From the NCBI GenBank assembly GCA_030684395.1, contig JAUXTT010000011.1, positions 124,001 through 188,000 on the forward strand: a DNA stretch of 64,000 bases. Reading direction: 5' to 3'. The stretch's first letter is position 1; the number at the start of each line of letters is the position of its first letter. Below, piece after piece: positions 1 through 64,000 of the stretch. The stretch is from Bacteroidota bacterium. GTDB taxonomy: Bacteria; Bacteroidota; Bacteroidia; B-17B0; Aurantibacillaceae. The notes beneath the pieces were generated by a model. That model did not search any database, had not been told where the DNA came from, and saw only the letters and a program-made list of their open reading frames with translations. Position numbers and translations under genes: made by a program.

Positions 1-1110
1 TTCTCCTACCAGCAAAACGGAGAGGAAATCTTTAATGAAGATGTAGACGTTTCAACGGACATTGCTTACGATGAAATTCAAAAAGACCTCAAACTTAAAC
101 CTCATAACTTATGCCAGGGAATTTTGATGGATTACGACAGTACAAAAGTGAATGATTTGATTTTGAGGTTAGCTATTCTTGATAATTACAAAGATAAAAA
201 AGGAAGTTCAAAAACAGCGTTTAAGATCTTAACGAAAGATGGTGTTTATTACGAAGGAATAACTGAGGAAGACGGAACGTATAAAGATATCTTACTTGAA
301 AAAAATCATGATTATGATATTGTTTTAGCAAACAGTCCAAAAATCAAATCTCATTTTACCACTAAAGGTGTAACCGGCGGTAACCTTGATAAGGTTCTTT
401 ATCTGGATGGAAAAGAAGCTCCAAAAGAATCAAACATTGTATTAAATGTATTGGTGTTAAACAGCAAAAAGAATAAAAAACCTGTTGCTAATGCCGGAGT
501 TTCTTTAGTCGGTACAAATGGAAGTAAATATTCAGGAGCTACAGACAACAAGGGAAAACTTACCGACATTCACCTTGACCCCGAAACCAATTATGAATTG
601 ACTGCTGAAAGCGATGGCATTGTTTCAGCAAAATCCTTAGTTTCAACCACAGGAGTTAAGAAGAATAAAACTTTTAATCAAACTATTTATCTTGAAAAAT
701 CCGGGGACAATACTCAAATTCCGGATAACAGCGAGGTTGCAGGCACAAACTTTAAATTCTACTTCAAATACAATATGAATGAAGTAGATGAACAAGCTCC
801 TGAATATATTGAGTTTATTACGAATTTAGTGAAAATGAAAGAAAAATCAGGCAAAGTAAAACTAAAAATACTTTCAAGTGCTTCTAATGTTCCTACAAAA
901 ACATTTGATTCTAATATAAGTCTTTCGGAAAAACGTGCTAAATCTACTTCTGATAAGATTGTGAACTCATTAAAAGCTAAAGGAATTAGCGCTTCTGATA
1001 TTGATGTTACTATCGAAAAAACTATTGTTTCCGGTCCCGCTTATTCGGGCGATGCAAGTAATACCGAAAAATATGGTAAGTATCAATATGTGAAAGTGCA
1101 GGCATTCTAA
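1..1110 (+). CDS. PorE-like envelope protein, C-terminal part (5' end outside window)
   Basis: The reading frame is open from base 1, so this gene is cut by the window edge; the TTG at 124 is not a real start. The visible part holds two carboxypeptidase-regulatory-like beta-sandwich stretches (for example GATDNKGKLTDI) and a C-terminal domain resembling OmpA peptidoglycan-binding domains, with SSASNVPTKTF followed by LSEKRAK and ending KYGKYQYVKVQAF. The same ending occurs in the complete protein at 53174-55507, so the two are paralogues and the missing N-terminus is probably TPR plus PD40 propeller. The likely role is an outer-membrane or periplasmic protein that touches peptidoglycan. A terminator follows directly. 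Confidence 0.8.
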   Translation, partial: FSYQQNGEEIFNEDVDVSTDIAYDEIQKDLKLKPHNLCQGILMDYDSTKVNDLILRLAILDNYKDKKGSSKTAFKILTKDGVYYEGITEEDGTYKDILLEKNHDYDIVLANSPKIKSHFTTKGVTGGNLDKVLYLDGKEAPKESNIVLNVLVLNSKKNKKPVANAGVSLVGTNGSKYSGATDNKGKLTDIHLDPETNYELTAESDGIVSAKSLVSTTGVKKNKTFNQTIYLEKSGDNTQIPDNSEVAGTNFKFYFKYNMNEVDEQAPEYIEFITNLVKMKEKSGKVKLKILSSASNVPTKTFDSNISLSEKRAKSTSDKIVNSLKAKGISASDIDVTIEKTIVSGPAYSGDASNTEKYGKYQYVKVQAF

Positions 1111-1141
1111 ATAAAACAGTCAAAAAATTACTACCTTTGAG

Positions 1142-1175
1142 AACCGATTTTAACTAAAGTCGGTTTTCTTTTTTA
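1142..1175 (+). terminator. Rho-independent terminator after the PorE-like gene
   Basis: A 10-bp stem (1142-1151 with 1156-1165, one U-G pair, 4-nt loop) starts with AACCGA, closes with TCGGTT, and is followed by a T-rich tract. It lies just upstream of the ATG at 1177. Confidence 0.75.
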
Positions 1176-1176
1176 T

Positions 1177-1917
1177 ATGACAGCCGAAAAAAATAAATGG
1201 TTCGAAACCTGGTTTGATACTCCTTACTATCATACCCTTTATTTTAAACGCGATACTAAAGAGGCTGAAGGCTTTATTTCTACTTTGGTAAAACACCTAA
1301 AGCCGGTTCCGGATAGCAAATGCTGGGATCTTGCTTGCGGAAAAGGAAGGCATTCGATAATACTTAATAAACAAGGTTTATTTGTAATTGGAACCGACCT
1401 ATCCGAACAGAATATTCTTTATGCAGGGCAATTTGAAAAAGAGGGACTCGAATTTTACCGATTAGATATGCGCTCGCCATTTCGAACCAATTATTTTGAC
1501 TACGTTGTTAACTTATTTACCAGTTTCGGTTATTTCGAAAAAAAATCAGACGACCTTAAAGTCTTTAAATCCGTATATGATTCACTAAAGCAAGGCGGTT
1601 CTTTCATCTTTGATTACCTTAATGGTTCAATGATCCTTAATTGCCTGGTAAAAAATGAAACAAAAGAAATAGATGGAGTTCAGTTCACTATTTCAAAGGA
1701 ATTTGTAAAAGGCCGAATACAAAAGTACATCAATATAAAAGATGGTAACAAGGAACTTAATTTTCAGGAATCACTAACAATATACAACAAAGAGGAGATT
1801 TTGGCTTATGCTACTTCTGTTGGGCTAACTTGCAAAGAAGTATTCGGAAATTACAATATGGAAGCGTTTAACGCGGAACAATCTGACCGCATGATATTTA
1901 TATTTATAAAAAACTAA
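1177..1917 (+). CDS. Class I SAM-dependent methyltransferase
   Basis: The 246-aa protein has the Rossmann SAM-binding motif I WDLACGKGRHS near residue 50, then GTDLSEQNI (motif II region) and DYVVNLFTSFGYF (acidic/post-II region). This fits the Methyltransf_11/25 class of small-molecule methyltransferases; the substrate cannot be told from sequence. Its stop codon overlaps the ATG of the next gene (TAATG at 1915-1919), so it is probably translationally coupled to the ZIP transporter, though no functional link is obvious. Confidence 0.85.
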   Translation: MTAEKNKWFETWFDTPYYHTLYFKRDTKEAEGFISTLVKHLKPVPDSKCWDLACGKGRHSIILNKQGLFVIGTDLSEQNILYAGQFEKEGLEFYRLDMRSPFRTNYFDYVVNLFTSFGYFEKKSDDLKVFKSVYDSLKQGGSFIFDYLNGSMILNCLVKNETKEIDGVQFTISKEFVKGRIQKYINIKDGNKELNFQESLTIYNKEEILAYATSVGLTCKEVFGNYNMEAFNAEQSDRMIFIFIKN

Positions 1918-2660
1918 TGCCTGACTTAATAAGCACACTACTCTTACTTTTTCTGCCTGTATTGGCATGCGGGCTATTGGTATTTAAATTTAAAATATCA
2001 GATACTAAACTCAAACTGATTCTGGCTTTTAGTGCCTCCTACCTGCTCGCATTATCCTTTTTGCATTTACTTCCTGAAGTGTTTAGCAAAGGTGATGAAC
2101 ACATTGGGTTGTTTATTTTAGTCGGATTTTTTATTCAGTTATTTCTCGATTTCTTCTCCACAGGTATTGAACACGGACACATTCATGTTCATAAACACCA
2201 TAATAAAAAATTCCCCGTAGCTATTTTATTTGGCTTGTATTTCCACTCCTTTCTGGAAGGCCTTCCCGTTTCAGAGATCATGCAACACCAACACGAGCAC
2301 AGTTCGGTTTTAGGGTTTAAAAATTCATTAGTAGCAGGTTTGGTTTTACATAATATCCCAATCTCAATTGCTTTTGTTACTATGCTTAAGCAAATGCATA
2401 TTTCAGTAAAAACCTCTGTCATTTATCTTATTATGTTTAGCTTAATGGCTCCGTTGGGCGCTTGCTTTAGCGAATTGCTTCACGTATTCGGAATCAGTAA
2501 TATTGATTATATAATTAAAATTTCATTAGGTATAGTGATCGGAATATTTTTACATATCTCTACAACCATTATGTTTGAAAGCAGTAACAATCATAAATAT
2601 AATTTTGTAAAAATGGCAAGTATCCTTTTAGGATCAGCCGTTGCCTATTTAATAAGTTAA
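1917..2660 (+). CDS. ZIP family metal transporter
   Basis: The 247-aa polytopic membrane protein has about eight hydrophobic segments. It carries the ZIP hallmarks: LSFLHLLPEVF in an early helix, a cytoplasmic His-rich loop (EHGHIHVHKHH, near residues 85-95), and metal-site helices with HSFLEGLP and LHNIPIS. ZIP proteins move Zn2+, Fe2+ or Mn2+ toward the cytosol; the exact metal is not predictable. It overlaps the upstream methyltransferase by one base and is followed 13 bp later by another methyltransferase, so 1177-3438 may be one operon. Confidence 0.88.
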   Translation: MPDLISTLLLLFLPVLACGLLVFKFKISDTKLKLILAFSASYLLALSFLHLLPEVFSKGDEHIGLFILVGFFIQLFLDFFSTGIEHGHIHVHKHHNKKFPVAILFGLYFHSFLEGLPVSEIMQHQHEHSSVLGFKNSLVAGLVLHNIPISIAFVTMLKQMHISVKTSVIYLIMFSLMAPLGACFSELLHVFGISNIDYIIKISLGIVIGIFLHISTTIMFESSNNHKYNFVKMASILLGSAVAYLIS

Positions 2661-2673
2661 GAATAAAGAAAAC

Positions 2674-3438
2674 ATGTTTCACTTTTTATTACGCACCATA
2701 CCACGGCCAATACTGATCACGTTCAGTTTATGGTTTAGTAAAATTGCCCCTATCATTTATAAAGGAAGTAAATACACAGATCCTATCAGCGGAAAATCGT
2801 ACCGTAAATTTTTACCTTATGGCTATTCCGGAAAAGCGAAACGTAAAAATGTTTTATGCCCGGGGAGCCTGAGTTTAGAACGTCACCGTTTATTGTGGTT
2901 ATATCTGAAAACAAAAACAGACTTCTTTACAAAAAGTTATAAAATGCTTCATATCGCGCCCGAGCAGTGTTTTTATAAATTGTTTAAGGCAATGAAAAAC
3001 CTTGATTACACCACAGGTGATTACAATTCACCTATTGCCGACGTTCATTTCGATTTGCACAACGCTCCTTTTAAAGACAATACTTTTGATGTAATCTTCT
3101 GTAATCACGTATTGGAACACGTAGAGAACGATGCTGTGTGTATGAAAGAACTACATCGGATTATGAAACCGGGCGGATGGGGGATTTTTCAGGTTCCATT
3201 GGATGTTACCAGAGAAAAAACTTACGAAGACCCAACAATTACGAGTGAAGAAGACAGAGAAATACATTTCTGGCAAAAAGACCACGTTCGCTTATTTGGA
3301 TTGGATTATAAAGATCGTTTAGCAGCAGCAGGCTTTGATGTGGCAGTAGATGATTTTGTAAACACTTTAACTCCCGAAGAAGTTGATCGTTATCGTTTAC
3401 CAGCAGGTGAGATGTTGTATGTTTGTAGAAAGAAATAA
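2674..3438 (+). CDS. SAM-dependent methyltransferase, class I
   Basis: The 254-aa protein has a central methyltransferase domain with motif I reduced to MLHIAPEQCFYK, then DYTTGDYNSP and DVIFCNHVLEHVEND, the typical post-I/II region of Methyltransf_11 proteins, and KPGGWGIFQVP. An N-terminal stretch of about 80 residues with a hydrophobic start precedes the fold. The acceptor is unknown; its place before a sugar nucleotidyltransferase and a heptose phosphatase makes a glycan or lipid acceptor plausible, but that is inference. Confidence 0.8.
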   Translation: MFHFLLRTIPRPILITFSLWFSKIAPIIYKGSKYTDPISGKSYRKFLPYGYSGKAKRKNVLCPGSLSLERHRLLWLYLKTKTDFFTKSYKMLHIAPEQCFYKLFKAMKNLDYTTGDYNSPIADVHFDLHNAPFKDNTFDVIFCNHVLEHVENDAVCMKELHRIMKPGGWGIFQVPLDVTREKTYEDPTITSEEDREIHFWQKDHVRLFGLDYKDRLAAAGFDVAVDDFVNTLTPEEVDRYRLPAGEMLYVCRKK

Positions 3439-3454
3439 TGAAAGTGGTTTCGGC

Positions 3455-3535
3455 TACGCTCAACCACCGAGTTTCGATTGCGTGCAACCACCGAGTATAC
3501 CAAAATGAAAGGTGACTGAGCGGAGCCAAAGTCAC
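3455..3535. repeat. Short dispersed palindromic repeat, intergenic
   Basis: Two direct copies of CAACCACCGAG (about 3462-3472 and 3490-3500) are followed by an imperfect palindrome GTGACTGAGCGGAGCCAAAG ending in GTCAC (about 3510-3533). The TGAGCGG...AAAG core resembles the CCTGAGC...GAAGG repeat family found elsewhere in the window. Confidence 0.5.
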
Positions 3536-3543
3536 AACAAAAA

Positions 3544-4263
3544 ATGATAAAAGAAGCCATTATATTAGCAGGGGGATTTGGAACACGGTTACAATCGGTT
3601 ATTTCAGATGTGCCTAAACCAATGGCTCCTGTTAGCAATGAGCCTTTCCTGAATTATTTATTGAGCTACCTTTCTCATTACGGAATAACAAAAGCCGTTC
3701 TTTCCACCGGTTATCTTGAAGAAAAGATTAGGGAATATTATCAGAAAAAAAATAACACTTGGAAAAACATTACACTCTCCTACTCTCACGAAAAAAAACC
3801 ATTAGGAACAGGTGGTGCTATCCGTCAGGCAATGGAGCAATGCGAGGGTGAATATGTTTTAGCAGTAAATGGTGATTCTTTTTTCGATGTGAACCTGAAT
3901 GATCTTTATTCAAAACACTCGTCTCATCATGCTCAGCATACACTTGCATTAAGACATGTTTCAAATGCATCACGCTACGGGGCAGTTGAAACAAAGGAAT
4001 GCAGAATAGTTTCTTTCAAAGAAAAAGAAGACACGCAAAAACCCGGAACGATTAATGGTGGTATTTACATTCTTAAAAAAGAAGATTTCATTAAAGCGAC
4101 TGAAACGGGAATTAATTTTTCTATTGAACGTGACTTTTTTGAAAAACAATTAGCACAACAGCATATTTACGGTTTTGAATACACCGGACAATTTATAGAC
4201 ATAGGAACGCCCGAAGATTTTATACGAGCACAAGATGAGTTTAAGTACTTTACATATAGATAA
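3544..4263 (+). CDS. hddC: Sugar-1-phosphate nucleotidyltransferase, HddC-like (heptose 1-phosphate guanylyltransferase)
   Basis: The 239-aa protein begins with the nucleotidyltransferase signature ILAGGFGTRLQSVISD followed by VPKPMAPV, and has VNGDSFFDVNL for the metal-binding Asp and GTGGAIRQAM after it. This close spacing and length match D-glycero-alpha-D-manno-heptose-1-phosphate guanylyltransferases rather than the longer GlmU or GMP enzymes. Its 3' end overlaps the next gene, a GmhB-like phosphatase, by 29 bp; the two catalyse neighbouring steps of GDP-heptose synthesis, which supports the call. gmhA and hddA are not in the window. Confidence 0.75.
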   Translation: MIKEAIILAGGFGTRLQSVISDVPKPMAPVSNEPFLNYLLSYLSHYGITKAVLSTGYLEEKIREYYQKKNNTWKNITLSYSHEKKPLGTGGAIRQAMEQCEGEYVLAVNGDSFFDVNLNDLYSKHSSHHAQHTLALRHVSNASRYGAVETKECRIVSFKEKEDTQKPGTINGGIYILKKEDFIKATETGINFSIERDFFEKQLAQQHIYGFEYTGQFIDIGTPEDFIRAQDEFKYFTYR

Positions 4264-4774
4264 AACCTGGACACTTTTTTTGGACCGGGACGGTGTGCTT
4301 AATAAGCGCATTGTTGATGGTTATGTAAAAAAATGGGATGAGTTTGAATTTTTGGAAGGTGTGCTGGATGCCTTAAAAATTTTTAATGAAAAATTTGGAA
4401 GGATAGTAGTTGTTACCAATCAACAAGGTATTGGCAAAGGTGTAATGAGAATAGAAGACCTTGAACTCATACACAAAAACATGGTGTATGAAATAACTTA
4501 CTTTAAAGGAAGAATTGATAAAGTATATTTCTCGCCCTATTTAGCTGCTGAAAATCATCCTACCCGCAAACCACAAATAGGAATGGCTTTGCAAGCACAA
4601 AAAGATTTTCCTGAAATTGATTTTGCTAAATCCCTAATGATCGGTGATTCCAAAAGCGATATCGAGTTCGGAAAAAATGCAGGAATGAAAACAGTTTGCA
4701 TTGGAAAAGAAAACAAAGGCAATGCGGATTTTTTGTTTGAAACACTGATTGACTGCGCAAAAGGTTTAAACTAA
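4235..4774 (+). CDS. gmhB: HAD-family D-glycero-D-manno-heptose 1,7-bisphosphate 7-phosphatase-like
   Basis: The 179-aa HAD phosphatase has motif I LFLDRDGVLN (nucleophile and acid/base Asp), motif II VVTNQQGIGKG, and motif III/IV region MIGDSKSDIEFGKNAGMKT. The RDGVLN and TNQQGIG forms are characteristic of the GmhB/histidinol-phosphatase group. It starts inside the 3' end of hddC (29-bp overlap), so the two are co-translated. The Cys-rich Zn loop of classical GmhB is not evident (SPYLAAENHPTRKP replaces it), as in Zn-free relatives. A histidinol phosphatase role is possible, but the hddC context favours heptose. Confidence 0.72.
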   Translation: MSLSTLHIDKTWTLFLDRDGVLNKRIVDGYVKKWDEFEFLEGVLDALKIFNEKFGRIVVVTNQQGIGKGVMRIEDLELIHKNMVYEITYFKGRIDKVYFSPYLAAENHPTRKPQIGMALQAQKDFPEIDFAKSLMIGDSKSDIEFGKNAGMKTVCIGKENKGNADFLFETLIDCAKGLN

Positions 4775-4819
4775 AAAAATCGACCACTTATAAAGTCAAA
4801 TAGACCATTTGCCCAAAAC

Positions 4820-4852
4820 TTGAGTCATTTAACCTCATTACTATTATATTTG
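4820..4852 (+). promoter_or_regulatory. Bacteroidetes-type promoter for the T9SS cargo gene
   Basis: TATATTTG (4845-4852) matches TAnnTTTG, with TTG 22 bp upstream (4820-4822). The ATG is at 4867. Confidence 0.55.
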
Positions 4853-4866
4853 AACAAACTAAAACC

Positions 4867-7686
4867 ATGAAAAAAACACTACTATTACTATTGGTACTGA
4901 TTTGCCAATTAAGTTCCGCCCAAAATGGGTTTAACAATTACCTGTGTACTCTTACCAATGGCACTTCACAATTTTTAAATAAAAGTAGTTTAACTATAGA
5001 TAATTCAGGCAATAAATGGATAGGATTTAAAAGAATAAACACAAGTTCTTTAAGTCTGTTAAGATATGATGGATCGATCTGGACCAATTTCACATCCAAC
5101 ATAAACGCTCCTGTTCTTGCCTTAGAAACAGACGCAACAGGAAATGTATGGATTGGGACTTTAAACGCGGGATTGATAAAGTACGATGGAGCAACTTTCA
5201 CTTCTTTTACAAGAAGTAATTCAGTCATTGTCAGTGATACAATTACCTCTTTAGCGTTTATCAATAATAAATTATATATCGGATCATATAATGGTTTTTC
5301 AGAGTACGATGGAATCAATTACACTAATTTCTCCCGGGCAAATTCAGGCTTATCCTCAGATAGCATTTTCTGCTTTACTGCCGAAGCTTCTCAAATATGG
5401 ATAGGAACGCATAAAGGGTTAAATAATTATAACGGCACCAATTCAATCAGCTATATTGGAAGCAATGATACGATTAATGCCATTGCCTTGGATGCTGCCA
5501 ACAATAAGTGGCTGGGAACAAATTCAAATGGTTTAGTAAAGTATAATAATTCAAGTTATGTTAATGTAAGCACTCTGATCCCGGATGTGTTTGGCGGATC
5601 TATTCCAAAAAAAATCGTTTCTCTTACAACAAGCACTTCAGGCAATATCATTGTTAATGTCCAACGGGTTTATGATGCTTATACTGCAGTTTGTGGCTTA
5701 ATGGAAATTATGCCAAACAATTCCTATCAATTATACCTTTATGATTACAATCGTATGAATGGTGGTTGCTACTTCAAAAAGGATCAAAATGGAATTATCT
5801 ATTTTATTGATCATAAGCTTCAAAATACAAGTACACCCGCTCTGTATCAAACAAAAACTTTCCTTCATTCATTTGATCAATCTCAATTTAATGCTTCAGC
5901 TGCCATATCACAAATAACCCCTGAAAACACGCAATATCTTGATATCAACATGGTAAAAGCCGGTTGCAACCCAAGCGGAGATATGCATACTGATGGTGAA
6001 GGAAACCTTTACGAAGTGCCAAAAGGAACAGGTTTAAGTCCGATTAAAGCAACAAATATCTGGATCGGAGGATATGCCGGGAATGACTTAAGGGTTGCTG
6101 CAAATACTGAAAGTAATGCTGGAGAAGACACTTGGCCTGGAACAATTCATACACTAAATGGGACTACCGATTCAACAAATGCACAACTTTTCAATCGAGT
6201 ATGGAAAATTAATCGCTTTGATATAGAAAATTTCAATTACAACTTTGCAGCCGGTAACGTTCAAAATGGTTCGTACACAATACCCACCGATATTTTAGAG
6301 TGGCCAGGCAATGGAAGTTTCGGAAATGATCCTCTTGCACCTTATTTTGATTACAACAATGATATGCATTATGATGCGCACGATGGAGACTACCCTCTGG
6401 TTAAAGGCGATCAAATGCTGTGGTGGGTTTATAATGACGCATTGTCAGCCCACACATCAAGCGGCTCATTGAATCCGCTAAACGTTCAGGTAATGGCTTC
6501 GGCGTATGCATACACTTGCCCTACAGTTGCTGATAGCGATAAGGTAATAAACTATACAACATTTTATAATTATCGCATCAGAAACAAAGGCACTAATCCT
6601 ATTGACTCAATGTATATTGGAATTCGTTCAGAAGTAGATCTGGGTTTTTATAATGATGATTATATTGGTTGTGATGTTGAGAATAATTTTTCCTATGTAT
6701 ATAATGGGGATAATTACGATGAGGATGCGGTGAATACAATAGGAGAATTTAAGTCTGGTTACAAATCAAACACTCCATTCCTCTCGTGTAACCTCTTAAG
6801 AGGTCCAGGAGCAGATCCGGATGACGGAAAAGATAACGATAGGGATGGTTGCATTGATTGTACATTCTGGATAGACTCAAGCTATGTTCCTCCATTTCTT
6901 GCATCAGCCAACGACGACACCTTAAATGAACGCATTCCTATGTCCAAATTTACTTATTACAACAATGATTTCAGTAATATGGGTAATCCAACTACATTAA
7001 AACACTATTATAATTATATGACCGGTTCTTGGAAAAATGATTCAAGAATGAGATATGATAATGCAGCGGGAACCTCAACAAGTACTTTTACCCCGGTTTG
7101 TGATTATGTATTCCCCGGCAATTCAGATTTAGCTATTGGTTATGGTGTGGGAGGTACTCCTACTAATCCTAATACTACAACAACTACATGGTCTGAAATA
7201 ACAGCAAGCAACTCTCCTGGCAACAGAAGAATGCTAACCAGTGTTGGAAAGGTTACATTTATGCCCGGGCAAACACAGGAACTTGATTTTGCTTATGTTT
7301 TTACTCAGGATAGTGCTACATTAGTAAATGGTAATCTATACGCTAGAGTTGTTTCCGATAACAAAAAAATAAAAAAGTGGTTCAGAGACAATAATGCTCC
7401 AAGTTGTTTGGATCTGAGTGGTGTTGGTTTGAAAGAACAAACTAATCAAATTAAAATGGCTGTGTATCCAAATCCTGCTAATAATGTATTGAATATAGAT
7501 GCGGGAAGCAGCAATACCATAACCGGTATCAAAGTAATGGATATTTTAGGGAAAGAAATTTCTTCACAAAGTAAAGTAAACAGCTCTTCACTGCAATTAA
7601 CTATTTCTTCTCTTCAAAGTGGTGTTTACCTATTACATGTAACAACTGAGAAAGGAACTTACTTCGGTAAATTCATTAAACAATAA
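4867..7686 (+). CDS. Secreted T9SS cargo protein with two-component-regulator-type propeller repeats
   Basis: The 939-aa protein has a Sec signal peptide (MKKTLLLLLVLICQLSSAQ). Residues about 45-230 contain at least five propeller-blade repeats of the form NxWIGTxxGLxKYDG, as in sensor-type two-component propellers. A long central region follows with an Asp-rich DPDDGKDNDRDGCIDC stretch that may bind calcium. The last 80 residues are a type A T9SS sorting domain (VYPNPANNVLNIDAG, then GVYLLHVTTEKGTYFGKFIKQ). It is therefore expected to be exported and anchored or released at the cell surface. Specific function unknown. It is a single gene between its own promoter and terminator. Confidence 0.88.
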   Translation: MKKTLLLLLVLICQLSSAQNGFNNYLCTLTNGTSQFLNKSSLTIDNSGNKWIGFKRINTSSLSLLRYDGSIWTNFTSNINAPVLALETDATGNVWIGTLNAGLIKYDGATFTSFTRSNSVIVSDTITSLAFINNKLYIGSYNGFSEYDGINYTNFSRANSGLSSDSIFCFTAEASQIWIGTHKGLNNYNGTNSISYIGSNDTINAIALDAANNKWLGTNSNGLVKYNNSSYVNVSTLIPDVFGGSIPKKIVSLTTSTSGNIIVNVQRVYDAYTAVCGLMEIMPNNSYQLYLYDYNRMNGGCYFKKDQNGIIYFIDHKLQNTSTPALYQTKTFLHSFDQSQFNASAAISQITPENTQYLDINMVKAGCNPSGDMHTDGEGNLYEVPKGTGLSPIKATNIWIGGYAGNDLRVAANTESNAGEDTWPGTIHTLNGTTDSTNAQLFNRVWKINRFDIENFNYNFAAGNVQNGSYTIPTDILEWPGNGSFGNDPLAPYFDYNNDMHYDAHDGDYPLVKGDQMLWWVYNDALSAHTSSGSLNPLNVQVMASAYAYTCPTVADSDKVINYTTFYNYRIRNKGTNPIDSMYIGIRSEVDLGFYNDDYIGCDVENNFSYVYNGDNYDEDAVNTIGEFKSGYKSNTPFLSCNLLRGPGADPDDGKDNDRDGCIDCTFWIDSSYVPPFLASANDDTLNERIPMSKFTYYNNDFSNMGNPTTLKHYYNYMTGSWKNDSRMRYDNAAGTSTSTFTPVCDYVFPGNSDLAIGYGVGGTPTNPNTTTTTWSEITASNSPGNRRMLTSVGKVTFMPGQTQELDFAYVFTQDSATLVNGNLYARVVSDNKKIKKWFRDNNAPSCLDLSGVGLKEQTNQIKMAVYPNPANNVLNIDAGSSNTITGIKVMDILGKEISSQSKVNSSSLQLTISSLQSGVYLLHVTTEKGTYFGKFIKQ

Positions 7687-7694
7687 GAAATAAA

Positions 7695-7735
7695 AAAGGG
7701 GCTGTCTCAAAAGTAGAGAACGGCCTCTTTCTTTT
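7695..7735 (+). terminator. Terminator with shared GGCTGTCTCAAAAG motif
   Basis: A stem with wobble pairs runs from AAAGGGGCTGTCTC to GAGAACGGCCTCTTT, followed by CTTTT. The left arm and loop (GGCTGTCTCAAAAG) recur in the terminator at 41222-41250 on the other strand. Confidence 0.65.
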
Positions 7736-7858
7736 AAATTACTACACTCACAGTGCATTCCTGCTGTATTACACTCTCATTGTTCTACAGATTTGAGGTA
7801 AATCTTACATATGTTGTTTATTAAGGCAAGCTGATCGGGCAAAAACAATTGCCCGAAA

Positions 7859-7866
7859 TATATTTG
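7859..7866 (+). promoter_or_regulatory. -7 element upstream of the 51-aa ORF
   Basis: TATATTTG fits TAnnTTTG, 20 bp before the ATG at 7887. A small hairpin (TCGGGC 7835-7840 with GCCCGA 7851-7856) lies just upstream. No clear TTG box at the right distance. Confidence 0.4.
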
Positions 7867-7886
7867 TTGTGTAATACTTCAACAAT

Positions 7887-8042
7887 ATGAAAACAACTAA
7901 ACAGGACTTTACTGCAAACCGATTGCTGAATAGGATAAAAAATTTCAGGATTACCGAAGTTGCCCATATACATATTCTTGCATTTTGGATCACCCTGATC
8001 ACATCATTGCTTATGATGCTTTATATGATTTCCAAATGGTAA
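7887..8042 (+). CDS. Small single-span membrane protein, 51 aa
   Basis: This ORF starts MKTTKQDFTANRLLNRIKNF, a basic amphipathic stretch, and ends in one hydrophobic helix (HILAFWITLITSLLMMLYMI) plus SKW. The pattern of a positively charged head followed by a membrane span suggests an inner-membrane microprotein. It has a plausible -7 element at 7859 and a hairpin with T-run directly after the stop (8041-8074), which supports a real transcription unit. No family was recognised. The ORF on the opposite strand here is less convincing. Confidence 0.5.
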   Translation: MKTTKQDFTANRLLNRIKNFRITEVAHIHILAFWITLITSLLMMLYMISKW

Positions 8043-8074
8043 AAGGATTATGAATTTAATTCACCAATCCTTTT
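8041..8074. terminator. Bidirectional terminator between convergent genes
   Basis: AAAAGGATT (8041-8049) pairs with AATCCTTTT (8066-8074); T-rich on the plus side. It overlaps the 3' end of the minus-strand acyltransferase gene. Confidence 0.5.
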
Positions 8075-8964
8075 TCCTTTAATAACTCGTATTTCCCTGA
8101 GTGCTTCCATCTTTTATGGCTCCACAACCAGTTCTCGGGTTGGGTCAGAATATCCTTTTCCAGTTTGCGCGTGTGCATTTCGGTGATCTCCCCATCCTTT
8201 GTATCTTTTGGGTTTTCGCAAAGTACTTCTGCTTCCAACCTATAGTACCCCCGCTTAACGTTTATAACACTAATAAACACTACAGGTTGATTCAACTTAC
8301 GCGCAATTTTTTCTGTTCCGTAAAAAACAGGCGTCTTTTGATTTAAGAATTTTGTCCAGTAGGCACCTTCAGGAGCAGGAGTTTGATCAGCAATAAATCC
8401 GTTTACACAAACAGTATCTTTGTTCTTGATCATTTCCCTTACTACATTCTTCATCTCGATCAATACATTTCCAAAACGACTACGCATATCGTAAAGTAAT
8501 TTATCGAATTGTTTGTTGCTTAGTTGATGATAAACACCGTGCATGGGTTGTTCAACTACTATACTGAATGCATTACTCGCCCATTCCCAGTTTCCGGCAT
8601 GTCCTAAAACAGCTATAGCACTTTTGTTTTCCTTCTTATATTGTGCAAATACGCTTACAACACTCTCATCCAACGCAGCTCTTTTAAGCAATTCTTTGGG
8701 GCTAATAGTGATAAGCTTTATCGTTTCCAAAATGGTATCACACAAATACCTAAAGAATTTGCGTTCCAGTGTTTTTAATTCTTGAGGAGATTTTTCAGGA
8801 AAGGCATTTTGTAAATTCCTCATCACTACTTTTTTCCGATAACCGAAAATGTAATACATCAAAACAAACAAAATATCCGATATACCATACAGTACCCAAA
8901 AAGGCATGATCGAGATCAAATAAATAAGCGGGAGAATAAAAATATAATACAGAACCGCAAACAT
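8056..8964 (-). CDS. Lipid A biosynthesis (lysophospholipid) acyltransferase, LpxL/HtrB family
   Basis: The 302-aa protein has an N-terminal hydrophobic anchor (residues about 5-40) and the acyltransferase HX4E motif HAGNWE (His122, Glu127). Downstream are ADQTPAPEGAYWTKFLNQ and FYGTEKIARKLNQPV, typical of the LpxL/LpxM fold that adds a secondary acyl chain to lipid A at the inner membrane. The stop/start spacing to the upstream LOG gene is zero, so both are probably transcribed together from the right. Acyl specificity cannot be told. Confidence 0.88.
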   Translation of the reverse strand: MFAVLYYIFILPLIYLISIMPFWVLYGISDILFVLMYYIFGYRKKVVMRNLQNAFPEKSPQELKTLERKFFRYLCDTILETIKLITISPKELLKRAALDESVVSVFAQYKKENKSAIAVLGHAGNWEWASNAFSIVVEQPMHGVYHQLSNKQFDKLLYDMRSRFGNVLIEMKNVVREMIKNKDTVCVNGFIADQTPAPEGAYWTKFLNQKTPVFYGTEKIARKLNQPVVFISVINVKRGYYRLEAEVLCENPKDTKDGEITEMHTRKLEKDILTQPENWLWSHKRWKHSGKYELLKEKGLVN

Positions 8965-9690
8965 TTAGAAGTTTGGTTTAAGCAAGTATTTAGAGTAAAA
9001 ATCAACGATGTGCTTTACCGCTTCATCAGATGTATCAACGATCTTAAACAGATCCAGGTCTTTTGGATTGATATTATGCTCCTGATCCATCATTGTTGCT
9101 TTGATCCAGGCAATCATGCCTGCCCAGTATTCTTTACCAACCAATACTACAGGGAATTCAGCGATCTTGTTTGTTTGAACTAAAGTTAAGGCTTCAAATA
9201 ATTCATCAATGGTACCAAATCCTCCGGGCATACCAATAAATCCCTGAGAGTACTTTAAGAAAATAGTTTTACGTACAAAGAAGTAATTGAAGTCGATGCT
9301 TTTATCTCTGTCAATAAAATCGTTTGGTTTTTGCTCAAAAGGAAGGTCAATGTTTAAGCCTACCGATTTTCCTCCACCCGCTTTTGCCCCTTTGTTCGCG
9401 GCTTCCATAATTCCCGGACCGCCACCTGAAATAACTCCGTATCCCTCTTTTACCAATTTAAAAGCGATTTCTTCCGCCAATTTGTAATACTTGTTGTCGG
9501 GTTTTGTACGTGCGCTTCCAAATATGGAAACACATGGACCGATCTTCGCCATACGCTCAAAACCGTCTACGAACTCACTCATAATTTTAAAGATCTGCCA
9601 GCTATCTGAAGCTTTAATATCGTTCCAATCCTTTGTCGCAAATGCCTTTCTTATCTTGTCTTCGTTCTGTTGAATTTTATCCAGTTCCAT
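8965..9690 (-). CDS. LOG family protein (TIGR00730-type nucleotide phosphoribohydrolase)
   Basis: The 241-aa protein contains the two LOG signatures GGGPGIMEAANKGA (residues 89-102) and PGGFGTIDELFE (155-166). These form the active site that releases free bases such as cytokinins from their 5'-monophosphoribosides; in bacteria the physiological role may be nucleotide salvage or housecleaning. It is longer than plant LOG because of an N-terminal helical extension, as in other Bacteroidota. It lies head to tail with the acyltransferase gene. Confidence 0.9.
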   Translation of the reverse strand: MELDKIQQNEDKIRKAFATKDWNDIKASDSWQIFKIMSEFVDGFERMAKIGPCVSIFGSARTKPDNKYYKLAEEIAFKLVKEGYGVISGGGPGIMEAANKGAKAGGGKSVGLNIDLPFEQKPNDFIDRDKSIDFNYFFVRKTIFLKYSQGFIGMPGGFGTIDELFEALTLVQTNKIAEFPVVLVGKEYWAGMIAWIKATMMDQEHNINPKDLDLFKIVDTSDEAVKHIVDFYSKYLLKPNF

Positions 9691-9699
9691 TTCTCTTTA

Positions 9700-10131
9700 T
9701 TATTTATACTTTAAGCTAATTTCTAATTTCTCGTAATTCACAATTGCTTTATATTCGTGCAACAAATCACTACCTACAACACCGTCAATTGGAGCTAATC
9801 CAACACGTATATATGATTCGTTTACATGAGAAAGATCTAAAAATACGGCATGGTAATTTTTTATAATCAAATCTTCCAACTGAATTTTTTTTAATTCAGT
9901 AACGTGACTCTTCATACTCGTAGTTCCCAAGCCGGTCGACAATTGCTCATTCTCCTGCAAGTTAGCAATTTTTACGAATTTCTCCATTCTGTTCACATCA
10001 AAAACTGTTCGGGAAGCACCTGTATCAACCAGCAAATTGGCAACTTTACCATTTATTTTTGCCTTTACACATAAATGATAACCATTGTTCTCAATGTTTA
10101 GCAATTTAATTTTTACTATGGTTTTAGTCAT
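9700..10131 (-). CDS. Retropepsin-like aspartic protease family protein
   Basis: Starting at the ATG at 10131, the product is 143 aa. It has one aspartic protease half-site, LLVDTGASRTVF (Asp36), and a second conserved segment DGVVGSDLLHEY. One half-site means it would act as a dimer (clan AA, gag-asp-protease-like). An upstream in-frame ATG at 10185 would add 18 residues, but the inner start is preceded by a strong SD-like AGGAGGG about 8 bp away, unusual in this organism, and begins the conserved fold. Its substrate is unknown. Confidence 0.78.
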   Translation of the reverse strand: MTKTIVKIKLLNIENNGYHLCVKAKINGKVANLLVDTGASRTVFDVNRMEKFVKIANLQENEQLSTGLGTTSMKSHVTELKKIQLEDLIIKNYHAVFLDLSHVNESYIRVGLAPIDGVVGSDLLHEYKAIVNYEKLEISLKYK

Positions 10132-10201
10132 ATATAAATCCCTCCTATAAAACGACCACAAGTTTAGCATTTTTAGGGACATCAATAGCCTTAAAATTTT
10201 G

Positions 10202-10209
10202 TAAATTCG
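10202..10209 (+). promoter_or_regulatory. TAnnTTCG-type -7 element for rlmD
   Basis: TAAATTCG followed by CGC lies 5 bp before the ATG at 10215, so the transcript would be almost leaderless. It matches the variant also seen before 16750, 50267 and trxB. Confidence 0.4.
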
Positions 10210-10214
10210 CGCCC

Positions 10215-11636
10215 ATGAAGGTAAAAAGACCCAATAAAATTGTGGAAGGTGTGATGATCATCGACACCTCATCGGAAGGATTAGCTGTTGCACGTGTTGA
10301 TGATATGGTTGTGTTTGTTGAAGGTGCCGTTCCAGGAGATGTGTGTACAATCCAGATCTATCGTATTAAAAAGAAATTTGGAGAGGCAAAAGTGGTTAAG
10401 TTGGAACAAGCTTCTCCTAACAGAATTGAAGCTACCTGTCAACATTTTGGAACTTGCGGTGGTTGTAAATGGCAACACCTGGATTATACAGCACAATTGG
10501 GCTTCAAACAAAAACATGTAATAGATTCTCTTACCCGTATCGGAAAAGTGGAATTCCCACAACCTGCGCCTATCATTGGCTCTAAAAAACAATACGAATA
10601 CCGTAACAAACTTGAGTTTACATTTTCATCAAAAAAATGGTTAACGGTAGAAGAAATACAAAGCGGTGAGAATTTTGAAGGTGATCGTAATGCGCTTGGA
10701 TTCCACATTCCCGGCTTATTTGATAAAATCATTGATATAGAAAAATGTCATTTGCAGGCAGATCCTTCTAACCAGATTAGAAATGAAGTTAGAAAATTTG
10801 CCCAGGAACACGGCTATTCTTTTATGGATATCAAAGCTAAAGAAGGTTTTTTGAGAAATCTTTTGATCCGTACCACCTCAACAGGTGAGTTGATGGTAGT
10901 GCTTCAAACTTTTACTGAAGACAAAGAAAAAAGAGAAGCTTTATTGGAACATTTAAAAAACACCTTCCCTCAAATTACTTCTTTACTTTATGTGATCAAC
11001 CCTAAAGGGAATGAAACTTTCCATGATCTTGACCTGCATTGTTATTATGGCCGTGATCATATTTTTGAAGAGATGGAAGGTTTGAAATTTAAGATAGGAC
11101 CAAAATCTTTTTATCAAACCAATTCAGAACAAGCTCACGAATTATATAAAGTAACAAGAGAATTTGCCGGTCTTACCGGAAATGAAACCGTGTATGATCT
11201 TTATACCGGAACCGGAACAATAGCCTGCTTTGTAGCCAAGTATGCAAAAAAAGTTATTGGAGTTGAATACGTAGAAGCTGCTATTCACGATGCAAAAATA
11301 AACGCAGAGATCAATGGCTTAAAAAATACATCTTTCTATGCAGGTGATATGAAAGATGTGTTAAGTCATGATTTCATAGCGAAAAACGGAAAACCGGATG
11401 TGATCATTACCGACCCTCCTCGTGCCGGAATGCATGAAGATGTAGTAAAAGTAATTTGTGAAGCAGCTCCTGAAAAAGTAGTGTATGTAAGTTGTAATCC
11501 TGCTACACAAGCGCGTGACCTGGCTGCTATGGATCACATGTACAAAGTAACAAAAGTTCAGGCAGTAGATATGTTCCCACAAACACATCATGTGGAGAAT
11601 GTTGTATTGTTGGAATTGAGAAATAAAACTCTATAA
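10215..11636 (+). CDS. rlmD: 23S rRNA (uracil-5)-methyltransferase, RlmD/RumA family
   Basis: The 473-aa protein has an N-terminal TRAM domain (residues about 5-65), an iron-sulfur cluster motif C75...C81GGC84 with a fourth Cys at about 178, and a C-terminal TrmA-type methyltransferase domain with YDLYTGTGTIACF, TDPPRAGMHEDV and the catalytic-Cys motif YVSCNPATQARDL. It methylates a uracil of 23S rRNA; the TrmA/RlmC/RlmD subfamilies are close, and RlmD versus another RumA-type target is inferred from the 4Fe-4S motif and TRAM domain. Its stop overlaps the RNase H start by one base. Confidence 0.9.
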   Translation: MKVKRPNKIVEGVMIIDTSSEGLAVARVDDMVVFVEGAVPGDVCTIQIYRIKKKFGEAKVVKLEQASPNRIEATCQHFGTCGGCKWQHLDYTAQLGFKQKHVIDSLTRIGKVEFPQPAPIIGSKKQYEYRNKLEFTFSSKKWLTVEEIQSGENFEGDRNALGFHIPGLFDKIIDIEKCHLQADPSNQIRNEVRKFAQEHGYSFMDIKAKEGFLRNLLIRTTSTGELMVVLQTFTEDKEKREALLEHLKNTFPQITSLLYVINPKGNETFHDLDLHCYYGRDHIFEEMEGLKFKIGPKSFYQTNSEQAHELYKVTREFAGLTGNETVYDLYTGTGTIACFVAKYAKKVIGVEYVEAAIHDAKINAEINGLKNTSFYAGDMKDVLSHDFIAKNGKPDVIITDPPRAGMHEDVVKVICEAAPEKVVYVSCNPATQARDLAAMDHMYKVTKVQAVDMFPQTHHVENVVLLELRNKTL

Positions 11637-12097
11637 TGAATTTACCTGCCGAAGTTTTTACAGATGGCAGTTGTCATACACAGAAATGTATAGGAGCCTG
11701 GGCTTCCATTGTGTTTGTTGACGGGCAAAAAACTGTTTTATCCGGAAAAGAAGAAAACACTACTCATAACAGAATGGAGATCGTGGCTGTAATAAAAGCC
11801 ATTGAGTACATTCAGCACAATTTTACTTCCATTCAAAATATCAACATCGTTTCCGATAGTCAATATGTGATAGGTTTAATTGGAAGAGAAGTAAAGTTCG
11901 AATCAAAGAATTTTCTTACAAACAGTGGCAATGAGATCCGAAATATTGACCTGGTGAAAGAACTTTTAGAACTAAATAAAAAATTTCATCTTCAGTTCAT
12001 AAAAATCAAAGCGCATCAGAAAAAAACCGAAGTAATCAACTACAACATTGAAGTAGATAAACTCTGTAGGGAAATTGTGAGAGAAGCAGTAAAATAG
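11636..12097 (+). CDS. Ribonuclease H-like protein (RNase HI fold)
   Basis: The 153-aa protein shows the RNase H catalytic set: Asp10 in FTDGSCH, Glu48 in NRMEI, Asp74 in VSDSQYV, and Asp141 in NIEVDKLCR. It lacks a hybrid-binding N-terminal domain. It should cleave the RNA strand of RNA-DNA hybrids; with a shortened C-terminal region and the unusual IKAHQ loop it belongs to the compact RnhA-like group common in Bacteroidota. It is translationally coupled to rlmD (TAATG). Confidence 0.85.
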   Translation: MNLPAEVFTDGSCHTQKCIGAWASIVFVDGQKTVLSGKEENTTHNRMEIVAVIKAIEYIQHNFTSIQNINIVSDSQYVIGLIGREVKFESKNFLTNSGNEIRNIDLVKELLELNKKFHLQFIKIKAHQKKTEVINYNIEVDKLCREIVREAVK

Positions 12098-12106
12098 CAA
12101 TTTCGC

Positions 12107-12137
12107 TTTGGAAACTGAGCTTGGTTTTGTATATTTG
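12107..12137 (+). promoter_or_regulatory. Promoter for the 92-aa secreted protein gene
   Basis: TTTG (12107-12110), a 19-bp spacer, then TATATTTG (12130-12137), a close match to the Bacteroidetes -33/-7 consensus. ATG at 12160. Confidence 0.6.
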
Positions 12138-12159
12138 ATTTATACCAAAACTCAACAAT

Positions 12160-12438
12160 ATGCAAACAAAAGACAATTTTTCAAAGCGTTTCCTGACAGT
12201 ATGCGCGGGAATTTCCATGATCCTTTTATCAGCCGCAGCATTTATGTATACTGCCAAGCCTAGTGTAGCTGCAGAGAAGACTACTTCTCATAAAGTGACT
12301 TTACAGGATGGAAGTTCTGAGAATTTTATTCCATTAGGTATCTCCAATGGAACTGCTTACTGGATCGTATACAACAATGCTGCAGGGTACAAATTCAGAA
12401 AGTCAGCAGTAAGTAATCCTAAATGGGAAGAAAAATAG
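12160..12438 (+). CDS. Small exported or membrane-anchored protein of unknown function
   Basis: The 92-aa product has a basic N-terminus and a hydrophobic segment (VCAGISMILLSAAAFMY, residues about 14-30), then a short soluble domain (KVTLQDGSSENFIPLG ... AYWIVYNNAAGYKFRKS). The hydrophobic part may be a signal peptide with cleavage after AVAA-like residues (SVAAE) or an anchor. No family recognised. It has its own promoter, and a long hairpin repeat follows. Confidence 0.65.
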   Translation: MQTKDNFSKRFLTVCAGISMILLSAAAFMYTAKPSVAAEKTTSHKVTLQDGSSENFIPLGISNGTAYWIVYNNAAGYKFRKSAVSNPKWEEK

Positions 12439-12448
12439 ATCCTTGATT

Positions 12449-12544
12449 AACCACAAAGAGCACTAAGACAGCACAAAGTTCACAAAGGATCAATTAATAT
12501 TACTTAGTGGCCTTTGTGAAAACACTTTGCGCTCTTTGTGGTTA
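12449..12544. repeat. Long imperfect hairpin repeat, CACAAAG family
   Basis: The arms AACCACAAAGAGC (12449-12461) and GCTCTTTGTGGTT (12531-12543) are perfect 13-bp complements; inner segments with CACAAAG / CTTTGTG also pair. It fills the gap between two genes and may act as a terminator. Confidence 0.7.
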
Positions 12545-12566
12545 CTATTTAAAGCAAGAATAAACG

Positions 12567-12574
12567 TATCTTTG
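12567..12574 (+). promoter_or_regulatory. -7 element for the DEAD-box helicase gene
   Basis: TATCTTTG, then GCCC, 26 bp before the GTG start at 12601, downstream of the hairpin repeat. Confidence 0.5.
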
Positions 12575-12600
12575 CCCACTAATCATTTCAATCTATTACA

Positions 12601-13929
12601 GTGACTTTTGAAGAACTTAATATATCAAAGCCATTACTAAAGGCTTTAAACGACATCCATTTTGAAACGCCTACTCCTATTCAGGTAAAAGCATTCCCGG
12701 TAATTATGTCGGGTAAAGATGTGGTTGCTATTGCACAAACCGGAACTGGTAAAACATTTGCTTATCTATTACCCATCTTAAGACAACTTACTTTTTCCGA
12801 TCAAAAACAGCCTCGTGTAATTATTGTTCTTCCAACGCGTGAGTTGGTTGCACAGGTTGTTGGTGAAATAGCAAAGCTCACCAAATACATGAACGTTCGT
12901 TACGCGGGTATTTATGGCGGAACAAATATCAACAAACAAAAACAGATCATTTATGATGGTTTGGATATATTGGTAACAACGCCGGGCAGATTCAATGATA
13001 TGGTTATCAGCAGAAGTATTCAGTTATATTCTGTAAAAAAATTAGTGATCGATGAAGTTGATGAAATGCTTGCACTGGGTTTCCGTCCGCAATTAATGGC
13101 AGTGATGGAAGCACTTCCTGTAAAAAGACAAAACATTTTATGTTCTGCAACTTTGGATGAAGATGTAGAAAAACTAATTCTAACTCATTTTGCCGAACCA
13201 CAGTACATAGAGCTTATAACCCGTGGTACACCAATCGAAAAAATAGTTCAAAAAGGGTATTACGTTCCTAATTTTTACACGAAAGTAAACTTACTGGAGC
13301 ACCTATTAACTGCCAACGACAAGCTGAAAAAGGTATTGGTGTTTACTAAAAGTAAAAAACTTGCCGATTCTTTATTTGAAGAAATAGAACCTGCATTTAA
13401 AGGTCAGATAGGAATTATACATTCCAACAAAACACAGTCGAACCGTTTTAAAGCATTAGAACAGTTTGAAGCTGGAGTGCATCGTGTGCTTATTGCAACT
13501 GATATCATTGCACGTGGTTTGGATATTGCAGAAGTAACACACGTTATAAACTTTGATACTCCCCAGGAACCGAATGATTACATTCACCGTATTGGTAGAA
13601 CAGGCCGTGCCGACAAAATCGGAGCTTCTATTACTTTCATCAATGATCTTGAAAAAGAATCTCAAGCGAAAATAGAAGCTTTGATGAACAAAAAAATTCC
13701 GATGGTTAAACTACCTAAGGAAGTTGAAGTAGTTAACAAATTAACTCCGGATGAAAAACCGGTTAAAAAAGATAAGAACCTTCACAAGTTCAATAAAGTA
13801 GTTGAAGTAAGAGGAGCTGCTTTCCATGAAAAAAGCGAGAAGAACAAACAAGCTCCAAACATAGGTAAACGCAGACAGGAAAGTCAACGCAGAAGGAAGA
13901 TCAAAATAATGAAAAGAAGAAGGCCTTAA
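12601..13929 (+). CDS. DEAD/DEAH-box ATP-dependent RNA helicase
   Basis: The 442-aa protein uses a GTG start that opens the Q motif region (MTFEELNISKPLLKAL ... FETPTPIQ). It has motif I AQTGTGKT, Ia PTRELVAQ, Ib TPGRF, motif II VIDEVDEM (DEVD in place of DEAD), motif III SAT, and C-terminal motifs ARGLDIAEV and HRIGRTGR. The basic C-terminal tail (QESQRRRKIKIMKRRRP) probably binds RNA. It resembles RhlE-type helicases involved in ribosome assembly or RNA decay. The DEVD variant is within known variation. Confidence 0.92.
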   Translation: MTFEELNISKPLLKALNDIHFETPTPIQVKAFPVIMSGKDVVAIAQTGTGKTFAYLLPILRQLTFSDQKQPRVIIVLPTRELVAQVVGEIAKLTKYMNVRYAGIYGGTNINKQKQIIYDGLDILVTTPGRFNDMVISRSIQLYSVKKLVIDEVDEMLALGFRPQLMAVMEALPVKRQNILCSATLDEDVEKLILTHFAEPQYIELITRGTPIEKIVQKGYYVPNFYTKVNLLEHLLTANDKLKKVLVFTKSKKLADSLFEEIEPAFKGQIGIIHSNKTQSNRFKALEQFEAGVHRVLIATDIIARGLDIAEVTHVINFDTPQEPNDYIHRIGRTGRADKIGASITFINDLEKESQAKIEALMNKKIPMVKLPKEVEVVNKLTPDEKPVKKDKNLHKFNKVVEVRGAAFHEKSEKNKQAPNIGKRRQESQRRRKIKIMKRRRP

Positions 13930-13935
13930 TGTGAT

Positions 13936-14060
13936 AGGACGCAGATGACGCTGATTTTTTATGATTTAACGCAGATCTTAATTTCAAAAACGTCATAATC
14001 ATTTGCATCACAATATAAAAAATCATATTCAATCATATCTATCTGCGTCATTAGCGTTCC
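13936..14060. repeat. Long hairpin repeat, ACGCAGAT family
   Basis: GGACGCAGATGACGC at about 13937-13951 pairs imperfectly with ATCTGCGTCATTAGCGTTCC (14041-14060); TGATTTTTTAT (13952-13962) pairs perfectly with ATAAAAAATCA (14015-14025). It sits between the helicase and VOC genes and ends 3 bp before the next ATG. Confidence 0.7.
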
Positions 14061-14063
14061 ATC

Positions 14064-14453
14064 ATGCAACAATCTATCATTCACATTTCCTTAGTAGTAT
14101 CCGACTACGACGAAGCAATAAAATTCTATACAGAAAAACTAAACTTCACTTTAGTAGAAGACACTGCATTAAGTGAAACAAAACGATGGGTATTGATCGC
14201 TCCACCAAACTCAAACGGTTGCCAGTTACTATTAGCAAAAGCAGCCAACGAAGAACAACAAAGCCGGGTTGGTAATCAAACCGGTGGTAGAGTTTTTTTA
14301 TTCTTACAAACAGATGATTTGAAAAGAGATTATGCAAACATGAAAGCAAACGGAGTTAAGTTTGTTCGGGAACCGGAAGTACAACCATGGGCAACTGTAG
14401 CTGTGTTTGAAGATCTTTATGGGAATATGTGGGATCTGATTGAGAGGAGATAA
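14064..14453 (+). CDS. VOC family protein (glyoxalase/bleomycin-resistance-like)
   Basis: The 129-aa protein has the two beta-alpha-beta-beta-beta modules of the vicinal oxygen chelate fold: IHISLVVSDYDEAIKFYTEKL at the start (metal ligand His) and VFEDLYGNMWDLIE at the end (Glu ligand). Such proteins can be glyoxalases, dioxygenases or resistance proteins; the substrate is not predictable. The start codon lies only 3 bp after a hairpin repeat, which also lacks any clear ribosome binding site. Confidence 0.85.
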   Translation: MQQSIIHISLVVSDYDEAIKFYTEKLNFTLVEDTALSETKRWVLIAPPNSNGCQLLLAKAANEEQQSRVGNQTGGRVFLFLQTDDLKRDYANMKANGVKFVREPEVQPWATVAVFEDLYGNMWDLIERR

Positions 14454-14462
14454 CTGCTTTTT

Positions 14463-14497
14463 ACCACGGAGACACTGAGAACACAAAGACTCACGGA
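14463..14497. repeat. CACAGAG-family repeat, single arm
   Basis: ACCACGGAGACACTGAGAAC followed by ACAAAGACTCACGGAG aligns with the copy at 22884-22922. No second arm is visible. Confidence 0.55.
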
Positions 14498-14543
14498 GTT
14501 TTACTCATAATTTTCAAAAAACTCGCGAAATTTGCGGGAAAAA

Positions 14544-14834
14544 CTACTTCAACACGATCTCAGTAACCAAAGTCTCACCCGCCAATTTATTGATCTTTTC
14601 AATGATCACAGTTTTTTGCATGAGAAGTTCGTTGCGCAAAGAAGATGATTCAATTTCAAGTACCAGTTTGGTTTCAATGAAGTAGATGTTTTTGGTATGT
14701 TTTGCAAATAGTTTCCCAACAATATCTTCCCACTTACCAATGATGTCGGCATGATGTAGTTTTTTATCCAAACGGTTTTGTTTCAGAAATTCCTGAAGCA
14801 CCTCTCCAATACTTTGTTGATTCGATTTACGCAT
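14544..14834 (-). CDS. DUF721 / DciA-like protein
   Basis: The 96-aa protein matches the DUF721 pattern: SIGEVLQEFLKQNRLDKKL, then IIGKWEDIVGKLFAKHT and LVLEIESSSLRNELLMQK. DUF721 proteins of the DciA type load or assist the replicative helicase in bacteria without DnaC; that role here is inferred. It overlaps the 3' end of recF by 8 bp, a pairing common in Bacteroidota and consistent with a DNA replication/repair unit. Confidence 0.85.
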   Translation of the reverse strand: MRKSNQQSIGEVLQEFLKQNRLDKKLHHADIIGKWEDIVGKLFAKHTKNIYFIETKLVLEIESSSLRNELLMQKTVIIEKINKLAGETLVTEIVLK

Positions 14835-15939
14835 GTGCTATTTCCTCCACTACTCCATTTTCTACATGAAACATTTTTACATCTACATTCGCTTCCATAA
14901 ATAATTCATGGATACGTTCACTGTGCGTATCTGTTATAAATACCTGCCCGAAATCATTACTGCTTACCAAGCTGATCAGTTTTCTGAAACGAGGTTCATC
15001 CAATTTATCATATACATCATCCAACAATAAAAGCGGACTGGTATTCTTTACTTTTTTAATGAACTCGAATTGTGCCAACTTCAATGCAAGCAAATAGGAT
15101 TTTTGTTGCCCCTGTGATGCAAATTTTTTCAGGCTATTACCATTCAGTTTAAATTCCATATCATCGCGGTGTATTCCAACTGTAGTATATTCCATAACCC
15201 TGTCTTTCGGAAGTACTGTCATTAAAGCTGTTCGGTAATCCTTATCTTTTATGGAAGGAATATAATCCAGATCAACTGTTTCTGTAGAATCTGTGATGAA
15301 AGCAAAATTCTTATTAAAAAGCGGAGTAAATTCCTGTAAAAATTCCAACCTCTTTTTAAGAATACCGTCTCCGTGTAGGATCAATTGATCGTCCCATAAT
15401 TCAAGCGTTACTGAGTCAAATGTTCTGGTAGTTCCAAAATGTTTTAGTAATGCATTGCGCTGAGCCAAAACATGATTGTACGCTATCAGCTTTTCTAAAT
15501 ATATTTTATCGTATTGAGAAATTATGCCATCAATGAACTTTCTTCTATACTCACTTCCTCCAACTATCAATTCGTTGTCAGAAGGTGAGATCATTACCAA
15601 AGGGTACAAACCAATGTGCTCCGATAAACGATCGTATTCTTTTTTGTTACGTTTGAATTGTTTCTTCTGATTTCGTTTTACCCCACAATGCAGTTCTTCC
15701 GTTTCACCATTTCTTTCGTAAACACCCTGCACCATAAAAAATCCCTGATCGTAGCGGATGTTCTGACTATCAATCTGGTTGAAATAACTTTTGCAAAACG
15801 ACAGGTAATAAATGGCATCCAATAAATTGGTCTTACCCATTCCATTGTTTCCTGTAAAACAATTCACCTTAGGCGAAAACGAAAGTTCCGCTTCGGGGTA
15901 GTTTTTAAAATTAATTAAGTTAAGTTTTTTCAGAAACAT
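14827..15939 (-). CDS. recF: DNA replication and repair protein RecF
   Basis: The 370-aa SMC-like ATPase begins MFLKKLNLINFKNY and has Walker A GNNGMGKTNLLDAIYYLS, a signature region with FASQGQQKSYLLALKLAQ, and Walker B LLLLDDVYDKLD. It binds gapped DNA and helps load RecA with RecO and RecR. Length is normal. The gene is followed in overlap by the DciA-like gene. Confidence 0.95.
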   Translation of the reverse strand: MFLKKLNLINFKNYPEAELSFSPKVNCFTGNNGMGKTNLLDAIYYLSFCKSYFNQIDSQNIRYDQGFFMVQGVYERNGETEELHCGVKRNQKKQFKRNKKEYDRLSEHIGLYPLVMISPSDNELIVGGSEYRRKFIDGIISQYDKIYLEKLIAYNHVLAQRNALLKHFGTTRTFDSVTLELWDDQLILHGDGILKKRLEFLQEFTPLFNKNFAFITDSTETVDLDYIPSIKDKDYRTALMTVLPKDRVMEYTTVGIHRDDMEFKLNGNSLKKFASQGQQKSYLLALKLAQFEFIKKVKNTSPLLLLDDVYDKLDEPRFRKLISLVSSNDFGQVFITDTHSERIHELFMEANVDVKMFHVENGVVEEIAHA

Positions 15940-15990
15940 GGTATCTGCAAAGGTAAGTGAATGATGGCAAGGAATGGGTTGAAGAAAGGA

Positions 15991-16283
15991 TTATTTTTTA
16001 AACACTTTTTTTGGGTTTCTATACCCACTGATTAAGCGATAAACATAAACTCTCATTTCAATTATTTCGAAAACAATTAAGTATGGGAACCTGCTTATTT
16101 TTACAGTTCTAAGCTGCTTACTTTTTTCTGATAGTGTAATGGATTTCTTTTCAGCTCATCCATTGCGTTTTCCCAATTCAATATAAAAGTTAAGCCCAAA
16201 TTAACTTCTTTTGATTCATAGTATTCCGACACCTCCTTCAATTCATCATATAGGCTTTCGGGAATTATTACCTGATAAATCAT
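15991..16283 (-). pseudogene. ParE/RelE-type toxin gene broken by a one-base frameshift in an A6 run
   Basis: The first frame gives 60 residues (MIYQVIIPESLYDELKEVSE ... LHYQKKVSSLEL) and stops at 16101. Reading -1 after the A6 run (plus-strand T6 at 16122-16127) continues as SKQLRTVKISRFPYLIVFEI and on to RLISGYRNPKKVFKK, stopping at 15991. The joined product is 97 aa, the usual ParE length, with the expected RFPY and RNP motifs. The gene has thus lost one base (A7 to A6), or the assembly has an error, or slippage restores it. It follows the antitoxin gene with a 4-bp ATGA overlap. Confidence 0.85.
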
Positions 16284-16516
16284 TTACCTATATTTTTCAA
16301 CAGTTTCTTTTTAACTTCTGCTACTGTATAGGTTTTTTCTTCTCCACTCAAAATAGCCTTTCTTCTGGCGTTTATAATTTTAAGATCATCGCTGCTTAGT
16401 TCATAGTCATCATTAACATGCCCATTTAATAGTGTATAAACTGCCTCCAATATTTTATCATCATTGATGTGATCTACGCAATTATGTATTTTCTTTTTTA
16501 AAACAGTACGTGTCAT
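16280..16516 (-). CDS. Antitoxin partner of the ParE-like toxin
   Basis: Starting at the ATG at 16516 the product is 78 aa (MTRTVLKKKIHNCVDHINDD ...), mostly helical and charged, with DLKIINARRKAILSGEEKTY and a C-terminal helix typical of antitoxins that wrap ParE/RelE toxins. The upstream in-frame ATG at 16546 would add 10 residues. Its TGA overlaps the toxin ATG, the classic antitoxin-toxin arrangement. The DNA-binding fold is not clear from sequence; the family may be the addiction-module component type common in Bacteroidota. Confidence 0.7.
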   Translation of the reverse strand: MTRTVLKKKIHNCVDHINDDKILEAVYTLLNGHVNDDYELSSDDLKIINARRKAILSGEEKTYTVAEVKKKLLKNIGK

Positions 16517-16721
16517 TTTGTTTATTGTTAATCCGGGAATATTCAAATTTACTCATTTTATTGCTTTCTGAATCAGAGCCACTACATTTTTGGCAGATAA
16601 AAACATATTGAATTAGCCCGTTCATTGGAATACAAATGAAAGAAAATATCCATTTCAATAGACTGTATTTCAATTAATTACAAGATGTGAAATTAAATTT
16701 TCCCAAATCAATGAAAAACTG

Positions 16722-16729
16722 TAACTTCG
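16722..16729 (+). promoter_or_regulatory. TAnnTTCG-type -7 element
   Basis: TAACTTCG followed by CAC, 20 bp before the ATG at 16750; same sequence as the element before trxB. Confidence 0.45.
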
Positions 16730-16749
16730 CACACTAAATTTTTAAGACT

Positions 16750-17448
16750 ATGGCCGAGGTTTCGGAAGAACAAAAAACAGATTTCGACGTTCAACAACAG
16801 ATGGACAAAGCCGAAATGTTTTTCGATAAAAATAAAAAAACACTGGGGTATTTAGGTGGTGCTGTTGCTGTGCTTATAGCGGGAGTTATTGCTTACAAAA
16901 TGTGGTATATTCCTGAGCAAAATAAGGAGGCGCAAGCTCAAATGTTTACTGCTCAATCATTGTTTGATAAAGATTCTATGAATCTTGCTTTAAAAGGCGG
17001 GATGTATAATGGAACTACTTTTGTTGGTTTAGAAGAGATCGCTGAAAATTACGGTGGCACTCCTTCAGGAGCTTCTGCTGAGTATATGGTAGGCACAGCT
17101 TTGTTACAACAAGGTAAATTTGAAGAAGCTATTGAGCATTTAGAGAATTTCAGCAGCGATGACATTATGTTGTCAGCTGTTGCTATTGGTGCTATTGGTG
17201 ATGCTAAAATGCAACTGAATCAAACAGATGAAGCTATTAAGTATTACTTAAAAGCTGCTGATAAAAACACAAATGCTTTTACCACTCCTATCTATTTGAA
17301 AAAAGCGGCTATTGCTTATGAAAGTAAATCTCAATATGCTGATGCAGTAAAATTATACGAGCGTATTCAAAAAGAATTTACAAAAAGTACTGAAGGGCGT
17401 GATGTAGAAAAATACATTCAACGTGCAAAAACTGCAGGAAATCTGTAA
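16750..17448 (+). CDS. Single-span TPR membrane protein, YfgM-like
   Basis: The 232-aa protein has a short cytoplasmic head, one membrane helix (LGYLGGAVAVLIAGVIAY, residues about 33-50), and an external domain with TPR-like repeats (YMVGTALLQQGKFEEAIEHL, KMQLNQTDEAIKYYLKAA, YESKSQYADAVKLYERI). This layout matches YfgM-type proteins that attach chaperones to the Sec translocon, which is the suggested but unproven role. It is a monocistronic unit with a strong terminator. Confidence 0.8.
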   Translation: MAEVSEEQKTDFDVQQQMDKAEMFFDKNKKTLGYLGGAVAVLIAGVIAYKMWYIPEQNKEAQAQMFTAQSLFDKDSMNLALKGGMYNGTTFVGLEEIAENYGGTPSGASAEYMVGTALLQQGKFEEAIEHLENFSSDDIMLSAVAIGAIGDAKMQLNQTDEAIKYYLKAADKNTNAFTTPIYLKKAAIAYESKSQYADAVKLYERIQKEFTKSTEGRDVEKYIQRAKTAGNL

Positions 17449-17467
17449 TCAATATTTTAATTAAAAG

Positions 17468-17496
17468 AAAGGGTGATAGCAATATCGCCCTTTTTT
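17468..17496 (+). terminator. Strong rho-independent terminator
   Basis: An 11-bp stem, AAAGGGTGATA (17468-17478) with TATCGCCCTTT (17483-17493), one G-U pair and 4-nt loop, runs into T6. Confidence 0.85.
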
Positions 17497-17518
17497 GTAC
17501 CCAATAAAATTTCAACTC

Positions 17519-18034
17519 ATGTCAAGCGAACTAAAAAATTTATCCACTTTTGAAGGTACCGAGATTCCCAATGCAGCTGAATGGAAATTCGGAATTGTAA
17601 CTGCTGAATGGAACCATGATATTACCTCAGCTCTTCATAAAGGGGCATTAGATACCTTGTTGAAACATGGAGCCAAACAAGAGAACATTATCAGTAAATG
17701 GGTTCCCGGAAGTTTTGAGCTTACATTAGGAGCACAATACATGGCTGAAATGGGAAGTGTAGACGCTATTATTTGTATTGGTGTTGTAATTCAGGGTGAT
17801 ACCAAACATTTTGATTTTATATGTGATGCAGTTGCAAAAGGAATCACTAATCTGAACATGAAATATAATAAGCCTGTGATCTTTGGCGTTCTTACACCTA
17901 ATACGCACGAGCAAGCGGTAGATCGTGCGGGAGGGAAACATGGTAACAAAGGAGATGAGGCTGCAGTTACGGCTATTAAGATGTTGGGGATGAAAGAGAG
18001 TTTCAAAAAGGAAAAGAAGAAGGTAGGCTATTAG
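17519..18034 (+). CDS. ribH: 6,7-dimethyl-8-ribityllumazine synthase
   Basis: The 171-aa enzyme joins 5-amino-6-ribitylamino-uracil and dihydroxybutanone phosphate in riboflavin synthesis. Motifs: [39 protein letters not shown] (catalytic His), and [20 protein letters not shown] with phosphate-binding residues. The ATG at 17519 is chosen because the earlier TTG at 17495 lies inside the T-run of the preceding terminator. Other riboflavin genes are not nearby. Confidence 0.93.
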
Positions 18035-18044
18035 GTTAATGGAA

Positions 18045-18153
18045 CACTGTCCGCCACGGCGGAACACTGATTAAGCAGATTAACACTGATTTATTACTGT
18101 AATCCAATAAAAAATCCGTTTAAATCATAAACAATCTGTGTCATCCGTGTTCC
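18045..18153. repeat. Long hairpin repeat, AACACTGAT family
   Basis: GGAACACTG...CAGATT (18061-18080) pairs imperfectly with AATCTGTGTCATCCGTGTTCC (18133-18153). A smaller hairpin CCGCC-AC-GGCGG (18051-18062) is nested at the left end. The repeat covers a GTG that could be taken as a start for the next gene. Confidence 0.7.
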
Positions 18154-18203
18154 ATTTTATAATTCCAGCACATTTTTTGCTTAGCTTTATTAAAATTATA
18201 GGT

Positions 18204-18980
18204 TTGAAACATTTGCTTTATATAATTGCACTTTTTATTCTCTTCTCTTTTACTAAAGACGAGGGAAAACCTAAGTTCATTAAAGCCAAGTTCGACTCCT
18301 TTAGCACCGATAATCTTGGAAACATTTACATCGTTTCAAATGATGAGATAAAAAAGTACAACAAAAAAGGTGAACTACTAAAGATCTTCTCTAACAAAAA
18401 AGCAGGAAAAATATCCTCCCTTGATGCTTCTAATGCTTTACGTGTTTTGGTTTTTTACAAAGATCAATCGCAGGTAATTATTTTAGACTCTCAGCTTACT
18501 CAAAACGGAGATGCTATTGACCTGCTCAATATGAACATGGAACAAAGCGATCTGATCTGCAGTTCATTTAATAATGGCATGTGGCTATACAATAGACAGA
18601 ACGCTGAGTTAGTTCGGTTAGATGACAAGTTAAACAAAGCAGTTTCAACCGGAAATTTGAATACACTTTTAAACATTGAATTAAAACCACTTTATATAAC
18701 AGAAAATAGTGGTTACGTTTATTTAAGTGATAAAAAAAATGGTGTATTGGTATTTGATATTTATGGAACCTATTACAAAACCATTTCTGTATTCGGGTTA
18801 AAATCTTTTCAGGTTTCTGAAGATCGATTATATTATTACAAAGACAGTACATTAAGCAGTTACCACACAAAACAACTCAGTACCTATGATTCTTTGTTTG
18901 CCAAGCCCTATCCGAAACAGGTTAACTGGAGCAATGGAACAGTTTATAAGATGTATACGGACTCTTTAGTATGGGAATAG
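18204..18980 (+). CDS. Exported beta-propeller-like protein of unknown function
   Basis: The frame is open from a GTG at 18138, but that codon is inside a palindromic repeat. A TTG at 18204 gives a better N-terminus: a basic residue pair then a hydrophobic signal (LLYIIALFILFSF). The remaining 258-aa product has short beta repeats such as DNLGNIYIVSNDEIKKYNKKGELLK and GYVYLSDKKNGVLVFDIYG, like propeller proteins. No enzyme motif is visible. The exact start is uncertain. It converges with the minus-strand gene at 19006. Confidence 0.6.
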   Translation: MKHLLYIIALFILFSFTKDEGKPKFIKAKFDSFSTDNLGNIYIVSNDEIKKYNKKGELLKIFSNKKAGKISSLDASNALRVLVFYKDQSQVIILDSQLTQNGDAIDLLNMNMEQSDLICSSFNNGMWLYNRQNAELVRLDDKLNKAVSTGNLNTLLNIELKPLYITENSGYVYLSDKKNGVLVFDIYGTYYKTISVFGLKSFQVSEDRLYYYKDSTLSSYHTKQLSTYDSLFAKPYPKQVNWSNGTVYKMYTDSLVWE

Positions 18981-19005
18981 ACGGATTCTTTCGACATTTT
19001 TGACC

Positions 19006-19707
19006 TTATTTTATCCCAAACTTTTCTTTAGGAATTTTCTTGCCCGTTTCAATATCAAAATAAATTTCCTGTTGATAGAGCTTTCCATTGATGTAAATAT
19101 CCAGCTTTGTCTCTGTCTCTCCGCCACAAGCCTTTTGCCTTGCTTTTACCCGAACATCAATCAATGTTCCATTATCATTCTCAATAAAACGTTCGAGTAA
19201 CAGGGTGCCTTTATTATACCATACCTGTGTTTTAGTTTCATCTGCAGAAGCGACACCAACTACGTAACATTCGATTCCATCAATTGTTTGTTTGGAGAGC
19301 AATTTGAGATCTATTCCAAATCCTTCCATTCGTTTTACTACATCTTCTTTTTTCCGGTGATACATTCCGCCAAGCAATAACATAATCAGATTTTTATCAG
19401 CTTCCTCACTCACCAGTTTAAACTCTTTAAAACGAAAAGATGAATCGTTTTTAAAGATGATATAATTTCCTTTTGAAGTATCTCCAACGTCTATTCTCAA
19501 TTTATCAGGAAATTCGAGGTATTCGGTCCAGATTTGCCCGCTGATTAAACTATCGTTTTTGTATTTATTAGTGGTTTGTTTGAAACTTTGAGTTTTGCAA
19601 TACTTACCATAATTCTTCTTATGTAAAGAAATGATTAAATCTTTCCCTGTTTTGTATTGGGCGGAACATATAACTGGAAGTAATAACAACAAAAGTATTT
19701 TTTTCAT
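19006..19707 (-). CDS. LolA-like outer-membrane lipoprotein-sorting family protein
   Basis: From the ATG at 19707 the 233-aa product starts with a clear signal peptide (MKKILLLLLLPVICSAQ). The rest is rich in beta strands, with IWTEYLEFPDKLRIDVGDTS, KRMEGFGIDLKLLSKQTIDG and TQVWYNKGTLLLERFI, the pattern of LolA/LppX-fold periplasmic proteins that carry lipids or lipoproteins. The upstream open frame to 19926 is not typical coding sequence and is excluded. It is probably monocistronic. Confidence 0.7.
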   Translation of the reverse strand: MKKILLLLLLPVICSAQYKTGKDLIISLHKKNYGKYCKTQSFKQTTNKYKNDSLISGQIWTEYLEFPDKLRIDVGDTSKGNYIIFKNDSSFRFKEFKLVSEEADKNLIMLLLGGMYHRKKEDVVKRMEGFGIDLKLLSKQTIDGIECYVVGVASADETKTQVWYNKGTLLLERFIENDNGTLIDVRVKARQKACGGETETKLDIYINGKLYQQEIYFDIETGKKIPKEKFGIK

Positions 19708-20176
19708 GATTTTGGTTCTATTTATTTCAAATTTACCTGTAAAAATGCCTCTGTATTCAATATTTATACAAGCGGAAAATCTGCAAAAAGAGTAGCAAAA
19801 TAAACTCTTTAGCGGCAAAATCGGAGTAAGAATGTTGTTACGGGAGATGGTGTAAATACTCAGATTAGTTATTGCTTTAAGAGTCAATGGGAAATTGCAA
19901 CACGCCACACCCTGGTGCGCCCTCACAAAGACCTTTACAAATCAACAAATCAAAACGAGCAATTTGGGTTAGGGGTGACAAAATACCTAGTGAAACACAA
20001 AGTAAAGGCCTAATTTAATGTGTTTTACAACAGAGATAAAAAACTCGCAACCCTTCTGGAACCCAACCAACACTTCTTTGGAGTGTTTCAGATGGAACTT
20101 GGTATTTAACATTAACTTAACTTTGACTTTAGCTATTAACTTTACATTTGCATTAATTAATTTATAAAAGAAATAT
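19708..20176. other. 469-bp divergent intergenic region
   Basis: The gap lies between a minus-strand gene and pit. Apart from the pit promoter near its right end, no gene, known RNA motif or strong hairpin was recognised. Confidence 0.5.
20123..20150 (+). promoter_or_regulatory. Promoter for the phosphate transporter gene
   Basis: TTG at 20123-20125, 17-bp spacer, TACATTTG at 20143-20150. ATG at 20177. Confidence 0.5.
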
Positions 20177-21583
20177 ATGTTTGGATTAGAGACGGGACTA
20201 TTGATTTTATTGATACTTTGTTTAGTATCAGCTTGCTTTTTTGAGTTTATCAATGGCTTTCATGATACAGCCAATGCCGTTGCAACAGTAATTTACACCA
20301 ATAGTATGAAACCCACGGTGGCTGTAGTTTACAGTGGTATTTTAAATTTTATAGGGGTGATTACCGGAGGTATTGCAGTAGCCATGGGAATTGTAAACTT
20401 ATTACCCATGGAGGTGTTGGTTGATAGCAATCCTTACCATGGAGTAGCAATGATTTTAGCCCTACTCTTAAGTTCGATTATATGGAATTTCGGAACCTGG
20501 TATTTTGGAATACCATCTTCCAGTTCACATACATTAATTGGTTCTATTTTAGGTATTGGTTTGGCTTTTTATTTCTTACCAGAAAGTGTTGGTGGAAGTG
20601 CTGTTAACTGGGATAAAGCAAAAGATACGGGATGGGCATTATTAATTTCACCACTTGCCGGTTTCTCTTTAGCGATTATCATAATGTTCTTATTTAAACG
20701 GCTTGTGAAAAACGAAACTGTTTATAAAGAACCTGTTCCCGGTAAAAAACCACCAATTTGGATCAGACTGATGTTAGGTTTAACCTGTGGTACTGTTAGT
20801 TTTTTTCATGGTCAAAATGATGGTCAAAAAGGTGTTGGTATCATTATGATGATTTTGATTTCCATCTTACCTGGATATTTTTCCTTAGATGAAAGAGTGA
20901 ATTTACAAAGTGTAGTTGGCAACGTTACAAAAATTGAATATATCATTTCTCATACAGATACATCTAAATTTGGGGCAGATGAGTTCAAACACTACAACAG
21001 CATTTTAAAACACACCGCAAGCTATAAAGAAGTAATAGCTGCCAGGTACAATTCATCCGAAATAAAAGTAACTGAAAGGTTTGATATTAGAAAAGACATA
21101 GTTAAACTAACAAAAGGAAGCGAAAAACTACTTAAAAGTCCAAATTTCGCCATCACTTCAAACGACAAAAAATCATTGCAATCAGAAATTAAACAAGCAA
21201 AAAAACTGGTTGAATATGCTCCAAGTTGGGTTATCATTATGATCTCACTTTCCTTAGGATTAGGAACTATGATAGGTTGGAAACGAGTTGTAAAAACCAT
21301 TGGAGAGAAAATTGGTAAACAACACATGAGTTATGCCCAGGGTGCCAGTGCTGAGATAGTAGCATCAATGGGTATAGGTGTTGCAACAGCTTATGGTGCT
21401 CCGGTGAGTACAACACACATGTTATCATCAGGTATAATGGGAACCATGGTTGCCAAAAAAGGTTTAAAGAATCTACAAAAGAAAACCATTATAAATATTT
21501 TGCTGGCCTGGGTTCTTACATTGCCTGTAACGATTATTTTATCGGGAAGTCTATTCTTATTGTTCAGATGGCTAATGGGATAA
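20177..21583 (+). CDS. Inorganic phosphate transporter, PiT family
   Basis: The 468-aa polytopic protein has the duplicated PiT signature: FINGFHDTANAVAT near the N-terminus and FFHGQNDGQKGVGI in the middle, plus SSSHTLIGSILG and PVSTTHMLSSGIMG loops. It couples phosphate uptake to H+ or Na+. A soluble insert of about 100 residues (about 235-340, from DERVNLQSVVGN to QAKKLVEYAP) separates the two membrane halves, longer than in E. coli PitA and seen in Bacteroidota members. A repeat-containing terminator follows 12 bp after the stop. Confidence 0.92.
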   Translation: MFGLETGLLILLILCLVSACFFEFINGFHDTANAVATVIYTNSMKPTVAVVYSGILNFIGVITGGIAVAMGIVNLLPMEVLVDSNPYHGVAMILALLLSSIIWNFGTWYFGIPSSSSHTLIGSILGIGLAFYFLPESVGGSAVNWDKAKDTGWALLISPLAGFSLAIIIMFLFKRLVKNETVYKEPVPGKKPPIWIRLMLGLTCGTVSFFHGQNDGQKGVGIIMMILISILPGYFSLDERVNLQSVVGNVTKIEYIISHTDTSKFGADEFKHYNSILKHTASYKEVIAARYNSSEIKVTERFDIRKDIVKLTKGSEKLLKSPNFAITSNDKKSLQSEIKQAKKLVEYAPSWVIIMISLSLGLGTMIGWKRVVKTIGEKIGKQHMSYAQGASAEIVASMGIGVATAYGAPVSTTHMLSSGIMGTMVAKKGLKNLQKKTIINILLAWVLTLPVTIILSGSLFLLFRWLMG

Positions 21584-21595
21584 ATGAAATTTAAT

Positions 21596-21639
21596 AAAAC
21601 GCCCGTCATCCTGAGCTTGTTGAAGGAGACGGGCGTTTT
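21596..21639 (+). terminator. Terminator hairpin carrying a dispersed repeat in its loop
   Basis: A perfect 12-bp stem, AAAACGCCCGTC (21596-21607) with GACGGGCGTTTT (21628-21639), is followed by GTTTTTC. Its 20-nt loop is ATCCTGAGCTTGTTGAAGGA, identical to the loop in the hairpin at 36614-36662. Confidence 0.85.
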
Positions 21640-21660
21640 GTTTTTCAAAATGTGCTACTA

Positions 21661-22887
21661 TTATTTTTCGGTCAAAAGCTTATTTAAGAGATCTTCTGTT
21701 TCTTTCTTAAATTTTTCATAAGCAGCACCTGTTGCCGGGCCTGAAAATCCGGTATGGATTCGTTGAACCTTCCCTTTTCGATCGATAAATAAAGTAGTTG
21801 GAAAAGCAGAGATCTTACTTAGCATTGGCAAACTTTCAGAAGCTTTTTCTTTTCCCGTTAAACCTGTGATCAATATTTCATAACCAACACTATAACGCTT
21901 TTTTAAGCGATTCACATTGCTTACTGCTTTATCCCAGTCATTGGTTCGTTCATAAGCCAAGCCAATTATTTCCAACCCTTTTGAATTATATTTTTTATAA
22001 ATCTCAGAAAGATAATTGGTTTCATCCATGCAGTTAGGACACCAGCTTCCCATTAACTGAACAATTACTACTTTGTTTTTGTATTTATCATCATTAATGG
22101 AAATCGTCTTTTTTTCCGTGTTCTTAAACGAAAAAGAAACGGATTCAAAACCTGGATTCAGTTTAGTGATTGTTTCAGGAGATCTTAATTGAATTGTGTC
22201 ATTTCTTTTCGCGGTCCATTTCTCATGCCAATGTGAACCTGAATAAAAATCGCCATTAGTCACAGAAATTCCATCCGTTCTTCCAATAAATAAAAAAGCA
22301 TGTGAACCATCAAAACAAGATAAATACAAATCGCCTTTATGCTGAATTCCTGATAAATAGCGATAATCGCCGGTCTCCGTTAAAAAAGTACCATCTGCAT
22401 AAACAGAACCACCTTGTGTAAAAACACCTATTGCTTTACTGCTGTCTTCTGTTCCCGGGCTAAAGGTAACATCCCATTTTCCTTCATAAAATGAATAGGG
22501 TTTGCCAGGAACAAAATCGAAGCGATTGGTTTTTCCAAAATAGGCTTTGAAAGGAATAATGTTTTTATCCTTGCGCGAATAATTGATCCAAACACCAACC
22601 AATGAATCGCCATAGTTTTTTGTTTTGAATTCAGAATCAAAAACCGGCATTTTAAAATTAATTGAATCTTTCTTCAAAGTTACCTCATCCACTTTTATCC
22701 GCTCTTCTGCATTCCAAATGAACAAGATGTTTTTCTTACCTACCAACTTCGTTTCAAAATTAAAAGGCAGAACGATATTTTCCTTTTCGCTCAATGTTAG
22801 TTTTCCTTGCCACACGCCCTTTTTGAGGGATTGAGATATTCCGTTAAATGAAATGGTTAGTACTAAAATCAGTAATCCTCTTTTCAC
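21661..22887 (-). CDS. TlpA-like thioredoxin-domain protein, exported
   Basis: The GTG at 22887 gives a signal peptide (KRGLLILVLTISFNGISQ). A beta-rich N-terminal region of about 250 residues comes first; the last 150 residues form a thioredoxin fold with the active site GSWCPNCMDE and the cis-Pro loop KISAFPTTLFIDRKG. Such TlpA/ResA proteins reduce or maintain disulfides in the periplasm. An upstream ATG at 22938 adds residues PCELCVLCASVV, but these come from a CACAGAG-family DNA repeat and are very unlikely to be native protein. Confidence 0.82.
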   Translation of the reverse strand: MKRGLLILVLTISFNGISQSLKKGVWQGKLTLSEKENIVLPFNFETKLVGKKNILFIWNAEERIKVDEVTLKKDSINFKMPVFDSEFKTKNYGDSLVGVWINYSRKDKNIIPFKAYFGKTNRFDFVPGKPYSFYEGKWDVTFSPGTEDSSKAIGVFTQGGSVYADGTFLTETGDYRYLSGIQHKGDLYLSCFDGSHAFLFIGRTDGISVTNGDFYSGSHWHEKWTAKRNDTIQLRSPETITKLNPGFESVSFSFKNTEKKTISINDDKYKNKVVIVQLMGSWCPNCMDETNYLSEIYKKYNSKGLEIIGLAYERTNDWDKAVSNVNRLKKRYSVGYEILITGLTGKEKASESLPMLSKISAFPTTLFIDRKGKVQRIHTGFSGPATGAAYEKFKKETEDLLNKLLTEK

Positions 22888-22922
22888 CACTGAGGCACAG
22901 AGAACACAGAGTTCGCACGGAG
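22884..22922. repeat. CACAGAG-family repeat at the start of the TlpA-like gene
   Basis: CACCACTGAGGCACAGAGAA then CACAGAGTTCGCACGGAG aligns closely with 14463-14497. Read on the minus strand it creates an apparent N-terminal extension of the thioredoxin gene. Confidence 0.65.
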
Positions 22923-22995
22923 AATGTTTTGTTTTCATTTTTATGTTTTTTCACTGAAGTTCAATGAACCTATGGATGTTTTTATTTTACCTGAT

Positions 22996-23029
22996 GCGTC
23001 TTAATTCTTGTGTCTTATATCTAACATCT
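22996..23029. repeat. Dispersed repeat, GCGTCTT-TTCTTGTGTCTTA type
   Basis: GCGTCTTAATTCTTGTGTCT and the following TATATCTAACATC are nearly the same as 30707-30730. It lies just after, and slightly into, the end of the 23028 gene. Confidence 0.6.
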
Positions 23030-23465
23030 AATCCAGCTCTTCCTTAATTCTATTCATCTTTAATAAAAAATCAAACGAAAAGGTTGTACCAACGCTATTC
23101 AGGTATTCATACAAAACATAAGCTCTGCTATACAATACTCGTTTACTTTCCTTTGCAGCTTGCCCTGAGCCTGTCGAAGGGTCCTTTTCCATTCCCAATT
23201 CAAACAAAATATTGGCAATGTGCTGAATATGCTCATCTGAAAACTGTTTCTTTTCAATTAAAAAATCAACTAACCTTTCAGGTGGGGTCGTTTTTATTTC
23301 TTCAAAGTCAAATCCTATATCTTTTGAAAATACTTCAAGTGTAAGATCATTTGCTTCCAAAATTTTCCCTTCGCTCTTCAGCCCAAGCAGATCCGCCAGG
23401 AGTTTTCCTAACACCCTTGCCATCTGATCCATCTGATTCTGAAAATAATCCCTTCTATACGACAT
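23028..23465 (-). CDS. Helical protein of unknown function (possibly DUF6483-like) with repeat-derived DPSTGSG insert
   Basis: The 145-aa protein is predicted all-helical, beginning YRRDYFQNQMDQMARVLGKL, which resembles DUF6483-type N-termini; the match is tentative. Residues about 95-103 read DPSTGSGQA, encoded by a dispersed palindromic DNA repeat (23162-23183) inserted in frame between two helices. Function is unknown. It sits between gltA and the TlpA-like gene on the same strand, separated from gltA by a terminator. Confidence 0.7.
   Translation of the reverse strand: MSYRRDYFQNQMDQMARVLGKLLADLLGLKSEGKILEANDLTLEVFSKDIGFDFEEIKTTPPERLVDFLIEKKQFSDEHIQHIANILFELGMEKDPSTGSGQAAKESKRVLYSRAYVLYEYLNSVGTTFSFDFLLKMNRIKEELD
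23162..23183. repeat. Palindromic repeat inside a coding sequence
   Basis: The core CCCTGAGCCTGTCGAAGGG is identical, in reverse complement, to 30280-30299; the full 22-bp match is 23162-23183 with 30279-30300. In both genes it is translated as DPSTGSG. Confidence 0.85.
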
Positions 23466-23478
23466 ATAATCTTAAACT

Positions 23479-23522
23479 AAAAATCCCCGATCCCTGAGCG
23501 AAGTCGAAGGGCGGGGATTTTT
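23479..23522 (-). terminator. Terminator of gltA with dispersed repeat in its loop
   Basis: An 11-bp perfect stem, AAAAATCCCCG (23479-23489) with CGGGGATTTTT (23512-23522), encloses a loop with CCCTGAGCGAAGTCGAAGGG. It lies 18 bp after the gltA stop. Confidence 0.85.
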
Positions 23523-23539
23523 TTGATTTTTATTCTTAA

Positions 23540-24862
23540 TTAAGCCTTAGCTGCTGCTTCAGCTTTGATTTTTTTTTGGATCCATTCTGTTGTTACAGAA
23601 CCCGGACGCTCTAATGGTGCTCCTGTTGCTCTGTCCCAAACTAAGCTTGCCATTACACCTAATGCACGTGAAACTCCAAATAATACAGTGTAAAATTCAT
23701 ATTCATGCATTCCGTAATGAACTAACAATGCTCCTGAGTGTGCATCAACGTTTGGCCATGGGTTTTTGATCTTTCCTGTACCTTCTAAAATTGGAGGTGC
23801 AACTTCATAAACCATTTGAACGATCTCACAAACATCGTCGTGCTTAATCCATGTTTTGTAGAAATCCTGTTGTGCAGTGAAACGTGGGTCTGTTTTACGT
23901 AACACAGCGTGTCCGTAACCCGGAACTACTTTTCCTTCTGCTAAAGTTTTCTTAATGTATTCCGCAATTTGTTCTTTGCTTGGTAAACCACCACCTAAAC
24001 TTTCTTTCAATTCAATGATCCAGGCCAATACTTCCTGATTCGCTAATCCATGCAAAGGACCTGCTAAACCTGCCATACCGGCTGAAAAAGACAAATACGG
24101 ATCGCTTAATGCTGAACCAACTAAGTGTGTAGCATGTGCAGAAACGTTTCCACCCTCATGATCTACGTGGATAGTCATATACAAACGCATCAAACGTCTG
24201 AAATCAACTTCTTCGTAACCCAACATGTGAGCAAAATTTGCTGCCCAATCCAGTTTATGATTTGGTTCGATATGAACGCCATTTTTATATTTTCTACGAT
24301 AGATGTACGCTGCAACACGTGGTAAACGTGCAATCATGTTCATCGCATCTTCATAGATCGGGTCCCAATAATCTTTTTTGTTAATACCTTTTGCGTATTC
24401 CTTTGCAAAAACGGATTCAGTTTGCATAGCAAGAATAGCTGTAATAAATTGTGTCATTGGATGCGCCTCTACCGGCAGTTTATCTAACACATCAAATACA
24501 TGCTTTGGTACATGGCTGCGTTTTGCCCATTCATTTGTAATAAATGTAACATCCTCCTGGCTAGGTAATTCACCCACCAACATCAAATAAAAAATACCTT
24601 CGGGCAATGGCTCTGTTCCACCCGGAGCCTTTGGTAACTTAGCGCGCAATTCAGGAATACTGTAACCTCTGAAACGAATTCCTTCTTCAGGATCTAATTT
24701 AGAAGTTTCGGTAACCATACCTACCATACCACGCATACCTTGATAAACCTGAGCTACAGTAATCTCACCTAATTTTACATCACCGTGATTTTTTACGATG
24801 TCTTTGATGTCCGCAGAAAGAGCAGTTGCTTTTTCTTTAAATTGTTCCTTTAACCTATCCAT
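23540..24862 (-). CDS. gltA: Citrate synthase, eukaryotic (mitochondrial)-type
   Basis: The 440-aa enzyme condenses oxaloacetate and acetyl-CoA at the entry to the TCA cycle. Catalytic residues are His271 (GPLHGLANQEV), His318 (VPGYGHAVLRKTDPR) and Asp373 (NVDAHSG). The sequence follows the mitochondrial type closely over its full length (GGMRGMVGMV-like GMRG motif, LDPEEGIRFRGYSIP, HEGGNVSAHATHLVGSALSD, LFGVSRALGVMA), rather than the hexameric NADH-sensitive form of Proteobacteria. Monocistronic, with its own terminator. Confidence 0.95.
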   Translation of the reverse strand: MDRLKEQFKEKATALSADIKDIVKNHGDVKLGEITVAQVYQGMRGMVGMVTETSKLDPEEGIRFRGYSIPELRAKLPKAPGGTEPLPEGIFYLMLVGELPSQEDVTFITNEWAKRSHVPKHVFDVLDKLPVEAHPMTQFITAILAMQTESVFAKEYAKGINKKDYWDPIYEDAMNMIARLPRVAAYIYRRKYKNGVHIEPNHKLDWAANFAHMLGYEEVDFRRLMRLYMTIHVDHEGGNVSAHATHLVGSALSDPYLSFSAGMAGLAGPLHGLANQEVLAWIIELKESLGGGLPSKEQIAEYIKKTLAEGKVVPGYGHAVLRKTDPRFTAQQDFYKTWIKHDDVCEIVQMVYEVAPPILEGTGKIKNPWPNVDAHSGALLVHYGMHEYEFYTVLFGVSRALGVMASLVWDRATGAPLERPGSVTTEWIQKKIKAEAAAKA

Positions 24863-25049
24863 TTTTGTATCTGATTATATCGTTTTATAACGTGTTCATA
24901 TTGGCAAATACCTACGTTACAGAAGTATTTTGTCATGGGTTAAAATTAATCGTTTCGACTTAATAAACAAATTAATTTTACGTTACTTTCTGAATATTTT
25001 CCAAATTTTCCCGAAGTAGCTACAACCCTATTTTTGATCGGTAACCCGC

Positions 25050-26840
25050 CTAGTTTACAAGCAGTTTACCAGATGCTATCTTAGCTCCATCATTGGTAAA
25101 GTTATAGAAATAAAGCCCGTCTTCCAATAAATCCCTCTTAATCAAAATACTCCGTGCCGCAATGTCTGCAAGCCTAAGCACCATTTTTCCGTTTATATCA
25201 AACACCATAAACTCTACATTCTTAAGTATTACATCGTTACTAATCGATATTTGTATAGATTCGTGAAAAGGATTCGGATATAGCTGAATTCCACCACCAT
25301 CCAACTGATGTTCCGATCCAAATCCAACACAAGCATCTACAATTATTGCAGCAGAGTCAGCAGCCGAACAGCCATTAACACCTGTGGATGTTACCGTATA
25401 CATTGTTGACGTTAGCGGTGTGTCAGTTACTGTAATACCACTTAAAAAACCAGGATTCCAGGTATAAGAAAAACCCGAACCGCTTGCAGTCAATGTTCCT
25501 GTTTCACCTGCACATATCGAGTCTCCAACTGCAGCTACTGTGGGTAAAGTTTTCACGTGAACAATTACTGAATCAACAGTAACACATCCATTAACATCTG
25601 TTGCTGTTACTGTGTAAGTAGTTGTACTTGTAGGAACAACATTTACAGTTGCTCCCGAAAGAGTTCCCGGATTCCATAAATAGTTAGTTGCTGACCCACT
25701 TGCAGAAATTGCACTGGAATCTCCTACACATATTGTATCGCCTAATACACTTATGGAAGGCAATGGATTAACAGAAACATTAATCGTATCATTCGCTATG
25801 CAACCATTAAGATCTGTAACATTGACACAAAATACGCCAGCCGTTGAGACAGTTATAGACTGAGCTGTTTCGCCACTGCACCAATTGTGCGTTGAACCCG
25901 GATTACCCGTATCCAGCAAAAGACTATCGCCCTGACAAATGGCAGCATTGTTTGCAAATGCTACTACCGGGTTATTATTTACCTGAACTGTAATTGTATC
26001 TTCAACTATGCAGGTAGTTGCGTTTAGAAATGTGGCAACACAGAAATAGTTTGCACTAGCTTCTGGCCGAACTGTAATAGAAGAACTTGTATCGCCTGTG
26101 TTCCAAAGAAATGTTGGCGCCACTGTATCCGCAGGCGAAGATCCAACCGGAAAAAAAGTAAGTATAGTAGAGTCGCCTACACACAGGATTGAATCAGCCG
26201 TGGTGATCTGAGCATCAAATCCACAGGATTGCGCACCTCCGGAGCAACTAATTAAACAGGTAGAATTGACAAATGATAAAACAAATCCAGCTGAATTATC
26301 GTCATAATTATCAATTTGTAAAGCATAAGTATTCCCTGCAGTTACATTTAGTGTGGGGCAATATTGATTGTTGGCATTTCCAGCGAAAATATCTGAACCG
26401 CAAGCTACATTATTAGTAATATTTTGCATTCCAAAACCATTAGGACAACCTCCATAATAAACATAATTACAACAAACAACAGTGCCGGGGCAACCAGTGG
26501 TTATATCCCACAATGCCCAATCGAATTCAGTGCTGGGAACCTGCGGAGTCCCCTGCCAGGCTAGTTGACCACTTTGAGTAACAACAAAAGACAACCAAAT
26601 ATCTCTTTGCGGCGTGCCTACGAAACAAGCTGGGGTTTGAATACTCGAAGTATTTGGCATTGTTGATACAGTGTAATCAGTACAAACCGGAATGGCCTCA
26701 GAACATGACGAGCCAGGACCAACTACCTGCAAGATGTTCGATTGAGAACGACTGTTTTTCCGGGCAGGTCTTTCTACCTGAGCTGACATAATGCTAAATA
26801 CTAAATTCAGAAGTAAAAAGATAGCGAAACTCTTTTTCAT
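25050..26840 (-). CDS. Secreted T9SS cargo protein with tandem Ig/PKD-like repeats
   Basis: The 596-aa protein has a signal peptide (MKKSFAIFLLLNLVFSIMSAQ), an N-terminal Cys-rich domain (CSEAIPVCTDYTV ... GCPGTVVCCNYVYYGGC) and about four tandem 75-85-residue Ig/PKD-like repeats; the last two are clearly homologous (ATDVNGCVTVDSV versus STGVNGCSAADSA). The C-terminal 80 residues are a T9SS sorting domain (LYPNPFHESIQISIS ... DGLYFYNF ... ASGKLLVN). It is probably a surface adhesin or structural protein; function is inferred from architecture only. Confidence 0.88.
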   Translation of the reverse strand: MKKSFAIFLLLNLVFSIMSAQVERPARKNSRSQSNILQVVGPGSSCSEAIPVCTDYTVSTMPNTSSIQTPACFVGTPQRDIWLSFVVTQSGQLAWQGTPQVPSTEFDWALWDITTGCPGTVVCCNYVYYGGCPNGFGMQNITNNVACGSDIFAGNANNQYCPTLNVTAGNTYALQIDNYDDNSAGFVLSFVNSTCLISCSGGAQSCGFDAQITTADSILCVGDSTILTFFPVGSSPADTVAPTFLWNTGDTSSSITVRPEASANYFCVATFLNATTCIVEDTITVQVNNNPVVAFANNAAICQGDSLLLDTGNPGSTHNWCSGETAQSITVSTAGVFCVNVTDLNGCIANDTINVSVNPLPSISVLGDTICVGDSSAISASGSATNYLWNPGTLSGATVNVVPTSTTTYTVTATDVNGCVTVDSVIVHVKTLPTVAAVGDSICAGETGTLTASGSGFSYTWNPGFLSGITVTDTPLTSTMYTVTSTGVNGCSAADSAAIIVDACVGFGSEHQLDGGGIQLYPNPFHESIQISISNDVILKNVEFMVFDINGKMVLRLADIAARSILIKRDLLEDGLYFYNFTNDGAKIASGKLLVN

Positions 26841-26934
26841 AGTGCAAAATAAATTAAGATGATTTTAGTAACGCTAATATAAACCTATTTCCAAACATAC
26901 AAACGAAAAGAAAGTAAGCACACTTTATATCATA

Positions 26935-26968
26935 AAAACGCCTCAACCGTTGTTGATTGAGGCGTTTT
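26935..26968 (-). terminator. Terminator downstream of enolase
   Basis: A perfect 12-bp stem, AAAACGCCTCAA (26935-26946) with TTGAGGCGTTTT (26957-26968), lies just past the eno stop and is T-rich on both strands. Confidence 0.85.
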
Positions 26969-26989
26969 AAAATCGTTAATTCAAACACA

Positions 26990-28288
<1,299 letters not shown>

Positions 28289-28315
28289 TTAGATTTATGA
28301 TTTCAGATTTATGAA

Positions 28316-28963
28316 TTATTTTTTAGCGTCTGCAAGGAATGTTGCCAAACCCGAATCAGTTAAAGGATGTTTCAATAAGGCTGTAATTGCGCTCAACGGG
28401 CAAGTTACAACATCAGCTCCAATAGTAGCACACTCAATAATATGCATTGGGTGACGAACAGATGCCGCTAAAATTTCAGTTGCAAAACCATAGTTATCAT
28501 AGATCACACGGATGTCTTCGATCAAACGAAGTCCGTCAGTACTAATATCATCCAAACGGCCAACAAACGGAGAAACATAAGATGCCCCTGCTTTTGCTGC
28601 TAATAAAGCCTGTCCTGCAGAAAACACCAATGTACAATTAGTGCGGATTCCTTTTTCAGAAAAATATTTTATTGCTTTAATTCCTTCTTTGATCATAGGA
28701 ACTTTAACAACTATTTGAGGATGTAGTTCCGCAAACTCTTCTCCTTCTTTGATCATACCATCAAAGTCGGTAGCAATAACTTCCGCACTTACGTCACCAT
28801 CTACAATGTTGCAGATATCTACGTAATGTTTCATAATTGCATCTTTTCCTTTAATGCCTTCTTTTGCCATTAAGGACGGATTGGTAGTTACACCATCTAA
28901 AATTCCTAACTCCTGCGCTTCTTTAATTTGAGCAAGGTTAGCTGTATCGATAAAAAACTTCAT
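28316..28963 (-). CDS. tal: Transaldolase (small TalC type)
   Basis: The 215-aa TIM-barrel aldolase has the Schiff-base Lys87 in VVKVPM. The related fructose-6-phosphate aldolases carry Gln and Tyr at two active-site positions; here they are Glu61 (SAEV) and Phe133 (SPFVGR), which points to true transaldolase activity in the pentose phosphate pathway. NPSLMAKEG and [14 protein letters not shown] match the family. It precedes eno, linking sugar-phosphate steps. Confidence 0.92.
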
Positions 28964-29129
28964 AAGTAGATATTTGTTGTTTAGTAGAAAATTTCGTGTT
29001 GAGAGTCTAAATGTACTTGGTTTGCCTGTAATGGAAGAATTAAATAATTAACAAAATATTAAGTACTTACCAAAAGTCTGCAATTCAGCCTACAAAGCTT
29101 GCTCAGTATCGAAATACTAAAATAATTGG

Positions 29130-29137
29130 TACTTTTG
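29130..29137 (+). promoter_or_regulatory. -7 element for the TPR/SUI1 operon
   Basis: TACTTTTG, 8 bp before the ATG at 29146, implying a nearly leaderless mRNA. Confidence 0.5.
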
Positions 29138-29145
29138 AAGTATAT

Positions 29146-30267
29146 ATGTCAAGGAGTCTTTCTTCCATATTCATTGTTTGTGTTCTGATCTGTGTTTCTG
29201 CGGGAATATATGCCCAGGATCCCGAAAAGACGGATAGTCTATTGGAAAACTATTTTGCTTCTCTACCAAACGACACAAATAAAGTAAATCAACTTTATAA
29301 ATCAGGATTTGATCTTAGAACAAAAGATATAAATGCTGCATTTAAGTACGCAGCCGCTTGTATGCTTACGGCTAAAGAATGTAAGAGCGATAAACACCTT
29401 GCAAAAGCAAATAATTTATTGGGTGTTTTAAATTTCAGAACCGGGAAACTGGATAAAGCTTTGCAATATCATACTGCCGCACTTTCTTTAAGAGAAAAAA
29501 TAAAAGACGAAGAAGGAATTGCATTCAGTAAACTAAACATTGCGAATATTTATTCCGATCAAAATTTAAAACAAAAAGCGGAAGCTCTTTACCTGGAGGC
29601 GATGCAGCTATTCAATAAAGTAGGTAATAAAAAATTACTGGCTAATACGTTAAATAACATTGGCATCATTCAATTTGAAAAGAAGGCATATAAAACCGCT
29701 GAAAATTATTTCAGGCAAGCATTAAAAATTGGTGAAGAACTAAATGATTATGAACTGAAAGCCTTTACATACAATAACCTTGGAACAGTTTATGAGAATT
29801 TAAAAGACTTCGTAAATGCAAAAATATATTTTGAAGAAGCCCTGGAGTTGAGAGAATTAATGGGAAATGAGATCGAGCAGGTTGATACTTATATCAACAT
29901 TGCCTCCACATCTTTCGAACTTAAAAATTACAAGCAGTCGAAAGAGTTTTTATTTAAAGCTTTGCAGATTAGTAATACAAATGAATACTCGGAAGGAAAT
30001 CTATCCATCTACAATTTCTTGAAAGACATTTATATTGTGGAGAACAAATATGATTCTGCACTTTATTACCAAACTAAGTACTACGAATTAAAAGAAAGTC
30101 TTCTTGCAAATAGTGATATGGAAAACGATGTGCCTCAAAAGGAATTTATAATTGATGATTCGGAAAACAGGGAGTTAAAAAAAGAAAACCATTTATTAAA
30201 ATACCTGATCGGTGTTTTAGCCGTGTTTTTAGTAATTTTATTTGTGGCACTAAAACGATTGAAATAA
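29146..30267 (+). CDS. Exported TPR-repeat protein with C-terminal membrane anchor
   Basis: The 373-aa protein has a signal peptide (IFIVCVLICVSAGIYAQ), about six TPR motifs (for example NLLGVLNFRTGKLDKALQYH, NNIGIIQFEKKAYKTAENYF, NNLGTVYENLKDFVNAKIYF), a spacer with helical ENRELKKENHLL, and one C-terminal membrane helix (YLIGVLAVFLVILFVAL). This is the sensor-like half of many Bacteroidota TPR signalling proteins but lacks a kinase or HTH domain. Its stop overlaps the SUI1 gene start (TAATG). Confidence 0.82.
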   Translation: MSRSLSSIFIVCVLICVSAGIYAQDPEKTDSLLENYFASLPNDTNKVNQLYKSGFDLRTKDINAAFKYAAACMLTAKECKSDKHLAKANNLLGVLNFRTGKLDKALQYHTAALSLREKIKDEEGIAFSKLNIANIYSDQNLKQKAEALYLEAMQLFNKVGNKKLLANTLNNIGIIQFEKKAYKTAENYFRQALKIGEELNDYELKAFTYNNLGTVYENLKDFVNAKIYFEEALELRELMGNEIEQVDTYINIASTSFELKNYKQSKEFLFKALQISNTNEYSEGNLSIYNFLKDIYIVENKYDSALYYQTKYYELKESLLANSDMENDVPQKEFIIDDSENRELKKENHLLKYLIGVLAVFLVILFVALKRLK

Positions 30268-30626
30268 TGAGTAAAAAAGACCCTTCGACAGGCTCAGGGC
30301 GAGCAAAAAAGGACATTGTATATAGTACAAACCCCGATTTTCAATTTAACTACGAAGAAGAGGAAGCGAATGAAACCTTGGCTCCTAATCAGCAACAATT
30401 AAAAGTTTATCTGGACCGTTTAGGCGGTGGAAAAATGTTAAGTCGTGTAAATGGTTTTATTGGTAAACAAGAAGATCTTGAAGCTTTGGGAAAATTACTC
30501 AAACAAAAATGTGGAGTTGGTGGAACCGTGAAGGATGGAGAAATATTAATACAAGGCGAACACCGGGATAAAATAGTTGATATACTTACTAAAGCGGGGT
30601 ACAAAGCCAAAAAGGCTGGGGGATAG
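30267..30626 (+). CDS. SUI1/eIF1-like translation factor (YciH family)
   Basis: The 119-aa protein has a C-terminal SUI1 domain (LKVYLDRLGGGKMLSRVNGF ... CGVGGTVKDGEILIQGEHRD). SUI1 proteins are translation fidelity or start-selection factors in eukaryotes and archaea; bacterial YciH relatives have poorly defined roles. Residues 5-11 are DPSTGSG, encoded by a dispersed repeat inserted right after the start codon, in the same phase as in the 23028 gene. Translation is coupled to the TPR gene. Confidence 0.85.
   Translation: MSKKDPSTGSGRAKKDIVYSTNPDFQFNYEEEEANETLAPNQQQLKVYLDRLGGGKMLSRVNGFIGKQEDLEALGKLLKQKCGVGGTVKDGEILIQGEHRDKIVDILTKAGYKAKKAGG
30279..30300. repeat. Palindromic repeat inside the SUI1 gene
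   Basis: Reverse-complement copy of 23162-23183 (core CCCTTCGACAGGCTCAGGG), read as DPSTGSG four codons after the ATG. Confidence 0.85.
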
Positions 30627-30734
30627 ACGCAAGACTGTAAGACACAAGATGCAAGACAGTTTTCGATTTTAGTAATTGGCTAATAGCTAAAATAGAGCGT
30701 CTTGGTTCTTGTGTCTTAACTCTAACATCCTTGG
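30627..30734. repeat. Hairpin repeat of the GACGCAAGAC / GCGTCTT family
   Basis: AGACGCAAGACTGTAAGACA and the following CAAGATGCAAGACAG pair imperfectly with the right arm at 30707-30730 (GCGTCTTGGTTCTTGTGTCT), which also matches 22996-23029. Confidence 0.6.
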
Positions 30735-30834
30735 TATACCAAAGCCCCCGAAAAGATAACGGGACTTTAATTTCCTGGTTTTAGTGCCGCTAAAAAAAAC
30801 AGCAGAAATTTTGTACATTTAACCTCATTCAATC

Positions 30835-31512
30835 ATGGAAGAATTTATAAAATATTCCGTTATCATTCACGTTATTGCAGGCTGTATTGCTTTGCTTAGT
30901 GGATTGGGTGCATTTTTACTTCGTAACAATACAAAAAAGCACCGACCTTTTGGAAAGATTTACTTTTGGTGTATGACCATTATTTTTGTTACTTCCCTTT
31001 ACGTTTCCTTTTATAAAGAGATCTGGTTCCTGCTTTTTGTTTCTGTATTCTCTTATTACTCCTGCATTGTTGCTTTCCGCTCATTGAAATTAAAAAAATT
31101 ACACCTCGATCAAAAGCCAAAAGCTATAGATTGGTTTATAGAAATAATGAATGTACTTTTTAATACAAGTTTTATCATTTTTGGAATTTTAATATTTAAA
31201 AATCACAGTGATTTTAGCATCATTTGTTTTGTATTTGCAGGACTGGGTTTAACTGCATCTTATTCCAGTATCAAACGTTTTCGGGGTAAAATTGTTCATA
31301 AAAACTACTGGCTCATTGGACATATCGGTGGTATGATGGGAAGTTATATCGGAGCGTTCACAGCCTTTTTAGTTAATAATAACGGAAGGTGGATTCATGC
31401 CCCTGAGATAATAGCCTGGTTAGGGCCAACAGTAGTTTTTGTACCTTTCCTTTTTTATGAAACCCGGAAATACAAAAAATCTATGGTAACGCCATTAGAC
31501 AAAGAGAAGTGA
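30835..31512 (+). CDS. Polytopic membrane protein of unknown function
   Basis: The 225-aa protein has about seven hydrophobic segments (VIIHVIAGCIALLSGLGAFL, FWCMTIIFVTSLYVSF and others) with conserved His residues in HVIAG, KKHRPFGK and GHIGGMMGS. The layout recalls DUF2306-like membrane proteins of Bacteroidota, a tentative match. Function unknown. It is followed 7 bp later by an S41 peptidase gene, so they may form one operon. Confidence 0.7.
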   Translation: MEEFIKYSVIIHVIAGCIALLSGLGAFLLRNNTKKHRPFGKIYFWCMTIIFVTSLYVSFYKEIWFLLFVSVFSYYSCIVAFRSLKLKKLHLDQKPKAIDWFIEIMNVLFNTSFIIFGILIFKNHSDFSIICFVFAGLGLTASYSSIKRFRGKIVHKNYWLIGHIGGMMGSYIGAFTAFLVNNNGRWIHAPEIIAWLGPTVVFVPFLFYETRKYKKSMVTPLDKEK

Positions 31513-31519
31513 GTAATCA

Positions 31520-32971
31520 ATGAATTTATTAAGAAAAATAGTTCTCGTAATATGTTTGTGTTTTGCGATTATTGGCAAGGCGCAGATAGATACTTCTATT
31601 CTTTCAAAACAATATTCCGTTAAACAATTGCGTGAAGATTTGGACTTTTTAGAAAAACGTCTTACTAAATTTCATCCTGACCCTTATCATTATATCAGTA
31701 AAGATTCACTTCACTTATTTGTAGAAGAAATTAAAAAACAAATTACGGCTCCTCTAAATGAGTTTCAATTCCGTTTTCTCACACGGCAAATTGTTGCTAA
31801 AATAGGTTGCGGTCATACCGTAGTAAGTGCTTCTAAAAAATACATTAAAGCTGTAGACAAATACAATCGTCCCGTTTTTCCGGTTGATGTTTGGTTACTT
31901 GATACCAACAGAATTTTTGTTCGTGACTATTTATTAAATGATTCTTTACTAAAAAAAGGCGATGAGATCTTGAGTATTGATGGACGTAGTTCAATTGAAA
32001 TAATGAAGCGCGTAAAGAGCTGTTTTGCCAGCGACGGATTTAATGAAACCTACAAAAAACAAAATTTACAACGAGATCGATTCCGTTATTTTTATGCGTC
32101 TGCTTACTCTTATAAAACAACTTACAAGGTAGAAGTACAAACATTACATGGAGAAACTAAAATAGTTGAACTTAAGTGTATGTATTCAGGTGTAGATACT
32201 ATGAAGATTATCCTTCCGCACGATACAACAATCATCTACAGAAACACACGTGCCATCTTTAAAAAAGACCCAACCGATAAAAGCATAGCGATTATTGATA
32301 TAAACAACTTTCTTGGAAAAAAATGGAGAAAATTTACACGTAAAACATTTAAGTATTTAAAAAAGCATCCTGAAGTAACCAACTTAGTAATTGATTTGCG
32401 TGATAATGGTGGAGGACGCGTATCCAAAGGAACCTACCTTATGAAATATCTCATTGATAAACCATTCTCTTATTCGTTTGGAAGAAAACCCAATTTACTG
32501 GTATTGGATCCACGCATTAAAATAAATGTATTCTCGCGACTTACCAATTTTGGTTTTTTGTTTTGTTTACCATCTCATGTAAAAAAAGGAAAATGGATGC
32601 ACCTATTTTTTAGTCTCCCAAAAAAACGAAAAGGTTTTAAGGGAAAGATCTTTGTTCTGACCAACGGGCGTTCCTTTTCTATGTCGGGAATGGCGAGTAG
32701 CTATTTAAAATACAAAGCCAATGCAACAATTATTGGAGAAGAGACGGGAGGCACACTAACTGGCAGCAATGCCATGCTAAGCGGAACCGTAGTTTTACCC
32801 AATACCAAAACGCAGATCATTGTTCCATTGTACCACATTCATCATCAGGTAAAAGTTCCTGATACCAAAAGAGGTTTAATGCCTGATTTTCCTGTTCAGT
32901 ATGGCATTGATGACCTTCTGAAGAAAAAGGATCTGGAGATGGAAAAAGTGCGGGAATTGATCAAAAAATGA
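31520..32971 (+). CDS. S41 family (C-terminal processing) peptidase, exported
   Basis: The 483-aa protein has a signal peptide (LRKIVLVICLCFAIIGKAQ), a helical N-terminal part, a PDZ-like segment (LLKKGDEILSIDGRSSIEIM), and an S41 protease core with VTNLVIDLRDNGGG and the catalytic region LTNGRSFSMSGMASSYLKY (Ser nucleophile in FSMSG) followed by IGEETGGTLTGSN. It probably cleaves envelope proteins; the substrate is unknown. Confidence 0.85.
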   Translation: MNLLRKIVLVICLCFAIIGKAQIDTSILSKQYSVKQLREDLDFLEKRLTKFHPDPYHYISKDSLHLFVEEIKKQITAPLNEFQFRFLTRQIVAKIGCGHTVVSASKKYIKAVDKYNRPVFPVDVWLLDTNRIFVRDYLLNDSLLKKGDEILSIDGRSSIEIMKRVKSCFASDGFNETYKKQNLQRDRFRYFYASAYSYKTTYKVEVQTLHGETKIVELKCMYSGVDTMKIILPHDTTIIYRNTRAIFKKDPTDKSIAIIDINNFLGKKWRKFTRKTFKYLKKHPEVTNLVIDLRDNGGGRVSKGTYLMKYLIDKPFSYSFGRKPNLLVLDPRIKINVFSRLTNFGFLFCLPSHVKKGKWMHLFFSLPKKRKGFKGKIFVLTNGRSFSMSGMASSYLKYKANATIIGEETGGTLTGSNAMLSGTVVLPNTKTQIIVPLYHIHHQVKVPDTKRGLMPDFPVQYGIDDLLKKKDLEMEKVRELIKK

Positions 32972-33055
32972 TTTTAAATTCAAATTTTAACTCTCTATTA
33001 TTTAATCCAAGTACATACTTTGTGTGAATTCACAAATCCTCCTTTTTGAATTAAT

Positions 33056-33194
33056 TATATGTTTTTGCATATAAAACTTGTAATTTTGTACAAATTATAT
33101 GCTTTTACATATAAAACTTGCAAAATTATACAAATTATATGCTTTTACATATAAAAAATTGTACTTTTGTATAAGTTATATGTAAAAGCATATA
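33056..33194. promoter_or_regulatory. Four-fold palindromic operator array of the hipBST operon
   Basis: Four copies of the 18-bp palindrome TATATG-N6-CATATA lie at 33056-33073, 33096-33113, 33136-33153 and 33177-33194, spaced 40, 40 and 41 bp. Spacers are TTTTTG, CTTTTA, CTTTTA and TAAAAG, so the last is inverted. A -7 element TACTTTTG (33162-33169) lies between the third and fourth, and a second one TAATTTTG at about 33081. The last palindrome ends 7 bp before the hipB ATG. The pattern fits HipB autorepression. Confidence 0.85.
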
Positions 33195-33201
33195 AAAAAA
33201 T

Positions 33202-33450
33202 ATGAAAACCTTAGCTGAATTCGTAAAAGCAGAAAGAAAAAAATCCAAACTCAGTCAAGCTGAATTTGCTGAACGTGCAGGCGTTGCTTTAACAGTTGTC
33301 CGGAAAATAGAGCAAAGCAAAGGCAATTTGAATCTCGAAAAAGCCAATCAGGTTTTAAAAATGTTCGGACATGAGTTGGCTCCGGTAAGCATCAAAGAAT
33401 TAGCAAAAAAAAATGGACTAAACAATGAGACAAGCAGAGATATACTATAA
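33202..33450 (+). CDS. hipB: HipB-type XRE-family antitoxin / repressor
   Basis: The 82-aa helix-turn-helix protein (KLSQAEFAERAGVALTVVRKIEQ) is the DNA-binding part of a toxin-antitoxin system. HipB dimers bind palindromic operators; here four such palindromes lie immediately upstream, so it should repress its own operon. The gene overlaps the next, hipS, by 26 bp. Its C-terminal tail (AKKNGLNNETSRDIL) may contact the partners. Confidence 0.88.
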   Translation: MKTLAEFVKAERKKSKLSQAEFAERAGVALTVVRKIEQSKGNLNLEKANQVLKMFGHELAPVSIKELAKKNGLNNETSRDIL

Positions 33451-33757
33451 AGATGCTTTAGCAGGCATTCTCTCCGAGACAGATGGTGGTGAATATACTT
33501 TTGTTTACGATGCAAATTATATGGTAAAGTATCCAAAACAATTTATCACCTTCACTATGCCTGTTAGCGAAAAAGTCTATACTGAAAAACGATTGTTTCC
33601 ATTCTTTGAAGGCCTGATTCCGGAAGGGTGGTTATTAGACATAGCATCTAAAAGTTGGAAAATAAACAGAAATGATCGCATGGGGTTACTCTTAGCCTGT
33701 TGTCATAATTGTATAGGTGCAGTAAGCGTTAAACCAATTACTAAAGAAGATGAGTAA
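33425..33757 (+). CDS. hipS: HipS-like protein (separate HipA N-subdomain)
   Basis: The 110-aa protein matches only the N-terminal subdomain 1 of HipA (YKDALAGILSE, FEGLIPEGWLLDIASKSWKI, RMGLLLACCHNCIGAVSV). In classical HipA this is fused to the kinase; here it is a separate gene, as in the hipBST system of E. coli O127, where HipS, not HipB, is the antitoxin that neutralises HipT. That role is inferred from organisation and length. It overlaps hipB by 26 bp and hipT by 8 bp. Confidence 0.85.
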   Translation: MRQAEIYYKDALAGILSETDGGEYTFVYDANYMVKYPKQFITFTMPVSEKVYTEKRLFPFFEGLIPEGWLLDIASKSWKINRNDRMGLLLACCHNCIGAVSVKPITKEDE

Positions 33758-34700
33758 GAAGTGTTTATATTGTTATAAAGCTATTGATGAGTCAATAGAA
33801 GGAGACTTTCATGAAAAGTGCAGTCAGGAATTTTTCGGAATGAAACAAGCACCCCTACTGACTTACTCATTTGATCAAATGGCTGAATTAGCAAAAAATG
33901 TTGTCGAAAGAAGCGTTGCTGTTCCGGGTGTCCAGCCAAAGCTATCTTTATCATTGGTGAAAGAAACATTAGCAAATGGATCTGCGGGTCGTTTAACTGT
34001 TGTTGGTGCATTGGGGGGTAATTACATTTTAAAACCGCCATCGGAAGATTATAAAGAAATGCCACAAAACGAGCATGTAACTATGCGCATTGCTGAAGCT
34101 TTCGGAATGCGTACGGTTAAATCAAGTTTAATAAGATTACAGTCAGGCGAATTAGCATACATCACCAAACGGATTGATCGAACGGCAAAAGGAGAGAAAA
34201 TTCACATGATTGATATGTTCCAGATTTTAGAAGCGTTTGATAAATACAAAAGCTCCATGGAGAAAGTGGGTAAAGCTTTAGGTGAATATTCTGATGATAC
34301 CTTATTAGATAAGCTTTATTTTTTTGAGTTAAGCATTTTTAGCTACCTAACCGGAAACAACGATATGCATCTGAAAAATTTCTCTATGATAAATATGGGC
34401 ACAAAATGGGCTTTATCTCCGGCTTATGACCTGCTAAATGTAAATATTGTAAATGCACAGGATACAGAAGAACTTGCACTTACTTTGGAAGGAAAAAAGA
34501 AAAGGTTGAGAAAAGATCATTTTGAAAGGTTTGGGAAAGGTCTGGATCTTACAGATAAACAAATTGAAGGTGCGTTTAAACGCTTTATACAAAAAAAAAC
34601 AACGGCCATACAATGGATAGATAATTCCTTTTTATCAGATGATTTTAAAGATAAGTACAAGGCTATACTCGAGCAAAGGTATACGGTGCTGTCTCGATAA
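33750..34700 (+). CDS. hipT: HipT-like kinase toxin
   Basis: The 316-aa protein has an N-terminal CxxC zinc-finger-like segment (CLYCYKAIDE ... FHEKC), the Gly-rich loop SVAVPGVQPKLS (residues 55-66), ATP-binding Lys95 (YILKPP), catalytic NNDMHLKN (Asp205) and metal-binding Asp227 (SPAYDLLN). It is a HipA-type Ser/Thr kinase lacking the N-subdomain, which is HipS. HipT of E. coli O127 phosphorylates tryptophanyl-tRNA synthetase; the target here is unproven. In place of the SxS autophosphorylation motif before GVQPKL it has A57-V-P59. Confidence 0.87.
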   Translation: MSKKCLYCYKAIDESIEGDFHEKCSQEFFGMKQAPLLTYSFDQMAELAKNVVERSVAVPGVQPKLSLSLVKETLANGSAGRLTVVGALGGNYILKPPSEDYKEMPQNEHVTMRIAEAFGMRTVKSSLIRLQSGELAYITKRIDRTAKGEKIHMIDMFQILEAFDKYKSSMEKVGKALGEYSDDTLLDKLYFFELSIFSYLTGNNDMHLKNFSMINMGTKWALSPAYDLLNVNIVNAQDTEELALTLEGKKKRLRKDHFERFGKGLDLTDKQIEGAFKRFIQKKTTAIQWIDNSFLSDDFKDKYKAILEQRYTVLSR

Positions 34701-34787
34701 AGTAACCAAATAGTAAGGTACCGAGCTACTATTTTTAGTAAAATCAAGTACAGTAGAACTTAATTCGAATCAAAAATCACTTAATTT

Positions 34788-34817
34788 TTGGAGTTTTTCA
34801 AAAAAGATGTATATTTG
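34788..34817 (+). promoter_or_regulatory. Promoter for the rimP-nusA-infB operon
   Basis: TTG (34788-34790), 19-bp spacer, TATATTTG (34810-34817), a near-ideal Bacteroidetes promoter 59 bp before the rimP start. Confidence 0.65.
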
Positions 34818-34840
34818 CACTCGAAAATAAAAAACAAACG

Positions 34841-34867
34841 AAAGAGGGGACCTAAAGTCCCCTCTTT
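34841..34867 (+). terminator. Hairpin in the rimP leader (possible attenuator)
   Basis: A perfect 11-bp stem, AAAGAGGGGAC (34841-34851) with GTCCCCTCTTT (34857-34867), 5-nt loop, is followed by CTTTACACA and the rimP ATG at 34877. It lies between the promoter and the start codon, so it would be part of the mRNA leader. Confidence 0.6.
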
Positions 34868-34876
34868 CTTTACACA

Positions 34877-35341
34877 ATGATCAGCGAAAAACAAATACGA
34901 AAAATAGTAGAAGCACATTTTATTGACACCGACCGTTTTGTGGTTGCTATTAATGTAAGTAAGAATAATCGTATCGAAGTATTGATAGATGGCATGACAA
35001 ATATTGCTATTAAGGATTGTGTTGCATTGAGCAGATACATTGAATCGAACTTAGACAGGGAAACAGAAGATTTTGAATTAATGGTTTCTTCTTCGGGTAT
35101 TGATGAAGGTTTGGTGCTTGATAAACAATACATTAAAAATGTTGGACGTGAAGTTGATATTGTAAAAACAGACGGTGCTGAACTAAACGGAGTTTTAACC
35201 GCGTTTGCAAACGACACTGTTGAGATTGAAAGTACAAGAGTAGAAAAGAACGAAAAAGGGAAAAAACAAACAATAAAAGAACAAATAACAATTCCTTTAC
35301 ATGATATAAAGGAAACAAAATTAGTTTTATCATTTAAATAA
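34877..35341 (+). CDS. rimP: Ribosome maturation factor RimP
   Basis: The 154-aa protein of the RimP family assists 30S subunit assembly. Features: an alpha/beta N-terminal domain (NRIEVLIDGMTNIAIKDCVALSRYIESNL), the conserved LMVSSSGIDEGL segment (family: VSSPGxxRxL), and a C-terminal Sm-like domain (VKTDGAELNGVLTAF). The gene is first in the conserved rimP-nusA-infB cluster, 8 bp before nusA. Its promoter and leader hairpin lie upstream. Confidence 0.93.
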   Translation: MISEKQIRKIVEAHFIDTDRFVVAINVSKNNRIEVLIDGMTNIAIKDCVALSRYIESNLDRETEDFELMVSSSGIDEGLVLDKQYIKNVGREVDIVKTDGAELNGVLTAFANDTVEIESTRVEKNEKGKKQTIKEQITIPLHDIKETKLVLSFK

Positions 35342-35349
35342 ACACAGCT

Positions 35350-36609
35350 ATGATGCAGGCAGTAAATCTTATCGAATCATTCTCTGAATTCAAAGACATC
35401 AAAAATGTAGACAGAGTAACCTTAATGTCTATTATCGAAGACGTATTTCGCAGTATGTTGATCAAAAAATATGGCAGCGATAAAAACTTTGATATCATTG
35501 TGAATCCTGATAAAGGAGACTTAGAGATATGGAAAAACCGTGTGGTGGTTGACGATGACTTTGCAGAAGATTCTTTTGATTACGATGAAAGTAAACACAT
35601 CAGTTTATCTGATTCAAAAAAGATCGGTGACGATTTCGAAATTGGTGAAGAAGTAACAGAACCTGTACGTTTAGAAGATTTCGGACGCAGAGCAGTACTA
35701 GCTGTTCGTCAGAATTTAGTTCAGAAAATTCTTGAATTAGAGAAAAACGAGATCTACAATAAATACAAAGAAAAAGTAGGTGACATTTCCACAGCTGAAG
35801 TATACCAGATCTGGAAAAAAGAGATACTATTATTGGATGATGAAGGAAACGAATTATTGTTACCAAAAACAGAACAAATTCCAACGGATTTCTTCAAAAA
35901 AGGTGACAACGTAAAAGCGGTTGTATCTAAAGTAGAAATGAAAAACGGTTCTCCGGTTATTATTTTATCGCGTACTTCTCCAGCATTCCTTGAGCGTTTA
36001 TTTGAATTGGAGGTTCCTGAGATAGCTGATGGCTTAATTACTATCAAAAAGATCGTTCGCGAACCGGGTGAAAGAGCAAAAGTTGCTGTTGAGTCTTACG
36101 ATGAGCGTATCGATCCGGTTGGAGCTTGTGTAGGTATGAAAGGTTCACGTATACACGGTATCGTTCGTGAGTTGAAAAATGAGAATATTGACGTTATCAA
36201 CTTCACAACAAATCCTGTATTATTCATTCAGCGTTCATTAAGCCCTGCAAAAATCACTACTATCAAAATAGATGAAGATACTAAACGTGCTTCCGTTTAT
36301 TTAAAACCTGATCAAATCTCTTTAGCAATTGGTAAAGGTGGTTTCAATATTAAATTAGCAGGTAAACTTACCGGTTATGAAGTTGATGTTTACAGAGATG
36401 TGGAAGATGCAGATGATGAGGATGTGGATTTGGAAGAATTCTCAGACGAAATAGAAGCGTCAATTATCGATCAGTTGAAAAACATTGGTTGCGATACTGC
36501 AAAATCTGTTCTTGATCTTTCGATAGAAGAAATTAAACGCAGAACAAGCTTAGAAGAAGAAACAATTATGGGAGTGCGTAAAGTACTTGCATCTGAGTTT
36601 GAAGACTAA
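35350..36609 (+). CDS. nusA: Transcription termination/antitermination factor NusA
   Basis: The 419-aa protein has an RNA polymerase-binding N-terminal domain (residues about 1-135), an S1 domain (DNVKAVVSKVEMKNGSPVIILSRTSPAFLERLF), two KH domains (DPVGACVGMKGSRIHGIV and SLAIGKGGFNIKLAGKLTG) and a short acidic C-terminus. Unlike E. coli NusA it lacks the long C-terminal repeats, normal for Bacteroidota. It lies between rimP and infB. Confidence 0.95.
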   Translation: MMQAVNLIESFSEFKDIKNVDRVTLMSIIEDVFRSMLIKKYGSDKNFDIIVNPDKGDLEIWKNRVVVDDDFAEDSFDYDESKHISLSDSKKIGDDFEIGEEVTEPVRLEDFGRRAVLAVRQNLVQKILELEKNEIYNKYKEKVGDISTAEVYQIWKKEILLLDDEGNELLLPKTEQIPTDFFKKGDNVKAVVSKVEMKNGSPVIILSRTSPAFLERLFELEVPEIADGLITIKKIVREPGERAKVAVESYDERIDPVGACVGMKGSRIHGIVRELKNENIDVINFTTNPVLFIQRSLSPAKITTIKIDEDTKRASVYLKPDQISLAIGKGGFNIKLAGKLTGYEVDVYRDVEDADDEDVDLEEFSDEIEASIIDQLKNIGCDTAKSVLDLSIEEIKRRTSLEEETIMGVRKVLASEFED

Positions 36610-36613
36610 TAAA

Positions 36614-36662
36614 TAAAGTTCCCTGCCAATCCTGAGCTTGTTGAAGGAGGTAGGGAACTTTA
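36614..36662. repeat. Strong hairpin between nusA and infB with the dispersed repeat in its loop
   Basis: A 13-bp stem, AAAGTTCCCTGCC (36615-36627) with GGTAGGGAACTTT (36649-36661), one G-U pair, encloses a loop containing ATCCTGAGCTTGTTGAAGGA, identical to the loop at 21608-21627. No T-run follows, so termination is uncertain. Confidence 0.8.
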
Positions 36663-36728
36663 ACCCTACAGGGAACAACATTGATTAGATTAGATAAATA
36701 AAAGTAGAAAAACGGAGAAGACAAAAAT

Positions 36729-39632
36729 ATGTCAGACAATCAACAAACATATCGCTTAAGTAAGGTAGCGAAAGAATTTAATTTATCGTTGAGTACGATT
36801 GTTGATTTTCTTTCTGCAAAAGGAATTTCTATTAAGCCCGATCCAAACGGGAAAATCGGGGATCCTGAATACAAGCTTTTGTCGAAAGAATACCAGGGCG
36901 ATAAATCCGCCAAAGAAGAAGCAGCACATGTTGCTCAAATCATTCGCGAGAAAAAAGAAACAATCATCCTGGACGATTCTAAACTGGTAACGCAAAAGAA
37001 AAAAGATGATAAGGAAGATAATATTATCATCAAGGATCTTTCTGCACAATCTGCAACCGATAAGGTGTTGGAGAACCTTAAAAAAGAACAGCGAGAAGCT
37101 ATTGCTGAAAAAATAAAAGCAGAAGAAAAAGAAAAAGCTGCTAAGCTGGAAGCTGAGAAAAAAGTTGAAGCAGAGAAAAAAATTGAAGAGCCTGTAAAAG
37201 TAGAGCCTACAACGGTTGGCCCTAAAGTGTTGGGCATGGTTGATCTAAGTACATTAAATCAAAAAACCAAACCTGACAAAAAAACCAAGAAAGAAAAAGA
37301 AGACGAAGCGAAAGCTAAGGAAGAAGAAAAACAAACAGCAAAAAAGAAAACCACTAAATCTAAAAAAGATGAAGTAGTTGTTCCCGAAGTGGTAAAGCCT
37401 GTTGTTGAAGAGGTAAAAGAAGAAAAAGTTGAGCCTACAGTTAAAGAAGAACCGAAAGAAGATTTCCTTGCTACCAAATTCCAAAAACTGGAAGGTCCAA
37501 AGATTCTTGGAAATATTGTTTTACCTGTAGAGAAAAAACCAGTTTCATCATCTGATAATCACGGAGATAAAAAGAAAAGAAAACGTATCAAGAAGGGTGT
37601 TGTTTCACAAGAGACAATTAAAAGTGTTGGGAAAGCAGTTGCTACTGCGGCTAAAGATCGTTTCAATAAACCGGGAGAAGTTCGCAGGGGTAGTGGGCCA
37701 ATTCAAAGAAGAGAAGCAAAACCTGCCCTTACTGATGAAGAAATTCAGGCACAAATTAAAGAAACGCTTGCACGTTTAAGTCAAACGGGTTCTAAATCAA
37801 AAGCCTCTAAATACAGAAAAGAAAAACGTAGCGAGATCCGTGAGAAAATGCAGGAAGAGCACGATCAGGCGGAAGCAGATAAAAGTGTATTAAAAGTAAC
37901 TGAATTTATCTCTGCTGCTCAACTTTCACAAATGATGGGCGTGCCTGTTACAAAAGTAATTTCTACTTGTATGCAGTTAGGTCTTTTCGTAAGTATCAAT
38001 CAACGTTTGGATGCTGAAACAATTGCTATTGTAGCAGAAGAATTCGGTTTCAAAGTTGAATTCGTTACTGTAGAAGCTCAAGAATCTATTAAAGAAGAAG
38101 AAGATAAACCTGAAGATTTGTTACCTCGTCCTCCCGTTGTTACTGTAATGGGTCACGTGGATCATGGTAAAACCTCCCTACTCGATTTTATTCGTAAAGC
38201 TAACGTTATTGCAGGTGAAGCAGGTGGTATCACTCAGCACATTGGTGCGTACAACGTAACTCTTGAAAACGGAAAACATATTACCTTCTTAGATACTCCG
38301 GGTCACGAGGCGTTTACCGCGATGCGTGCACGTGGTGCGAAAGTTACCGATGTTGCTATTATTGTGATTGCAGCCGATGACAGTATCATGCCCCAAACAA
38401 AAGAAGCGATAACACACGCTCAGGCAGCAGGTGTACCAATGGTTTTCGCAATCAACAAAATTGACAAACCTGGTGCGAATCCGGAGAAGATCCGCGAAGC
38501 TTTAGCAGCTATGAATATACTTGTTGAAGAATGGGGTGGTAAATTCCAATGTCAGGAAGTTTCTGCTAAGCAAGGAAAAAACATGGATCTGCTTTTAGAA
38601 AAAGTATTGCTGGAAGCGGAGATGTTAGACTTAAAAGCAAACCCGAAAAAACGTGCGGTAGGTACAGTTATTGAAACCAAATTGGATAAAGGTCGTGGAT
38701 ACGAGGCTACAGTACTTGTTGAAACAGGTACATTAAAAGTTGGTGATGTAATATTAGCAGGTTCTTTCCACGGACGTGTGAAAGCATTGAATAATGAAAG
38801 AGGTGCAAAAGTGCAATCTGCAGGACCTGCAATACCGGTAATGGTATTAGGTTTAAATGGTGCTCCACAAGCAGGAGATAAATTCTACGTGTTAGCTGAC
38901 GAAAGAGAAGCAAGAGAATTAGCTACTAAGCGTTTACAATTACAACGCGAGCAAGGAATGCGTGCACGTAAACACATTACGTTGGACGAGATCGGAAGAC
39001 GTCTTGCCATCGGTGATTTCAAGGAGTTGAACGTGATCGTAAAAGGTGATGTGGATGGTTCGGTTGAAGCTTTATCAGATTCATTATTAAAACTATCTAC
39101 AGAAAAAGTTCAGGTAAATATTATCTTAAAATCAGTTGGTGCAATCAGCGAAAGTGACGTAATGTTGGCTTCTGCTTCTAATGCCATCATCATAGGATTC
39201 CAGGTACGTCCTACACTTAACGCTCGTAAATTAGCTGAAGCAGAAGAGATTGATGTACGTTTGTATTCGATCATCTATGACGCTATCAACGAGCTAAAAG
39301 CTGCAATGGAAGGTATGTTGGCTCCCGAATTTGAAGAAAAGATTACATGTAATATTGAGATTCGCGAAGTATTCAAGATTACGAAAGTGGGTACTATTGC
39401 CGGATGTTATGTATTGGACGGTAAGGTAAACAGACATACAAAGGTGCGTGTGATTCGTGATGGTATTGTGATCCATACAGGTGGCTTAGGTTCTTTAAAA
39501 CGTTTCAAAGACGATGTGAAAGAAGTAGCTACCGGTTATGAGTGTGGTTTAAACATCGAAGGATTTAATGACATACAAGTTGGCGACATTATTGAAGGAT
39601 ACGAAATGGTAGAAGTGAAAGCCAAATTATAA
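36729..39632 (+). CDS. infB: Translation initiation factor IF-2
   Basis: The 967-aa GTPase places initiator tRNA on the ribosome. An N-terminal IF2-N motif ([20 protein letters not shown]) is followed by a long Lys/Glu-rich low-complexity region (residues about 100-330), a second IF2-N-like domain, then the G domain with [16 protein letters not shown] and NKID, and domains II-IV. The low-complexity region explains the long antisense open frames here, which are not genes. It starts 67 bp after the hairpin behind nusA. Confidence 0.96.
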
Positions 39633-39805
39633 TTTTTAGCAACAAACTTAGAATCAACTTTGGTATACTTTATCTGAGGACCTTTACAGAAAAGATCTTC
39701 CTGTGCACTTGCTTGAGTATAAATGATCAGAAGTAAACAGAGTATTTGATGAAACGTGCAATAGCCATATCAGGTTTAGTTTAGTAAATTAGATAATAAT
39801 TTCTT

Positions 39806-41095
39806 TCACAACGCATCTGCCACAGTAAAGGTGCTTCCGCCAATAAACACCAGATCATCTTTTCCAGCGTTAAAGATTGATGCTTTCATTGCCTTCTTAA
39901 CGGTAGAATAAGTTTCTCCCTTCAATTTATATTTAAGAGCCTGCGCTTGCAATTCCTTTTCATCTAATGCGCGTGGAATACTTGCCTTAGTGAAATAATA
40001 AATTGCTTTTTTAGGAAGCATGGATAATACTTTGCTTACATCTTTATCATTCACCATACCAATTACAAAGTGTAAATTCTTGTGTGGAGTATTTTTTATA
40101 TTTTTCAGTACTTCTTTTATCCCCGCTTCGTTGTGACCAGTATCCGCAATTACCAAAGGTTTTTGTTGTAACACCTGCCAGCGTCCTTTTAACCCGGTCA
40201 GTTCGCCTACATTCGATAAAGCTTTATAAAAATGTTTGGATGTTATTTCACAAACTCCTTCTGAATTCAAAATAGCAATCGCAGCACAAACCGTGGCAAT
40301 GTTTTTAGTTTGATATAATCCCGGAAGATCGCAAAGCTGGGTACTCTTCTCATCATTCACTTTGTATTCTAAAAACAGTTTCCCTTCTTTATTTACTTGC
40401 CTACCCGCTTTTACTCTAAATCCATCTTCTGCAAAAAACAATGGCGCTTCGTTTTTAATTGCCGTTTTTATAAACACCTCATCTGTACCATCGCTTCTCT
40501 CACCAATAACAACAGGCACATTGAGTTTAATGATGCCCGCTTTTTCAATCGCAATTTTCTCCAATGTGTTCCCCAATAAATTGGTATGATCGAAACTTAT
40601 ATTGGTGATAACACTTAACTCAGGTGTTATAACATTAGTAGAATCAAGTCTTCCGCCCAAACCTACCTCAACAATAGCTATATCAATTTCTTGGTCCGCA
40701 AAATAATTAAATGCCAATGCAACTGTCCATTCAAAAAAAGAAGGTGCTATTTTTTCAAACTTCTTTTTATGTTGCTCTACAAAATCGATCACATATTTTT
40801 GAGAGATCATTTTCCCATTGATACGAATGCGTTCACGGAAATCTTTTAAATGTGGTGAAGTATACAATCCAACTTTATACCCCGCCTCCTGTAACACTGC
40901 TGCCAACATATGAGAAGTAGACCCCTTTCCATTAGTACCTGCAACATGAATGGCTTTGAATCGCTGATAAGGATGTTTTAATTCATCCATCAACTTATGT
41001 GTATTATCCAGATCCGCTTTATATGCCGCCGCACCAATTCTGTGAAACATGGGAAGCTGTTCGAAAAGATAATTTAGAGTTTCTTTGTAAGTCAT
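39806..41095 (-). CDS. folC: Bifunctional folylpolyglutamate/dihydrofolate synthase
   Basis: The enzyme adds glutamate to folates. From the ATG at 41095 the 429-aa product has VAGTNGKGSTSHMLA (P-loop), GLYTSPHLKDFRERIRING, EVGLGGRLDSTNV, ISFDHTNLLG and the C-terminal VIADTGHNEAGI. The frame is open further upstream to 41161, but those residues (VRPDSYREK) come from the 18-bp palindrome at 41133-41150 and are not native. No other folate genes are adjacent. Confidence 0.93.
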   Translation of the reverse strand: MTYKETLNYLFEQLPMFHRIGAAAYKADLDNTHKLMDELKHPYQRFKAIHVAGTNGKGSTSHMLAAVLQEAGYKVGLYTSPHLKDFRERIRINGKMISQKYVIDFVEQHKKKFEKIAPSFFEWTVALAFNYFADQEIDIAIVEVGLGGRLDSTNVITPELSVITNISFDHTNLLGNTLEKIAIEKAGIIKLNVPVVIGERSDGTDEVFIKTAIKNEAPLFFAEDGFRVKAGRQVNKEGKLFLEYKVNDEKSTQLCDLPGLYQTKNIATVCAAIAILNSEGVCEITSKHFYKALSNVGELTGLKGRWQVLQQKPLVIADTGHNEAGIKEVLKNIKNTPHKNLHFVIGMVNDKDVSKVLSMLPKKAIYYFTKASIPRALDEKELQAQALKYKLKGETYSTVKKAMKASIFNAGKDDLVFIGGSTFTVADAL

Positions 41096-41132
41096 ATCAT
41101 TAAAAATTATTAACGTGCCTGTTTTCGGTTTC

Positions 41133-41150
41133 TCCCGATAGCTATCGGGA
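41133..41150. repeat. Perfect 18-bp palindrome
   Basis: TCCCGATAGCTATCGGGA is fully self-complementary and lies just upstream of folC. It gives folC a spurious N-terminal extension. Confidence 0.8.
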
Positions 41151-41171
41151 CGTACTAACATGCTGCGGACG

Positions 41172-41220
41172 TTGTCATTTCGAGCGCCCGTCCGAACGAC
41201 AGGGCGGGCAATCGAGAAAT
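41172..41220. repeat. Nested palindromic repeat upstream of folC
   Basis: Outer arms CATTTCGAG and TCGAGAAAT enclose inner arms GCCCGTC and GGCGGGC around a CGAACGACAGG centre, between the folC palindrome and the terminator at 41222. Confidence 0.55.
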
Positions 41221-41221
41221 T

Positions 41222-41250
41222 AAAAAAGGCCGCCCTTTTGAGACAGCCTT
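41222..41250 (-). terminator. Terminator of the 41271 gene
   Basis: On the minus strand AAGGCTGTC pairs with GGCGGCCTT (with G-U pairs) around TCAAAAG, then TTTT. Shares GGCTGTCTCAAAAG with 7700-7713. Confidence 0.7.
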
Positions 41251-41270
41251 CACTTTATAAAATCATTCTA

Positions 41271-41768
41271 TTAGTATTTAGAGAATCCAACTCTGTCGGA
41301 GATCTTATGCTCGATCAACAAACCAACACATGCTGCATCAACCGGTTTACCTTTCGCAGAAGAGGCTTCACCTGCAGGAATCATAACTTCTATCAATAAC
41401 TGGCGGGTACCCGCAGATTGAAATTCGAACTGCTGAGTGTTATCGTTTTTTGTGTTATCAAAAAGTTCTTCTCCTGTTTTAGCGTCAAAAATTTTAAAGT
41501 TAACAGCTGAACCTGCTGTTTCACAACAAACAGACATTCTATAGTCCATTCCTTTGTAAACAACTGCTCTTAACTTAGAAATAGTTCCCTGAGCAAACAA
41601 TCCGCTTTTAGATTGAGAATTATACATGAACTCACGCTCATCATCTTTTGAGCCCTCCAGTATACAATATTTCTTATGGAACTGCCCACAAACACCTGCC
41701 TGAGCCAAAACTTTGGTGCCTAATGAAGACACAATAAGTACAGTAAGTATAGCTAATGCCTTTTTCAT
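41271..41768 (-). CDS. Exported Cys-containing protein of unknown function
   Basis: The 165-aa protein has a signal peptide (MKKALAILTVLIVSSLGTKVLAQ) and a small beta-rich domain with conserved Cys residues (GVCGQFHKKYC, MSVCCETAGSAVNFKIFDAK, DAACVGLLIEHK). No family was recognised. It ends the gene string 42679-41271 on this strand, 2 bp after the lipoprotein gene, and is followed by a terminator. Confidence 0.75.
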   Translation of the reverse strand: MKKALAILTVLIVSSLGTKVLAQAGVCGQFHKKYCILEGSKDDEREFMYNSQSKSGLFAQGTISKLRAVVYKGMDYRMSVCCETAGSAVNFKIFDAKTGEELFDNTKNDNTQQFEFQSAGTRQLLIEVMIPAGEASSAKGKPVDAACVGLLIEHKISDRVGFSKY

Positions 41769-41770
41769 GA

Positions 41771-42679
41771 TTATTTTGTTTGAGTAAATGTATTTCTAAC
41801 TGCTTTTACCTTTTCTGATATTGTTTTGAATTGTGCAGCAGTCATTTCAATATTCGTGCCACCTCCTAAAACCTTAACTCCCTCTTTGCCTTTTGTTTCT
41901 GTAATCTCTGTTTCTTTCAGTTTGGCAAATTCATCTTTTAACCCGCTTAGTTCCTTTAAAGTTTCTGCAACACCTGCATCCGACTCATATTTTTTAAGGA
42001 AATCGATGATGTTATCCAAAGTAATCTTTTGATCAGCGATACGTTGAATACCAGGGCTGTTTGCTTCATATTTCACTAAATTACAAACTATGTATAAACT
42101 TTCAATGTATCCACCTGCCACAACAAGAGCAAGAGTATTTCCTTGTTTACTCTTTTGCATTTCCTCAAATGATCCATAATATAAATCATCTGTAATCATC
42201 GCAAGAGAATCTGAGTTACCTACGTTTTGCTCTAAGCGTTTTGCCATTGCAGGATCCACCGCGGTTGAAACTCCAATTTCATCTCCCAATTTCTTAACAA
42301 CCACAAAATACTTAACTGCTTGCGGTCCCATTTCAAAAGTAGAACAGTAACTCAAATCGCAGCTATAAATACCAAAATTTAAGGCCTTTGATTTAGCGTC
42401 AGTATAGTTCTTACTATTTTCCGGTGGGTTTAGTACGGCAGTATTTTTGTTATTCTTACCACCAACCATTTTAATAAAAGTAAGCATCTCACCCGGGGAA
42501 GGAACCTGGAAAGAAAGCTCTCCTGTTTCAAGCCCGTTATCCACCACTGCGGAAGAATCAACTTTTGTTGTGTCTACAGTAATTTCTTCGCCGTCGGGAT
42601 GATCTCCGCCGCAAGAAGTAAACATCATACTTGCCGTTAAAGGCACCGCAAATAAAGCAGTTTTTAAGGTTTTGTTCAT
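41771..42679 (-). CDS. Putative lipoprotein of unknown function
   Basis: The 302-aa protein has a lipoprotein signal with lipobox FTSC (Cys about residue 23) followed by GGDHPDGEE. The mature part is helical (DLSYCSTFEMGPQAVKYFVV, IDFLKKYESDAGVAETLKEL). No domain recognised. It lies 2 bp before the exported Cys-protein gene, so the two probably form an operon, and 18 bp after sucC on the same strand. Confidence 0.75.
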   Translation of the reverse strand: MNKTLKTALFAVPLTASMMFTSCGGDHPDGEEITVDTTKVDSSAVVDNGLETGELSFQVPSPGEMLTFIKMVGGKNNKNTAVLNPPENSKNYTDAKSKALNFGIYSCDLSYCSTFEMGPQAVKYFVVVKKLGDEIGVSTAVDPAMAKRLEQNVGNSDSLAMITDDLYYGSFEEMQKSKQGNTLALVVAGGYIESLYIVCNLVKYEANSPGIQRIADQKITLDNIIDFLKKYESDAGVAETLKELSGLKDEFAKLKETEITETKGKEGVKVLGGGTNIEMTAAQFKTISEKVKAVRNTFTQTK

Positions 42680-42697
42680 ATTAACTGGTTTTCCTGT

Positions 42698-43891
42698 TTA
42701 TTTTTTGATTAGTTCTTTTACTAAATCAGCTGCTTCCTGCAACTGAATTGCAGAGTATACTTTTAAACCTGACTCATCAATAATTTTTTTCGCCTCTTCA
42801 GCATTTGTTCCTTGTAAACGCACAATAATCGGAACATTGATAGTTCCCATATTTTTGTATGCATCCACAATACCTTGAGCAACACGATCGCAACGAACAA
42901 TACCACCGAATATATTAACCAAAATTGCTTTTACATTTGGATCTTTAAGAATGATGCGGAATGCCTTTTCAACACGTTCAGCATTTGCTGTACCACCTAC
43001 ATCAAGGAAGTTTGCAGGATCTCCTCCTGATAACTTAATGATATCCATAGTAGCCATTGCCAAACCTGCTCCGTTAACCATACAACCAACGTTACCGTCA
43101 AGCTTTACATAGTTAAGTTCAGCCAATCTTGCCTCCACTTCTGTTGGATCCTCTTCTGTAATATCACGCATTGCTTCATAATCCGGATGACGGTATAAAC
43201 CGTTTCCATCAAATGTTACTTTAGCATCTACTGCAATAATTTTATCGTCAGATGTTTTGAACAAAGGATTGATTTCAAACATAGAAGCGTCAATAGAATC
43301 GTAAGCTTTGTACAATGAAGCAACAAATTTTGTCATGCCTTTAAAAGCTTCTCCGCTTAAACCTAGGTTAAAAGCTATTTTACGAGCCTGGAAAGCCTGA
43401 AGACCAACTTTTGGGTCGATTTCTTCTTTCCAGATTTTATCAGGATGATGTTCTGCAACTTCTTCAATATCCATTCCACCTTCTGTTGTGTACATAATGA
43501 TGTTACGTCCGGTAGCGCGGTTTAATAACACGCTCATATAAAATTCTTTTGTTGGATTTGGACCCGGGTAATAAACATCCTGAGCAACCAATACTTTGCT
43601 AACTAATTTTCCTGCTGCACTGGTTTGTGGAGTGATCAAGTTCATTCCCAAAATAGCACCAGCTTTTTCTCTCACCTCATCAAGGTTTTTCGCAACTTTA
43701 ACTCCGCCACCTTTTCCACGGCCACCGGCATGGATCTGCGCTTTAATTACTGCGAAATCGCTATTATAATCTGCTTTCAACTTCTTAGCTGCTTCTACAG
43801 CTTGTTCAACTGTTTCTGCAACAAATCCTTCCTGCACTGCAACTCCAAAACTTTTAAGTATTTGCTTTCCTTGATATTCGTGAATGTTCAT
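42698..43891 (-). CDS. sucC: Succinate-CoA ligase (ADP-forming) beta subunit
   Basis: The 397-aa ATP-grasp subunit begins [17 protein letters not shown] and has [16 protein letters not shown], the metal/nucleotide region FEINPLF, and the C-terminal CoA-ligase part [17 protein letters not shown]. It makes or cleaves succinyl-CoA in the TCA cycle with SucD, which is not adjacent. A clear promoter lies upstream. Confidence 0.96.
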
Positions 43892-43925
43892 ATTCTATTA
43901 CGTGTAGTTTTATAAATATTGACTT

Positions 43926-43955
43926 CAAAAGTAGCTTTTTTCTTTAGATTTTCAA
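43926..43955 (-). promoter_or_regulatory. Promoter of sucC
   Basis: On the minus strand TTG (43953-43955), 19-bp spacer, TACTTTTG (43926-43933); the ATG is at 43891. Confidence 0.65.
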
Positions 43956-44035
43956 GCATTAATCAAAAAAAATAGCTTTTTGAGCCAATTACGTATCTTG
44001 GTACGATTTTTAGCGTTAAACATGCCATAATTTTA

Positions 44036-45178
44036 ATGAGAAAACTTCTTCCATATTTTTCTATTCTTCTCCTCCTTTGTAGTTTCACCTTAGCGGCTCA
44101 AAATAGCAGTATTGAAGTTGACAACACAATTCATGACTACGGAGACTTAGAAAATATTTTTACGCTTAAATCCGAATTTATTTTAACCAATAATGCAGAA
44201 AAAAACCTTTACTTTTTAAGGGCAGATGTAGACAAAGATATGAAAGTGCTGGTATATAAGAAAACTCTGAAACCCGGAGATACAACACATCTGGAGGCAC
44301 TCTATCAACCTTCTTCTACAGGGAGATTTAAGCGTGAAATAAAGTTAATAACCAGTGCCGACGGAGAACCCTACATTCTTACCATCAAAGGAAACATCAA
44401 GAGTATAAAAAAGGATGATAAAACTGCTTGCTATTATTTTGGGAAACCAAACAAACCGAAAAACACTGGCGATATTGTAATTACTACACCTTTAAAGTTT
44501 GACCCAAAAGATCCGAATAAAGGAATTCAAATGCATGAAGAGGATACGATTGACATTCCGGTAGTAGTTGACACGATTATAACTCCAATTGAAACCGTTA
44601 ACACTGAAAATTTGAACAGATCCCTTTATAAACCAAATAATATTGTTTTTGTAGTGGATGTTTCGGGTTCTATGAAAGATTCGAGTAAACTCCCATTGAT
44701 GAAAAAATCGTTGTTGTTATTAATTGAAAATATGCGCGACATAGATAAAGTCACTTTTATCACTTACGCCGATTCAATTTTACTAAAGTGTGAAGCGGTG
44801 GAAGGCAGCGATAAAAAAATGTTATCGAAAACAGTGAATTCCTTAAAGGCAAACGGATACACCCGAGGCGCAAAAGCAGTTTTATTCGGACTGGAAACTG
44901 CAAAAAAGAATTACATCGAAGGCGGAAACAATCAGGTGTTTTTGGCAACCGACGGTAAATTTGCTTTTTATGAAACACATTACAAAATATGGCTAAGTAA
45001 ATCTGAAGGAAAAAATATTGTATTATCTGTTGTGGCTTTGGGTAATGATAAAGATGCAATGACTAACTTAAAAGACATTGCCCGTTTTGGGAAAGGTTCA
45101 TTTATCAGGATAAGAAATTTCGAAAACGACAAAGAAGCTTTGATAGAGGAAATAAAGTTGAGATCGAAAAGGAATTAG
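44036..45178 (+). CDS. Exported protein with DUF1573-like and von Willebrand A domains
   Basis: The 380-aa protein has a signal peptide (LPYFSILLLLCSFTLAAQ), an N-terminal Ig-like DUF1573-type domain (HDYGDLENI ... KKTLKPGDTTHLEALYQPSSTG ... ITSADGEPYILTIKG) and a C-terminal VWA domain with the metal-ion site DVSGSMKDSS and HYK/ATDGKF region. VWA domains bind ligands through a divalent ion; the partner is unknown. Confidence 0.83.
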   Translation: MRKLLPYFSILLLLCSFTLAAQNSSIEVDNTIHDYGDLENIFTLKSEFILTNNAEKNLYFLRADVDKDMKVLVYKKTLKPGDTTHLEALYQPSSTGRFKREIKLITSADGEPYILTIKGNIKSIKKDDKTACYYFGKPNKPKNTGDIVITTPLKFDPKDPNKGIQMHEEDTIDIPVVVDTIITPIETVNTENLNRSLYKPNNIVFVVDVSGSMKDSSKLPLMKKSLLLLIENMRDIDKVTFITYADSILLKCEAVEGSDKKMLSKTVNSLKANGYTRGAKAVLFGLETAKKNYIEGGNNQVFLATDGKFAFYETHYKIWLSKSEGKNIVLSVVALGNDKDAMTNLKDIARFGKGSFIRIRNFENDKEALIEEIKLRSKRN

Positions 45179-45198
45179 CCCAAAATCCCGGCACAGCA

Positions 45199-45228
45199 TT
45201 TGAAATACGGTTTACATTATTACATTTG
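45199..45228 (+). promoter_or_regulatory. Promoter of the 45253 lipoprotein gene
   Basis: TTTG (45199-45202), 18-bp spacer, TACATTTG (45221-45228); ATG at 45253. Confidence 0.55.
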
Positions 45229-45252
45229 TAAAAAACAATAAAAAATAAACAC

Positions 45253-45687
45253 ATGAACAACATCGTTTTAATTTTTTCAATTGTTGCTTTAATAGCATCA
45301 ACATCTTGTAAAAACAAAGAAAAGGCAGCATCTGCAAATTCTACAACAAGCTCAACCAATGCCACCTCTAACTCTAAAACCATGCAATCAGAAAAAAAAT
45401 ATCGTTTAGTGATCTCATACAACAGCATTGGAACAGGAATTGATCGTGATGCCTATGAAAAAATGGAAAAATTCGTAAAAGAACATCCAAACAAACCGGC
45501 TTACGATCGTTATACTTATGGGCGCGAAGGTGAAACGGACATTGCTTTTTTCTTAAAAGAGATAAAATCAGGAGATCAAGCCAAGTTTATAACAGATCTT
45601 AAAGCTGCTATCGGCAAAAGTGATAGAGTTAACTACAAAGAAAATGACAAAGCCTCAGGTCAATTGAGAAAAGAAATTGCAAATTAA
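45253..45687 (+). CDS. Small putative lipoprotein
   Basis: The 144-aa protein has a lipoprotein signal with lipobox STSC (Cys19), a Ser/Thr/Asn-rich linker, then a compact domain (KYRLVISYNSIGTGIDRDAYEK ... PAYDRYTYGREGETDIAFFL). No family assignment. It has its own promoter and a terminator-like hairpin further downstream. Confidence 0.7.
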   Translation: MNNIVLIFSIVALIASTSCKNKEKAASANSTTSSTNATSNSKTMQSEKKYRLVISYNSIGTGIDRDAYEKMEKFVKEHPNKPAYDRYTYGREGETDIAFFLKEIKSGDQAKFITDLKAAIGKSDRVNYKENDKASGQLRKEIAN

Positions 45688-45814
45688 TTGGTAACTATCA
45701 GTATAGACTGTTAAAAACATTATTTAAATTAAATTATTGATTTACATGTAATTAATAGTAAAAAAAATCAATATTTCAGTTCAAAAACACTATAAACTGT
45801 TCATTTCTTACGAT

Positions 45815-45846
45815 AAAAAATCGGCTATAATTGGCCGATTTTTTTT
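45815..45846 (+). terminator. Terminator overlapping the pckA promoter
   Basis: AAAAAATCGGC (45815-45825) pairs with GCCGATTTTTT (45834-45844), 8-nt loop, then more T. It abuts the pckA -7 element. Confidence 0.75.
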
Positions 45847-45853
45847 ATTTTTG
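45846..45853 (+). promoter_or_regulatory. -7 element of pckA
   Basis: TATTTTTG then CAC, 27 bp before the ATG at 45880, directly after the terminator T-run. Confidence 0.5.
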
Positions 45854-45879
45854 CACTCTCTTAACCAAACTACTTAACA

Positions 45880-47493
45880 ATGAACGAATTAGGAATTAAA
45901 CCAAAAAATTCAAGTATTGCCGATTTAGGACTTGCGAATGTGGCAATGGCTTACTGGAATTTACATCCATCTGAACTTGTAGAAGAAACCATAATGAGAG
46001 GCGAAGGTGTTTTAACTGATACCGGAGCTTTAGCAATAGATACAGGCGAATTTACCGGTCGTGCACCAAAAGATAAATTTGTTGTTTATGACGAAAGCAC
46101 TAAAGATTATGTTTGGTGGGGAGATGTAAACAATCGTTTTGAAGCAGGCAATTTTGACATTCTTCACAACAGAATGCTTGCTTACTTAGCAGGTAAAGAT
46201 ATTTACGTTCGTGATTCTTATGCCTGTGCTGATCCAAAATACAGAATCAACATTCGTGTTGTAACTGAAACTCCATGGAGTAATCTTTTTGCAAACAACT
46301 TATTTCTTCGCCCTAAGCGCGAAGAGTTAGAGAACTTTCAGCATGAGTGGTTGATCATTAACGCTCCGGGTTTTAAAGCTGATCCAAAGATTGATGGAAC
46401 ACGTCAACATAACTTTGCCATCCTTAACTTCACTAAAAAAACAATTTTGATTGGTGGAACAGGTTACACAGGTGAGATTAAAAAAGCAATTTTCGCTGTA
46501 TTAAATTATATACTTCCTCACGAAAAAGGGGTTCTTCCAATGCATTGTTCTGCAAACATTGGTAAAAACGGTGACACTGCAATTTTCTTCGGTTTATCCG
46601 GAACAGGTAAAACAACTTTATCTGCCGATCCTAACCGTAAATTAATTGGTGATGATGAGCACGGTTGGAGCGAGAGTTCTGTTTTCAATTTCGAAGGTGG
46701 ATGTTATGCTAAATGTGTTGACTTATCTGCTGAAAAAGAGCCACAAATTTTCAACGCCATTAAATTCGGTTCTTTATTAGAGAACATCGAATTTTTTGAT
46801 GGAACTACAACTGTTGATTATCATAACATATCAAAAACAGAAAATACCCGTGTAAGCTACCCTTCTAACTATATTGAAAATTCTGTTGACCCGGCAATCG
46901 GAGATATTCCAAAAAACATTTTCTTCTTAACATGTGATGCTTTTGGTGTGTTACCTCCAATTTCTAAGTTAACTCCGGCTCAGGCAATGTACCACTTCAT
47001 CAGTGGTTATACAGCTAAGGTTGCAGGAACAGAAATGGGAATCACTGAACCAACTTTAACTTTCTCTGCTTGTTTCGGAAAAGTATTCCTTCCATTACAC
47101 CCAACAAAATATGCTGAATTGTTAGGAGAAAAATTAAAAAAACATAAAGTAAACGTTTGGTTATTGAACACCGGATGGGTTGGTGGAAAATACGGTGTGG
47201 GAAGCAGAATTAAACTTTCTTACACACGTTCATTGATCACTGCTGCTCTTAATGGAGAATTAGATAATGTAGAATACGGAACAACTCCATATTTCAAATT
47301 ACATTTCCCTAAAGCATGTGCGGGTGTTCCAAGTGAGATCCTTGAACCTAAAAATGCCTGGGCTGATAAGGCTTTATTTGATCAAACAGCACAAAGCCTT
47401 GCGGGTTCTTTCAATAAGAATTTTGAACAATATGCTTCAGCTGCAAACGCAGAGATCATGGCTGCTGCTCCAAAAGTGGAAGTAGTTGCCTGA
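45880..47493 (+). CDS. pckA: Phosphoenolpyruvate carboxykinase (ATP)
   Basis: The 537-aa gluconeogenic enzyme converts oxaloacetate and ATP to phosphoenolpyruvate. It has the PEPCK P-loop GLSGTGKTTLSADP, the downstream metal-binding GDDEHGWSE, FTGRAPKDKF near the N-terminus and NTGWVGGKYGVGSRI near the C-terminus. Length is normal. Its terminator lies 23 bp after the stop. Confidence 0.97.
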   Translation: MNELGIKPKNSSIADLGLANVAMAYWNLHPSELVEETIMRGEGVLTDTGALAIDTGEFTGRAPKDKFVVYDESTKDYVWWGDVNNRFEAGNFDILHNRMLAYLAGKDIYVRDSYACADPKYRINIRVVTETPWSNLFANNLFLRPKREELENFQHEWLIINAPGFKADPKIDGTRQHNFAILNFTKKTILIGGTGYTGEIKKAIFAVLNYILPHEKGVLPMHCSANIGKNGDTAIFFGLSGTGKTTLSADPNRKLIGDDEHGWSESSVFNFEGGCYAKCVDLSAEKEPQIFNAIKFGSLLENIEFFDGTTTVDYHNISKTENTRVSYPSNYIENSVDPAIGDIPKNIFFLTCDAFGVLPPISKLTPAQAMYHFISGYTAKVAGTEMGITEPTLTFSACFGKVFLPLHPTKYAELLGEKLKKHKVNVWLLNTGWVGGKYGVGSRIKLSYTRSLITAALNGELDNVEYGTTPYFKLHFPKACAGVPSEILEPKNAWADKALFDQTAQSLAGSFNKNFEQYASAANAEIMAAAPKVEVVA

Positions 47494-47516
47494 TCGATTC
47501 AAAAATATCTATTAAG

Positions 47517-47543
47517 AAACCCGATCATTGCATCGGGTTTTTT
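47517..47543 (+). terminator. Terminator of pckA
   Basis: AAACCCGAT (47517-47525) pairs with ATCGGGTTT (47532-47540), then TTT. Confidence 0.85.
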
Positions 47544-47553
47544 GTTGCCTGTT

Positions 47554-47620
47554 CTCGACTTCGCTCGAACTACCACAGTTTTATAAATAATAACGTAGTG
47601 TCATGTCGAGCGAAGTCGAG
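47554..47620. repeat. Inverted pair of 15-bp repeats
   Basis: CTCGACTTCGCTCGA (47554-47568) and its exact reverse complement TCGAGCGAAGTCGAG (47606-47620) are separated by 37 bp. Same GAGCGAAGTCGA core as the loop at 23490-23511. Confidence 0.75.
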
Positions 47621-47697
47621 ACGCTTATGTGTACTTATTTAAATCCGTCGAAAAAGCTCCTCACCATCCAATTCCTTTTTTGTACCTTTGCCCCCTC

Positions 47698-49038
47698 ATG
47701 AGCGGAGCTGGAAAAAAAGTAGCATTTCATACATTAGGTTGCAAATTAAATTTTGCGGAGACCTCAACTATTGCAAGACTTTTTGAGAAAGAAGGTTTTG
47801 AGAAAGTTGATTTTTCTTCTCCCGCAGATGTGTATGTGATCAACACTTGTTCGGTTACCGAAAATGCAGATAAAGAATGTAAACAAATTGTTCGTTCTGC
47901 ATTAAAGCATTCACCCGATGCATTTGTTGCTATTGTAGGTTGTTATGCTCAGTTGAAACCCGAAGAGATCGCTAAGATAGAAGGTGTGGATGTGGTGTTG
48001 GGTGCTTCCGAAAAATTCAAATTACTAAACTACATTAACAATTCTCAAAAAAACGCGACTGCAGAAATTCACAGTTGCGAAATAGATGATGTAACCAATT
48101 TTGTAAGCTCATTTTCTTATGGTGACAGAACCCGTTCCTTTTTAAAAGTACAGGATGGATGTGACTATACTTGTTCGTACTGCACCATTCCATTGGCACG
48201 CGGGGCAAGCAGAAGCGATACTATTTCGAACATTGTAAAGAATGCAACTGATATCGGTGAATCAGGAATTAAAGAAATAGTTTTAACCGGAGTGAATATT
48301 GGTGATTTTGGTTTAAATCAAAACACCAACGAACACGGAAGAAAACAGGAAACATTTTTTGATTTAGTTCAGGCATTAGATAAAGTAAACAACATTGAGC
48401 GCTTTAGAATTTCATCTATTGAACCTAATTTATTAAAAGACGAGATCATTGAATTTGTTTCCACTTCAAAAAGATTTGTTCCGCACTTTCACGTTCCACT
48501 GCAAAGCGGAAGCAATAAAATTTTGAACTTAATGCGTCGTCGTTATTTGCGAGAGTTATACGTTGACCGTGTTGCGAAAATAAAACAGGTGATGCCGCAT
48601 GCTTGTATAGGTGTGGATGTAATTGTTGGTTTTCCGGGAGAAACAGAAGAAGATTTTTTAGAGACATACAATTTTCTGAACGAATTGAATATTTCTTACC
48701 TGCATGTATTCACTTACTCTGAGCGCGCAAATACAGATGCTGCAGGGATGACAGGAATTGTTCCGATCGCTGAAAGAAAACGCAGAAATAAAATGTTACG
48801 CATTTTATCTGCTAAAAAAACCCGTTCATTCTACGAAGAACATACAGGTGCAAACACAACTGTTTTAATGGAACACGAAAACCGCGACGGTGTGATGCAT
48901 GGCTTAACTCCAAACTACATTAAAATAAAATTGCCTTTTAACGAAGCACTTTCAAATCAATTGATAGATGTTCAATTGGAAAGCATTGATGCAGATGGTA
49001 ATTTTTTGGTGAAGGAGTTGAAGGTGATTACAGCATAG
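47698..49038 (+). CDS. mtaB: tRNA t6A37 methylthiotransferase MtaB
   Basis: The 446-aa radical SAM enzyme turns t6A37 into ms2t6A in tRNA. It has N-terminal cluster Cys residues (HTLGCKLNFAE, VINTCSVTE, IVGCYAQ), the radical SAM motif CDYTCSYC, and a C-terminal TRAM-like domain. The ATG at 47698 is chosen because the upstream extension to 47629 is not MtaB-like and a -7 element TACCTTTG (47683-47690) lies 7 bp before this ATG, implying a leaderless mRNA. Confidence 0.92.
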   Translation: MSGAGKKVAFHTLGCKLNFAETSTIARLFEKEGFEKVDFSSPADVYVINTCSVTENADKECKQIVRSALKHSPDAFVAIVGCYAQLKPEEIAKIEGVDVVLGASEKFKLLNYINNSQKNATAEIHSCEIDDVTNFVSSFSYGDRTRSFLKVQDGCDYTCSYCTIPLARGASRSDTISNIVKNATDIGESGIKEIVLTGVNIGDFGLNQNTNEHGRKQETFFDLVQALDKVNNIERFRISSIEPNLLKDEIIEFVSTSKRFVPHFHVPLQSGSNKILNLMRRRYLRELYVDRVAKIKQVMPHACIGVDVIVGFPGETEEDFLETYNFLNELNISYLHVFTYSERANTDAAGMTGIVPIAERKRRNKMLRILSAKKTRSFYEEHTGANTTVLMEHENRDGVMHGLTPNYIKIKLPFNEALSNQLIDVQLESIDADGNFLVKELKVITA

Positions 49039-49043
49039 TGTTG

Positions 49044-49119
49044 CCCGCAGATTGTGCGGATAAGTGCAGATGTTAAAATCATATCCAAAATTTCCGCGCA
49101 AATCTGTGAGATCTGCGGG
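49044..49119. repeat. Long hairpin repeat, GCAGATT family
   Basis: CCCGCAGAT (49044-49052) and ATCTGCGGG (49111-49119) are exact complements; inner segments (TTGTGCGGAT with TTTCCGCGCAAA) pair partly. It lies between convergent genes. Confidence 0.7.
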
Positions 49120-49136
49120 AACCATTTAAACAAAAT

Positions 49137-50162
49137 CTACCCTCCTAAAATAATACTTGCAAGCATTGGCAATTTCTTATCCTTCTTCAGTTTCTGAACT
49201 CCAAAAGCAATCAACCACAGTACAAACAAATGCAACATAACAAGTGCGGCAAACTTTGGCAGAGTATAAGTTTCGAAGAACACATTAAATACATACACAT
49301 TAAAAGTTGTGTGTAAAATATACATCAGCAAAGATGATTTTCCGTACACGCTTAAGAACCAAAGCAATTTATTATCTCTAACTCTGTATAAGGTTCCCAG
49401 AATCAAAAGTACCCCTCCCAAAAAAGCAGCGAAATACATTAATGTCGGAGGATAAAACAATTCGCTGTAGCCTTCTCTTTCCATTAGATGGGGATCAACT
49501 ACAACCCATGAAACTATTCCGGCTACCATCAACAACATTCCACTAATACTAAAAATCCCGTTTGCCTTTCCAATTGGCAAAGCACAACGTATTCTCCCAA
49601 TAAATGTTCCCAACAAGGAAACTCCCAACCAGGGAAATATTGGAAACCAGCCATCTACAAGATATTGTTTCCATACAATTGCGCCGGCATAACCTTTTTC
49701 TGGAAACTCTTTAAGCGCAGGCTCAATGGGCGCATCGATGTATCCAAATTTCGCCTGCATTATTGGGGCTATTGCAAACAAAGCAACCAAAACTATAACT
49801 TGTATTATCCTGTTCAGATCTGAAAATAATTTCGCAAGCGGCAATGAAAGTCCAATCACATACAATACATCAAAGGTTACAAAAGGAACTGCTCCCCAAC
49901 ACAACATATCAATACAGGCAGCAATACAAATAATAGCAATTCCCCGTTTCAAAAAATAAGAAAGCGGATAGGTTTTATAAAAAGTAGTGAAACTCACCAT
50001 TAAACCTGCCAAAAAAACAAAGGTAGGTGCGGCAAAACTTCCATAGATCCTAAACCAGTATGGATGCGGTTCCTGGTAAGTGTGTGCCGACATATTAGCC
50101 GCAACCATAGTAAAAATGGCCAAGCCGCGCAGAATATCTATGGTATTATCCCTTTGCTTCAT
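49137..50162 (-). CDS. Polytopic acyltransferase, DUF1624/heparan-alpha-glucosaminide N-acetyltransferase-like
   Basis: The 341-aa membrane protein starts RDNTIDILRGLAIFTMVAANM, the R/D-LRGLAI helix-1 signature of this acyltransferase superfamily, and has about ten membrane spans. Such proteins move acetyl groups across membranes onto sugars; the acceptor in this bacterium is unknown. It is a single gene between a repeat and a divergent neighbour. Confidence 0.78.
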   Translation of the reverse strand: MKQRDNTIDILRGLAIFTMVAANMSAHTYQEPHPYWFRIYGSFAAPTFVFLAGLMVSFTTFYKTYPLSYFLKRGIAIICIAACIDMLCWGAVPFVTFDVLYVIGLSLPLAKLFSDLNRIIQVIVLVALFAIAPIMQAKFGYIDAPIEPALKEFPEKGYAGAIVWKQYLVDGWFPIFPWLGVSLLGTFIGRIRCALPIGKANGIFSISGMLLMVAGIVSWVVVDPHLMEREGYSELFYPPTLMYFAAFLGGVLLILGTLYRVRDNKLLWFLSVYGKSSLLMYILHTTFNVYVFNVFFETYTLPKFAALVMLHLFVLWLIAFGVQKLKKDKKLPMLASIILGG

Positions 50163-50266
50163 AATTTGTACGGCAGCAAAAGTAACTGAAAATTGTTCAA
50201 ATTGGTTAATAACTCCAATCCTTTTCGTTTTTAAATTTCTTCAAAAAAAACGAACTTCGCATACTT

Positions 50267-51130
50267 ATGCTTAGTATAGACCCATCAGCAATTCCGGTTC
50301 AGCAATTACACGCTTATTTATTAGGTGCTGTAGGTCCGCGCCCTATTGCTTTTGCAAGTACTATGGATAAAGACGGAAACCCGAATCTGGCTCCTTTCAG
50401 TTTTTTTAATGTATTTTCTTCCAAACCACCATTATTGATCTTTTCTCCCAACAGAAGTGGAAAAACAGGTGATACAAAGCATACACACGAAAACGTAAAA
50501 GAAGTTCCGGAAGTGGTGATCAACGTTGTGAGTTATAACATGGTTCATCAGATGTCATTAACCAGTAGTCCTTATGCTAAAGGAGTTGATGAATTTGTAA
50601 AATCAGGATTCACAAAGCTTGCCTCGGAAATGGTTCGTCCTTTCAGAGTAGCGGAATCTCCGGTTCAACTGGAATGCAAAGTATTGGAAGTAAAAGAACT
50701 TGGAACAACGGGTGGTGCAGGAAACCTCATCATTTGTGAAGTTTTAAAAATGCATATCAGCAAAGAAATCCTGAATGAAAAAGGAATTATAGATCAACAC
50801 AAAATTGACCTTGTTGCTCGTATGGGCGGAAACTGGTATTGCAGAGCACATGGAAATGCTTTGTTTGAATTAGAAAAACCGGTAACTACTTTAGGTTTGG
50901 GTGTTGATGTATTACCCGAAACAATTCGTCACAGTAAAGTGCTTACAGGCAACAATCTCGGACAATTAGGGAATTTAGAAGTAATGCCAACAACTCAGGA
51001 AGTGGAAGCGTTTAAACAATCGAATTGTAAATTCGGAACTGAAACAGAATTACACACTAAAATAAAAGAACTGCTGGATACACAACAGGTAAAAGAAGCC
51101 TGGCTAACAATGCTATCCAGCCTTAATTAA
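50267..51130 (+). CDS. Flavin reductase-like (FMN-binding split-barrel) protein
   Basis: The 287-aa protein has the flavoredoxin/flavin reductase-like fold: AVGPRPIAFASTMDKDGNPN and NLAPFSFFNVFSSKPPLLIF (FMN binding), VINVVSYNMVHQMSLTSSPY, and a second half with AHGNALFELEKP. It may be an FMN oxidoreductase of an undefined pathway. A GAACTTCG variant -7 element (50252-50259) lies 7 bp before the ATG. Confidence 0.85.
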   Translation: MLSIDPSAIPVQQLHAYLLGAVGPRPIAFASTMDKDGNPNLAPFSFFNVFSSKPPLLIFSPNRSGKTGDTKHTHENVKEVPEVVINVVSYNMVHQMSLTSSPYAKGVDEFVKSGFTKLASEMVRPFRVAESPVQLECKVLEVKELGTTGGAGNLIICEVLKMHISKEILNEKGIIDQHKIDLVARMGGNWYCRAHGNALFELEKPVTTLGLGVDVLPETIRHSKVLTGNNLGQLGNLEVMPTTQEVEAFKQSNCKFGTETELHTKIKELLDTQQVKEAWLTMLSSLN

Positions 51131-51139
51131 GTAAACACA

Positions 51140-51162
51140 ATCAACAAGCTCAGTGTGACAAG
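51140..51162. repeat. Short repeat of the TGAGCTTGTTG family
   Basis: CAACAAGCTCAGTGTGACA, reverse complement of a TGAGCTTGTTG core like the hairpin loops at 21608 and 36628. Confidence 0.45.
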
Positions 51163-51241
51163 AATAAATAACAGTAAAATAAATACCAATAGGCAACAGA
51201 GTAGCCAAATACTAATAGTAAACAAATAAAATAAATATATC

Positions 51242-51631
51242 ATGGAAATAACAGGAATCCTAAAACTAAAGTACGACACACAACAGGTTAGTGACAAATT
51301 CAAAAAACGTGATTTCGTTTTAACTATTGAGCCTACATCCCCTTATCCACAGCATGTAACAATGCAGTTAACGCAAGATAAAGTTTCTTTGATCGACAAC
51401 TTTAATGTTGGAGAAGAAATGAAAGTATCTTTCAACTTACGTGGAAGAGAGTGGAACAGCCCACAAGGTGAAACAAAATATTTCAACACTATTGATGCAT
51501 GGAGAGTTGAGAAAGCAAGTGCTGCACAAAGCAATCCAGCAGCTAATAATGTGTCTAATTCTGCTCCTCAAAACACATCTTCTGCACCTGTATTTAATAG
51601 CAGTGCAGCTGATGATGATTTACCATTTTAA
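51242..51631 (+). CDS. DUF3127 protein with SSB-like acidic C-terminal tip
   Basis: The 129-aa protein has an N-terminal domain of about 90 residues (KKRDFVLTIEPTSPYPQHVT ... FNVGEEMKVSFNLRGREW ... FNTIDAWRVEK) matching the DUF3127 pattern, probably an OB fold. A flexible Asn/Ser/Pro-rich linker leads to the C-terminal tip DDDLPF, nearly identical to the DDDIPF tip by which single-stranded DNA-binding proteins recruit repair proteins. A role in DNA metabolism is inferred from this tail. Confidence 0.8.
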   Translation: MEITGILKLKYDTQQVSDKFKKRDFVLTIEPTSPYPQHVTMQLTQDKVSLIDNFNVGEEMKVSFNLRGREWNSPQGETKYFNTIDAWRVEKASAAQSNPAANNVSNSAPQNTSSAPVFNSSAADDDLPF

Positions 51632-51653
51632 TGAGTCATAATTGATTTTTTAG

Positions 51654-51688
51654 AAGCCTGATAAATAGTACATTTGTCAGGCTTTTTT
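51654..51688 (+). terminator. Terminator of the DUF3127 gene
   Basis: AAGCCTGA (51654-51661) pairs with TCAGGCTT (51677-51684), followed by TTTT. Confidence 0.85.
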
Positions 51689-51707
51689 ATTAGAAACCAA
51701 AAAAATT

Positions 51708-51855
51708 TAACCACATAGATACATAGGAAAATTGATAGGATTAATAGAGTAAGTTTTTTTATAGAACTTTGTTTACACATAGAACCTATGTGATAAGCTA
51801 AGTTTCTTTTTAAAATCTTTAAAAACACAAAACTCTATGTGCCTGTGTGTTTAAA
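51708..51855. repeat. CACATAG-family hairpin repeat
   Basis: AACCACATAGATACATAGG near 51708 pairs partly with CTATGTGCCTGTGTGTTT near 51832-51851; another CACATAGAACCTATGTG palindrome lies near 51776-51792. It fills the gap before the asparaginase gene. Confidence 0.55.
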
Positions 51856-51878
51856 AAATTGTTTAGTATAAAATATCT

Positions 51879-52901
51879 ATGATGTCAAAAATATTATTGA
51901 TCTACACAGGTGGAACCATTGGTATGATGCAAGACTCAAAAACAGGTGCATTAAAGCCATTTGATTTTAGATTTCTTACCAAGGAGGTTCCTGAGTTACA
52001 ACGATTGAACATAAAACTAGAGACCGCTTCTTTCAAAAAACCTATTGACAGCAGTAATATGCACCCGAAAATATGGGTGGAGTTAATTAACATCATTGAA
52101 AAAAATTATGCAAAATACGATGGTTTTGTAATTCTGCATGGTTCAGATACTATGTCGTATACAGCTTCTGCACTTAGCTTTATGCTTGAGAATTTAGCCA
52201 AACCGGTTATTCTTACCGGGTCGCAATTACCAATAGGAATTATCAGAACAGACGGAAAAGAAAATCTAATCACAGCCATTGAAATTGCAGCGGCGCAAAA
52301 AAACGGGAAGCCAATTGTTCCCGAAGTTGCTATTTATTTTGAATATGAGTTATACAGAGGTAATCGCACATTAAAATATAACTCAGCGCACTTCGATGCA
52401 TTCAAATCACCCAATTATCCTGTGCTTGCAGAAGCGGGAGTGAATATTGTTTACAAAGAAAATTACATTCAAAAAGCGAGCACCAAAAAAATCCAAATAC
52501 ATAAGGAACTTGATAACGATATTGCAGTTATTCATTTGTTTCCGGGAATCAGTAAAAAAATAACTTCCTCCATTTTAAACACACCAGGCATCAAAGCTGT
52601 GGTGTTACAAACTTTCGGATCTGGTAACGCTCCAACTGAAAAATGGTTTATTGATGAATTGAAAGCCGCAATTGACAGGGGAACTATTGTCTACAATGTA
52701 ACACAATGCCTGGAAGGAAGAGTGATTCAGGGGAAATACGAAACCAGTTCTGAGCTTCAGAAAATTGGAGTAATTGGAGGAGATGACATTACTATTGAAG
52801 CAGCTATTACAAAACTTATGTTTGTGCTGGGTAAAAAATTACCCCTCGAAAAAACCAGGAAATTATTACAGCAAAACCTCCGTGGTGAAATAAGTGTTTA
52901 A
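51879..52901 (+). CDS. ansA: Type I L-asparaginase
   Basis: The 340-aa enzyme hydrolyses asparagine to aspartate and ammonia. It has both catalytic Thr motifs, YTGGTIGM (near residue 13) and VILHGSDTMSYTA, plus TGSQLPIG and the C-terminal GVIGGDDITIEAAITKLMF. It lacks a signal peptide, so it is cytosolic, type I. Two ATG codons in tandem open the gene; the first is used here. Confidence 0.93.
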   Translation: MMSKILLIYTGGTIGMMQDSKTGALKPFDFRFLTKEVPELQRLNIKLETASFKKPIDSSNMHPKIWVELINIIEKNYAKYDGFVILHGSDTMSYTASALSFMLENLAKPVILTGSQLPIGIIRTDGKENLITAIEIAAAQKNGKPIVPEVAIYFEYELYRGNRTLKYNSAHFDAFKSPNYPVLAEAGVNIVYKENYIQKASTKKIQIHKELDNDIAVIHLFPGISKKITSSILNTPGIKAVVLQTFGSGNAPTEKWFIDELKAAIDRGTIVYNVTQCLEGRVIQGKYETSSELQKIGVIGGDDITIEAAITKLMFVLGKKLPLEKTRKLLQQNLRGEISV

Positions 52902-53085
52902 AACCCTGCTAACCTCAAAACCGGTGAAAAAAGGTTTAAATAAAACAATTCTATTTGTACCCGACTGTTTCGTTTTAGTTCTCAAAGCTTCTTTTACCTT
53001 TTAAACGTTAACTCAGTATTTCTTCAAATACCTGTGTATCAATATGTTTATATCAATAAAATAAGCTGATTACCCCTGCTTTTAT

Positions 53086-53116
53086 TTGGTAAAATACGGA
53101 GTTAAACTTACATTTA
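53086..53116 (+). promoter_or_regulatory. Promoter of the PorE-like gene
   Basis: TTG (53086-53088), 20-bp spacer, TACATTTA (53109-53116), a near-consensus -7 element; ATG at 53174. Confidence 0.45.
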
Positions 53117-53173
53117 TCCCTTTTTCTAAAACCTGAAAATTAAGTATTTACGAAATAAGCAAACAGATTTTTC

Positions 53174-55507
53174 ATGAAGAAGCTCATCGCACTTTTATTA
53201 ACATTCTACACTTTCCAAACCTTCGCTCAAAAGGGAGATTACAAAAAATATTATGAAGAAGGTACGCAACATTTAGACGATGGTAATCATTTAGCAGCCC
53301 TTCAAAGTTTTCAAAAAGCTTATAAAATAGATTCAACCAATGGAAATATCAATTTTCAAATTGGATACTGTTATTTAAAGCATCCATCATACAAACACCT
53401 TGCTGAAGAGTATTTAGAAAGAGCTATCAAACAGGCGTCAAAAAAATATGACCCTAATAACTTTATGGAAAAAAATGCTCCCCTGCAAGCATATCTTTGG
53501 TTAGGAGAAGCATATCACTTAGATTATAAATTTGATGAAGCAGAAAAATTGCTTAAATTATATGAAGAAAAAGCGGATGTAAGCCATAAAGACAAAGAAG
53601 AGTATGCAGAAGTAGAACGCTTGAGAAGAATCAATAAAACTGCAAAAGCCCAATATGCGAAGCCGGCAAAAATTAAAACAGAGAATTTAGGTGACAGCAT
53701 CAATTCAGAATTTCCGGATTTTTCTCCTGTATTATCAGCTGATGAAAGAGTTTTGATTTTTACCTATAGAGGAAAAAGAGGAACCGGTGGCGAAATGAAC
53801 GTTACTCCTGATGGGCAATATTTTGAAGATATTTTTGTTTCTTACAAAAAATATGACGGAAGCTGGACTGAAGCAAAATCTATTGGGCCATTTGTAAACA
53901 CCATGTCACACGAGGCCTCGGTAAGTGTTACTCCTGACGGACAAACACTTATTTTGTACAAAGATGATAACGGAGATGGAAATCTTTATTACTCAAGCTG
54001 GTCGGGTAGTGAGTGGGGAACACCTACAAAATTTGGAGATGAGATAAATACAAAATATTGGGAAACACATGCATGCTTTAATGTTACTAAGGATATTCTT
54101 TATTTTGTAAGCGACAGACCGGGTGGATTTGGAGGAAGAGATATTTATCGTTCAAAAAAACTACCTAATGGTAAATGGGGAAAACCAACTAACCTGGGAC
54201 CAACCATTAATACTGCTTACGATGAAGATGCTCCATACTTACACGCTAATGGCAACGACTTTTATTTTGCTTCACAGGATCACGGAACTATGGGTGGTTT
54301 CGATATTTTCAAATCGAATATTATTTTAGGTACCGACAGTTTTACAAAACCGGTGGCTATGCCCTATCCTATCAATACTCCGGATGACGATGTTTTCTTT
54401 GTTGTGTCTGCAGATAACCGAAGAGCTTATTACGCTTCATCTCACGAAGATAAAACCGGACATGGAGAAAAAGATATTTACAAAATTTTTATGCCCGATC
54501 CTGAAGAACCGCCATTGGTTCTTTTCTTAGGTCAAATTTTACCTGCTCTTTGTGATATTATACCTCCAGGTCTGGAAGTTCAGGTAACAGATGTTGAGTC
54601 GAATGACCTTGTTGGAATATATCGCCCTCAACCTAATACCGGTTCTTATACATTGATTTTGTTTCCCGGAAAAAAATACAACTTCTCTTATATGTTGGAT
54701 GGAAAAGAAATTCACAACGACAAAATAGAGACAAGCGACAGTCAGGTGTATCAGGAAATAAAACGAGAAGTGCAGTTAAAACCTATTATACTCGACCCTA
54801 CTTCTAATCAACAAGTGCCCTGCGTTGTTGCTAAATTGGACGTGAAAGTTTATGACAATAAAACAAACAAACAACTTGTGCCAAACGCTGCTGTTGTATT
54901 GATCGACCGTATTGGCAGAAAAGTAAAGGCATACGCAAATGAGAAAGGGATTGTAGATCCTATTACCATTCGTATAGATGATGAATTCTCATTAACAGCT
55001 TCGAGTGGGGAAAAAACATGTACTGTTGTTAAATTTAATACTGCAGGTATTCCGGAAAATGCAACCATTGTAAAAGAACTTTATATGGATGGAACAGATA
55101 TTGTTGCTGTTAATGAACCTGATGCGGGTTTAAAATCCCTTCCAACTTATAAATTCTATTTCAAGTACAATAAAAATGAAATTGATGTTAACGATGCTGA
55201 ATTCAAAGCCTTCATTTCAAAAGTAGGACAGTATGGTGCTGATAAAAAGAAACTGGACATAACTATTGCATCCAGTGCTTCTGAAGTGCCTACCAAAACA
55301 TTTGGCAACAACAAAAAACTGGCAGCATCAAGAGCAAAGGTTTCTAAAGAGAAAGTGATGAGTGCATTAAAAACTGCAAACTTTGATACTAAAAAAATTC
55401 GTACAAAAGAAAAAGCTGAAGTGAACGGACCACAATACAATGGTGACTATTTAGAGAAAATGGCTGAGTACGAAAAGTACCAGTATGTGGAGATTAGTGT
55501 GAAGTAA
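53174..55507 (+). CDS. PorE-like TPR / PD40 propeller / CRD / OmpA-like protein
   Basis: The 777-aa protein has a signal peptide (KLIALLLTFYTFQTFAQ), TPR repeats (about residues 30-150), a PD40 beta-propeller (about 170-440, with blades such as YFVSDRPGGFGGRDIYRSKK), two carboxypeptidase-regulatory-like domains, and a C-terminal domain like OmpA peptidoglycan-binding modules (SSASEVPTKTF ... KLAASRAK ... YEKYQYVEISVK). This is the domain order of PorE, a periplasmic component that links the T9SS to the cell wall. The C-terminal domain matches that at 1-1110. Confidence 0.85.
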   Translation: MKKLIALLLTFYTFQTFAQKGDYKKYYEEGTQHLDDGNHLAALQSFQKAYKIDSTNGNINFQIGYCYLKHPSYKHLAEEYLERAIKQASKKYDPNNFMEKNAPLQAYLWLGEAYHLDYKFDEAEKLLKLYEEKADVSHKDKEEYAEVERLRRINKTAKAQYAKPAKIKTENLGDSINSEFPDFSPVLSADERVLIFTYRGKRGTGGEMNVTPDGQYFEDIFVSYKKYDGSWTEAKSIGPFVNTMSHEASVSVTPDGQTLILYKDDNGDGNLYYSSWSGSEWGTPTKFGDEINTKYWETHACFNVTKDILYFVSDRPGGFGGRDIYRSKKLPNGKWGKPTNLGPTINTAYDEDAPYLHANGNDFYFASQDHGTMGGFDIFKSNIILGTDSFTKPVAMPYPINTPDDDVFFVVSADNRRAYYASSHEDKTGHGEKDIYKIFMPDPEEPPLVLFLGQILPALCDIIPPGLEVQVTDVESNDLVGIYRPQPNTGSYTLILFPGKKYNFSYMLDGKEIHNDKIETSDSQVYQEIKREVQLKPIILDPTSNQQVPCVVAKLDVKVYDNKTNKQLVPNAAVVLIDRIGRKVKAYANEKGIVDPITIRIDDEFSLTASSGEKTCTVVKFNTAGIPENATIVKELYMDGTDIVAVNEPDAGLKSLPTYKFYFKYNKNEIDVNDAEFKAFISKVGQYGADKKKLDITIASSASEVPTKTFGNNKKLAASRAKVSKEKVMSALKTANFDTKKIRTKEKAEVNGPQYNGDYLEKMAEYEKYQYVEISVK

Positions 55508-55545
55508 AAATAAATTTTGTATTAGAATTAATCAAGAAAATAGTA

Positions 55546-55586
55546 AAACACAAACGCCAAGACAGTGAGTCTTGGCGTTTGTGTTT
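55546..55586. terminator. Bidirectional terminator with 18-bp perfect stem
   Basis: 55546-55563 pairs with 55569-55586 over 18 bp (inner part CAAACGCCAAGAC with GTCTTGGCGTTTG), 5-nt loop AGTGA. It separates two convergent genes. Confidence 0.9.
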
Positions 55587-55600
55587 CTTATCCCGTCCAT

Positions 55601-56683
55601 TTAAAAAGCCGAACAGCACCTCGAACATGCTGGCATCAACCCACCTGCTTTCATCAAGTCTTTACGAAACTGTCCAAGTACTTCCGAATTCCAGATCTCC
55701 TTTAAATTATTTTGATACAGGTTTCCTACTGTGAGATTATAACATCTTCCGTGAGCGGGAATTACCGAGCCATCCGACTTGATCATGATATTTGAGAATA
55801 CATCATTACAACGCTTTCCAATTAACTTTTCAGGCTCAAGGTAAAATTGTTCCAGAGCTTCAGAGCTTTTTATTTCAGGAGAAAAAGTAACGGGGAATTT
55901 ATAAGTTGATTTTTTTATGCTATCAATCTGTACCCATAGTTCCTCCAGATTAGTCGTCTCCACTTGCGTTTCTGCTATATTCGAAACAGTTGCGGGGTAA
56001 GCATGTCCCCATTGGCTATTATGAAAAGAAGCAACAGGTTCAGGAGTAAAATTAGTATGCATAAAACCCAACTGCTTCAATGGGTACTTAGCGAAAAAAT
56101 CAACAAAGCTTTTCAAATGTTCTGTATTCCATTCGGTAATTACACAAAAAACAGAAATAGAAGGCCGCTTAGCTTGAGTCAATAAAACTTCTATTCCTTC
56201 CATCGCCCTTTGAAAAGAGGATTTATGTCCGCGAATAAAATTATGGACTTCCTCCGGACCATCGAGAGAGAGCATAATGTCATTTAAACCAACGTCACAA
56301 AGATCAATGGCATGCTTCTTTAAATTCAATGCATTGGTGGTAACAGAGGTGTATAATCCTTTCTTTGTAGCATATGCAATAGACTCAACTAAATGAGGGT
56401 AGATCAAAGGCTCGGTAAATGCATAGCCCATTTTTGTTTTGGGAAAATAAAGCGCTGCCTGATCATAAATTTTTCGGATCAGTTCCAAAGGCATATCACG
56501 CGGTTCGGTTCCAACAAGGTTGGTTGCAAAATTAGTTTCATTACTTTGAGTGCCTACATCGCACATTTTACAATGCAGGTTACAAAGGTTGTTTACTCCC
56601 AAAACTAACCATTGAGGTGCATAAAATAACTTCTGAGGGAAGAAGATAGCATTAGCGCTTTTTATTTTATTGGTAATTTTCAA
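55601..56683 (-). CDS. Radical SAM protein with SPASM-like C-terminal domain
   Basis: The 360-aa protein has the radical SAM cluster motif CNLHCKMC (residues about 34-41), the core barrel (SVTTNALNLKKHAI, SLDGPEEVHNFIRG) and a C-terminal SPASM-like region with extra Cys residues (RCNDVFSNIMIKSDG, GRCYNLTVGNLYQNNL, ACSRCCSAF) that would bind auxiliary iron-sulfur clusters. Such enzymes often modify peptides or cofactors; no substrate gene is visible nearby. It lies 64 bp from feoB on the same strand. Confidence 0.85.
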   Translation of the reverse strand: MKITNKIKSANAIFFPQKLFYAPQWLVLGVNNLCNLHCKMCDVGTQSNETNFATNLVGTEPRDMPLELIRKIYDQAALYFPKTKMGYAFTEPLIYPHLVESIAYATKKGLYTSVTTNALNLKKHAIDLCDVGLNDIMLSLDGPEEVHNFIRGHKSSFQRAMEGIEVLLTQAKRPSISVFCVITEWNTEHLKSFVDFFAKYPLKQLGFMHTNFTPEPVASFHNSQWGHAYPATVSNIAETQVETTNLEELWVQIDSIKKSTYKFPVTFSPEIKSSEALEQFYLEPEKLIGKRCNDVFSNIMIKSDGSVIPAHGRCYNLTVGNLYQNNLKEIWNSEVLGQFRKDLMKAGGLMPACSRCCSAF

Positions 56684-56747
56684 TCAGAAGGAGTTTTGAC
56701 ATGCTAATGTATTAAAAATAACGGGAAAAGAATTCCGCTCCCAACAT

Positions 56748-58829
56748 TTAAGACAACATAGAATAAGTCACCCAACTTCCTACATAAGCAAGCACACTCA
56801 TATAAGCAAACTGAATAGAAGCCCATTTGTAAGATTTTGTTTCTCGGTAGGTAACAGCAAGTGTACTCATACACTGCATGGCAAAGGCGTAAAAGATCAT
56901 TAAACTCCAACACACTGCTTCATCGTAACGTTTTTTTCCTGTATCCGGATTTATTTCCATTTTCATTTTATCACGGATCTTCATGGTGTTTTCTTCATCA
57001 CCCGAACTGTAAATAGTAGCCATTGTTCCCACGAAAACTTCTCTTGCAGCAAGTGATGTAATAAGTGAAATGCCAATCTTCCAATCAAATCCCAAAGGTC
57101 TTATTGCCGGTTCTATTTTTCTACCAATCCAGCCAACATAAGATGCTTCCAGTTTTTCAGAAGCGATAAGCGTTTCTACTTCCTTCTTGCCTGCATCATC
57201 AGAAGTTTTCAATTGCTCGCTGTATTTCGTTTCAATATTTTTAAACGTATCTCCCGGTCCGTATGAACTCAAGAGCCACAATACAATAGACACCGCAATG
57301 ATTATTTTTCCGGCATCAAACAAAAACACCTTCACTTTATTATACATCGTAATTCCAACAGTTCTTACTTGTGGCATACGATAAATTGGCAACTCCATAA
57401 TAAAGAACGAACGCTCCTTAGCTTTCAAAATAAATTTCATCACCAATGCAACGAGTAGTGCCATTACAAAACCAAGCATGTACATGATAAAAAGATATAA
57501 ACCCTTCTTATTAAAAAAACCATCGCCTTCCGAATCAGGAACCAACAAAGAAATAAGCAAAGTATAAACTGGCAAACGCGCTGAACAACTCATTAATGGT
57601 GTAATCATAATAGTTATGATTCTTTCCTTTGCATTGCTGATAGTTCTTGTTCCCATAATAGCAGGAACGGCGCATGCTACTCCACTTATTAAAGGAATAA
57701 CGGAGCGACCATTTAAACCAACCTGTCTCATTAGTTTATCCATCATAAAACTCACACGCGCCATGTATCCACTGTCTTCTAGCAAACTAATAAATCCAAA
57801 CAACAAAGCTATTTGCGGAACAAATACCACTACCCCACTCAACCCTGCCAAAATTCCTTTTACCAACAGATCATTAAAAAAACCATCCGGTAATATTCCT
57901 GATACGCTGCTACCCATCCATGCAAACAAGTCTTCGATCCATGTCATTGGATACTCCGCAATAAAAAAGATACTTTGAAAAACAATAAATAAAACACCCA
58001 GAAAAATAAGTAAACCCAAAAAGGGATGCGTAATTACTTTATCAATAGTGTCACTACGCTCTATTACTTTTGCTTTCCCTTCGTACCGGACGCAAGATGT
58101 TATGATGCCTTTTATTTTATCGTAACGTAATAATGTATCGCGCGCTTCTATTTTTAATATTCTCTTTTCTATTAGTTTATTATTCTCAGCATCGATCTGC
58201 ATTTTGATATGATCAGAATAACTTATAGATTCAGAAAAATCACTGCTCAATTGTTTTACATCAATAAATTTTTTGATCGGGTTTTGTACCGAAGCAATTT
58301 TTTCTTTTAGCTGATTTATTCCCTCATTTTTTCTGGAGTTTACCTGCACAACCGGTATTCCCAATTCTTCTGAAAGTTTTTCTTCATTAATGATCACACC
58401 ATTCTTAAGAGCTTCATCCGCCATGTTCAATACCAGCACAACAGGTAATTGTAAATCGATGAGCTGGCTGATCAGCAATAAATTTCTTTTCAAATTGGTT
58501 GAATCAGCAACAGCTACTATCACATCAGGGAAGTCAATTCCCTTATTGTCAAATAATACTTCGGAAGTTACTTTTTCATCCAGTGATTTTGGATATAAAC
58601 TGTAGGTTCCCGGCAAATCAATTACTCTGTAAGATGTAAAAGACTCTCCTTTTGTTATCCTAAAAAAACCTGATTTTTTATCTACGGTAACTCCGGGAAA
58701 ATTTCCTGTTTTTTGATTTAAGCCGGTAAGCGAATTAAATAAGGTAGACTTACCCGAATTGGGATTTCCAACAAGAGCAATCGTTTTTAAACTTGTTTGG
58801 GAATTATTTGGATGTGAAAAATTAGTCAA
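56748..58829 (-). CDS. feoB: Ferrous iron transporter FeoB
   Basis: The 693-aa protein has an N-terminal G domain with GNPNSGKST, DLPGTYSL and LNMADE, a helical GDI-like region, and a C-terminal polytopic permease with two Gate motifs (PQIALLFGFISLLEDSGYMARV and similar). It imports Fe2+ across the inner membrane. Its start overlaps the stop of feoA by 8 bp. No feoC is visible. Confidence 0.95.
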   Translation of the reverse strand: MTNFSHPNNSQTSLKTIALVGNPNSGKSTLFNSLTGLNQKTGNFPGVTVDKKSGFFRITKGESFTSYRVIDLPGTYSLYPKSLDEKVTSEVLFDNKGIDFPDVIVAVADSTNLKRNLLLISQLIDLQLPVVLVLNMADEALKNGVIINEEKLSEELGIPVVQVNSRKNEGINQLKEKIASVQNPIKKFIDVKQLSSDFSESISYSDHIKMQIDAENNKLIEKRILKIEARDTLLRYDKIKGIITSCVRYEGKAKVIERSDTIDKVITHPFLGLLIFLGVLFIVFQSIFFIAEYPMTWIEDLFAWMGSSVSGILPDGFFNDLLVKGILAGLSGVVVFVPQIALLFGFISLLEDSGYMARVSFMMDKLMRQVGLNGRSVIPLISGVACAVPAIMGTRTISNAKERIITIMITPLMSCSARLPVYTLLISLLVPDSEGDGFFNKKGLYLFIMYMLGFVMALLVALVMKFILKAKERSFFIMELPIYRMPQVRTVGITMYNKVKVFLFDAGKIIIAVSIVLWLLSSYGPGDTFKNIETKYSEQLKTSDDAGKKEVETLIASEKLEASYVGWIGRKIEPAIRPLGFDWKIGISLITSLAAREVFVGTMATIYSSGDEENTMKIRDKMKMEINPDTGKKRYDEAVCWSLMIFYAFAMQCMSTLAVTYRETKSYKWASIQFAYMSVLAYVGSWVTYSMLS

Positions 58830-59052
58830 AATCTACAATTACAGTTGCCGCTTCGGCTTTGCGCAAACTTAATAAATATCCTGCAACTTCAATAGCCATA
58901 GGACAACCCAATGGAGCATTTTTTTTCAGGATCACTTCTTCGCCGGGTAAACAACCCATTTCGAGCAATTTAAGCGAAAGCTCTTCATCCGTAAAGCTTA
59001 CGATTCTTGCATGTTCTCCGGGTTTAAGTTCTGCCAGCGTTTTCATTCCCAC
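58822..59052 (-). CDS. feoA: Ferrous iron transport protein FeoA
   Basis: The 76-aa SH3-fold protein (TLAELKPGEHARIVSFTDEE ... LLEMGCLPGEEVILKKNAPL ... EVAGYLLSLRKAEAATVIV) binds FeoB and supports Fe2+ uptake. It precedes and overlaps feoB, the standard feoAB operon. Confidence 0.93.
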   Translation of the reverse strand: MGMKTLAELKPGEHARIVSFTDEELSLKLLEMGCLPGEEVILKKNAPLGCPMAIEVAGYLLSLRKAEAATVIVDFD

Positions 59053-59123
59053 GAATTTACGGGCTTTCGGGGAGCTTTGTAATACCTTGTTTGAGGTATT
59101 TTCTCATCTTTAGCTAAACGGTT

Positions 59124-59423
59124 CTATATCTCGTAAGTTTGTAAAAAAAGATCAAGAGCAATACAAGTTCCATCACTTTTATCATCCGAACCAACCTGAA
59201 AATAAATGGTCATATTGGATCCGAAAAACGCATTTATAACTGAATGTGACCTTTTACCCTTCACAAACATTTTATAAAATTCACGAAAGGTTGATGAATT
59301 CTGTGGCCCAATGAATACCTGATCAATGGTTTCATATTCATCTTCAGAATCTTTCAATTTTAACTGTTTGAGTTCATACTGTTGATATACAGCAAGCTCA
59401 GCAATAGACTCTTCTTTGTTCAT
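59124..59423 (-). CDS. Small protein of unknown function
   Basis: The 99-aa protein is acidic and helical at the N-terminus (NKEESIAELAVYQQYELKQL), then mixed alpha/beta (TFREFYKMFVKGKRSHSVIN, YFQVGSDDKSDGTCIALDLF). No signal peptide, membrane span or known family was recognised. It lies upstream of feoA on the same strand, with 71 bp between, so co-regulation with iron transport is possible but unsupported. Confidence 0.6.
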   Translation of the reverse strand: MNKEESIAELAVYQQYELKQLKLKDSEDEYETIDQVFIGPQNSSTFREFYKMFVKGKRSHSVINAFFGSNMTIYFQVGSDDKSDGTCIALDLFLQTYEI

Positions 59424-59486
59424 TTTCGGTGTTTTTAAATTTAATTGTTAAGCGGCATTAATTTAAAAACAGGAATAAACGTGACC

Positions 59487-61073
59487 TTATTTATCAATCT
59501 GAAGTTTAAGATCTAATTCAATCTCCGATTGAAAAGAGATCTTGTCCTTTATTTCCAACTTTTGTGTTGCGATTTTAAAACCAAACAATTCCACATCCAT
59601 AGTATAATTACCCGGAGGTAAGATCATTACATATTTACCGGTATTTGCATTTGGCAAATAAGTTCCAACCATTTCTTTTGTTTTGTTATTGGTTACAGTC
59701 ATCATTACATCAGGGTAATTGATCTGCGAACCATCTTCAGACAATACATTTCCTTTTAGTACAGATAATTCAGGTTCCACTTCATTAAAGATAACGCGGT
59801 AAATATCGTGATCACCCAATCCGCCATCTCTTATTGCAGAAATATATCCGTAACGCTCATTTTTAGAAGAACGAAAATTCATATCATCACCAGTTGTATT
59901 TACAGGATATCCAATGTTTTTTGCATTCTCCCATTTCTGAGTTTCTTCATCCATGTTCACTTTAAAAATATCGTACCCACCCATAGAAGTGTGCCCTTTG
60001 CTACTGAAAAACAGTGTTTTTCCGTCTCTGGAAATATTCGGAAAATCTTCATCGTAAGGTGTGTTTACTGTTGGACCAAGATTGGTTGGTAAACTCCAGG
60101 TTCCGTTTGGTTGTTTACGGCTCAAATAAATATCAATACCTCCCAAACCACCTGCTCTGTTACTTGCAAAATAAATCATATCTCCTTCTGCGGTTAGAGA
60201 AGCGGCAATTTCATCAGATGGCGAATTGATGTTTTTATCCAATAAAACAGGTTTCTTAAAATTCCCGTTCTCGTCCTTATCCGAAATATAAATGTTTCCT
60301 GCACCTTTCTGGTCTTTCATATACAACAACATGGTTCTGCCATTTGCGCTTAAACCAATACACTCTTCGCCTGTATTGCCTTTACAAATAGGTGTTCCAA
60401 TCAAATACGCTTTTTGATAATCGCCCTCTGTTACTTCCGACACATAAACTGAGTTTTTATACTCTCCATTTTCTTCTTTGAACGAACTTTTTTCAGGACG
60501 GTTAGTATTAAAAATAACGAAAGACTCATCTGAAGGGATAAAAGGATAACTATCACCATACTCAGAGTTGACAGATGCACCAAGGTTTTCAAACTTTACA
60601 TCAGCAGGAAACTTAATTAACTCCTTAGCATTATGGCAATATTGAATCTGATGATCTACATCTTTCAGGTTTTCAGCAGTTCCTTTTGCAGTTGTTTTAA
60701 ATTTATTGAAACTGGTGATAGCGTCATCAAAACGATTTGCATAATGGTAAGCTCTTCCTAAAAGGTATTCTGTATTTGGATCGTGTTTATCGTGACGTGA
60801 AATTTTTTCAAGATAAGGGATTGCTTTTGTTTTGTTCCCATTGATGTTCAGGTAACAAACCGCCACATTATATGCAAATTTGTCGTTTTTAGGTTCAGTT
60901 GTGTACAGTCCCAAAAAATCGTCCAACGCTTCTTCATAATTTCCTGAAGCCATCTTTTTTTCCGCTTCCTTTGGATCCACCTTTTTAAAGACACCATCAT
61001 CTTCCTGAGCATTGATCAGAAAAGAAGATCCAATAAATAAAGCTGTAAATAAAATAACTATGTTCTTTTGCAT
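59487..61073 (-). CDS. TPR / PD40 propeller / CRD protein (shorter PorE paralogue)
   Basis: From the ATG at 61073 the 528-aa product has a signal peptide (IVILFTALFIGSSFLINAQ), TPR motifs, a PD40 propeller (blades like YFASNRAGGLGGIDIYLSRK and FFSSKGHTSMGGYDIFKV) and one carboxypeptidase-regulatory-like domain ending LKLQIDK. It lacks the OmpA-like domain of its two paralogues at 1-1110 and 53174, so it would not bind peptidoglycan the same way. An in-frame upstream start at 61103 is not preferred. Confidence 0.85.
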   Translation of the reverse strand: MQKNIVILFTALFIGSSFLINAQEDDGVFKKVDPKEAEKKMASGNYEEALDDFLGLYTTEPKNDKFAYNVAVCYLNINGNKTKAIPYLEKISRHDKHDPNTEYLLGRAYHYANRFDDAITSFNKFKTTAKGTAENLKDVDHQIQYCHNAKELIKFPADVKFENLGASVNSEYGDSYPFIPSDESFVIFNTNRPEKSSFKEENGEYKNSVYVSEVTEGDYQKAYLIGTPICKGNTGEECIGLSANGRTMLLYMKDQKGAGNIYISDKDENGNFKKPVLLDKNINSPSDEIAASLTAEGDMIYFASNRAGGLGGIDIYLSRKQPNGTWSLPTNLGPTVNTPYDEDFPNISRDGKTLFFSSKGHTSMGGYDIFKVNMDEETQKWENAKNIGYPVNTTGDDMNFRSSKNERYGYISAIRDGGLGDHDIYRVIFNEVEPELSVLKGNVLSEDGSQINYPDVMMTVTNNKTKEMVGTYLPNANTGKYVMILPPGNYTMDVELFGFKIATQKLEIKDKISFQSEIELDLKLQIDK

Positions 61074-61156
61074 AAAATAATATTTGGAAGTCGAATGAAT
61101 CAAAATTAAGCCAAAAAATGATAAACCAAAAAAAAAGATGAGAAATAGCAGAAAAC

Positions 61157-61888
61157 TTAATCTATTACCATGCCTTTATGGTATTTTTCCTTTTTTGTGG
61201 TTTTCCCATTTGTATCATAATAAATCCATTGCCCTTCCTTTGTGTAATCTCCTTCTAAAAACAGCATACTTCCTTCCTCCTTCAGTTTACCATCTTCATA
61301 ATACTCCTTATGGGTGTACAATCTCTTTTTTTTGTCTACAATTTCGAAAATAATCAAAGGTGTACCGTTGTCCTTGTAAGAATTACGTCTGAACAGATAT
61401 TCGTTGTTTTTTTCGTTTTCTTCGGCATATGAAATAACTCCATTCTCATAATAATCGGTTTGTTTTTGAATATTAGACTCATAATAAATCATTTCCGACT
61501 TTATTTTGCTATCCTGATAATAACAAACCATTTCGCAATGTTTCATATCGGTAATACGGAAAGAGCGTTCCATTACACCGTTCGGGTAAAAATTCTTAAA
61601 TGCCTTTAATTGCCCGTCCTGATAAAACCCTTTGTGTAAAACACTTCCATCGGTATAAAAGTCTTCCATCCATCCCTGCACATTATATCCTTTTTTTCCG
61701 AAACGAACAGAGTCCCCGCCAATATTAAAAATCAGCTTATCATAGATTTGAATCCCATACTCAGGATCAATAACTTCTGTAGGGGCGTATCGCTTCAAAG
61801 CAGGTACCTGATCAGTAAAGTTCTGAGGCGTTTGTGCAATAGAAATTAAATTAACTACAGAAAATATGAGTAATACTAAAAATCGCAA
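61157..61888 (-). CDS. Exported MORN-like repeat protein (YwqK-like)
   Basis: The 243-aa protein has a signal peptide (LVLLIFSVVNLISIAQ) and about six MORN-type repeats with the YxxGxLxxxxxY pattern (YQDGQLKAFKNFYPNGVMER, YENGVISYAE, YYEDGKLKEEGSMLFLEGDY). These repeats occur in the YwqK immunity/antitoxin group and in many Bacteroidota secreted proteins; without a toxin partner nearby no immunity function can be claimed. Confidence 0.75.
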   Translation of the reverse strand: MRFLVLLIFSVVNLISIAQTPQNFTDQVPALKRYAPTEVIDPEYGIQIYDKLIFNIGGDSVRFGKKGYNVQGWMEDFYTDGSVLHKGFYQDGQLKAFKNFYPNGVMERSFRITDMKHCEMVCYYQDSKIKSEMIYYESNIQKQTDYYENGVISYAEENEKNNEYLFRRNSYKDNGTPLIIFEIVDKKKRLYTHKEYYEDGKLKEEGSMLFLEGDYTKEGQWIYYDTNGKTTKKEKYHKGMVID

Positions 61889-61984
61889 GGTCTAAAAATT
61901 TAACAGTCTAAATGTATCAATTATTTCGTTTAAGGCAAACCATATGCCATTACGAAAAATAAGAAATAAACTACCTTAACTAAA

Positions 61985-62929
61985 TTAGTGGATTCCCATT
62001 TCAGCCAAATACCTTTCAGCATCCAAGGCGCCCATGCAACCACTACCGGCAGCCGTTACAGCCTGACGATACACCTTGTCCTGTGCATCTCCCACTGCAA
62101 AAACTCCTTTTATATTGGTTTTACTGGTTCCGGGAATAGCCTGAATGTATCCCTGATCGTCCATTGTTATCCAGTTTTTGAAGATTTGTGTATTAGGAGT
62201 ATGTCCGATAGCTACAAAAAAACCATGCACATCAATTTTGCGATCTGCACCCGTTTTATGATTAGTAATAATTGCCCCGTTCACACCCTTATCGTCTCCA
62301 ACAATCTCCTTTGTTTCAGAATCCCAAAGAATTTCAATATTGGGAGTGTTTAATACACGTTCCTGCATTGCTTTACTTGCACGCATTTCACTACGGCGAA
62401 CGATCATATATACTTTTGTACAAAGTTTAGCTAAATAAGTAGCTTCCTCGGCAGCAGTATCACCCGCCCCAACAATAGCAACATCTTTTCCTTTAAAGAA
62501 AAATCCATCACATACCGCACAAGCGGAAACACCAAAACCGTTGAATTTTTGCTCGCTTTCTAACCCTAACCATTTAGCGGATGCACCTGTAGAAATAATT
62601 ACAGTATTTGCATGAATTTCTGTTGTTTCATCAACCCATACTTTATGCACAGGACCGGTGAAATCAACTTTGCTTACATATCCAAAACGAATATCAGTTC
62701 CAAAACGTTCAGCCTGGGCCTTAAAATCTTCCATCATTTCGGGTCCCTGAACTCCTTTTGGGTAACCCGGGTAATTTTCTACTTCTGTTGTGATAGTAAG
62801 CTGCCCACCCGGTTGCATACCGGTATATAATAGTGGTTTTAAACCTGCACGTGCAGCATAAATTGCAGCTGTATATCCTGCAGGGCCCGAACCAATAATC
62901 AAACAATTAACTTTTTCTATAGTGCTCAT
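61985..62929 (-). CDS. trxB: Thioredoxin-disulfide reductase
   Basis: The 314-aa flavoenzyme passes electrons from NADPH to thioredoxin. It has the FAD-binding IIGSGPAGYTAAIYAARA, redox-active CAVCDG (Cys137 and Cys140), NADPH-binding GAGDTAAEEATYL and the C-terminal FAD loop GDAQDKVYRQAVTAAGSG. A TAACTTCG -7 element lies upstream (minus strand, 62955-62962). Confidence 0.96.
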   Translation of the reverse strand: MSTIEKVNCLIIGSGPAGYTAAIYAARAGLKPLLYTGMQPGGQLTITTEVENYPGYPKGVQGPEMMEDFKAQAERFGTDIRFGYVSKVDFTGPVHKVWVDETTEIHANTVIISTGASAKWLGLESEQKFNGFGVSACAVCDGFFFKGKDVAIVGAGDTAAEEATYLAKLCTKVYMIVRRSEMRASKAMQERVLNTPNIEILWDSETKEIVGDDKGVNGAIITNHKTGADRKIDVHGFFVAIGHTPNTQIFKNWITMDDQGYIQAIPGTSKTNIKGVFAVGDAQDKVYRQAVTAAGSGCMGALDAERYLAEMGIH

Positions 62930-62954
62930 AAACTTCTCCTTATTTTTAAAGGTG

Positions 62955-62962
62955 CGAAGTTA
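62955..62962 (-). promoter_or_regulatory. TAnnTTCG-type -7 element of trxB
   Basis: Minus-strand TAACTTCG followed by CACC, 25 bp before the ATG at 62929; identical to the element at 16722. Confidence 0.45.
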
Positions 62963-63020
62963 AGGTGTTTATGAGATGGAAATATTAAAAGATATTAAAA
63001 GGTTGTTTACAAATCAGCGA

Positions 63021-64000
63021 TTATTTGTTTTCGCCCACCCTTGAACCATATGGTTGCGAACTACTGCCGGTTTGAACAGGAGAAGAACCTGAATTTATAG
63101 CTGCCGCTGCTTTTTTCTTTCCTCTGCTCCTGTAATAAAAATAAATGAGTAATGCGCTTCCGATAATAATACCACTCATTAACGGACGGTATGTAAACCA
63201 GGCAATTGCAATAATTAATGCACTAATTGGAAGAGCCAGGGCAAAACTGATAATTCCAACACCCATGCTAATCATGCTTCCTACAAAAGGAATAATATTT
63301 CCCATCGCAATTAATGGTTTAAAGATTCCACGGAAGCCAAAAAACATCATGAAAAATCCTAACCAACGAAGTAACCATGTTTTGAACTTATTTCCTTCAA
63401 TAGCTTTCTTAAACATATTTTCGGCAGAAGAAGTTCCTTCCTTTAAAAGCAACACTGTTTCATCATTAGAAGCTATATATTCTTCAAAAGTATTTCCAAT
63501 TTGTTTGGCAACAATACTTACATTTTTAGGGTATACTGCCTGATAAGAAATGCGAACATCACCAACCTCAGGGTTGCTAAGATTTTTACTGCCCATATAA
63601 ATGGAGCCGGCACTGAGCATTGCATTTTTCAATTTAGTTGTATCTATTATTTTTACGGGTAATTTCTCAGAAGTAGAGATTCTGCCTAAAAGATCTTCGT
63701 TTAGTGAAAATGCTCCAAAACTAACATGAGCAGCCAGTTTGGTTTTATCTTCATATGCATATGGAACTATGTTAATATGCCCTTCCTTTATCTTAAAATT
63801 ATCAGAAGAAACCGGAGAACTCCCCCACTCCTTTACATAAGTGTACTCCGTTTTTGTATCTGAGCTACCACCCAAATTATTTTTTGTACTGCTACTTGTT
63901 TTTTCTTTCCATTGAAAAACTTCTACATCACGTATTAATTTCAGGGCGTTTACCTTTACATCAAACTCTTCATCCACAACAGTATCTTTAGTTGTGGCTA
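63021..64000 (-). CDS. TMEM43 family membrane protein, partial
   Basis: The frame is open to the right edge of the window, so the N-terminus is missing and the GTG at 63977 is not a true start. The visible part has a soluble region (residues like VEVFQWKEK, TEYTYVKEW) and a C-terminal hydrophobic block (LRWLGFFMMFFGFRGIFKPL, then three more spans) with a Ser/Gly-rich tail. This pattern matches the TMEM43/LUMA family, whose function in bacteria is unknown. Confidence 0.8.
   Translation of the reverse strand, partial: ATTKDTVVDEEFDVKVNALKLIRDVEVFQWKEKTSSSTKNNLGGSSDTKTEYTYVKEWGSSPVSSDNFKIKEGHINIVPYAYEDKTKLAAHVSFGAFSLNEDLLGRISTSEKLPVKIIDTTKLKNAMLSAGSIYMGSKNLSNPEVGDVRISYQAVYPKNVSIVAKQIGNTFEEYIASNDETVLLLKEGTSSAENMFKKAIEGNKFKTWLLRWLGFFMMFFGFRGIFKPLIAMGNIIPFVGSMISMGVGIISFALALPISALIIAIAWFTYRPLMSGIIIGSALLIYFYYRSRGKKKAAAAINSGSSPVQTGSSSQPYGSRVGENK

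Follow-up and report, generated by a model that had tools for sequence, protein, structure and literature searches.

The 64,000-nt stretch of DNA analysed here (the window) carries four evenly spaced palindromes directly in front of a toxin-antitoxin operon, and we consider it very probable that they constitute the autoregulatory operator array of hipBST. Pairs of hipBST operators, at hipBST spacing but without hipBST, recur in viral genomes and mobile elements. We propose, with evenly balanced confidence, that Bacteroidota phages, jumbo phages included, and mobilizable elements carry operator pairs specific to two HipB subfamilies as DNA decoys or anchors that would capture HipB or HipB-HipS-HipT.

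The operator array and the genes behind it

A scan of the window found TATATG-N6-CATATA in four exact copies, starting at 33056, 33096, 33136 and 33177 and spaced by 40, 40 and 41 bp (Table 1), as the preliminary description had reported; shuffles of the window yielded a mean of 0.02 copies and never reached four, and across the entire 4.87-Mb genome the 18-bp palindrome is confined to these sites. The inversion claimed for the last core is borne out, TAAAAG in O4 standing against CTTTTA in O2 and O3, as are the 7 nt between O4 and the hipB ATG at 33202. The two TAnnTTTG boxes had also been placed correctly, at 33081 (TAATTTTG) and 33162 (TACTTTTG). Because a box of this form lies at a set distance from an operator in homologous promoters, TACTTTTG is the probable -7 element of the hipBST promoter; TAATTTTG is probably a duplicated relic. 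The repeat that had been seen between the palindromes (AAACTTG...TACAAAT) is confirmed for spacers one and two: at 82% identity they exceed every other adjacent pair among the 62 compared across homologous promoters. It is weaker in the third spacer, which shares only 61% identity with its neighbour. Judged by these identities, the fourth operator copy, the O1 unit, looks like a local duplication.

Three overlapping genes, spanning 33202-34700, encode a predicted HTH protein, a free-standing HipA N-domain and a HipA_C kinase. By their domains, by their closest solved structures, which are HipT, HipS and HipB of Legionella pneumophila (Lp), and by the E-x-W motif of HipS, we classify the operon as a tripartite HipBST of the Legionella type and not as hipBA. 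The earlier reading of a Hip toxin-antitoxin promoter with HipB operators unlike those of hipBA is upheld; the gene order is hipB-hipS-hipT, with Couple_hipA and HipA_C in separate genes instead of HipA as one polypeptide. The best solved relatives of HipT are HipT(Lp) 8ezr, 7vkb and 7wcf (E 1e-44 for 8ezr, compared with 3e-18 for 7ab3, the HipBST of E. coli O127). HipT contains NNDMHLKNFS and SPAYDLLN, and its Gly-rich loop, SVAVPGVQPK, has only the first Ser of S-psi-S. HipS carries an EGW motif (E67, W69); the E-x-W motif of E. coli O127 HipS (E63/W65) blocks the HipT toxin (PMC10627512). The recognition helix of HipB, GVALTVVRKIEQ, is kept in 90 of 90 relatives. Beyond the operon, rimP (identified by family search) and nusA and infB (read from translations) lie 3' of hipT, and TATATTTG at 34811-34818, directly 3' of hipT, is a probable -7 box for a rimP-nusA-infB operon.

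Table 1. Operators, promoter boxes and genes of the hipBST locus (positions in the window)
Feature	Position	Strand	Description
Operator O1	33056..33073		TATATG-TTTTTG-CATATA, exact match; extra fourth copy, putative local duplication
TAnnTTTG (-7 like) box TAATTTTG	33081..33088	+	In the O1-O2 spacer; from sequence
Operator O2	33096..33113		TATATG-CTTTTA-CATATA; counterpart of the first operator in the family's three
Operator O3	33136..33153		TATATG-CTTTTA-CATATA; 5' of the -7 box, where a -33 element would fall
Predicted -7 element TACTTTTG (TAnnTTTG)	33162..33169	+	8 bp behind operator
Operator O4	33177..33194		TATATG-TAAAAG-CATATA; ends 7 nt 5' of hipB ATG
hipB	33202..33450	+	82 aa, HTH_3, recognition helix GVALTVVRKIEQ; PF01381; TIGR03070 just under cut-off; PDB HipB(Lp) 8ezt
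hipS	33425..33757	+	110 aa, free-standing HipA N-domain (Couple_hipA); PF13657, TIGR03071; PDB HipS(Lp) 7vkb_B
hipT	33750..34700	+	316 aa, HipA_C kinase toxin without N-subdomain; PF07804

A conserved array across Bacteroidota

A HipT search supplied 80 homologous loci from Flavobacterium, Pedobacter, Dyadobacter, Sphingobacterium, Tenacibaculum and many MAGs, and in their hipB promoters the TATATG palindrome recurs with a phase of 40 bp (103 cases), 39 bp (14) or 41 bp (5). The operators are 18 nt long, with 6-nt arms around an N6 core, and stand at even intervals 5' of hipB; they number three in 56 of 81 promoters, two in 21 and four in three, namely this window, Dyadobacter bucti (L046) and Botryobacter ruber (L101). 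Operators commonly start at -98, -58 and -18, the last of them abutting the start codon in most relatives. The spacers between neighbouring operators are unrelated, with a median identity of 48% over 62 pairs; a TAnnTTTG box lies inside an inter-operator spacer in 42 of the 81 promoters, exactly 6 bp behind the operator in 39 of these 42.

Because relatives have kept operators and phase while their spacers diverged, we read the array as old and selected, beyond local duplication. Were the array mainly the result of a 40-bp promoter unit having recently been copied in tandem, with functionless number and spacing, the 82% identity of the O1-O2 and O2-O3 spacers and the recurrence of units at 40 bp would be accounted for, but one would not expect about 80 relatives to hold the 40-bp phase despite unrelated spacers, three operators to prevail among their promoters, a second subfamily to retain 40/41 bp between palindromes of another sequence, or phages to keep the phase without a promoter; we therefore regard this account as highly improbable. 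The conserved phase refutes duplication as the sole explanation of the array, and we prefer it for the fourth copy alone. Of the roughly threefold duplication of a promoter unit suggested earlier, the extra unit (O1-O2 versus O2-O3) survives and the remainder does not, and an array private to this genome is contradicted by the homologous promoters, which share both palindrome and phase. Exact TATATG pairs are rare outside lineages with a close hipBST: none was present in 394 further genomes sampled from all over Bacteroidota, a null that we reject as proof of absence because most relatives' operators carry one mismatch.

HipB as the probable reader of the palindromes

HipBST also occurs as a second subfamily, which shares this architecture but has two to five copies of TATACC-N6-GGTATA, spaced by 41 bp in 23 cases and 40 bp in 16 (tallied by hand); its HipT is about 44-51% identical to that of the window. 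The helix VALTV(V/I)RK pairs with TATATG/CATATA in 90 of 90 loci and the helix VG(L/I)RF-R(E/D) with TATACC/GGTATA in 20 of 20, minor variants included in both. Because recognition helix and palindrome switch together between the two subfamilies, HipB almost certainly reads the palindromes, and the Legionella HipB does bind three evenly spaced 18-nt operators 5' of hipBST (PMC10653801). The operator consensus can be extended to TATATG-Y-N4-R-CATATA, a Y/R core rule that holds in 183 of 186 hipBST operators. In a third HipBST subfamily the operator is AATCAC-N8-GTGATT, with copies about 60 bp apart. One locus of the second type (L277; G869:C227:3481-4380) combines a decayed toxin with an intact operator array, in that its hipT has two in-frame stops and lies behind five operators, four of them exact and one degenerate.

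Orphan operator pairs in phages

We scanned the 2.9 million viral contigs of IMG/VR for a TATATG pair, allowing spacings of 38-43; exact palindromes were demanded in the pair searches, and all counts are consequently lower bounds. The pair occurs in 25 contigs, at 40 bp in 22 and at 41 bp in three, with no hipB, hipS or hipT near the pair in any of them. Thirty-one other spacings together produced five contigs, as did the reversed motif over 31 spacings, which corresponds to an approximately 80-fold enrichment per spacing of TATATG pairs at 40/41 bp over the controls. If phages carry HipB sites, the operator of the second subfamily should also be found in them at its own spacing, and a search of the same collection for the TATACC pair in the form derived from the bacterial loci, with spacings of 38-44 allowed, bore this expectation out: 68 contigs contain it, at 41 bp (49), 40 bp (18) or 42 bp (1). 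One of these (L228) is a real hipBST promoter and the other 67 are orphan, so that the two types together comprise 92 orphan-pair contigs in 65 flank clusters, the fetched loci being devoid of hipB, hipS and hipT. The Y-N4-R core, which was absent from the search pattern, is present in 34 of 38 TATATG and 83 of 92 TATACC viral operators, and the two types differ in their preference for 40 or 41 bp in the same direction as in bacterial promoters. Pairs of the third operator, AATCAC-N8-GTGATT, were not found in viral contigs, and a search of these for HipT relatives confirmed none.

Whole-record scans revealed one TATATG pair per record and few further operator-like sites. Within one phage family, a relative (L178) differs in spacer and cores but still holds both operators at 40 bp, with one mismatch, whereas the element is missing from two further relatives (L176, L177); for another phage family, protein-neighbour searches yielded few relatives. 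The 25 TATATG contigs include Tenacibaculum phage PTm1 (224,680 bp, host T. maritimum), in which the pair (183779-183836) follows one annotated gene by 7 bp and precedes the next by 20 bp. When named phages were compared at the DNA level, the match was exact for PTm1/PTm5, and L205 emerged as distant kin of Lak megaphages; among the orphan-bearing phages, host assignment is firm for PTm1 alone. A 366-kb jumbo phage (IMGVR_UViG_3300020154_000003; L126, L215) carries pairs of both types, TATATG at 179536 and TATACC near 86262. Two related viral contigs (L143:6449-6518 and L146:2767-2836) carry the TATATGCTTTTACATATA palindrome twice, in identical copies that follow a tRNA-Leu gene directly and are 52 bp apart; this is the same operator at a spacing about one helical turn wider.

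Placement of the viral pairs

The viral pairs are mostly intergenic and mostly behind stop codons. Of 37 pairs between co-directional genes, 29 lie closer to the preceding stop than to the following start (median 18 versus 86 bp, approximate distances because viral ORFs were called mechanically); nine pairs lie between convergent genes and two between divergent ones. In one contig (L141) the pair fills a 66-bp gap separating two tRNA genes. Inspection by eye of type-1 phage spacers detected no TAnnTTTG box. In one family a circularly permuted tmRNA (Rfam RF04321; L123:6532-6740 and L135:10368-10575) encloses an orphan pair, apparently in its intervening segment.

Since phages retain the phase although no obvious promoter accompanies it, we infer that 40/41 bp probably reflects protein-protein contact on DNA and not promoter geometry. 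Sites directly behind stops, between tRNA genes and inside a permuted tmRNA would be transcribed, and such positions speak for RNA elements, either processing hairpins or terminators, in place of protein-binding DNA sites. We nonetheless consider this reading most unlikely and reject it on the C/A core ends, which would be unpaired in RNA, occur in eight of 38 and 31 of 92 operators and still obey the Y/R rule of hipBST operators; moreover, a hairpin or terminator offers no reason for an exact spacing of 40/41 bp, and in hosts O1 and O2 are placed 5' of the promoter. The main alternative to a decoy or anchor function is that the pairs are operators or roadblocks through which host HipB controls phage genes: about half of them lie between co-directional genes, where a bound complex could stop read-through, but neither a consistent promoter nor a consistent neighbour gene accompanies them, and their proximity to upstream stops and the excess of convergent over divergent settings run counter to it. 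We consider such control unlikely and favour decoys or anchors.

HTH_3 proteins are encoded in three of 25 and four of 50 viral records, counts on which we rejected a phage-encoded HTH_3 as the reader, and HipA_C was clear among 47 whole viral records only in that of L228. Given how few such genes there are, and with the limit that many records are fragments, the reader of the viral pairs would usually be host-derived.

Orphan pairs in cellular genomes

Genome searches with the DNA pair alone led to hipBST promoters in four of eight genomes for TATATG and in five of seven for TATACC. The six orphan cases in cells, for which the surrounding genes were assigned from translated ORFs, comprise three pairs in mobilizable elements that encode a relaxase and a primase (L185, L186, L188), one close to a recombinase-like gene and an excisionase-like HTH (L261) and two in chromosomal surroundings (L187, L258), the former without an evident mobile element. 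The mobilizable element of L185 adjoins mnmE and bears as cargo a third-type hipBST (3212-4741) in addition to its orphan TATATG pair (9999-10056). The TATACC pair of L258 (1501-1559) lies 8 bp behind a pseudouridine-synthase-like gene and 5' of a higBA-like toxin-antitoxin pair; at the cut-off used, no HipT relative was found in that genome.

Three of the four flavobacterial genomes with orphan TATATG pairs likewise lack detectable hipB/hipT homologs. Such hosts fit elements that travel from one host to another, yet they leave room for a different reader. A regulator other than HipB, common to hosts, phages and mobile elements, would explain pairs in these genomes, but it would have to be reconciled with a palindrome that changes along with the HipB recognition helix across two subfamilies, occurs in the genome of the window solely at hipBST and, in DNA-only searches, leads to hipBST more often than to anything else; we think such a regulator quite unlikely and retain HipB as the probable reader.

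A model for the array and the orphan pairs

From the conserved sequences, the matching of helix to operator and the spacing of the orphan pairs, we infer binding, cooperativity and repression as follows. HipB dimers would bind each TATATG-N6-CATATA palindrome, and at the fixed 40-bp phase HipB or HipB-HipT(-HipS) on neighbouring operators would touch each other, so that HipB, alone or with HipT and HipS, would occupy adjacent operators cooperatively and repress hipBST. The promoter-proximal operator pair straddles the probable -7 box; full occupancy would shut the promoter, and protein on the whole array would extend over it from the -33 region as far as the start codon. The usual array has three operators, and duplication of one unit would have produced four here. 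Paired operators, we posit, have spread without toxin-antitoxin genes into Bacteroidota phages and mobilizable elements, where host HipB would bind them as decoys or anchors. With a pair in every genome copy, a phage that replicates would come to exceed the single chromosomal array in number and pull HipB or toxin complexes onto phage DNA; the hipBST operon would then be derepressed, or the toxin could be held neutralised and DNA-bound. The benefit to the phage is the least certain part of this explanation.

The comparisons extend HipBST operators from Legionella to the whole of Bacteroidota and point to selection on the 40/41-bp phase, not on the spacer. If the proposal is true, HipBST would act against phages and mobile elements. 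The role of HipBST is disputed, and decoys would point to its physiological opponent; they would also be a counter-measure to HipBST built of double-stranded DNA sites, neither protein nor RNA, and hence a type of anti-defence invisible to gene-based searches. Any toxin-antitoxin system that regulates itself could be examined with the same kind of pattern scan for orphan operator pairs.

Comparison with known systems

Phages counter toxin-antitoxin systems with antitoxin mimics and inhibitor proteins, that is, with RNAs or proteins, whereas the candidate agent here is a double-stranded operator pair of 58/59 bp. The literature searched, which omits most subscription journals, contained no description of orphan operator pairs from toxin-antitoxin systems, or of such decoys, in phages.

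According to the preliminary description, E. coli hipBA has four operators of the form TATCC-N8-GGATA. The HipBA system of E. coli K-12 resembles the window in its HTH antitoxin, its HipA-fold kinase and the several palindromic operators in its own promoter, but its HipA is unsplit and its operator arms measure five nt (PMC10653801). HipBST of E. coli O127 shares the tripartite order, the E-x-W motif of HipS and repression by HipB (PMC6581861, PMC10627512), which in the window is predicted; it is less similar, as the HipT E values above indicate, and the Legionella operator motifs are absent from it (PMC10653801).

On sequence grounds, HipBST of Legionella pneumophila is a better comparison than E. 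coli hipBA. It matches the window in gene order, in domains and as the source of the best solved relatives of HipT, HipS and HipB (PMC10653801; also PMC9325769), and its homologs are reported to be widespread in Bacteroidota (PMC10653801). Three evenly spaced 18-nt operators, again with 6-nt arms and an N6 core, lie 5' of its hipB (PMC10653801); outside hipBST the operator motif occurs only 5' of a duplicated locus, with no orphan copies reported (PMC10653801). The inter-operator gap is 53 bp in Legionella and 22 bp in the window (a 40-bp phase); Legionella O2 and O3 are asymmetric, whereas the four operators of the window are all perfect; and Legionella O1 lies 24 nt 5' of the start codon, compared with 7 nt for the last operator here. 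The array is, in short, the known HipBST operator set of Legionella with a tighter phase and a fourth operator.

Follow-up and report, generated by a model that had tools for sequence, protein, structure and literature searches.

The gene at 51242-51631 of the window (the whole stretch of 64,000 nucleotides analysed here) probably encodes a divergent SSB-type protein, whose OB domain would bind ssDNA and whose acidic C-terminal tip would dock enzymes of repair, recombination and replication restart. The gene, its parts and its surroundings are as follows.

51242..51631, + strand: DUF3127/SSB-type gene of 129 aa, ATG start, TAA stop (51629-51631) included
51242..51514, + strand: predicted OB-fold domain, residues 1-91 (AlphaFold model, pLDDT 90-96 per 10-residue block)
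51452..51487, + strand: beta4-beta5 hairpin with the near-invariant family block, W71..PQGETKYFN (74-82), from the alignment and profile comparison
51515..51610, + strand: linker, residues 92-123, rich in Asn, Ser, Ala and Pro (pLDDT 53-61; high column entropy)
51611..51628, + strand: acidic tip DDDLPF, residues 124-129, from the translation; conserved in homologues
51654..51688, + strand: terminator-like inverted repeat AAGCCTGA..TCAGGCTT, then a T run, read by eye
50267..51130, + strand: flavin-reductase-like protein (PF01613), the upstream neighbour, by family match

A Pfam profile search placed the window protein in PF11325 (DUF3127; E 1.6e-26, residues 2-90) with 92.7 bits against a gathering score of 27. 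Together with the ORF translation, this match bears out the architecture proposed from the letters of the DNA, namely a DUF3127 domain, an Asn/Ser/Pro linker and a DDDLPF end. The protein also matched phrog_4932, 'single strand DNA binding protein' (E 2.7e-34, 118.8 bits), with residues 1-129 aligned to positions 1-117 of 117, tail included. A second SSB PHROG, number 44, covers the later part of the protein (E 3.9e-7). Mismatches against the homologue L002 (67% amino acid identity) were distributed 37/24/69 over the three codon positions, and the gene is thus under coding constraint.

The fold was predicted with AlphaFold2 as a single chain, built on an alignment of 85 rows. The model contains strands at residues 2-10, 21-29 and 37-44, a helix at 45-53 and strands at 59-72 and 78-91 (pLDDT about 95), followed by a C-terminal tail of pLDDT 53-61, i.e. 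predicted to be disordered. This order of strands and helix is, in the model, that of an OB fold. Foldseek returned 142 PDB chains at E <= 0.001; among the best 50 of these 142, all were SSBs of bacterial or yeast mitochondrial origin except for a single PriB. Using VIA-align, the SSB of Salinibacter ruber (5odn) scored Z 11.8 (rmsd 2.4, 91 aligned residues), tied with yeast mitochondrial SSB (Z 11.8) and with PriB 4fdb and 1woc_C (Z 11.4). When viral models were searched, the named best matches were DUF3127 phage proteins and the next were phage SSBs. The OB fold that the sequence-only reading had suggested is thus predicted at pLDDT about 95, and the fold matches listed are SSB and PriB. By the predicted model and the fold searches it is an SSB-type OB fold, and the disordered linker and conserved acidic -PF tip of SSBs are found as well. 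The tie with PriB, and the PriA encoded in the window genome, would also suit a PriB-like primosome factor, that is an OB-fold relative of SSB acting in restart with PriA and not coating ssDNA in bulk. We consider this unlikely, as PriB is not known to have an acidic -PF tail, whereas the window protein and 112/118 bacterial copies have one, and as phages with no other SSB carry DUF3127 in the SSB slot.

Kinship with SSB could also be detected by profile comparison. Aligned with 14 SSBs from these genomes (hhalign), DUF3127 gave a probability of 93.9 (E 1.5e-7) over 40 columns, which form the beta4-beta5 half of a domain of about 90 columns in all. In this alignment W71 falls on the Trp of the host SSB beta4-beta5 loop, the DNA-contacting W88 in E. 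coli. The best PDB match by profile search was DrSSB (E 0.0099); a PDB sequence search with the single window protein gave nothing significant, the best being DrSSB at E 0.89. In the Pfam search the window protein had no match to PF00436 at E <= 10, and none of 36 phage DUF3127 relatives passed the cut-off of that family. Across 36 viral contigs PF00436 gave eight matches (E 1.6e-4 to 5.5e-3), all of them inside DUF3127 ORFs. Membership of PF00436 was therefore rejected. It also counts against the SSB reading that the sequence similarity spans only half the domain and stays below this cut-off throughout. Because of this failed cut-off we call the window protein a divergent SSB-type variant, SSB-like on paper and outside PF00436. 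A search of NCBIfam gave one chance match only (E 0.12).

Conservation of the tip in homologues, a check proposed with the sequence-only reading, held among copies chosen without regard to it. Bacterial copies were picked from Bacteroidota genomes via the PF11325 domain alone, and 118 copies from 112 genomes, out of 218 matching genomes, were read in a sample spanning families and weak matches. A -PF terminus was found in 112 of these 118 domain-selected copies. Our own domain profile recovers 114 of the 118; 112 of the 114 end in -PF and 110 have at least two Asp/Glu among the seven residues preceding it. Column entropy falls from 2.9-3.9 bits across linker positions -6 to -30 to 1.1-1.5 bits over the next three positions and 0.14 bit over the final two, so that the C-terminus is best read as an anchored tip on an unconserved, free linker. 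Within the window, the DUF3127 gene is the only one of 53 non-overlapping ORFs of at least 120 codons to end in -PF, the other 52 having no such end. Likewise, 74 of 895 ORFs of at least 120 codons in 80 related loci end in -PF; all 74 are the DUF3127 gene, and none of the 821 other ORFs shares the ending. By these counts the acidic tip is a family trait and more than chance. Another 80 close relatives were found with one pattern lying near the tail, and this set is therefore not counted as independent; DLPF is the end of 79 of them, and the remaining one (L078) has DDLPF plus seven further residues.

Exceptions are few among the bacterial copies. Two of the 114 (L183 and L189, family f14) are full-length copies that have lost -PF and kept an acidic end; the ordinary SSBs of their genomes still end in DDDLPF. 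Both genes adjoin a gene which, by ORF reading, resembles peptide-chain release factor 3. Given these two copies, and 12 of 80 viral copies that are tailless, the tip is not indispensable everywhere. The four copies missed by our own profile (L199-L202) are short divergent extras in two genomes. Three of them (L199-L201), in genome G373, are short tailless PF11325 copies, each next to a related ORF of ~150 codons, an arrangement that looks like a repeated mobile element.

DUF3127 was found in 102 of 105 sampled Bacteroidia genomes, that of the window included, and in 116 of 287 Bacteroidota genomes outside Bacteroidia; most of these genomes have just one copy. Of the 14 control genomes chosen by name, only Bacteroides had a match. 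Two contigs (L016, L033) with 70% GC, whose labels read Proteobacteria and Kofleriaceae, carry DUF3127 with the tip, and the family is therefore probably not confined to Bacteroidota. Two other contigs, labelled Saccharibacteria (L002) and Nitrotoga (L046) and of 35-37% GC, carry close Bacteroidota-type copies and are probably misbinned. The SSBs of the three Bacteroidia genomes without DUF3127 end in DDLSF (G292, L295), DHSF (G388, L296) and EDLPF (G370). A tie between absence of DUF3127 and an altered SSB tip is suggestive in the first two, but is not claimed because G370, which keeps EDLPF, does not fit. Extra SSB-like proteins in G292 and G388 (L304, L309) end in VDDLPF and VEDLPF.

The window genome contains one DUF3127 protein and three PF00436 proteins. 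Its main SSB (L082) ends in SSDLPF, and the other two are short and without a tip. These last (L083, L084) are encoded in tandem on an 8.4 kb contig (C10) of the window's own genome (G000), adjoining an ORF that by ORF reading resembles a ComM/magnesium-chelatase family protein. RecO, PriA and RecQ-type genes are present in the same genome. Across 81 sources, a flavin-reductase gene lies upstream on the same strand in 70 and a Leu/Phe-tRNA transferase gene downstream in 65; in the window an asparaginase gene comes next instead. A 3-methyladenine glycosylase gene on the opposite strand in 40 of the 81 was not relied on. The chromosomal neighbourhood in these sources held no pointer to DNA repair; it says that the gene is a settled chromosomal one and is silent on function. 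We counted it against an SSB role that the neighbours are flavin reductase and Leu/Phe-tRNA transferase, with no repair genes. RNA and proteins, too, are ligands of OB folds, and an RNA-binding or ribosome-linked protein with an SSB-like tail for another reason would agree with the Leu/Phe-tRNA protein transferase gene nearby in 65/81 sources and with weak matches to IF3 (E 0.53 and 0.83) when the PDB was searched by profile. It is very improbable nevertheless: the SSBs encoded in these genomes have a matching tip, the fold matches are SSB, and phage homologues sit with annealing proteins, exonucleases and primases.

Relatives of DUF3127 were found in 118 phage records, 79 of them named as phages of Flavobacterium and 17 as phages of Polaribacter, and in 188 viral stretches. 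Such numbers of phage homologues could suggest that the bacterial gene is a phage leftover without cellular function, which is scarcely credible for a mostly single-copy gene of 102/105 sampled Bacteroidia genomes that has the same upstream gene in 70/81 sources and whose changes are biased to the third codon position. In Nonlabens phage P12024S an Erf annealing protein and then a YqaJ exonuclease come before DUF3127, which is followed in turn by a small hypothetical protein, a DUF3310 protein and primase. Flavobacterium phage mumin9-1 has an endonuclease before DUF3127 and a helicase and primase after it, in Fpv5 a DNA polymerase and a RusA-like resolvase are encoded no more than about 3 kb away, and in Cellulophaga phage phi18:3 a RecT-like protein lies upstream. 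The count of viral neighbours covered 149 of the 210 ORFs next to the gene and 40 of the 56 distinct loci among 80 viral ones. Erf-like annealing proteins were the most frequent named neighbours, two Erf families having 12 members each that may be identical, and further common neighbours were helicase, primase/helicase, recombinase, HNH endonuclease, DNA methyltransferase, NinB/Orf and exonuclease. Phage DUF3127 thus occupies the SSB slot of recombination and replication modules. Four complete phages carrying DUF3127 and 36 viral contigs, 27-66 kb long and possibly fragments, were all without a separate PF00436 SSB.

The tails of the phage copies are more varied. Among 80 viral copies, 60 have the -PF end, eight have altered ends and 12 terminate immediately beyond the OB domain. 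The twelve tailless proteins (L230, L237, L240, L241, L249, L254, L256, L265, L269, L279, L281 and L282) are 90-96 aa long. Their other frames held no hidden tail with an acidic -PF end; L265 has one chance PF* in another frame. Tailed and tailless phage DUF3127 proteins would form a natural pair for probing the role of the tip.

SSB is usually regarded as the sole ssDNA hub protein of a bacterium, and PriA and RecQ are known clients of its tip. In the divergent SSB-type protein proposed here, the OB domain (residues 1-91) would bind nucleic acid in single-stranded form, on the side that bears the conserved beta4-beta5 hairpin W71..PQGETKYFN; as the most likely ligand we infer ssDNA rather than RNA. 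The linker and DDDLPF tip would dock repair, recombination and restart enzymes through their SSB-tip pockets, and DUF3127 would in this way share the clients of SSB. In Bacteroidia the chromosomal gene would accompany the ordinary SSB, presumably with a division of labour between the two, and in Bacteroidota phages DUF3127 would serve as the phage-encoded SSB, alongside annealing protein, exonuclease, helicase and primase. The earlier suggestion that DUF3127 complements or competes with SSB is plausible, because the host SSB ends in SSDLPF and the genome has RecO, PriA and RecQ. Tentatively, and with some doubt, we extend this to a standing two-SSB system in Bacteroidia, in which nearly all genomes would keep DUF3127 as a divergent second SSB, its tip, almost identical to that of SSB, would compete for SSB clients, and from which phages would have taken the gene, some then dropping the tip. 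The second SSB might here steer ssDNA to another fate, e.g. recombination or restart, and phages might have taken DUF3127 to draw host enzymes onto phage ssDNA. RecO is a known SSB-tip client according to an excerpt of PMC10018359.

The domain had been called uncharacterised. That description stands for Pfam, where it is still a DUF, and for NCBIfam, which has no meaningful model for it, and fails for PHROGs and RefSeq phages, where the copies are named single strand DNA binding protein. Because PHROGs and RefSeq phage records already name DUF3127 so, the likeness to SSB was known on the phage side. What has drawn less notice is the near class-wide chromosomal DUF3127 in Bacteroidia and, in the window genome, its presence beside an ordinary tipped SSB. 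Among the papers listed, a literature search found no study of the chromosomal DUF3127 family, nor did essentiality data for the gene turn up; it left the term 'PF11325' unmatched; 'DUF 3127' matched a paper which, in the excerpt available, concerns a salt-tolerance gene. If the proposed role is true, a Pfam DUF gains a testable function, and the existence of another ssDNA hub, with the same tip and throughout the class, would recast the understanding of repair, replication restart and recombineering in Bacteroidia.

Lastly, we compared DUF3127 with known systems. PriB shares the OB fold at a tied score (Z 11.4), but the acidic tip is present in DUF3127 and is not known from PriB. Pneumococcal SsbB is likewise a second SSB beside a main one; expression only in competence is, in the excerpt of PMC3128108, a feature of SsbB. 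Excerpted work on Flavobacterium SSB (PMC3991886) concerns the ordinary SSB. In Pantoea phage AAS23, gp25 is described in an excerpt of PMC8004638 as an SSB matching both an SSB domain and a DUF3127 domain; gp25 was recognised as an SSB by HHpred, and differs from the window protein in not being a Bacteroidota chromosomal protein. PHROG 4932 of Bacteroidota phages (e.g. NC_018271.1 gp20) is the same family as the window protein; however, in phages it stands in for SSB within a phage module, whereas the window gene is chromosomal, in a genome that also has a normal SSB. Bacterial SSB itself (PF00436; S. ruber 5odn, host L082) differs in that DUF3127 falls below the PF00436 cut-off, aligns by profile over 40 of about 90 domain columns, has a different conserved core (PQGETKYFN) and shares the window genome with a true SSB. 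With bacterial SSB it nonetheless shares the predicted OB fold (Z 11.8), the disordered linker, the acidic -DLPF tip and the Trp in the beta4-beta5 loop.
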